DNA from: a virus
Reading direction: 5' to 3' (one strand)
DNA length: 24,295 nt
Virus record (IMG/VR): IMGVR_UViG_3300043786_000232
Location: 1-24,295 of that record
Shown: positions 1 to 24,295 of the stretch, piece by piece
Layout: the number at the start of each line of letters is the position of its first letter
Numbering within the stretch: position 1 is the stretch's first letter
The notes under the pieces: model-generated
Database searches by the model: none
Seen by the model: only the letters and a program-made list of their open reading frames with translations
What the model was told of the DNA's origin: nothing
Program-made: the position numbers and the translations under genes

Positions 1-49
1 CATCAGAAAAGTGATGGGCTAATCGCTCGTCGGTATTTGGCACGCTCAT
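1..49 (-). CDS. Possible start of the next leftward gene (truncated by window edge)
   Basis: After the terminase large subunit stop, an ATG at 49-47 opens a frame that stays open to the window edge and begins MSVPNTDERLAHHF. There is no clear Shine-Dalgarno sequence. The frame is closed by a TGA a few codons upstream, so if this is a gene it starts here or at a nearby TTG/GTG. In podoviruses the gene after terL is often the portal, but sixteen residues cannot show that. It could also be chance reading of an untranslated leader. Confidence 0.3.
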   Translation of the reverse strand, partial: MSVPNTDERLAHHFSD

Positions 50-59
50 ATACAAAGCA

Positions 60-87
60 ATTCTATTTCATTTTCAATGGCTTGCAA
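60..87 (-). promoter_or_regulatory. Candidate leftward sigma70-like promoter
   Basis: On the minus strand TTGCAA (87-82) is followed after 16 nt by TAGAAT (65-60), matching TTGACA at 4 of 6 and TATAAT at 5 of 6 positions. The surrounding 1-113 stretch is AT-rich, unlike the terminase gene beside it. Transcription would begin near 53, only a few bases before the ATG at 49, so the message would be nearly leaderless or the true gene start lies outside the window. Sequence match only. Confidence 0.3.
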
Positions 88-106
88 TACCAAACATATA
101 TGCAAG
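81..106. repeat. Inverted repeat CTTGCA-N14-TGCAAG
   Basis: Perfect 6-bp arms (81-86 and 101-106) separated by 14 bp lie just past the terL stop and cover the -35 of the candidate leftward promoter. The spacing suits a protein-binding dyad better than an RNA hairpin terminator, as there is no adjacent U-run. Six-base arms can occur by chance. Confidence 0.3.
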
Positions 107-113
107 ATATAAA

Positions 114-1667
114 TTAAGCAAAAATATCGAAGTCCATCTTGGCCACTGTCATGCCGGGCGCTCTGCCGCCTAGCTGGTGGGTTCTTGTCATTCGGTTATA
201 TTCGCCGCCACCCAGCATCAGGTAGCCAAATGAGTCGCCAATGTGTGAGTGTTCGTTCTTGTTGGGTGCGTCTCTGAACCGCTCTTGCCCTGCGCCGACG
301 GCAACCCGCTTGAAGTGGTATCCACCGGCTAGAGATTTCCTCAGTAGCTTGCAGTTGCGGTTAACGATTAGCCCTGGCTTGCCGTCAATTAGGCGCTGCA
401 TGGGCGCTGCTGCGGCTTCTCGGCGTACTTTAAAGTCGTTGCTGGCTGTCGGCTGTGCGCGTAGACCAAGCGTTCTCAGGTAGTCAAATGCGGTGACTTC
501 ATAGATGCCATCACGCTGCATACCGGCTGGGTCGCCCCAAATCATAACCTGATGGTTTGGGTACCGCGCATTGAGTTCAGCGAGCAGCTGCTGGCCGAAG
601 CGCTCCAGACCCATATCAAAGGTGACAATCTCATGGTGGATCACCCAGCGGCCATTAGGCAAGCGCTGGCCAATGGTAGCCGCCGGGGTTAATCCGAAGT
701 CGAGTCCGAGCTGGATCGGCACATCAGGCGATACCTCGGTGTCACCAGACATCAGAGAGTCGTTATATTCCGGCCAGACGGGTCTACCCTCTTGCACATA
801 GGTGTAGAGCCCACCAGCGTAGCACTTGATCCAATCCAAGTTCTTACCTAGCAGCATCTGCTGGTAGTAACCACCCGGCAGGTTGTTGACATTCTCGGCC
901 TTGGGGTTGACCTTCCACCACTTGCCGGCAGAGAAGATATGATCGTTTGCCTCTGGGTTGTCTGGCAGATCGGCTGGATCGACTTCGGTAATCCCACCTG
1001 GCTGCTTCCAAAACTTCCAGGCGTAAGCGCCGGTCATCTTCTCCTTCTCGGCCATCTTATGCCACCAGTGGTCGTCATCCATCGGGTTGGTATCCATCCA
1101 GATACCGTGCCAGGTAGCGCCTCCGTCCCTCTTTGTGGGATAACGTCCTACCCGGTGCGTCAGACCGTCAATCACCGCCTTGGGCAGCTCCCGCGCCTCG
1201 TTGACCCACGCACCTGTTAGCTCCAAAGAGAGCAGCTTCCTGACATCTTTAGGCTGATCGAGCGCCAGAAAGATGACCTCCATGTCGATGCCTGCGGCCT
1301 CACCGCGGGCTGGTAGCCGGATATGGTGGGTAATCGGCGGGGTATAGAGCATCGGCCCGAAAGTAGACTCAGGAAAGAGATCCAGCCAGGTTTTGATGGT
1401 GGTGGTCTTTAGCATCGGGTAGCTGTTTCGCACCACCGCCCAGCGGGTATAGCGGATGTTATCAATCGGGCTCGGCTTCTGCTGAATCGCCTTGGTAAAG
1501 ATCTTGGCCGCACAGCCGTAGCTCTTGCCTGACCCCACCGGACCCATGATCCCCTGCACAAAAGCGTTGCTCTTGAAGAAATCGTAGATCACTGGGCTCT
1601 GGCTGAAGTCGAACCGCAGACCCTCGCTCGCTACCGTCTTGCTTGACTGCTCTTTTGTTTTTGACAC
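114..1667 (-). CDS. terL: Terminase large subunit (packaging ATPase and nuclease)
   Basis: This 517-residue protein is the motor that cuts concatemeric phage DNA and pumps it into the prohead. Walker A is GPVGSGKS at residues 42-49. The Walker B-type strand and catalytic Glu lie in LTGAWVNEARE (150-160), and the DTNP coupling motif is at 192-195. The C-terminal RNase H-fold nuclease shows its acidic residues in GLDFGLT (D323), WGDPAG (D379) and HIGDSF (D478). Length is normal for the family. The start is GTG at 1667, chosen for the GGAGG four bases upstream. It follows the small subunit after 18 nt. An overlapping reading frame at its 5' end is a shadow. Confidence 0.95.
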   Translation of the reverse strand: MSKTKEQSSKTVASEGLRFDFSQSPVIYDFFKSNAFVQGIMGPVGSGKSYGCAAKIFTKAIQQKPSPIDNIRYTRWAVVRNSYPMLKTTTIKTWLDLFPESTFGPMLYTPPITHHIRLPARGEAAGIDMEVIFLALDQPKDVRKLLSLELTGAWVNEARELPKAVIDGLTHRVGRYPTKRDGGATWHGIWMDTNPMDDDHWWHKMAEKEKMTGAYAWKFWKQPGGITEVDPADLPDNPEANDHIFSAGKWWKVNPKAENVNNLPGGYYQQMLLGKNLDWIKCYAGGLYTYVQEGRPVWPEYNDSLMSGDTEVSPDVPIQLGLDFGLTPAATIGQRLPNGRWVIHHEIVTFDMGLERFGQQLLAELNARYPNHQVMIWGDPAGMQRDGIYEVTAFDYLRTLGLRAQPTASNDFKVRREAAAAPMQRLIDGKPGLIVNRNCKLLRKSLAGGYHFKRVAVGAGQERFRDAPNKNEHSHIGDSFGYLMLGGGEYNRMTRTHQLGGRAPGMTVAKMDFDIFA

Positions 1668-1685
1668 GTTTCCTCCAGAGACTCA

Positions 1686-2099
1686 TTATTCTGCGTTAGG
1701 TGCGACCACGTTGACATCAATCACGCTAGGCTTGTCGTTCTCGTCAGGGTTGTCCAGCAATCCACTCGCCTTAGCCAGCAGACGCAAAACACCTACCTTG
1801 TCATACAACTCAATGTCCAAGAAACTGTTGCCATCCTTGTCTGTTCTGACCGATACCTTCTTAATGGCCTGCAAAGCGTGCTCAGGGATCTGGTGCGCCG
1901 CCTTAACCTTTACATTGCCGTCCTCGTCCCAATCCATAATGTCCGTGATCTTGGTATTGGCCATGCACAGCAAAGCGTAGCTGACCGCTTCTCGGTTTTG
2001 AACCAGGGTGTTAGAGCGCTCCAGCCTACGCTGAATTGAGCGCGTACCACCCCAGTTCGTCATAGGCGGGATAACCGTTGACTGCTTTCGGGAAACCAT
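1686..2099 (-). CDS. terS: Terminase small subunit (likely)
   Basis: This 137-residue protein lies directly upstream of terL and would recognise packaging-site DNA and load the large subunit. The segment with QIPEHALQAIKKV and the following KVGVLRLLAKASGLL resembles small terminases of environmental podoviruses. I cannot place the N-terminal DNA-binding helices by eye. In-frame TTG (2111), GTG (2108) and ATG (2099) are possible starts. I chose ATG 2099 because it sits just after the preceding stop with GGTGA at suitable spacing. Identity rests on position and on remembered family resemblance. Confidence 0.75.
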   Translation of the reverse strand: MVSRKQSTVIPPMTNWGGTRSIQRRLERSNTLVQNREAVSYALLCMANTKITDIMDWDEDGNVKVKAAHQIPEHALQAIKKVSVRTDKDGNSFLDIELYDKVGVLRLLAKASGLLDNPDENDKPSVIDVNVVAPNAE

Positions 2100-2104
2100 G
2101 TCAG

Positions 2105-2395
2105 TCACCAAGGAATGTCGTCATCAGGAGCAGCTACCTGCGGCTGAACCTGTGGCTGTGGCTGGTAACCGTTAGATTTGGCTTCACTGTGCGCAGATCC
2201 CCTAGAAACCTTCACCCCACCTATCTTAACCTTATAGAAGTCATCACCCGCCTGTGTCTTCTTAGGCGTTACCTCCAGCCAATGTATCGTGCCATCAGGC
2301 AACATAACATCACCCTTAAACTCAGCGTGCCAATCTTCCTTCTTATCCCTGTTGATAAACGCACTACCCTGACCGGGCTTGTGTTCATACGCCAT
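2105..2395 (-). CDS. Small protein with SSB-like acidic C-terminal tip
   Basis: This 96-residue protein has a polar, strand-rich front (an EWHAEF-like segment, then GDVMLPDGTIHWLEV and DFYKVKIGG), a Q/P-rich linker (about 76-90), and ends in DDDIPW. Bacterial SSB has the same plan: OB fold, flexible linker, and a DDDIPF tip that docks repair proteins. The fold itself is not proven. ATG 2395 is chosen over the upstream in-frame ATG (2407) because GGAGGT lies four bases before it. It sits immediately before the terminase genes and after a terminator hairpin. A role in single-strand DNA handling or partner recruitment during replication or packaging is inferred. Confidence 0.8.
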   Translation of the reverse strand: MAYEHKPGQGSAFINRDKKEDWHAEFKGDVMLPDGTIHWLEVTPKKTQAGDDFYKVKIGGVKVSRGSAHSEAKSNGYQPQPQVQPQVAAPDDDIPW

Positions 2396-2429
2396 AAAAA
2401 CCTCCATCTTAAAAAAGTGAGAAAAAATT

Positions 2430-2444
2430 GCGGGGAGTCCCCGC
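2430..2444 (-). terminator. Intrinsic terminator or attenuator ahead of the terminase group
   Basis: GCGGGG-agt-CCCCGC forms a perfect 6-bp GC stem with a 3-nt loop. On the minus strand it is followed by AATTTTTTCTC, then a second T-run. It closes the replication-gene block, yet the SSB-tailed gene starts only about 35 nt further with no promoter-like sequence between. It may therefore be a leaky terminator, attenuator or antitermination target. Confidence 0.65.
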
Positions 2445-2581
2445 TACGCCAACGCTGGGGGCGGGGGGCAAGGGGTGCCTTTCTGACAACAGGCATGCCA
2501 TAGTGGCAACGTAATCGTTTCCCTGGGCGTGCGTGCTTGCCTTCGATCAAATATGGACACGTCAACAACCCCCCCTGCCAT
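2444..2581 (-). CDS. Candidate 45-residue ORF ending at the terminator
   Basis: An ATG at 2581 is preceded by GGAGGT with 8-nt spacing, the best ribosome site in this stretch. The ORF runs to a TAG that abuts the terminator stem, the usual layout of a last gene in an operon. The product starts MAGGVVDVSIFDRRQ and is Cys/Pro-rich at its end (CC, then CPPPP). Several frames are open here because the DNA is GC-rich, so chance is a real alternative. No family recognised. Confidence 0.35.
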   Translation of the reverse strand: MAGGVVDVSIFDRRQARTPRETITLPLWHACCQKGTPCPPPPALA

Positions 2582-2607
2582 TTGCAGACACCTCCAGCCA
2601 CCCCCCC
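2457..2607. other. Clustered G-runs on both strands
   Basis: The plus strand has G5-C-G6-CAA-G4 at 2457-2475. The minus strand has two G7 runs, opposite C7 at 2569-2575 and 2601-2607, exactly 32 bp apart. GGACAC/GACACC words recur at 2555, 2587 and 2639. Such tracts can form quadruplex or stalled structures in single strands. The patch lies beside the replication-type gene. Seen directly; function unknown. Confidence 0.5.
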
Positions 2608-2687
2608 TGTCCAAAACCCATACGTTCGATTGCGATTTGGACACATCGGATTAGAGCCTCTACAAGCCTCGATCCAGCCTTACCCAT
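2562..2687 (-). CDS. Candidate 41-residue ORF after the replication gene
   Basis: ATG at 2687 begins MGKAGSRLVEALIRC and ends ...VSANGRGGC. The first half could form an amphipathic helix. It overlaps the next candidate ORF (2444-2581) by 20 nt and is overlapped upstream by a 23-codon frame. An AGG five bases upstream is a weak ribosome site. No family recognised, and it may be chance. Confidence 0.3.
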   Translation of the reverse strand: MGKAGSRLVEALIRCVQIAIERMGFGQGGWLEVSANGRGGC

Positions 2688-2751
2688 GTCTGCCTATTAC
2701 CTGCCCTGTGATCGTGCCTTGGCGGTACCTTAAATCGCGTTTAAACGGCAT
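2680..2751 (-). CDS. Candidate 23-residue ORF overlapping the replication gene end
   Basis: ATG at 2751 lies inside the last codons of the replication-type gene. It gives a basic peptide starting MPFKRDLRYRQG and stops 8 nt into the next candidate ORF. Spacing from the AGGTG upstream is too short for a good ribosome site. Translational coupling is possible; evidence is thin. Confidence 0.15.
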   Translation of the reverse strand: MPFKRDLRYRQGTITGQVIGRHG

Positions 2752-3676
2752 CACCTGTCCGTCCGGCATCCCGATGTAGCTGCATGATGGAGTCAATCAG
2801 CACTCCGGGTTGTGGGATTGGCAACCCTTCACCCTGATACAAGTTAAGCAACATTGCAATATCAGCATCTAGTTGTTCAATCGTTAATGGTTGCACAGAA
2901 CTTAACCTAAGTACTTCCTCCTTAGTTAAACCTTTAATCTTATGTTTAATAAAAACCTTAATATATTCCTCCTTAGTTGTTCTTTCCGTGTTCTGCTCAA
3001 CCTCATTAGGTTGCGCATAGGTTGCGTATGTATTGCCTACTTTTTCATCACTTGGTGCAACCTTATTGGGTTGCTTATGCTTGGCTTTCTTTGCGGCAAT
3101 CTCTGCTTTCATCTTAGCAACAGTTACGGTGTCCCCTGACTTTGGCATGGTGTATTCCTTTGGTGGTTGGGTTATAGGTTTAACAACTCCTTTAATCATC
3201 TCTTGGATGCGTCTTAGTCCTTCAGGATCGGGTGTCATATCGTTCATCTGCTCCTCCTTCATGTAGGGTGGTCTGGTGTCTTCAATGCGGCTGGTGACTG
3301 CAATGGCTGTCTCTGTGTCGATGGTCGGATCAAAGACAACCCGCATGGTGTCTGGCCTGATCCCTCGGTAGTGCCGGCTTACAACCTCAACATACCCGGC
3401 TTCCTTGAGCTTCTTTAGCTGCTTACTGATGGCCTGCCGGCTGACTCCAGCATCCTGAGATAAGCGCAGCTGGCTTACCCAGGTAACGCCTGCCCGGTTG
3501 CAGTAGCTGCAGACCAGGGCTAAGATCCGGAACATCCCGTCAGTCAGGCGCTTGTCCTGCAATGCGCGTATTGGCATCACAGCAACCTTGCGCTGGTCTG
3601 GCGTGGGATCCTTTTCCTTGACTCTAGGCTTCTTCGGTAACTTGAACTCAATCACATTGCCAGGCTGTGGAATCAC
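2741..3676 (-). CDS. Winged-helix replication-initiator-type protein
   Basis: This 311-residue protein has a basic N-terminus (PKKPRVKEK), then a winged helix at about 35-117. A conserved opening (LTDGMFRILALVCSYCNRAG) is followed by the recognition-helix region (SQDAGVSRQAISKQLKKLKEAGYVE) and a wing ending MRVVFDP. The remainder is charged, low in order and rich in K/Q/P. The layout resembles phage O-type or plasmid initiators, with DNA binding at one end and helicase-loader contact at the other, but a MarR-like regulator is an alternative. GTG 3676 overlaps the upstream stop (GTGA). The C-terminal half of the gene contains iteron-like repeats and an AT-rich tract. No separate helicase or loader is visible. 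Confidence 0.65.
   Translation of the reverse strand: MIPQPGNVIEFKLPKKPRVKEKDPTPDQRKVAVMPIRALQDKRLTDGMFRILALVCSYCNRAGVTWVSQLRLSQDAGVSRQAISKQLKKLKEAGYVEVVSRHYRGIRPDTMRVVFDPTIDTETAIAVTSRIEDTRPPYMKEEQMNDMTPDPEGLRRIQEMIKGVVKPITQPPKEYTMPKSGDTVTVAKMKAEIAAKKAKHKQPNKVAPSDEKVGNTYATYAQPNEVEQNTERTTKEEYIKVFIKHKIKGLTKEEVLRLSSVQPLTIEQLDADIAMLLNLYQGEGLPIPQPGVLIDSIMQLHRDAGRTGDAV
2889..3078. other. Candidate replication origin inside the initiator-type gene
   Basis: Plus strand: AGGTTGCGCAT (3008-3018) is followed with no gap by AGGTTGCGTAT (3019-3029), and GGGTTGCTTAT recurs at 3068-3078. Opposite copies give dyads CAACCT-cattAGGTTG (2998-3013) and GCAACC...GGTTGC (3058-3074). Another GGTTGC is at 2889. Next to them, about 2905-2978 is very AT-rich. 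Repeats plus an AT-rich tract within an initiator gene match the lambda O/ori plan. Part of the repetition follows from repeated QPN-[K/E]-V codons in the protein, so function is inferred. Confidence 0.45.
2915..2978. repeat. 13-bp direct repeat TTCCTCCTTAGTT, two copies
   Basis: Identical copies at 2915-2927 and 2966-2978 are 51 bp (17 codons) apart in the AT-rich part of the initiator-type gene. Read on the minus strand they encode the same TKEE motif twice, and each contains AAGGAGG, a full Shine-Dalgarno-like string inside the coding region. No start codon at good spacing follows either one. Confidence 0.6.
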
Positions 3677-3852
3677 TGCTCCAGCCCCTCAACTTCCATG
3701 AGCTTGATCAAAGTGAAAATAGCATTGGTCGGAATCGTCAACTCCTTGGCTGACCGGTTCTTTTGCAGGCAGATGGTCTGCCACTTAACCAGGGCGTTGT
3801 AGGCTTCCTGCACCGCAGCTCTAGCCTTCGGGCTCAGTTGTGGTTCGCTCAT
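3673..3852 (-). CDS. Small hypothetical protein, 59 residues
   Basis: The frame runs from ATG 3852, overlapping the upstream stop as ATGA, to a TGA overlapping the GTG of the replication-type gene. The product begins MSEPQLSPKARAAVQEAY and is mostly helical in appearance (KARAAVQEAYNALVKWQ..., then TNAIFTLIKLMEVEG). The tight overlaps on both sides and its helix-forming, protein-like composition argue that it is real although short. No family recognised. Its place just before the initiator-type gene suggests co-translation with it. Confidence 0.7.
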   Translation of the reverse strand: MSEPQLSPKARAAVQEAYNALVKWQTICLQKNRSAKELTIPTNAIFTLIKLMEVEGLEQ

Positions 3853-4217
3853 GTGTTCTTCTCCCTCAGCTTGGCTTCGATGGCTTCAGCAAACCATTTA
3901 AAACCTAACGGCAATCGTTTTGCTTCGCCGTCAGTTTGTGCTAAACAGTCAAACATTTCCTCATCCGTCAGCCCCTGCCAGTTGCGTTGTTGTGGCGCGG
4001 TGACGGTTAAAACGCCATCCTGCTTTGCACCGCACTTTGTGCATTCAACTTCCATCAGGTACTTGTCAGCCACCGGCTCCGGTTCAGGCTGCGCGAGTCG
4101 GGCGCGTAGAGTTTCGATTGCTTCCTGCGTTCTGGTTATCGGTCTGGTTTGTGCAACGTGATATTCCATCGCATCAAGCACCTGCTGCGCTTCCTCGCGG
4201 GTTAGTGTGATGGTCAT
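3849..4217 (-). CDS. Hypothetical phage protein with a CxxC pair
   Basis: This 122-residue protein has three parts. An N-terminal helix pair (REEAQQVLDAMEYHVAQ... EAIETLRARLAQPEPEPV) is followed by ECTKCGAKQ (a CxxC at about 59-62) and a C-terminal segment NWQGLTDEEMFDCLAQ...FKWFAEAIEAKLREKN. The helix-plus-LAQPEPEP pattern is common in small early proteins of environmental phages. I know no assigned function. One CxxC alone would need a partner to bind zinc. Four-base overlaps join it to both neighbours. Confidence 0.8.
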   Translation of the reverse strand: MTITLTREEAQQVLDAMEYHVAQTRPITRTQEAIETLRARLAQPEPEPVADKYLMEVECTKCGAKQDGVLTVTAPQQRNWQGLTDEEMFDCLAQTDGEAKRLPLGFKWFAEAIEAKLREKNT

Positions 4218-4429
4218 GGCAACAACCCCTTGATAGCCTTGATCTCCCAGCCGGTAATGTCATGCACCCGCAGAATAGTCTCAGCACCCACCGGCAACCG
4301 GTTGTGACGCAGCTTTGAGATCTGGCTCGCCTTTAACTCCAAGAACCTAGCCAGCTCGGCATCAGTCTTGAGCTTGTATTCCTTCATGATCTTGTCTAGC
4401 AACTGGTGTTTCTTACTTGGAACTTCCAT
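4214..4429 (-). CDS. Small helix-turn-helix protein
   Basis: This 71-residue protein is almost entirely one Cro/C1-like HTH. LLDKIMKEYKLKTDAELARFL is followed by the turn ELKASQISKLRHNRLPVG and ETILRVHDITGWEIKAIKGLL, so the recognition helix is near residues 32-42. It would bind operator DNA as a dimer, and its small size is Cro-like. It is embedded in the leftward operon, not placed divergently, so it may be a late-acting repressor of early transcription. A GGAGA ribosome site precedes ATG 4429. Target sites are unknown; the palindrome at 5750-5765 is one candidate. Confidence 0.8.
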   Translation of the reverse strand: MEVPSKKHQLLDKIMKEYKLKTDAELARFLELKASQISKLRHNRLPVGAETILRVHDITGWEIKAIKGLLP

Positions 4430-4682
4430 TTTTATATCTCCTCAACATGTCTTGTCGCAGCTTAAATCGAGCCTCTGAGCCGCGTTCTTTCTCAACCCCG
4501 TTCAGGTAGTCGAGCTTGGTTATCCGTGGCTTCCTAGCCTTGTCTGGTAGCTTTAAGGCATACCGGATCTCGCACTCATGCCGCCACTCTTCCGACCAGG
4601 TACAGACAGTCCTGCCGTCCAGCACTACTGGATCGGTAAATGGATGCATTCGCCCGCACAGTGGGCATGGCGCATCAGCCAA
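4413..4682 (-). CDS. Cys-rich small protein, possibly zinc-binding
   Basis: The protein has 89 residues counted from TTG 4682. Cysteines at about 6, 9, 27 and 37 (CPLCGRMHPF, then TVCTW and HEC) could form a treble-clef or ribbon zinc site. The C-terminal half is basic (RKPRITKLDYLNGVEKERG...LRRYKNG). The frame is closed upstream by a TGA and TTG is the only usual start codon available, with only a weak ribosome site, so the start is uncertain. It overlaps the HTH gene by 17 nt. No function known; nucleic-acid binding is plausible from charge and cysteines. Confidence 0.65.
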   Translation of the reverse strand: MADAPCPLCGRMHPFTDPVVLDGRTVCTWSEEWRHECEIRYALKLPDKARKPRITKLDYLNGVEKERGSEARFKLRQDMLRRYKNGSSK

Positions 4683-4762
4683 GGAATCGCCTGTGATACC
4701 GCCTGGTAGCCTTCACCGCAGAGATCCAGCCTAAACCGCTCGTCTTCCACATCCAAAAACAT
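4625..4762 (-). CDS. Candidate 45-residue ORF in an alternative frame
   Basis: ATG 4762 opens a frame reading MFLDVEDERFRLDLCGEGYQ and ending ...HCAGECIHLPIQ. Its composition looks more protein-like than the 37-codon frame it overlaps, with an acidic front and three cysteines. Its ribosome site is poor. It overlaps the Cys-rich gene (4413-4682) by 58 nt. The choice between this frame and the one starting at 4788 cannot be made by eye. Confidence 0.35.
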   Translation of the reverse strand: MFLDVEDERFRLDLCGEGYQAVSQAIPWLMRHAHCAGECIHLPIQ

Positions 4763-4788
4763 CGCAGGATCCGTTTAGTCTTGGCCAT
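4675..4788 (-). CDS. Candidate 37-residue basic ORF
   Basis: ATG 4788 overlaps the upstream TAA (TAATG) and has GGGAGG eight bases before it, a strong initiation context. The product (MAKTKRILRCFWMWKTSG..., then RRYHRRFLG) is very basic and unlike its neighbours. Good initiation with odd content, beside a better-looking frame starting 26 bases on, hints at a sequencing error, frameshifting or true overlap. Confidence 0.35.
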   Translation of the reverse strand: MAKTKRILRCFWMWKTSGLGWISAVKATRRYHRRFLG

Positions 4789-4985
4789 TACATTTTCCTC
4801 CCACGCAACATCCGGCAGGTTTCCCGCTCCCTCTGGGTGACATCAGGATGGAAAGACTCCAGCGCACAGATCCGCTGCCACTGCTCTGGTGTCTGCTTGT
4901 GCGGCATAACAAAGATTGCATACAGCAACCCGGTTGCAATGCCACCCGCCCAGACTCCGGCAACAATGTGCTGGCCGGCTGTCAT
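4788..4985 (-). CDS. Small single-pass membrane protein
   Basis: This 65-residue protein has one hydrophobic helix near the N-terminus (about 6-27, HIVAGVWAGGIATGLLYAIF). It is followed by a polar tail of about 38 residues (TPEQWQRICALESFHPDVTQRERETCRMLRGRK). Positive charges in the tail suggest N-out, C-in topology. ATG 4985 overlaps the upstream stop as ATGA. No family recognised. Its place among early genes, far from the lysis cassette, argues against a lysis role. Confidence 0.65.
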   Translation of the reverse strand: MTAGQHIVAGVWAGGIATGLLYAIFVMPHKQTPEQWQRICALESFHPDVTQRERETCRMLRGRKM

Positions 4986-5182
4986 TTGATCCTCCGCATC
5001 GCCTTGGCCTGTTCCAGCTGCTGCTCGCGCCGGATCCTGCGAAAACGCTTGGCCAGATCTGTGTCGCTAGCCGGGATGTACTTCCAATCGTCATTCCAAA
5101 CGCTAGCCGTCGGGTCCTTCTCCCGTGGCTTTGGCTTGGCCGCCTCCTGCTGTTGCGGCAGTGCTAACTTCAGTTTTTGCAT
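4982..5182 (-). CDS. Small basic hypothetical protein
   Basis: This 66-residue protein has a Q/A/K/P-rich first third (LPQQQEAAKPKPREK), a short aromatic segment (SVWNDDWKYIPASDTDL) and a strongly basic helical end (AKRFRRIRREQQLEQAKAMRRIK). The basic helix could contact nucleic acid. It begins at ATG 5182 after a G-rich ribosome site and overlaps the nuclease gene by 80 nt in another frame. No family recognised. It overlaps its downstream partner as ATGA. Confidence 0.6.
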   Translation of the reverse strand: MQKLKLALPQQQEAAKPKPREKDPTASVWNDDWKYIPASDTDLAKRFRRIRREQQLEQAKAMRRIK

Positions 5183-5510
5183 CGCTCACCCCCTCAAGTT
5201 GATCCCGCATCATCGGGATAAAGTTGTCTAACAACAGACAGACCCGCCAGGGCTGCCCATTGCGCCTGTAAACCAATACTGGAACCTCTCCAGGCTGGGC
5301 GCAAGCCTCCACCTGCTGACTCCATAAATCCATTTTCAAAGTCTCCTGCCGCTTAACTTCCAACCTGAACTTCTGGATCGTAATGTCGTCAGCGCCGTCC
5401 CTGGATTGCCCCAGGTTGCGCTTGACCACAAAACCCAGCTGATCAGTCAGCAGTTTGGCCAGCTCACGCTCCCCCGCAGAGCCCTTGTCCCGCTTACCTC
5501 GACCGTTCAC
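5103..5510 (-). CDS. PD-(D/E)XK-type endonuclease, resolvase-like
   Basis: In this 135-residue protein the first 100 residues carry the core of a restriction-like or Holliday-junction-resolvase-like nuclease. A helix with Glu (GSAGERELAKLL, E14) is followed by strands with SRDGADDITIQKFRLEVKRQ, giving D41/D42 and the E51-x-K53 catalytic pair, then a WSQQVEACA helix and a PVLVYRRNGQPWRV strand. The tail from about 105 is Ala/Gly-rich and probably disordered. It starts with GTG 5510 overlapping the RHH stop (GTGA). Resolving branched replication or recombination intermediates before packaging is the likeliest job, inferred from motif and context. Confidence 0.75.
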   Translation of the reverse strand: MNGRGKRDKGSAGERELAKLLTDQLGFVVKRNLGQSRDGADDITIQKFRLEVKRQETLKMDLWSQQVEACAQPGEVPVLVYRRNGQPWRVCLLLDNFIPMMRDQLEGVSDAKTEVSTAATAGGGQAKATGEGPDG

Positions 5511-5692
5511 CGAGCCCCCAAGAGCTGCTGCAGCCGGGTTTCTGTGCTGCTGTACTTCGGCCTCAGTGACTCAATGACCAGCTCCTCAATGATGCTGGTG
5601 CGCGATCTACGCTGATCCCTAGCCGCAGCATCCAGCAGATCCTTGGTTTCAGCGCGAAAGCGCACAAGCATTTGCTTGTATTCCTGCTCCAT
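5507..5692 (-). CDS. Ribbon-helix-helix (Arc/MetJ-type) regulator
   Basis: This 61-residue protein has a beta strand (KQMLVRFRAE, about 6-15), helix A (ETKDLLDAAARDQ) and helix B (SRTSIIEELVIESL), the minimal RHH fold that dimerises and reads DNA with the strand. ATG 5692 is chosen over an upstream start at 5794 because GGGAGGT precedes it closely and the extra N-terminal residues would cover the control region. It is the first gene of the leftward operon, divergent from the serine recombinase, with two matching dyads between them, so autoregulation is likely. It may set the balance between the two directions. Confidence 0.8.
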   Translation of the reverse strand: MEQEYKQMLVRFRAETKDLLDAAARDQRRSRTSIIEELVIESLRPKYSSTETRLQQLLGAR

Positions 5693-5712
5693 CAGACACC
5701 TCCCTGTAAATA

Positions 5713-5806
5713 TATCGGCAAGATAGCACAGCTTTTTCCTGCGTTGGTAGTGGTAAAAATACCACAGGGAAATATTGGTTTGGGTTATTGACATATCGCC
5801 GAGATA
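5713..5806. promoter_or_regulatory. Paired operator-like dyads TATC-N5-GATA
   Basis: TATCGGCAAGATA (5713-5725) and TATCGCCGAGATA (5794-5806) share 11 of 13 bases, both as TATC-N5-GATA, with centres 81 bp apart. A half-site, CCGAGATA, recurs at about 5848-5855 next to the recombinase ribosome site. The first dyad lies 21 bp ahead of the RHH start codon. The second abuts a TTGACA (5788-5793) that has no good -10 partner. They are probably sites for the RHH protein, with possible looping. Confidence 0.6.
5750..5765. promoter_or_regulatory. Perfect palindrome GTGGTA-AAAA-TACCAC
   Basis: Six-base arms flank an A4 centre midway between the two TATC-N5-GATA dyads. The sequence family differs from those dyads, so a second regulator may bind here; the Cro-like HTH protein at 4214-4429 is the obvious candidate. 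An RNA hairpin is less likely because the loop is four A and no U-run follows. Confidence 0.5.
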
Positions 5807-5869
5807 TATGAGAGTCTCTGTCTACGGTCACTACCGACCGCACCGCCACCGAGATACAGGAGCGTAAAC

Positions 5870-6520
5870 ATGAGCAAATATGTAGCCTACTTCCGAGTTT
5901 CCACCGAGCGCCAAGGTCAGTCTGGCCTCGGCCTTGAAGCCCAGCAGGCAGCCGTCAAAACCTACGCTGATGGCATCATCCACAGTTTCACCGAGATCGA
6001 ATCAGGCAAGCACGACGACCGGCCACAGCTGGCCGCTGCCATCGCTATGTGCAAAGCCACAGGCGCAGCTCTGCTGATTGCTAAGATCGACCGTCTGTCG
6101 CGCCAGGCAGCCTTCCTGCTGACCCTGCGTGACTCTGGTGTCCAGATCGTGGCAGCCGACATGCCGCACGCCGGCACGTTAGAGTTTGGCATCCGCGCAG
6201 TGGTTGCCCAGCATGAGCGTGAAGAGATCAGCCGCCGTACCAAGGCAGCGCTGCAGGCAGCCAAAGCCCGCGGCGTTAAGCTCGGCAGCCCAAACCCAGC
6301 AGCTGGATCCGCAGCCGGTATCGCTAGCATTCAAGCAAGCGCAGATCAATTTGCCCAGCGCGTTCAGCCCATCATCGCCGACATCATCGCCAAAACCGGA
6401 TCGACAAGCCTGCGTTCAATCGCAGCTGCACTGACAGCTCGCGGCGTGCAGACAGCTCGCGGCGGTACCAAGTGGGGTGCCAGCCAAGTTGCCAACCTGA
6501 TGCAGCGAGGTGCAGCATGA
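5870..6520 (+). CDS. Small serine recombinase (resolvase/invertase/integrase class)
   Basis: This 216-residue protein has an N-terminal catalytic domain (about 3-140). The nucleophile is Ser11 in YFRVSTERQG with Arg9, and the conserved KIDRLSR (72-78) supplies D74, R75 and R78. The long E-helix (HEREEISRRTKAALQAAKARG) precedes GSPNP. A short C-terminal HTH (LRSIAAALTARGV...WGASQVANLMQR) reads DNA. It is much shorter than the large serine integrases. A good AGGAG precedes ATG 5870. It could integrate the phage, resolve dimers or invert a segment; no crossover site is obvious here. It is first in the rightward operon and faces the RHH gene. Confidence 0.9.
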   Translation: MSKYVAYFRVSTERQGQSGLGLEAQQAAVKTYADGIIHSFTEIESGKHDDRPQLAAAIAMCKATGAALLIAKIDRLSRQAAFLLTLRDSGVQIVAADMPHAGTLEFGIRAVVAQHEREEISRRTKAALQAAKARGVKLGSPNPAAGSAAGIASIQASADQFAQRVQPIIADIIAKTGSTSLRSIAAALTARGVQTARGGTKWGASQVANLMQRGAA

Positions 6521-6597
6521 GCGACGACTTTTTCCTGGGAGCCATCACAGCCATGATCATCATGGTCGTTATCTTAGTCGGCGGAGGTGTCATATGA
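6517..6597 (+). CDS. 26-residue membrane micropeptide
   Basis: ATG 6517 overlaps the recombinase stop as ATGA. The frame ends with a TGA overlapping the next gene's ATG, again as ATGA. The product is an acidic start (MSDDFF) and one hydrophobic helix (about 5-22, LGAITAMIIMVVILV) ending GGGVI. Perfect coupling at both ends and membrane-like composition support a real gene below usual annotation length. No family recognised. Alternatively it is only a translational bridge carrying ribosomes to the next gene, whose GGAGGT lies within it. Confidence 0.6.
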   Translation: MSDDFFLGAITAMIIMVVILVGGGVI

Positions 6598-6896
6598 TGA
6601 CCGGTCAGATGCTGCGCGACGCGCAGCTGGCGTTCTTTGAAATGCGAGACTCCGATTTTCTGGAGCACTGCAGGACTATAGCGGCAGACATTGCCAAGCA
6701 GCACGGCCAGGTGTCGATCAATGAAGTACGCAAGGCCATCAACATACCTGAAGGCGTGCATCCATCTGTGCTCGGCGCTGTTTTTAAGTCAAAAAAATTC
6801 ATAGCTATCGGTTACACCGAGGCTACCCACAAGGCCGCACATGCTAGGGTCGTGCGCGTCTACAAACTCAAGGAGGAAACATGTCAGGAAAGCTAA
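6594..6896 (+). CDS. Small hypothetical protein, possible winged helix
   Basis: This 100-residue protein starts at ATG 6594 with GGAGGT seven bases upstream; longer upstream reading is not needed. Helices (MLRDAQLAFFEMRDSDFLEHCRTIAADIAKQ) are followed by HGQVSINEVRKAINIPEGVHPSVLGAVFKSKKFIAIGYT and a basic strand HARVVRVYKL. Helix, turn, then strand with basic ends suggests a winged-helix DNA-binding fold. It sits between the recombinase and the exonuclease and overlaps the latter by 16 nt. I do not recognise a named family. Confidence 0.75.
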   Translation: MMTGQMLRDAQLAFFEMRDSDFLEHCRTIAADIAKQHGQVSINEVRKAINIPEGVHPSVLGAVFKSKKFIAIGYTEATHKAAHARVVRVYKLKEETCQES

Positions 6897-7834
6897 CCCC
6901 AAACACAATGATGTCAGCCAGCAGGCTTCCTGCGCTGTTGGGATTGTCTAAATACCAGAGCCCCAATGATGAGCTGCAGACCACCATCAATGCGATTACC
7001 GGCATTGAATCTGACTTTGAGCAGAATGAATCGATGGCCTGGGGCGACCGGCTTGAGGAAATTATCCTGCGCGAAACAGCAAAGCGACTCCAGCTCACAG
7101 ACCTGAAGACTGAGTTTAACAAAGCGTTCTATCATGAAACACTGCCGCTGGCCTGCAGCCTGGATGGCTGTGCTGATGGTGCCGGGCAGATCGTCCGCAC
7201 CGACCCAGACGCTGGGATTTATGTGATCGGTAAAGACTCCATCGAGTTAGCCGGGGTTGGCGTGCTTGAGGCCAAGCTCACCGCAGTGCAGCCCGAAGAA
7301 ATCCCGGCACTCTACCGTGGTCCTGTGCAGCTGCAGGCACAGATGGACATCATGCAGGCCAAGTGGGGATGCGTAGCCGTGCTGTACCAGGGAACCACGC
7401 TGCGGATCTTCCTGTTTGAGCCGCACGCACAGACGCTGGCTACCATCAAGGCAGCCGTGCTTGAGTTTCAGCACAAGGTAGAAAAATTCAGAGCAACCGG
7501 CGAGATAGATTTCTACAACCCGGCGAGCAGCAAAGACGCTGACCGCATGTATCCGACCGCAGACGAAAGCCGCACGGCACACTTGCCGGAGCGAGCGCAG
7601 CAGCTGGTCGGGCAGATCGTGGCCGCCAAGGCAGACATCGAGCAGGCAGAACAAAAGCGCACCGAAGCAGAGACAGAGTTGAAAGCAATGATGGGCGAGG
7701 CATCGAAAGCCAAGGTCGGCAACTATGAAATCCGCTGGCCAATGCGTTTCTACAAAGCAGCGCCCCAGCGCGTCGTGCCGGCCAAGGATGCCTACAGCAT
7801 TCGTCAATCCACACTATCAATCAAGGAGCTTTGA
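6881..7834 (+). CDS. YqaJ/lambda-exonuclease-family recombination nuclease
   Basis: This 317-residue protein would be the 5'-3' exonuclease partner of the annealing protein downstream. It opens with SASRLPALLGLSKYQSP, typical of YqaJ proteins binding DNA ends. The core shows WGDRLEEII (E59/E60), the acidic LACSLDG strand (D95) and the catalytic E-x-K in GVLEAKLTA (E130, K132), followed by PVQLQAQMDIMQAKWG. The C-terminal third is a charged helical region (AKADIEQAEQKRTEAETELKAMMG), probably a coiled coil for assembly or RecT contact. AAGGAGG four bases before ATG 6881 fixes the start. Confidence 0.9.
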   Translation: MSGKLTPNTMMSASRLPALLGLSKYQSPNDELQTTINAITGIESDFEQNESMAWGDRLEEIILRETAKRLQLTDLKTEFNKAFYHETLPLACSLDGCADGAGQIVRTDPDAGIYVIGKDSIELAGVGVLEAKLTAVQPEEIPALYRGPVQLQAQMDIMQAKWGCVAVLYQGTTLRIFLFEPHAQTLATIKAAVLEFQHKVEKFRATGEIDFYNPASSKDADRMYPTADESRTAHLPERAQQLVGQIVAAKADIEQAEQKRTEAETELKAMMGEASKAKVGNYEIRWPMRFYKAAPQRVVPAKDAYSIRQSTLSIKEL

Positions 7835-7835
7835 G

Positions 7836-8021
7836 ATGGACAACCGAGAGCTGACAGACATTGAGCAAGCGCACGCTGCAGCCTGCGTCGCGCTGCTTAA
7901 TGCGGTGCCGACAATGACGGAAGAGCAAGCAAACGAAGTGGTGGACAGCCTGTCTGTCTTATTGCTTCAGACATTAAATACTTATGTACCAGGGGATGAT
8001 GATGCAATTGACTACAACTAA
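7836..8021 (+). CDS. Small acidic protein between exonuclease and RecT genes
   Basis: This 61-residue protein starts at ATG 7836 after AAGGAG with 7-nt spacing. It is helical and acidic (DIEQAHAAACVALLNAVPTMTEEQANEVVDSLSVLLLQTLN) with an acidic end (GDDDAIDYN). It overlaps the RecT gene by about 20 nt. Its position suggests an accessory to the recombination pair, but no family is recognised. An upstream extension of this frame into the exonuclease gene lacks support. Confidence 0.7.
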   Translation: MDNRELTDIEQAHAAACVALLNAVPTMTEEQANEVVDSLSVLLLQTLNTYVPGDDDAIDYN

Positions 8022-9117
8022 GGGATTCGCTCCCGCCACTATGGGCGAGGCGATGGAGTTTTCAAAGATGCTGGCCGACTCCAGCATGGTGCCACGCGCT
8101 TACCAGGGAAAGCCACAGGACATCATGGTCTGTGTGCAATGGGGCTATGAGCTCGGCCTGGCACCCATGCAGGCGTTACAAAATATAGCGGTGATAAATG
8201 GGAAGCCAAGCGTCTACGGCGACGCTATGGCCGCTCTGGTGCAGGCTAGCCCGGTCTGCGATGGTATCGACGAAACCTTTGAGGGAGTCGAGGGGACGGG
8301 TGAGTTTGCCGCTGTCTGCATAGCCAGGCGCAAAGGCCGGCAGCCGGTGACAATCAAGTTTAGCGTTAACGATGCCAAGCGTGCTGGTCTTTGGAATAAG
8401 CAGGGACCGTGGACGCAGTACCCAAAGCGGATGTTGCAAATGCGAGCCCGCGGCTTCGCCCTGCGCGATGCCTTCCCTGATGTCTTGAAGGGATTGATCA
8501 GCGCCGAGGAGGCCGCCGACTACCCTGATGATGCCAAACCCAGGCCAATCAAAGATGTCACGCCCATCCCAGCAAACCCGCTGGATATGATTGCGCCGCC
8601 AGCACCGCCGCCAGTAGAGTTCGCGCCTATCATTGAAGAGGTGCGCGTAATCATGGAACAGGAGCCGACTGAAGAACTGATTACTATCGGCAAAGAATTC
8701 GTTGATGCGTTGATGGCATCCGAGCCGGTCAAATTAGATTTGCAGAATGTTCCTGCAGAATCTGCAGAACCTGCTGCAGAACCCACTGTGGTAGGCGACT
8801 GGCCTCTGATGGTGCCAGACATGAAGGCCGAGCGAGTCGAGGGTGATCCTGTGCCGGCCTTACTCAATAGCACCTGGTCCGACATTGATGCCTGGTGCGA
8901 TGCGTATGAGGAGCTCGCAGACAAAACCGCACGCGCTGGTAAGCGTCCAGCCAGGGAGCGCATGACAATCCTGAAAGAGCTGCGCAATGCTAACCAATCG
9001 GTCATCGAGAAGATCGACCCGGTCAAGCGGCTGCGGCACTCTGCTTCCTACGCCAAACGTCTTGCAGCGCTGGGCGCATCAATGGGTGGATCAGCAGAAA
9101 AAAACCCCGGCACTTAG
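8002..9117 (+). CDS. recT: RecT-type single-strand annealing protein
   Basis: The protein has 371 residues from this start. The N-terminal half shows features I associate with phage RecT proteins: MLADSSMVPRAYQGKP, QWGYELGLAPMQALQNIAVINGKPSVYGDA and WTQYPKRMLQMRARGFALRDAFPD. It would coat exonuclease-made single strands and anneal them. After about residue 175 comes a Pro/Glu-rich linker and a separate C-terminal helical domain (WSDIDAWCDAYEELADKTARAG...KRLAALGASMG), so the protein is longer than RecT proper. ATGs at 7984, 7996, 7999 and 8002 are in frame. I chose 8002 for the AGGGG at 7991-7995. Its stop codon lies inside the opposing terminator. Confidence 0.85.
   Translation: MQLTTTKGFAPATMGEAMEFSKMLADSSMVPRAYQGKPQDIMVCVQWGYELGLAPMQALQNIAVINGKPSVYGDAMAALVQASPVCDGIDETFEGVEGTGEFAAVCIARRKGRQPVTIKFSVNDAKRAGLWNKQGPWTQYPKRMLQMRARGFALRDAFPDVLKGLISAEEAADYPDDAKPRPIKDVTPIPANPLDMIAPPAPPPVEFAPIIEEVRVIMEQEPTEELITIGKEFVDALMASEPVKLDLQNVPAESAEPAAEPTVVGDWPLMVPDMKAERVEGDPVPALLNSTWSDIDAWCDAYEELADKTARAGKRPARERMTILKELRNANQSVIEKIDPVKRLRHSASYAKRLAALGASMGGSAEKNPGT
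8741..8781 (+). repeat. TGCAGAA microrepeat, four copies, in recT linker
   Basis: Copies start at 8741, 8754, 8763 and 8775. They are read in more than one codon phase, encoding part of the linker (LQNVPAESAEPAAEP). The cluster marks the flexible hinge between the annealing domain and the C-terminal domain. Slippage or domain joining could have produced it. Confidence 0.5.
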
Positions 9118-9123
9118 CCGGGG
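9105..9123 (-). terminator. Intrinsic terminator ending the leftward late operon
   Basis: CCCCGGC-ACTTA-GCCGGGG forms a perfect 7-bp stem with a 5-nt loop. On the minus strand it is followed by seven T, so it stops leftward transcription after Rz/Rz1. On the plus strand the run is A7 before the stem and there is no U-tail after it. It therefore acts in one direction and lies across the last codons and stop of recT. Confidence 0.85.
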
Positions 9124-9126
9124 AAA

Positions 9127-9171
9127 CTGGTCGGGTGGTTTGGCGCGAAGGAGGTCGCCCAGCCCGGCCAG
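9127..9171. other. Second stem-loop in the convergent gap
   Basis: CTGGTCGGG (9127-9135) pairs with CCCGGCCAG (9163-9171), nine pairs with one G-U on the plus RNA. An inner GGCG/CGCC helix (9142-9145 with 9156-9159) sits inside. No U-run follows on either strand. It could shield the 3' end of the recT message or act with Rho. It covers most of the space between recT and Rz. Confidence 0.45.
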
Positions 9172-9176
9172 AGTCG

Positions 9177-9647
9177 CTACTGTCTTATTGCTTGATACTG
9201 GGCGTGGCACTGCTTGAGGGAGGCGCGGAGCTCATCTGCTCTGGCAGCCTCCCCTGCAAGAAATTGCGCATCCTCTCTAGAAAGTCCTGCTCCAGTACAG
9301 CTGGAGGGGGCGCATCCAGCACTGGCGGTACTGGACACGGTACTGGTTTCGGTGGTGGGGCGACTCGGCCTGTCGCGCAGGCTGTTAGTAAGAGCGGCAG
9401 TGCGAGCATTAAGATCACGGATCTCACGGTCTTTATCCTTTCTTAGTAGGTCAGCGCTGGCCTGCAGTTCCTGTTCCTTCTCGCGAGCTGCAGCCTGGGC
9501 AGCAGCGTGCTCTGCCAGCTGCGCAGCCCGTTCCTTATCCCACTTCTGTTGCACCTCGGCCACGCCCAGCTCATGCCCTTGGTACAGGCCGGCACCGCCA
9601 GCTGCAGCCACCGCCAGGACAAAGCCAAGGATTAACCAGGGATTCAT
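9177..9647 (-). CDS. Rz: Inner-membrane spanin subunit (Rz-like)
   Basis: This 156-residue protein has an N-terminal signal-anchor helix (PWLILGFVLAVAAAGGAGLY, about 3-22). A long periplasmic coiled coil (KWDKERAAQLAEHAAAQAAAREKEQELQASADLL...REIRDLNARTAAL) follows, then a Ser/Thr/Cys-rich hinge and a final helix (EAARADELRASLKQCHAQYQAI). With Rz1 it bridges both membranes and fuses them in the last step of lysis. ATG 9647 overlaps the preceding stop (ATGA). An embedded lipoprotein frame confirms the pair. Confidence 0.9.
   Translation of the reverse strand: MNPWLILGFVLAVAAAGGAGLYQGHELGVAEVQQKWDKERAAQLAEHAAAQAAAREKEQELQASADLLRKDKDREIRDLNARTAALTNSLRDRPSRPTTETSTVSSTASAGCAPSSCTGAGLSREDAQFLAGEAARADELRASLKQCHAQYQAIRQ
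9185..9427 (-). CDS. Rz1: Outer-membrane spanin lipoprotein (Rz1-like), embedded in Rz
   Basis: This 80-residue frame lies entirely within Rz in another phase. A short signal peptide ends in the lipobox LTAC with Cys17 as the lipidated residue. The mature part is proline-rich (APPPKPVPCPVPPVLDAPPP), as in lambda Rz1, followed by a short polar tail. Start is GTG 9427 with AAGGA upstream; an in-frame ATG at 9409 is the alternative. The lipoprotein tethers to the outer membrane and binds Rz in the periplasm. Confidence 0.88.
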   Translation of the reverse strand: MRSVILMLALPLLLTACATGRVAPPPKPVPCPVPPVLDAPPPAVLEQDFLERMRNFLQGRLPEQMSSAPPSSSATPSIKQ

Positions 9648-9820
9648 TTTGTTGGCGGCACTTTTGTTCCGTCCAATTTTTTATGGACCTTTACATCTTT
9701 GCAGACTTTAACTTCCTTGCCTTTGCGATCCTTCTGCATGTTGCAAATCTTCTTAGTCTCGGCGGCAAAGGCAGGCATTGTCAGGGTCAAGGCCAACAGG
9801 GTTGCAAATAGCGTCTTCAT
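9644..9820 (-). CDS. Small secreted basic protein, 58 residues
   Basis: ATG 9820 overlaps the holin-like stop and the final TGA overlaps Rz ATG, both as ATGA. A clear cleavable signal peptide (MKTLFATLLALTLTMPAFA) is followed by AETKKICNMQKDRKGK and a Lys-rich tail with a second Cys (VCKDVKVHKK). The mature peptide of about 38 residues would reach the periplasm, with one possible disulfide. Its place among lysis genes suggests an accessory lysis or periplasmic role. No function known to me. Confidence 0.8.
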   Translation of the reverse strand: MKTLFATLLALTLTMPAFAAETKKICNMQKDRKGKEVKVCKDVKVHKKLDGTKVPPTK

Positions 9821-10245
9821 TCGTCTCTCTCCGGGTGAGGTGGTTGAACAGGGGCAGGCTTGCCAGCATAGCCAGCAGCAGCAACAGCAGCAGGATCTCC
9901 CTCGCTGCGTACTGTGGTCACAGTCGTTGTCACAACAGGCGCAGGCTTGGGTGGTGGTGCATCCTTGAAGTCAGCAGCAGTCGAGATGCCGGGTGGTGGT
10001 ACGAAGGCATCCTTACCCTTGACTGCAATCAGCGTAGCCAACGCACCAAGGATGTACTTGCTCATGTCTGAAAGCAAAAGAAAAAATTTTGCATCTGCCG
10101 GTGCCATCCCCGACATCGGTTGGGTCACGAATACGACTGAGTACATCGACAGACCTGCCATGATGACTAGGATCAGGCAGAAGGTAATGCCGATGGTGAA
10201 CTTTAGTAAAGCATTGAGCTGCTCTTCTGTAGCTTTCAAAATCAT
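9817..10245 (-). CDS. Two-helix membrane protein, holin candidate
   Basis: In this 142-residue protein the first 80 residues contain two hydrophobic helices (about 14-40, LKFTIGITFCLILVIMAGLSMYSVVFV, and about 60-78, YILGALATLIAV) joined by a polar loop. The rest is a Pro/Ala-rich polar tail (KPAPVVTTTVTTVRSEG...PAPVQPPHPERDE). Two helices and a hydrophilic end next to endolysin and spanins suggest a class II-like holin, but the long tail is unusual. ATG 10245 overlaps the lipoprotein stop. The 83-residue membrane protein upstream of the endolysin is the alternative holin. Confidence 0.6.
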   Translation of the reverse strand: MILKATEEQLNALLKFTIGITFCLILVIMAGLSMYSVVFVTQPMSGMAPADAKFFLLLSDMSKYILGALATLIAVKGKDAFVPPPGISTAADFKDAPPPKPAPVVTTTVTTVRSEGDPAAVAAAGYAGKPAPVQPPHPERDE

Positions 10246-10436
10246 GGTTTCACCTTTTCAGGTTGGGTGACATCTTCAGGACAGGTACCAGTTGCAGTGC
10301 AAATCGGTGGCTTGCACTCTGTAGCTTCCCAATTCTTCGGGTCTTGGCAAGGATACCTAAACCGATCACTGCAAGCGCTAGCCGCCCAGCACATGCAGAG
10401 CATGAGCGTAATGTTTCTTACGGTCTTCAAGTCCAA
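10242..10436 (-). CDS. Small lipoprotein with conserved Cys pattern
   Basis: This 64-residue protein starts at TTG 10436, supported by GGAGG five bases upstream inside the endolysin gene. The signal peptide (NITLMLCMCWAASAC) ends with lipobox ASAC and Cys22. The mature part is SDRFRYPCQDPKNWEATECK followed by PPICTATGTCPED, with four regularly spaced cysteines that could form two disulfides. I recall similar RYPCQDP peptides in environmental phage lysis regions. The first 59 nt overlap the endolysin end. A cell-envelope role at lysis or superinfection exclusion is possible; function is unknown. Confidence 0.75.
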   Translation of the reverse strand: MDLKTVRNITLMLCMCWAASACSDRFRYPCQDPKNWEATECKPPICTATGTCPEDVTQPEKVKP

Positions 10437-11016
10437 TGGTGCCTCCGTTAATCCGTTTAGTCATGGTCAAAATGTCACCGGCATCTGCCAGTTTGTTCAG
10501 GCTTGTCTGTTCCCAGTACCAGCAAGCACTTTGAGCTGCTCCCTCAAAGGTCTGCATATACTCCGAGGCTTCTTCAGGCGTGATGCCAATGGATGATGCA
10601 AACCAAAAATAATTATCCTTGCCGGTAACCTGAATTAGACCTCTGCCCTTGTAGAGACTGCCCTGCCCGGAGGCTTCATCACCATTACCCATGCGATTGG
10701 CGTAGACGCGGTTAGCAATCTTGTCTGGCTGGCGAGCGTAAGCGTTGGCAAGCTCAAGGGTTGGAAAATATTTTGGGAAGGTCTTCATCAGACCAGCGGC
10801 GCTGTAGTTGAGGTTCTCTGTCAGCCAGACAAACCCACCAGACTCATGGCCACACTGCGCCATGAATGCAGCGATGCGCTTTGGTGTGTTGATCTCGTAG
10901 TCTTCAGTCAGTGACTTGCCATTCAGCTCAGTCTGCTTGCCGAACAGTGCGTCGTACCACTGCTGTGGGTACTTGGTGTTGGGAACTAACTGCCTAAACT
11001 GCTGCATTGTAATCAT
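10378..11016 (-). CDS. Endolysin, GH19 chitinase-like muramidase
   Basis: This 212-residue single-domain enzyme cleaves peptidoglycan glycan strands. GH19 signatures are AAFMAQCGHESGGF with catalytic Glu58, WLTENLNYS with second acid Glu67, and LYKGRGLIQVTGKDNY (about 121-136). No signal peptide or anchor is seen, so it needs a holin for export. ATG 11016 overlaps the upstream stop, with AGGGGTGA before it; an ATG three codons in is possible. The gene end holds the ribosome site and start of the lipoprotein gene. Confidence 0.92.
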   Translation of the reverse strand: MITMQQFRQLVPNTKYPQQWYDALFGKQTELNGKSLTEDYEINTPKRIAAFMAQCGHESGGFVWLTENLNYSAAGLMKTFPKYFPTLELANAYARQPDKIANRVYANRMGNGDEASGQGSLYKGRGLIQVTGKDNYFWFASSIGITPEEASEYMQTFEGAAQSACWYWEQTSLNKLADAGDILTMTKRINGGTIGLEDRKKHYAHALHVLGG

Positions 11017-11264
11017 TCTTCACCCCTCATTTCCCGTAAAACTTTTATCCGCAGTTCTTTCATCTTGCGGGTTTCTTGCTCCGCCCGGTACAGCGCATTG
11101 TTCATGTCCATGTACATCACGCCCATGACAGGCAGCGCAATCACTAGCACAAAACACAAGACCACCACGGCGACGAGTAATGCCCACGGTACGTCTGGCT
11201 CGTTCGTAGGAGGAGCAGGGTTCCGACGTACCACACCACGACGAAAAGGATTGCTCCAACCCAT
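11013..11264 (-). CDS. Single-pass membrane protein before the endolysin
   Basis: This 83-residue protein has a basic, proline-bearing N-terminus (SNPFRRGVVRRNPAPPTNEPDVP), one strong hydrophobic helix (about 26-51, WALLVAVVVLCFVLVIALPVMGVMY) and an amphipathic charged tail (RAEQETRKMKELRIKVLREMRGEE). N-in, C-out topology is suggested by the basic front. Directly preceding the endolysin by an ATGA overlap, it could be a holin, antiholin or pinholin-like protein. Its first 121 nt overlap the end of the preceding gene. Confidence 0.65.
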   Translation of the reverse strand: MGWSNPFRRGVVRRNPAPPTNEPDVPWALLVAVVVLCFVLVIALPVMGVMYMDMNNALYRAEQETRKMKELRIKVLREMRGEE

Positions 11265-11854
11265 ACCGCTTCTTCCTTCCGCTTCCTTCTCAACCTACGT
11301 TGCCGAGCAGCCTCAATCTGTAACTTCGCAGTCTCACGCTTATGCGCTTCGTCCTGCTCAATGACGATCTGCTTCCACATCTTTTCGTACCGGCTCCACA
11401 AATCACCCAGTTCAGCTGGTGCCTTATAGACCATAGTCTCGCGCAACTCAGCAAACATCGCATCCAATCTTGACCGGACGATGACGCGCATCAATGCCCG
11501 CTTGCCGACCGAATCCGTACCTGTGTACACCTGTGTTGCTTCTGCTTCCTGCTGGATAAAGACCTTGCCTATCTTGTCGTACTCATCCATCAGCACACCA
11601 AGATCATTGCCGATCTTGATGAAGACATCATTGGGATCAGCCCTGCCAATCTCCTGTACCTTTGCAACCTCCTCGTTATACTGAATCTTCTGAGCGTTCG
11701 TCGGATTCGGTATCTTCCCGAACTGCGTCTTCAGATCTTCCAGTACATCCTTGACCTCACCCGCTGCGCCCTTGATGTCCTTGTATAGCTGGCATCCTTT
11801 CTTGACGGCAGCAACAGCAGCATTGGCAGCAGCAAGTAGGGTTAGCGGATCCAC
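11144..11854 (-). CDS. Tail-anchored phage protein of unknown function
   Basis: This 236-residue protein opens with a hydrophobic Ala-rich helix (LTLLAAANAAVAAV). A largely helical soluble body follows (coil-like VKDVLEDLKTQFGKI, then IGNDLGVLMDEYDKIGKVFIQQ). A very basic stretch (RQRRLRRKRKEE) leads into a membrane helix at about 195-216 (VGAILFVVVWYVGTLLLL). Start is GTG 11854, three bases past the previous stop. Comparable genes sit between fibres and lysis genes in podoviruses of aquatic bacteria. The last 40 codons overlap the next membrane-protein gene. No function known. Confidence 0.75.
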   Translation of the reverse strand: MDPLTLLAAANAAVAAVKKGCQLYKDIKGAAGEVKDVLEDLKTQFGKIPNPTNAQKIQYNEEVAKVQEIGRADPNDVFIKIGNDLGVLMDEYDKIGKVFIQQEAEATQVYTGTDSVGKRALMRVIVRSRLDAMFAELRETMVYKAPAELGDLWSRYEKMWKQIVIEQDEAHKRETAKLQIEAARQRRLRRKRKEEAVWVGAILFVVVWYVGTLLLLRTSQTYRGHYSSPWWSCVLC

Positions 11855-11857
11855 ATA

Positions 11858-12136
11858 TTAAAACAAGTGCAGTTGTTTCTTCATGGCAATCAGCTCCTCG
11901 CGCAAGGCATCATTAGCCTCCTCGCACTTACGGTTCTGTTCCTCGACAGCAGCCAGCCGATCAGACAGCCGTGCGACTTCCTCGCGCAGAGTAGCGATGA
12001 CCTGCTGCCACGCAGCGTCAGTAGCATCAGCGGCCTTGTTGCTGCGGCTGTCGGCCATGATCTTCTGGTACATACCGTAGGCACCAGCGCCAGCAGCAGC
12101 AATACCGACACCAAGGTTAGTCAGCCAATCATTCAC
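11858..12136 (-). CDS. Membrane-anchored coiled-coil protein
   Basis: The protein has 92 residues from GTG 12136, chosen because AGAGGT lies five bases upstream; an ATG at 12193 would add residues that fall in the preceding gene. An N-terminal Ala/Gly-rich helix (LGVGIAAAGAGAYGMYQ) is followed by a polar coiled coil (QQVIATLREEVARLSDRLAAVEEQNRKCEEANDALREELIAMKKQ). The shape resembles small phage lysis or holin-associated proteins, but nothing specific is recognised. It overlaps the upstream gene by 8 nt. Confidence 0.65.
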   Translation of the reverse strand: MNDWLTNLGVGIAAAGAGAYGMYQKIMADSRSNKAADATDAAWQQVIATLREEVARLSDRLAAVEEQNRKCEEANDALREELIAMKKQLHLF

Positions 12137-12293
12137 TTGGCACCTCTGGCTCTGGGTCAGGCACCTCGGTGATACCGATGGCGTTCTTCTCATGGATCGT
12201 GGTCAGTCGCAGCCAGTTAGCTGGGTAGGATGTGCCATCGGCATCCTTAAATGGGGTGTCGAGTGGGAGGGCGACTCCGTTTAGTAGAAACAT
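12129..12293 (-). CDS. Small conserved-type tail-region protein, 54 residues
   Basis: ATG 12293 follows GAGGT (12303-12299), which overlaps the adhesin stop. The product begins MFLLNGVALPLDTPF and continues with a DADGTSYPANWLRLTT segment, then EKNAIGITEVPDPEPE. I associate this layout with a small protein that often follows tail-fibre genes in phages and reads like a DUF-type chaperone or fibre-assembly partner. That role is a guess. Protein-like content and coupling on both sides make the gene convincing. Confidence 0.8.
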   Translation of the reverse strand: MFLLNGVALPLDTPFKDADGTSYPANWLRLTTIHEKNAIGITEVPDPEPEVPSE

Positions 12294-12301
12294 GGTTTAC
12301 C

Positions 12302-14638
12302 TCATCGGGCTAAAGAATTACGAAATGGCGTTTCGGCGAAAGCCATAAATATGTATGTGCCGCCGCTGGCGTTCCACCCGCCACCGAGATTTCTAATCTT
12401 AAATCCGTTACTTAACATATCTACAAAATTTGCGGCAGCCTCCGCAGAAGATGCCTCGGCATAAAGCAGCAAATCGTTTGGATTTTCTGGATCTCTGGCA
12501 GTGTCGTGAAGACACCAACTGAACCCAGATGTATCTGTCCGTTTAAGCATCACATACCTCGGCCTAAACCCGCAGAACACAAAAGGACCGTCAGTTGACC
12601 CGTTGCCTGTGTAGCTGCCGAAGCGACTAAACCCTGCGACTTCGCTGAATAGGTAGGCTACATAGGTTGCTGTATTGACGTTAATTCCGTCACCAGCAAT
12701 ACTGAATACAGAAGAAGTTGGCGCAGTTTTAAAATAAGGATCATCTGCTGCGTTTGCCGTAACTTGCCGCGATGACGTTGTATTTAAATACAGCCAACCC
12801 GTAGAGCCGGTATCGTTGAGTGCCTTTGAGTAGACCCACCAATTTGACGTGGAATCCCTGCGCTTTGTAACAATAAAAACTGGAGCAACGCCAAGACCAT
12901 GCCCAACAGTAGCACCTGCCGTTCCATTGCCCGTATACGTCACAATGTCGAAGCCCTGCGTTGCGCCTTCTTTCCAAAACCATCCAACAGCGTTGGTTTG
13001 ACTAAGGCCAGCGTCGCTGGAATAGGTAACGCCGTTAGCATCAAACGACACGATGCCGAGCGAATCATTCGCTCCCTCTGCGGCTGTGCTACTTGAATTT
13101 AATCCCTTCGCTCCTACACCTCTTACCTTGTCATACAGATAGTGTTGATAAGTTTGATTACGGGATTTATGCCATACCAGATCAGGCGCAAAACCAAGAC
13201 CTGATACAACGGTGGCATTGTTGTAAAGCGCAATATCAAAATACTGATTGCCCTTCAGGATAGTCAACTGGGGCAGGTTTAGCGTGTTTAGTGCTTTGAA
13301 GCCTGTTGGTGGTGTGTAGCTGAAAGGGCGCTGGCCGAAGTTGGCAGCAACTACGCAAACACCGCCGACATTTCGGTCTGTCACATAAGCGTAGGCATCA
13401 CCCGTAATGCCAGTAAATGCTGCGTTAGTTCCAGCGGCAGGGTCACCGCTTGCTTGCCATGTGCCGTTCTTAGCCCACCAAATACGACCATTGGTAGCAT
13501 CGTAGGCAATGCCGATTACATCGTTCGTTGTGTAGGTAGCGCCAAAAGAAACAGCACCGCCAGATGTTGAAAACTTGTTTCCTGTGTCAGCTTGGTATGT
13601 AAATAAAGTTCCCTGCTTAACATCGCTACCCGGAAAGATGCTGATACCAAGGTCAGCAATACCGCCGTTGCTGGTTGGTGTGAACTCCCAATAAAATTTG
13701 CCAGAGTTCATCGCCATCGTTGCACGACAGTTGCTCCCACCAACAGTTCCAGTGGTGACATCTAAGTTGCCGCCAGCAATACTTCCATCTAAACGGTCAA
13801 GCGGATTCATTACCGCATAATTCCCCCGCCCATTCCCGCCGTCAGCCCACTGAGTCGGCACATCCAGCATCGAGTCGTATGTAACACCAGCAGTCACGCT
13901 GATGTTGTTCGGTGTCCAGTTGTTGCCGTTGCCTGAGTAGTCCTTGCCGATAGTTGTGGCAGTAGCGCCGGTGTTGTCGCTAAAGTTTAGGTAGAAGCCG
14001 TTAGTGCCGTAGGTTCCTGTGTACTTAATAGGTGACCATACGCCAGTAGTAGCATCAGTTTGACCAAATGATGATGGTGTTAAGGCTTGGCCGTCAATAA
14101 AATTGACTTCGGTTAGGTAGCCGTCAAAAAACAAAGATGCGCCGTTCAGATCGCCAATAGTGGTTAGCGTTGCGCTGTTCAAATACCCGTCATAATTTAA
14201 TGATGGGTAGGAAGCCGTTGCTAAAGCAGTCTGCTGAACTCCATTTACATATATTTTTACTCTGTTGGATGATGTTGCTTGAGTTGTGTCAAATGCAATT
14301 GCAATGTGATACCAAGCAGACGGGTCACGGAATACGGCAGAAGTTGTAAGTTGCCAATTCCAACTTGGTGATGCGTAATCTCCGATGTTTAATCGTTCGT
14401 TAGCATCAAATTCAAAGTAAAACGCAGCAACGCCACCTGTATTGTTTGTGCCAGCAATAAATCTTCGCGCCCCATTTATAGCGCCTCGCTTTACCCAATT
14501 ACTCCATGTCCAAGTTTTTCGGTTGCTGGCACTAGCAGGTGTTCGATTAAAATAAGCAGACGCACTCGACCGCAACCGAACGCTGCGGCTGATCTGGTAG
14601 CCCTCTGGGCCAAGCAGTAATGGCAGTGCGTCAATCAT
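12302..14638 (-). CDS. Receptor-binding/adhesin protein with LamG- and SPRY-like domains
   Basis: This 778-residue protein begins with a short lead (about 1-25). A concanavalin/LamG-like jelly roll follows (about 28-200, with TWTWSNWVKRG, AWYHIAIAFD and RVKIYVNGVQQ). A linker (YDSMLDVPTQW) leads to an SPRY-like domain (about 290-450: GKFYWEFTP, DVIGIAYDATNGRIWWAKNG). From about 450, two or three beta repeats carry VGHGLGVAPVFIVTKRRD and a similar GLGFAPDLVWHKSR. This set is typical of phage side fibres that bind surface sugars. ATG 14638 overlaps the fibre stop (ATGA). Specificity cannot be read. Confidence 0.82.
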   Translation of the reverse strand: MIDALPLLLGPEGYQISRSVRLRSSASAYFNRTPASASNRKTWTWSNWVKRGAINGARRFIAGTNNTGGVAAFYFEFDANERLNIGDYASPSWNWQLTTSAVFRDPSAWYHIAIAFDTTQATSSNRVKIYVNGVQQTALATASYPSLNYDGYLNSATLTTIGDLNGASLFFDGYLTEVNFIDGQALTPSSFGQTDATTGVWSPIKYTGTYGTNGFYLNFSDNTGATATTIGKDYSGNGNNWTPNNISVTAGVTYDSMLDVPTQWADGGNGRGNYAVMNPLDRLDGSIAGGNLDVTTGTVGGSNCRATMAMNSGKFYWEFTPTSNGGIADLGISIFPGSDVKQGTLFTYQADTGNKFSTSGGAVSFGATYTTNDVIGIAYDATNGRIWWAKNGTWQASGDPAAGTNAAFTGITGDAYAYVTDRNVGGVCVVAANFGQRPFSYTPPTGFKALNTLNLPQLTILKGNQYFDIALYNNATVVSGLGFAPDLVWHKSRNQTYQHYLYDKVRGVGAKGLNSSSTAAEGANDSLGIVSFDANGVTYSSDAGLSQTNAVGWFWKEGATQGFDIVTYTGNGTAGATVGHGLGVAPVFIVTKRRDSTSNWWVYSKALNDTGSTGWLYLNTTSSRQVTANAADDPYFKTAPTSSVFSIAGDGINVNTATYVAYLFSEVAGFSRFGSYTGNGSTDGPFVFCGFRPRYVMLKRTDTSGFSWCLHDTARDPENPNDLLLYAEASSAEAAANFVDMLSNGFKIRNLGGGWNASGGTYIFMAFAETPFRNSLAR

Positions 14639-16218
14639 TTGACATCACTCACAAGGCGAGCAGTGATGCGGCTGCTGCTCTCACAAAAATAAACTAGAAC
14701 GTCAACGGCGTTCGCGCTTGTGGTCAGCGTCGGCGCTGTGCCATTGCTGAACTTCCAGTTGCTGCCGTAGGCCAGCGTCCTCGAACCAGTTCCGTCTTGG
14801 GTGATGGTGATTGCGCCTGACTGACCTGCTGTCTGATTACTTGGATTCGCCAGTGTCCGGTTGCCACCCAGCGTCACGCTGAAGTTGTTTGCTACAGCGA
14901 AGTCAGGCGTGATCGTCGCGCCGTCTGTGAGCGCTGAGACTGCACCGCGCTGCGCCCTAGTAAACGTCTGTGTGACATCTGTCTTGGCTGTATCAACGTC
15001 ATACGCCTGTACGTCAACGCCTACCTCAACGTCCATTGCCTGCTGTGCTGCTGCTACTGTCGCCGCAGTGAACACGCCGATACCGACTGTCGTGCCACCA
15101 AGGTTTGTTCTGGCTGTGCCTGCATTCGTCAGGTCAGATAGGTTGTTTGCTTTGGCAAGGAAGTCTGTGCCTGAAACATAAGCCGCTACCCAGATGGTTC
15201 CTGTGTAGACATTCATCACCCCGGTTGTGCTGTTAAAGTACAGAGCGCCAGCTACCAGCGCATTGCCGTCGTTGTCTACTGATGGAGCAGAAGACTTAGC
15301 GCCGAGGTATCGGTCATCAAACGAATCGAAAGATGCCAGCGTCTGATCACGGGCAGCTTCAGCAGCAGACTGTGCCGATGCTGCGTTGGATGCTGATGTC
15401 GATGCACTGCTTGCAGAACTAGCCGCAGCCTGTGCATGGTACTTAGCAGAGAACTCACCACCAGCTACAGCGCCTGATGTCTTGGTCGCCCAATCGTTTG
15501 CCAGCGTAGCGGAGGCAGCAGCATTGGTTTCGCTAGTAGCAGCCGCAGCGGCACTTGATGTTGCAGACGCAGCATCCACCAGCAGCGACCACTTAGCCGC
15601 ATCGGTATTTGTGGAGATCGGCTGCGAACCGGTAGAAGTGTGCTGGGTAATACACTGCCAAATGTTATTGTTGCTGGTGTCTTTGACAATGTCTCGGACA
15701 TAGTACAGCGTGCCAGATGACCAGTTGCCACGGTTGGTACCAAGTGTTTCACCCAGTGCTGGGTTACCGTTTGCATCAAAGCCCAGCGTCTTGTTTGCCC
15801 GCAGCGTCGCCCTGGGCAGGGTCATGTTAATCGTTGTCGGATCAGTCTGCGGAGCTTGCAGAGCTCGGCTCAAGCCTTCCGAGTTCTGCTGGGCAAAGAT
15901 GGTTTGCTGATCCAGCTCATCGTTCAGCGTGTTAGCGAAGAAGTCGCCGCCGGTCACAAAGTCTGTGGTGCGCGAGATCGTCCGGTTGCCGACGATGGCG
16001 ATCTGCGTTGCACCCGTGGGTGTCGCCGTCAGCGTCACAAAGCCAGTGCCATTACTGTTGATCGTGACCGAGTAATCGGTGGTCAGGGTCAGCAGCGCGT
16101 CATCCTTGTATACCGCAATGTCGCCAGCTGCCAGAATCTCAAAGGTAAAGTTGTACGGGCCAGTGCCACTGGCTGCGTACACTACTCGCCTTGTCACATT
16201 GTTAATTGGCACGCCCAT
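14635..16218 (-). CDS. Tail fibre protein with T7 gp17-like N-terminus
   Basis: In this 527-residue protein the first ~130 residues (RVVYAASGTGPYNFTFEIL, ALLTLTTDYSVTI, RTTDFVTGGDFFANTLNDEL) match the virion-attachment domain of T7-type fibres. An Ala/Ser-rich coiled stalk (about 215-300, ATSSAAAAATSETNAAASA...) leads to DRYLGAKSSAPSVDNDGNAL and ALYFNSTTGVMNVYTGTIW, a motif shared by many fibres. The end is a beta-rich tip (NFSVTLGGNRTLANPSNQT). It holds the adsorption apparatus on the tail, with the 778-residue adhesin probably as partner. ATG 16218 has AGGAAGGA upstream. Confidence 0.88.
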   Translation of the reverse strand: MGVPINNVTRRVVYAASGTGPYNFTFEILAAGDIAVYKDDALLTLTTDYSVTINSNGTGFVTLTATPTGATQIAIVGNRTISRTTDFVTGGDFFANTLNDELDQQTIFAQQNSEGLSRALQAPQTDPTTINMTLPRATLRANKTLGFDANGNPALGETLGTNRGNWSSGTLYYVRDIVKDTSNNNIWQCITQHTSTGSQPISTNTDAAKWSLLVDAASATSSAAAAATSETNAAASATLANDWATKTSGAVAGGEFSAKYHAQAAASSASSASTSASNAASAQSAAEAARDQTLASFDSFDDRYLGAKSSAPSVDNDGNALVAGALYFNSTTGVMNVYTGTIWVAAYVSGTDFLAKANNLSDLTNAGTARTNLGGTTVGIGVFTAATVAAAQQAMDVEVGVDVQAYDVDTAKTDVTQTFTRAQRGAVSALTDGATITPDFAVANNFSVTLGGNRTLANPSNQTAGQSGAITITQDGTGSRTLAYGSNWKFSNGTAPTLTTSANAVDVLVYFCESSSRITARLVSDVK

Positions 16219-16245
16219 GTTTCAATCCTTCCTGTGGTAATTTTA

Positions 16246-19200
16246 CTAATCCATTGATTCTAAAGGAACCCTCGGCGTTTGTTGATATTTGCGCTTGGCC
16301 ATTTCCTGATTTTTTCTAACCTGGGAAACAAAGTCAGGGTGTTTAGCTTCAAATATCGGGGACATAATTGTTTCCTCTTTGAACTCTGAAGTAATCCTGC
16401 CAAGCTCTTGAGTGATCCCCTCATAAGCGCCGTTTTGCATTTGATCCACAAAGCCAGGCGCAACCAAAGCGTTTCTTACTGCATCCCGATATGTCCGGCC
16501 ATCAACCTCAATCCTGTTCATGTACAGCAACATGTTGGAATATTCCAAATCATTCATTGTGACATTGGCAATTTTTCTATCTGGCTTTACAAGTGGCATC
16601 TTCCCCCTTGCCTTTGCAATCTCCAGAAGTCTGCGCTCATCAAATTCCAGATCCTCTTCCACCCGGTTAAATGGCAGGATCCACTTAATTGCATTATTGT
16701 CACCGGTCTTTATTTCTTGGCTCCAAATATTTCTGGCAACCGGAATCAATGACTCACCGTCATCCCGCTCGGATGAGGAAAGTATTGGGGTCTTGGCTGC
16801 CCAGCTGCGGAACATAAAATCAAAATATTTGTACTCTGTTGGCAGGCTAGGATCTACCGTTACCTCGCGCTTTAGCGGGTCAAGGGTGTCCTCAATTTGC
16901 TTGAGCAGGCCGCTGTAAGGCATTGGCACAGGCACGACACCACCAATCATGCTCTGAGCTGCGTTGCCAAAGAATGCCCTAGTGGCCGCATGCGACGACT
17001 CTGATTTTGGGTCGCGCTTTACTTCCTCAATCATGGTCGCAAACTTTGACATGCCACTAAGGAATGGCAGCTCGCCAATATATTTGAACGGCATCAGGCT
17101 GGCATAAAGCAAAAGGTCGTGCCACTCGTCGTCATCTTCTTTGCCGTACACAACCCCTGTTTCTGCGAGCGTGGCAGCAATACCCAGCATGCCGCCAATC
17201 GGCTCAAGGCCAGCGTAGCTGTAGTAGGCATCACCAACCTTGCAGGAAAATGGCTGCCAACCGGTAGTCTCTCGCAGGAATTTGCGACGCTCTGGATCTG
17301 TCGGACCAGCGCCAGTACAGGTTCCATCCATTGCCAAATGAAATCCAAGCGCCATAAAGGCAGCGCCCTGGGATGCCTTACCAAGCGCCATCTGGCGGCG
17401 AGCACCACCAGCAAGGTAATCCTCGCGGATCTCTTTAATTGCCATTTGACCCAATGGTGTTCTGGCCAGCATAGCTTTTTGCGCGTTGATAACAGTCTTG
17501 ATATACGGCGCGATAAAAGTGCCGATTGGTCCAGCTCCCATGTTGTCGAGCTTGTTTCTTGACTGCATCAAGAAATTACCAAATCCACCAAGATCAGACT
17601 GCAAAGATCCCTCAAGCACGGCTGTATCAATTTTGTCTAGCACTCTAGCGGTTGGGCTAGAGATTTGATACGCCATATTATCCAGCGCCTTGGTTTCATC
17701 CACGCCGTTTCTCATGGCCATCAGCGCATCTCTGGCAGCCAATCGTCGGCCTTCCATGTTGGCGACCAGAGCTTTCACAAACTCGTCGCCAAACAAGTTT
17801 GCTCTACCTGGTAAGCGAATTGCCTTACCTAAGAAATCAACCGCCAGCGCCATCGGGCTCTCAGGATCGGCAAATAATTTTGCCGTGATTGCCGGATCTG
17901 GAACCTTGTCTACATCCTTGCCCACTTTATAGACCGGCGCGTCAGTCACAAATGCCTTGGCTCCAGCTGCCCAGGCTTTGGGCATTGTATGCATCCATGT
18001 TGCATACTCAATAATCGCCTCACTTAAAAACACCTCGTCAGCAGAGTTGCTGCCAAAAATAGGCGTGATGATTGTCTTGTCAATTGCTTTGCCGGCAGTT
18101 GCAGCAAAACCACTATCCGTGGCTCTGGAAAGCGAACCAACCAAGTTTGCAAAGAAGTTGCGCTCTGCCGAGTTGGTGCTCGACATCAGCCCCATTTGAT
18201 AGATTTCTTTCCAGACCTTACCGAGCTGCTGAGTTGTGGTGCCGGCAAGATCAACAAACTTCGCCTTTTGCTGCGCGTTTAATTCAAGATAAGCCGAGGC
18301 AAGTTCTTTTAGGTTTGCCCTGCCGCCCATTTCATTGAGCAGGTTTGTAATTTGCTGCGGGTCACTGATGCCGACGGTGCCATCAACAGGCAGCCTGAAA
18401 GATCGTAGGGCGCGAGCGCTCTCAGTCTGAGCTGCTTTCAATCGCATTTGAATTGCAGCATGAGTGGCCAAGTGATCACGCAGCTCAAGCAATAGCTTAT
18501 CGTCCTCCGTGCCAACTGGCATGCTCTTAACTTTGTTGGCAATCGAATCTAGCTTGTTGGATGATCTAACAAGCAAATGCCTAGCGGCAACCAGCTGTTC
18601 GGCATTGAATGTCGTGCCAATCTTTGCCATCAGAAGATCCGGCGCTATGTCCAGCTTGGATGCCATATCAATGACAGCCTGGTCTTTAAGCACGCCGCGC
18701 TTTGCCTGGTCTATTTCTTTGGCAAACAAATTACTGGTGGCATTGATTGCTTTGTCAATATCCTGCTCAGATTGCAAGTAATTAAAATTAAAATCTACCT
18801 TGTCAACCTCATTGCCATAACCAGAAACAAATTTAGTGGCATCATCTTCAGACACGCGATTGATAATTACTCCTGGAAACTCCTCTAGTGGCTCACCCAT
18901 TTTTTGGGAGGCAGCAATTGCCGACTGCATTTCATCAGACGTTGCCAAAGTTGTTTGAATCGGATCTGGCGGCGCAACAGACTCGTTGCCCTTGGTAGCG
19001 TCTTTAAGTTTTGTTTTTTGCTTTTTACTTAGCTTGGTGTTCGTTGATTTCTCAATGCTTACCTTCGCATCAATATAAGGCAAGCCCTGATCCGCAGCTT
19101 TTTTAATCTGCGAATCAACTTGAATAATCTGCTTTGCACCTTGTACTTTTTCAGTAGCCGCCTTAGTTGCAATTTTTTCAACTGACTCAGCCACGGCTGA

Positions 19201-19410
19201 ATCGGCGACTATTGAAGACTTGGAATCAAATGCTTTTGCAATAACTTTTGCTGGCCGGACAAAAACATCGGCCAAGCCGGCAACCTGCATACCATCCATG
19301 CTAGCCTCTTCTGGCGCTGGCATGGACGGCATCGGCTCATTGATTATTTGTGCCGCTGGCTCTGCTTCTGGCAGGATAGAGCTGATGCGCTGCTCAAGTG
19401 ACTCGGCCAT
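16246..19410 (-). CDS. Large internal virion/injected protein
   Basis: This 1054-residue protein occupies the slot of T7 gp16 but shows no lytic transglycosylase signature I can find. The front is A/P/E-rich and charged with coil-like stretches. A hydrophobic segment at about 670-770 includes MALGFHLAMDGTCTGAGP, TTGWQPFSCKVGDAYYSYAG and IGGMLGIAATLAETG. I recall such segments in large phage polyvalent or injected proteins. It probably travels in the capsid and enters the cell with DNA, perhaps forming the trans-envelope tube. Its ATG overlaps the upstream stop by one base (TAATG). Confidence 0.75.
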   Translation of the reverse strand: MAESLEQRISSILPEAEPAAQIINEPMPSMPAPEEASMDGMQVAGLADVFVRPAKVIAKAFDSKSSIVADSAVAESVEKIATKAATEKVQGAKQIIQVDSQIKKAADQGLPYIDAKVSIEKSTNTKLSKKQKTKLKDATKGNESVAPPDPIQTTLATSDEMQSAIAASQKMGEPLEEFPGVIINRVSEDDATKFVSGYGNEVDKVDFNFNYLQSEQDIDKAINATSNLFAKEIDQAKRGVLKDQAVIDMASKLDIAPDLLMAKIGTTFNAEQLVAARHLLVRSSNKLDSIANKVKSMPVGTEDDKLLLELRDHLATHAAIQMRLKAAQTESARALRSFRLPVDGTVGISDPQQITNLLNEMGGRANLKELASAYLELNAQQKAKFVDLAGTTTQQLGKVWKEIYQMGLMSSTNSAERNFFANLVGSLSRATDSGFAATAGKAIDKTIITPIFGSNSADEVFLSEAIIEYATWMHTMPKAWAAGAKAFVTDAPVYKVGKDVDKVPDPAITAKLFADPESPMALAVDFLGKAIRLPGRANLFGDEFVKALVANMEGRRLAARDALMAMRNGVDETKALDNMAYQISSPTARVLDKIDTAVLEGSLQSDLGGFGNFLMQSRNKLDNMGAGPIGTFIAPYIKTVINAQKAMLARTPLGQMAIKEIREDYLAGGARRQMALGKASQGAAFMALGFHLAMDGTCTGAGPTDPERRKFLRETTGWQPFSCKVGDAYYSYAGLEPIGGMLGIAATLAETGVVYGKEDDDEWHDLLLYASLMPFKYIGELPFLSGMSKFATMIEEVKRDPKSESSHAATRAFFGNAAQSMIGGVVPVPMPYSGLLKQIEDTLDPLKREVTVDPSLPTEYKYFDFMFRSWAAKTPILSSSERDDGESLIPVARNIWSQEIKTGDNNAIKWILPFNRVEEDLEFDERRLLEIAKARGKMPLVKPDRKIANVTMNDLEYSNMLLYMNRIEVDGRTYRDAVRNALVAPGFVDQMQNGAYEGITQELGRITSEFKEETIMSPIFEAKHPDFVSQVRKNQEMAKRKYQQTPRVPLESMD

Positions 19411-21446
19411 TATTGAGCTCCCTTAGTTGGAGCCCGACGGCCCCTGGTTACTGTTGTCCCTGCAGCTGGCGTAGTTTGTCCGACGCTGATTGGATTCCCT
19501 GCTCCTCCAGTGCCTGTCGATTCTGTTGGAGTTTGACGCGCATTGCGGAGGTTTCTAGCTCCAGCGAGTTCAGACTCATCGAAGGGGATTCCTCTTGCAT
19601 TGAGTAGGTTTTTTGCTCCATCTGAAAAGCTCTCCGATCTAGCTGACTTTACGCCCAAATTATAATATAAGCTCTGTTCGTAGTACCACAAAACAGCCTG
19701 ATTTGCTTGCTCATCTAATTTTATATTTGATGCAACAGCCCGGTTCCATTGCTTCATTATGGCTCGCTCGGCCTCATTGCGCGGAGCGTCTACCAGCCCC
19801 TGCTCACTTACGTTGCCTTGAGTCAGCGTGCCTGTGTGCCGGTTGTAAGTCCTGGTAAACCACTTGTCAGCAGTTGTCTCTTTAATACCATTAAGATTTA
19901 AAAAGAAAGGGCCACCCTTTTCACCCATAATAAAAGCGCCCATCTTCATATCATTTGCTTTACCTGGTATTCCTGGACTTTTGTAAAGACCAGATGCGGC
20001 TCGCATTTCTATAATTTCTTTTACTGTGTGCGGGGTCAGTAGCCATTCGGCATACTTGTCCATGCCCATTCTTTTAATCATGTAATCATGCAATTTTAAT
20101 TGCTGCTCCATGATTGGCCCAGTTGTGCCGCCCCACAGCTTTCCATTATCTGGATTGCGTGATGCCATCTGGCCGGTCTTCATCAAGTGTTCTGTGATAC
20201 GCAAAGCAACCGGCCAATTTTCCCCAGCTCGTTTGTTGTAGCTAGTTGACGCAGAAAATGCTGTGGTCATTACGCGAAGCGGTTCATCGGTTGCAAGCTC
20301 GGGAATAATTTTTGAGCCCAACATAAACGCCTGATGAACGTCATCTTCGTACCAAGTAGCACCGCTAATTGGTTGAGACATTTGATATTCAGCTTCAGCC
20401 GTAGCCGAATCAACCATTTTTGCCAGATCTTTTGGTTTTGTTGGATCTAGCGGTTTATTTTTATTTAACGCAAGTTGTGACTTTTCTAAAATTATTCCAA
20501 CATCATTAACAGTAATTGTTCCCTTTTGACCTGTGCCATCAATTGGCACGCCAGCCAAACGCAGCGCAACAGATGGAGCTCGTTGAGCTTGAGGCAAATA
20601 GATTTTTAAATCAGGATTTGTGGCAACAGTATCAACTGCTTTTGGCAATTCTGTGGTCGGGTTAAATTTACCAGGAGCCACATCCATCAAACCGCCGGTC
20701 TTGCGCAGATAGTCTTCGGCCATCTTGCCCGCAGTTGGGCCTAATTCTTGGACAGCTTTCTTCGTCAACTTAGCCGTGCCAATTGCACCAGGGACTAAGC
20801 CAAGAGTTCCACCCACGCCCTCAATGACAGCACTTTTTACATCACCGCGCTCGGCTGATTTTTTTGCTTGCCCTAATAAAATTGCAGCTTCCTCGCTTTG
20901 CAAGAAAGTACCAAGAAACGGCACAAAATCAGCCAGGCCAAGATTTAACGGCAGGCGACTACTTGCCCCACCAATAAATGATTCAACTCGTTCTCTAGTT
21001 TTAAATCTGTCTGCACCAAGATTTACCATGCTGTCGGTTAGGAAACTGGCAAGTTTTTCTCTGTTTGTTTTGTCAGCCGCCGTTGCCTCGCCAGTTGCGT
21101 ACAGTTCACGCTGCTGCTGCTGGATTGGCAAAGTCACACCAGTTGCCTTTTCTGCGGAAGCGAAACCTTGCGGCGCATCTGTGCGCGTCTGGCTTGGACC
21201 AGCGGCCAGCTGCAATCCCTCAAGGCTGGGCTCTGCTACCTCAACCGCTGGCGGTCTACCCAAACCAATGATCTCGCCATGCGGCGCACGATAATAAATG
21301 GCAGTCCCGCTATCCGTTTCTTCTTTAATAAAGTCTGGCTCGCCGGCCATCGCACGCTCAAGCAAACCCTCGCGCACACCAGGCGTACTGATGTAATCAT
21401 CAAACATATAAATGTCATCAACTGTCACCGGCTTTGAGATATTCAC
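19410..21446 (-). CDS. Large virion-associated protein with injected-protein-type core
   Basis: This 678-residue protein starts at GTG 21446, overlapping the gp15-like stop (GTGA). Residues 1-150 are charged. About 155-260 contains hydrophobic Gly/Ala stretches (VIEGVGGTLGLVPGAIGTA). The core at about 330-600 has LWGGTTGPIMEQQLKLHDY, DKWFTRTYNRHTGTLTQG and NQAVLWYYEQSLYYNLG, which I recall from large phage proteins of uncharacterised domain families. The C-terminus is low-complexity (TESTGTGGAGNP...). It may be an enzyme or toxin-like cargo carried in the virion; function is unknown. T7 has no counterpart at this slot. Confidence 0.7.
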   Translation of the reverse strand: MNISKPVTVDDIYMFDDYISTPGVREGLLERAMAGEPDFIKEETDSGTAIYYRAPHGEIIGLGRPPAVEVAEPSLEGLQLAAGPSQTRTDAPQGFASAEKATGVTLPIQQQQRELYATGEATAADKTNREKLASFLTDSMVNLGADRFKTRERVESFIGGASSRLPLNLGLADFVPFLGTFLQSEEAAILLGQAKKSAERGDVKSAVIEGVGGTLGLVPGAIGTAKLTKKAVQELGPTAGKMAEDYLRKTGGLMDVAPGKFNPTTELPKAVDTVATNPDLKIYLPQAQRAPSVALRLAGVPIDGTGQKGTITVNDVGIILEKSQLALNKNKPLDPTKPKDLAKMVDSATAEAEYQMSQPISGATWYEDDVHQAFMLGSKIIPELATDEPLRVMTTAFSASTSYNKRAGENWPVALRITEHLMKTGQMASRNPDNGKLWGGTTGPIMEQQLKLHDYMIKRMGMDKYAEWLLTPHTVKEIIEMRAASGLYKSPGIPGKANDMKMGAFIMGEKGGPFFLNLNGIKETTADKWFTRTYNRHTGTLTQGNVSEQGLVDAPRNEAERAIMKQWNRAVASNIKLDEQANQAVLWYYEQSLYYNLGVKSARSESFSDGAKNLLNARGIPFDESELAGARNLRNARQTPTESTGTGGAGNPISVGQTTPAAGTTVTRGRRAPTKGAQ

Positions 21447-23218
21447 TTTTGCTCCTTGGGTGCGTTCTTTATGGCATCTCTATATTTATTGACTGCGCCC
21501 TTTGCCATATTTACATCACCAGGCTTTTTGCCATTCTTTACCGCTTTTTGAATTGCTTGCTCAACGGCGGCATCATTGTTTAAATCAACGCCCTTGAGCT
21601 CTGGCACCGCCATTTCGGCAGTGCTTTTTTGTGATTGTGCTTCCTTAACAAAAGACCTGCCAAGCAAAATCTTTACCCCGCCAGCAAGCTCATTTGCCTT
21701 CTTTGTGACATCTGCACCAGATGGGTATCTTCCATTTGCGTCTGGCGTTTGTGCGTAATTTAACAGCTCCTGCTTTTTTGTAGCTATTGCTTCAGATGCA
21801 ATTCTCTTGCCTTCAGCGCTATCAAAATTTGGAGGCAAAAATTCGCTTGTTTGCCCACCACTAAACTCAATGTTTTTAAATCCATTGCTTAATGTAGCCG
21901 ATGGATTTGCGTTCATGCTAACCAGAGACTGCTTGTCTGATTGTGAAATATTTGGATCCGCACTTAACTGACCAATATTAAGGTTTCCATTTTTAGCGCT
22001 TCTTACATAATTATCAAAAACAACTAAATTAGTTTTACCCTCTTTTGGTTTAGATAGTTCCGTAATGTAATCTTTGGCTTGCTTCATTAGCGACGGATCA
22101 ACCGGCAACTTTAATAACTCTCCAAGATGCACATTCATTTCGCTTATAGTTTTTGAGCGATGAATTTTTCTTAATAATTCTTTTCCGTTTTGTTCAGCAT
22201 CAACAAGCGCAAGATCAATTCCCTGCTTTCTTTGTTGCGCCATAACACCAAACTTTGTAATTGTGTCACGCAGATTGTCGGTATCGTTAATCCGCATCCA
22301 ATCAATCAAAGTTTTTACTTCTTGCTTTTGGAATAAATTAGTCGCGCCTGGTGGATCATAAACGCCAGAGTTCAGCTGTTTATAAGTTGATTTTGGGTTT
22401 GATAGATACGCCTCATCACTTAAATGCTGAAGCAAAACATTTTGCCTAGCCGCTGAAAACTCAGTTTGCAGCAAGCCTTGAAATTCTTTAAAAACCTCTG
22501 GCCCATGCAGCGACGCACTTTTAAGAATTACCGATCTGTACAGATCTTCATATTGGGGAGCCATTTCAGGGTTTGTCATAATTGCTTTCTTGTACATCCT
22601 AATTCTGTTGTCAGAATCAGCTCGGAAAGTAATTAACTCTTGTTCTTTATTTTTCTTTGCGTGCGCATCCAATGCGGCCTTGTACGCAACATGACCATCG
22701 GCAGTGGCCGAAGCCTCAAACCTTAACGCCGCCTCACCATCAGCCTGCGCTAATGAAGCCGTATACCCACGAATTCGATTCTCTATTTCTTTTTTTGCTT
22801 CTTCTGGTGTTATTTGACCAGCTGCCGCTTTTTCAGCAATTTCTATAATATCAACTCTAGATTGAGCTCCAAACCTTTCGGCAAGTTGGAATCCCCTAGC
22901 TTTGCGAACAGCCTTATCAAATTTTGTAAAATCACCAGCAGGAACCAGGTCGGTAATGTCACCCTCTTTTGCCGCAAGCATTTGTGCTGGCGTTGGCGGC
23001 TGAGTAATTACAAATTGCAAAGCCTCTCTTTGCCGAACCTCACCGCCGTAGGCAATAATGCCGGTGGTCATCCGATCAATATTTTGCGCCAATATATCAG
23101 CAGTTCTTGCCTCGGCTCTTGGCCCGACAAATTCTATTTGCTGCGGAACAACGCGCTCCATCGGCACACCAGATGCCGAGCGTAACTGCGCTTGCCCCGA
23201 TTCCAATCTGGTTGCCAT
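21443..23218 (-). CDS. gp15-like internal virion protein
   Basis: This 591-residue, mostly helical protein begins MATRLESGQAQLRSASGVPM and continues with IEFVGPRAEARTADILAQNIDRM. Long helices follow (ITPEEAKKEIENRIRGYTASLAQADGE...), with a Lys-rich end. It sits after the gp14-like gene, as in T7, where gp15 forms part of the ejected core and binds DNA. It is shorter than T7 gp15. AAGGAA precedes ATG 23218. The assignment is by position and helical character. The gene is markedly AT-rich. Confidence 0.78.
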   Translation of the reverse strand: MATRLESGQAQLRSASGVPMERVVPQQIEFVGPRAEARTADILAQNIDRMTTGIIAYGGEVRQREALQFVITQPPTPAQMLAAKEGDITDLVPAGDFTKFDKAVRKARGFQLAERFGAQSRVDIIEIAEKAAAGQITPEEAKKEIENRIRGYTASLAQADGEAALRFEASATADGHVAYKAALDAHAKKNKEQELITFRADSDNRIRMYKKAIMTNPEMAPQYEDLYRSVILKSASLHGPEVFKEFQGLLQTEFSAARQNVLLQHLSDEAYLSNPKSTYKQLNSGVYDPPGATNLFQKQEVKTLIDWMRINDTDNLRDTITKFGVMAQQRKQGIDLALVDAEQNGKELLRKIHRSKTISEMNVHLGELLKLPVDPSLMKQAKDYITELSKPKEGKTNLVVFDNYVRSAKNGNLNIGQLSADPNISQSDKQSLVSMNANPSATLSNGFKNIEFSGGQTSEFLPPNFDSAEGKRIASEAIATKKQELLNYAQTPDANGRYPSGADVTKKANELAGGVKILLGRSFVKEAQSQKSTAEMAVPELKGVDLNNDAAVEQAIQKAVKNGKKPGDVNMAKGAVNKYRDAIKNAPKEQK

Positions 23219-23246
23219 GTTATTTAATTTCCTTTTTCATTGTTAC

Positions 23247-24008
23247 TTAATCAAGTGAAACTTCAACTTGTCTTTTTTTCGCGCCGCTACTGAGGAAAGT
23301 TTGAGCAACATCAGTCGCACCCTTTGACAAAGTTGCACCAGCCAACAATCCACCCTGCTCGCGTGCTGCCTTGCCCGCCTGCTCAAACTGGCCAGCCTGG
23401 CGCTGCGCCGCAAATATATTAAGAAAGTTTTGGTATTCCGTTGATTGGATCATTGCTGCGGCATCCTCAAACCCAAGCACTTGAGCCGTCAATGCATTTA
23501 ACTCTAATACATCAACATCCATCATTACATTGCGAACATTCTCGCGCTGCACCGCAGCAGCGCTACCCTCACCAAAACTTATCCCTGAAGCAGCTGCTCG
23601 CGCTCTCATATTTGCGTTGGTTGCCCGCAAGTTTCTAAGCAATGTGTTTCCTGCAATTTTATAATTTTGAGATTCTAACTCTGCTTTTTTTAATAGCCTA
23701 CCAGCTTGAATCTGCGCATACTGATCCGACATCTCTGCGCGAACCTCGGCCACCGTTAGGTTGTCGCGTGCCTGCAAAAGAAAACTTGTTTGCTGCTGGA
23801 TTGCCGCAGCCTTCTGAGCTTGCGCTGCGCCATAAGCGCCAATCATTCCAGCGGCAGCCAGCATCCCGCTTGCGGGAGTTAAATTCTGACCATCTAAAAG
23901 CTCTGCCCCAGCAGCCATTCCAACATCAGCGATTGCCCGTCCGGCTGACTCTACGGCCACCACAGGAAGCAGCGCTGCCCTTCTTATATTCTGTGCTATC
24001 TCGCTCAT
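23247..24008 (-). CDS. gp14-like internal virion protein
   Basis: This 253-residue Ala-rich protein has a hydrophobic Gly/Ala segment near 47-63 (GMLAAAGMIGAYGAAQA). Heptad-like helices (AEVRAEMSDQYAQIQAGRLLKKAELESQN) follow, then the motif RATNANMRARAAASGISFGEGSAAAV, typical of podovirus internal/ejection proteins. In T7, gp14 forms the outer-membrane pore part of the injection tube. It lies directly after tail tubular protein B, as expected. Confidence 0.82.
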   Translation of the reverse strand: MSEIAQNIRRAALLPVVAVESAGRAIADVGMAAGAELLDGQNLTPASGMLAAAGMIGAYGAAQAQKAAAIQQQTSFLLQARDNLTVAEVRAEMSDQYAQIQAGRLLKKAELESQNYKIAGNTLLRNLRATNANMRARAAASGISFGEGSAAAVQRENVRNVMMDVDVLELNALTAQVLGFEDAAAMIQSTEYQNFLNIFAAQRQAGQFEQAGKAAREQGGLLAGATLSKGATDVAQTFLSSGAKKRQVEVSLD

Positions 24009-24011
24009 CTG

Positions 24012-24295
24012 TTATGTCCCTGAGTAAACGGCCACGCGATAGTCAAGGCCGAGCAAATTCATCTTCAGCGGCAGATTCTGCGACACCTCGATCGACTGCT
24101 CGCGGCTGTAACCCAGCACACCATTGACCCGCTTGATGCCAGTAAAGGTAGGCTCTGGATCGTCCAGCAGCGGATTATCGAGCAGCCTGAATGCCACCGG
24201 CTGGTTATTAAGCACAATGTTCTGAGTCTCCTCCAGTACCGCGCTAATCTCAACAATCCGTTTTTTAAACGATACCCGGCTGCCGGTCTGCAACT
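24012..24295 (-). CDS. Tail tubular protein B, C-terminal end (partial)
   Basis: Only the last ~94 residues are in the window; the 5' part lies beyond the right edge. SFKKRIVEISAVLEETQN, FRLLDNPLLDDPEPTFTG and KRVNGVLGYSREQSIEVSQNL, with PLKMNLLGLDYRVAVY at the end, match the closing region of T7 gp12-like nozzle proteins. That protein forms the tail tip below the adaptor. The codon shown as a TTG start at the edge is internal. Confidence 0.8.
   Translation of the reverse strand, partial: LQTGSRVSFKKRIVEISAVLEETQNIVLNNQPVAFRLLDNPLLDDPEPTFTGIKRVNGVLGYSREQSIEVSQNLPLKMNLLGLDYRVAVYSGT

Follow-up and report, generated by a model that had tools for sequence, protein, structure and literature searches.

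The 24,295-bp stretch of DNA analysed here (the window, taken at its full length), an uncultivated-virus record, carries a cluster of short repeats and an adjoining A+T-rich tract inside the gene of an O-like replication initiator, and, judging from the window and its homologues, we put the probability that this element is the phage replication origin, located within the gene of its own initiator, at about 85%. A lambda-like iteron origin in an initiator gene had been proposed by a previous sequence-only reading of the window and is still the best reading, with synonymous sites constrained across both the iterons and the A+T tract. The features concerned are the following:

2741..3676, minus strand: gene of the O-like replication initiator, starting with GTG and encoding 311 aa (PHROG 678, Pfam HTH_36, 178 distinct homologous genes)
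3398..3439, minus strand: codons of the predicted recognition helix, residues 80-93 (R80, K85) (AlphaFold2 helix, pLDDT >90; residue 80 has the top mutual information)
2990..3079, minus strand: codons 200-229, predicted disordered linker with the iterons (AlphaFold2 pLDDT <50)
3057..3074: first iteron dyad, with perfect 6-bp arms, GCAACC-ttattg-GGTTGC (L004 keeps these arms in a different reading frame, GCAACACAAGAGGTTGC)
2997..3014: second iteron dyad, imperfect (5/6 arm bases), TCAACC-tcatta-GGTTGC
3020..3025, plus strand: a further half-site in direct orientation, GGTTGC, at a distance of 11 bp from that at 3009 (among the homologues, direct half-sites are most often spaced by 11-12 bp)
2905..2978: candidate unwinding element, a tract with 73% A+T (A+T content and synonymous constraint in homologues)
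2889..2894, plus strand: distal half-site GGTTGC beyond the A+T tract

The best PHROG match of the window initiator is 678, 'replication initiation O-like' (E 5e-10), which is also matched by lambda O (E 1.7e-35), and the statement of the sequence-only reading that the gene is unrelated to that of lambda is thus wrong. A direct hhalign profile alignment of the window initiator family with lambda O gave nothing significant, so that the link between the two runs through the shared PHROG 678 only. In Pfam, the protein matches the HTH_36 winged-helix domain (E 2e-7). A PDB sequence search with the initiator profile returned generic winged-helix regulators only, the best of them being of the ArsR type (E 9e-4), and in a PDB fold search the initiator structures 4pql, 4pt7 and 5kbj ranked second to fourth at E 3.6e-3 or worse, with MarR proteins scoring alike. 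The C-terminal domain is made up of predicted helices (residues 230-306). Between L010 and L024, and also family-wide, several unlike C-terminal ends are joined to a similar N domain and iterons; this pattern suggests that C-terminal modules may have been exchanged downstream of the origin in this initiator family.

In the window, AGGTTGCGCAT occurs exactly at 3008-3018 and AGGTTGCGTAT at 3019-3029, and a third 11-bp copy with 2 mismatches, GGGTTGCTTAT, is present at 3068-3078. This bears out the exact positions given earlier for tandem 11-bp iterons and a third near-copy and confirms that the repeats are real and located where they were first placed. The 11-bp unit itself did not hold, as the tandem copies are better described as half-sites of 18-bp hyphenated dyads, GCAACC-N6-GGTTGC, with an extra half-site past the A+T tract. 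The 6-bp half-sites are GGTTGC at 2889, 3009, 3020 and 3069, GCAACC at 3057 and TCAACC at 2997, and the iteron sites fall at codons ~200-227, between the DNA-binding and the C-terminal domains. A terminator-like match at 3057-3074 was rejected as being the iteron dyad itself.

A scan of the whole window for 11-mers with up to 2 mismatches revealed no excess over shuffles (14 versus 13.6), so that single loose copies are uninformative and clustering alone is informative. Five GCAACC/GGTTGC sites lie within 200 nt at 2889-3074, and elsewhere in the 24 kb there are never more than 2 per 200 nt. As a null model, 2000 synonymous-codon shuffles of the initiator gene were generated with protein and codon usage held fixed. 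The count of 8 GCAACC in the gene gave P < 0.0005 for this hexamer, which was picked post hoc; the unselected statistics gave P = 0.010 for the most frequent 6-mer in 200 nt and P = 0.013 for the best 11-bp tandem, and the perfect dyad by itself was not significant against the same codon shuffles (P = 0.30). The 73% A+T of positions 2905-2978 is reached by only 0.36% of the 74-nt windows of the contig.

It might be argued that the repetition is a by-product of QPN-K/E-V peptide repeats in a low-complexity linker and has no function at the DNA level, a caveat that had been raised from the start. Several copies do share the QPN(K/E)V frame, and the linker, being predicted to be disordered, would be free to repeat. 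However, the codon frame differs between the two tandem copies (TAC GCA ACC, encoding Y-A-T, versus GCG CAA CCT, encoding A-Q-P), so that repeated amino acids do not explain them and the caveat is justified only in part. In L004/L005 (~70% identical protein), the peptide KQPNKVA has become YATQEVA, and the DNA retains GCAAC-N-GGTTGC in another frame. The codon-shuffle null is exceeded, synonymous constraint is seen despite high amino-acid divergence, and the repeats covary with helix residue 80 (see below); a peptide by-product is already contradicted by the tests run and appears extremely improbable.

Homologues of the initiator were collected from IMG/VR and collapsed at 98% nucleotide identity, which left 178 distinct genes. 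In 66 disjoint homologue pairs, pooled synonymous differences amount to 0.060 at codons 204-251, which comprise the iterons and the A+T tract, versus 0.182 elsewhere (Fisher P 5e-54), the profile remaining at ~0.18 over most of the gene and dropping to 0.04-0.07 at these codons. Amino-acid differences between paired homologues are high there (0.17 in the linker and 0.24 in the A+T region), and the low synonymous rate is therefore not simply a result of recent common ancestry. The comparison of synonymous sites that the sequence-only reading had suggested thus came out in its favour, the iteron DNA being conserved beyond the need of the protein.

Iterons are found at the same position of the gene in ~150 homologues, with dyads mostly of 16-18 bp (118 of 18 bp, 115 of 16 bp and 26 of 17 bp) plus extra half-sites. 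Over the 90 nt past the last half-site, the homologues have a median A+T content of 0.69, compared with 0.43 for the initial 600 nt of the gene. Of the 159 iteron-bearing homologues, 60 possess a distal NCAAC half-site; it agrees with the iteron type in 55/55 R80(K/R85) and Q80 genes and disagrees in three K80 genes and one R80+N85 gene. In-gene iterons are missing from the MEP301-type relatives and from L108/L109: L007 (MEP301), L043, L044, L047, L108 and L109 possess shorter related initiators without a cluster of this kind, and their origin must therefore be elsewhere.

Free change of the repeats among homologues, which had been named as evidence against an origin, is not observed; instead, the changes keep step with the recognition helix. 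When the repeat type was first taken, blind to the protein, as the most repeated 6-mer of each linker, it sorted among the homologues with two residues of this helix. By a counting rule devised after the pattern was seen, GCAAC accompanies Arg80 plus Lys/Arg85 in 36 of 38 genes and ACAAC accompanies Gln80 in 71 of 71, while Lys80 occurs with TCAAC in 11 genes and with ACAAC (GACAAC) in 26, never with GCAAC. Genes with Arg80 plus Asn85 have GGACAC in 14 of 24 cases, and the remainder have mostly degenerate GGACA/GTGTCC arms, as judged by eye. In a sequence-weighted scan of 138 N-terminal columns, residue 80 ranked first with a mutual information (MI) of 1.45 of 1.47 bits of entropy; its MI/Hjoint was 0.73, that of the runner-up, residue 84, 0.33. 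Correlated evolution was assessed by a Pagel-type likelihood on a single helix-masked tree, using a chi-square approximation. Dependent evolution was favoured over independent evolution for R80/GCAAC (P 4e-6) and for N85/GGACAC (P 2e-8), and a weaker dependence was seen for K versus Q with T versus A (P 0.004). A sign test on well-supported branches offered 3-4 contrasts only, with all differing ones in the predicted direction, and was not significant. L200 and L188 share 94% of their N-domain residues apart from the helix; the former combines Q80/K85 with ACAACC and the latter R80/N85 with GGACAC.

Since the repeat type tracks the recognition helix, the initiator is likely to be the protein that binds the iterons. 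The covariation further makes it fairly probable that residue 80 sets the first base of NCAAC (Arg for G, Gln for A, Lys for T or A) and that the following two are set by residue 85 (CA with Lys/Arg, AC with Asn), which would amount to a readable code; pairing of arginine with guanine and of glutamine with adenine is textbook chemistry. L146, L203 and L252 deviate from the core repeat sequence and, together with the two repeat types of Lys80, indicate that the code has at least one further determinant. L146 has a helix identical to that of L135/L140 (QAPKQQVARAMKQLR), yet its arms are mostly GACATC and those of the others GACAAC; its wing differs slightly from theirs (V/I and V/T changes), suggesting that the wing changes may act as an additional specificity determinant. 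In L059, L063, L018 and L030, with the helix VTKQAISKQ, asymmetric dyads mix GTCAACC and GACAACC arms. In R80+N85 genes such as L082, L171 and L178, a GGACAC half-site is accompanied by a single half-site of the other type, CATAGGCAACC, possibly as a relic or as the site of a second binder.

The genes for the large and the small terminase are located just downstream of the initiator gene (114-1667 and 1686-2111, respectively), and the repeats could be taken for a pac or cos site, used in packaging or cleavage and recognised by the small terminase encoded nearby. We consider this highly improbable, as the repeat sequence tracks the recognition helix of the initiator, and contigs with large terminases 87-100% identical to that of the window differ in iteron type.

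Covariation speaks for binding alone and not for replication, and the winged-helix fold of the initiator resembles MarR/ArsR regulators. The protein might thus repress its own gene by binding to an internal operator, with the origin being located elsewhere. However, the sites lie ~600 nt into the coding region, there is no second site cluster upstream of the initiator gene, and the constrained A+T tract directly adjoins the sites. In addition, an exact DnaA box (TTATCCACA) is present in 62 of the 178 genes versus 4.1 expected from codon shuffles, in which the maximum was 11, and 63 of the 65 copies share one orientation, being typically located between iteron groups. An origin is favoured over an operator because of the O-like family assignment, the constrained A+T block, the distal half-site and these DnaA boxes, and an operator strikes us as unlikely. 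The window and its closest relatives have no DnaA box. In L010, L013, L059, L100, L124, L253 and ~56 more, the DnaA box of the linker is TGTGGATAA, coded VDN or VDK, and L253 has two of them in tandem.

What the sequences themselves show is the presence of the sites, their conservation as DNA and their covariation with the recognition helix; binding, melting, helicase loading and origin activity we infer along the following lines. With the recognition helix of its winged-helix domain, the initiator would bind the dyads and half-sites at 2997-3074, presumably as dimers on the dyads, with residue 80 reading the first base of NCAAC and residue 85 influencing the next two. The bound array would then melt the A+T tract (2905-2978), which adjoins it on one side and has the distal half-site (2889) on the other, and the C-terminal domain may recruit the host helicase. 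Profile searches of the near-complete relatives identified no DnaB, lambda-P (PF06992) or DnaC/IstB, of which divergent forms may escape such a search, and use of the host helicase is therefore likely. In about one third of the relatives, host DnaA probably assists through the DnaA box between the iteron groups. GC skew, which the sequence-only reading had put forward as a check, neither supports nor refutes the placement of the origin: in the window and its near-complete relatives it is weak, has its extremes away from the initiator gene and is confounded by gene direction.

In lambda (and in lambdoid and Stx phages), iterons are located in the middle of gene O, with an A+T tract on their transcriptionally downstream side (PMC7466680). 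The element described here similarly combines an O-like initiator with iterons in mid-gene between the DNA-binding and C-terminal domains, each iteron being an inverted repeat of ~18-19 bp and the A+T tract following the iterons. In contrast to the four 18-bp iterons annotated in lambda, the window has two dyads, direct half-sites 11-12 bp apart and one further half-site past the A+T tract. Also unlike lambda, DnaA boxes occur in many relatives, and no P-type loader (PF06992) was found in the window or in 20 near-complete relatives; for this reason, the element would work like ori-lambda and yet is not a lambdoid O/P module.

A second group of in-gene origins is that of RepA_N plasmids. The boxes of pSK41 RepA lie centrally in the rep gene, and origin DNA codes for the linker of the protein (PMC5703833); the N-domain and origin of such plasmids are exchangeable as a module, as for pPR9 (PMC5703833). 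In initiators of this group (pSK41, pTZ2162), an N-terminal winged helix binds these boxes, and the window initiator gene resembles theirs in the central location of its putative origin boxes; at the level of the fold, the window protein matches the initiator structures 4pql, 4pt7 and 5kbj at E 3.6e-3 at best and the MarR proteins about as well. The RepA_N domain (PF06970) is not among the Pfam matches of the window initiator up to E = 1, and this initiator is thus not a RepA_N protein; hosts and C-terminal domain are different as well.

For the RepA of the PLE satellite and for ICP1 Odn, the DNA-binding domain of the initiator covaries with the iterons, as shown by origin swaps (PMC8263062, PMC7145576). 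That comparison covered two types of module and an intergenic origin, whereas in the family of the window the origin would lie within the gene and single residues are mapped to bases across ~150 genes. In the iteron-related domain of geminivirus Rep, iteron bases correspond to specificity-determining residues, as derived from covariation (as described in PMC10611410); unlike the window initiator, Rep is a rolling-circle initiator, and its iterons are located in the common region, outside the Rep gene. We found no single-residue code for an initiator with the origin inside its own gene in the open-licence papers searched. The specificity code appears to be the new part, the in-gene kind of origin being already known from lambda O and pSK41 RepA.

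Initiators are usually paired with their origins through genetic work on single replicons. In this large phage family initiator and origin would share one gene, and each genome thus provides one paired measurement of a protein and its DNA target, from which a testable rule relating residues to bases arises. The matching of initiator and repeats would be readable from sequence alone in ~150 relatives; if the code is true, sequence would suffice to predict new origins and compatibility groups, which might be swapped by one or two residue changes. The analysis also places a probable origin in phages without a cultivated close relative and suggests that a coding sequence can carry an additional message at the level of DNA where it encodes a disordered linker.

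The large terminase of the window is 75% identical to its counterpart in Methylophilales phage MEP301, and relatives of this terminase are encoded on 598 candidate IMG/VR stretches; genome contigs scanned for relatives yielded none. Downstream of the initiator gene, ~330 bp (2408-2740) are without a clear minus-strand gene and include a terminator-like hairpin at 2430-2444. A plus-strand block at 5870-9117, opposite in direction to the remaining window, codes for a serine recombinase, a RecE-like exonuclease and a RecT-like annealing protein.
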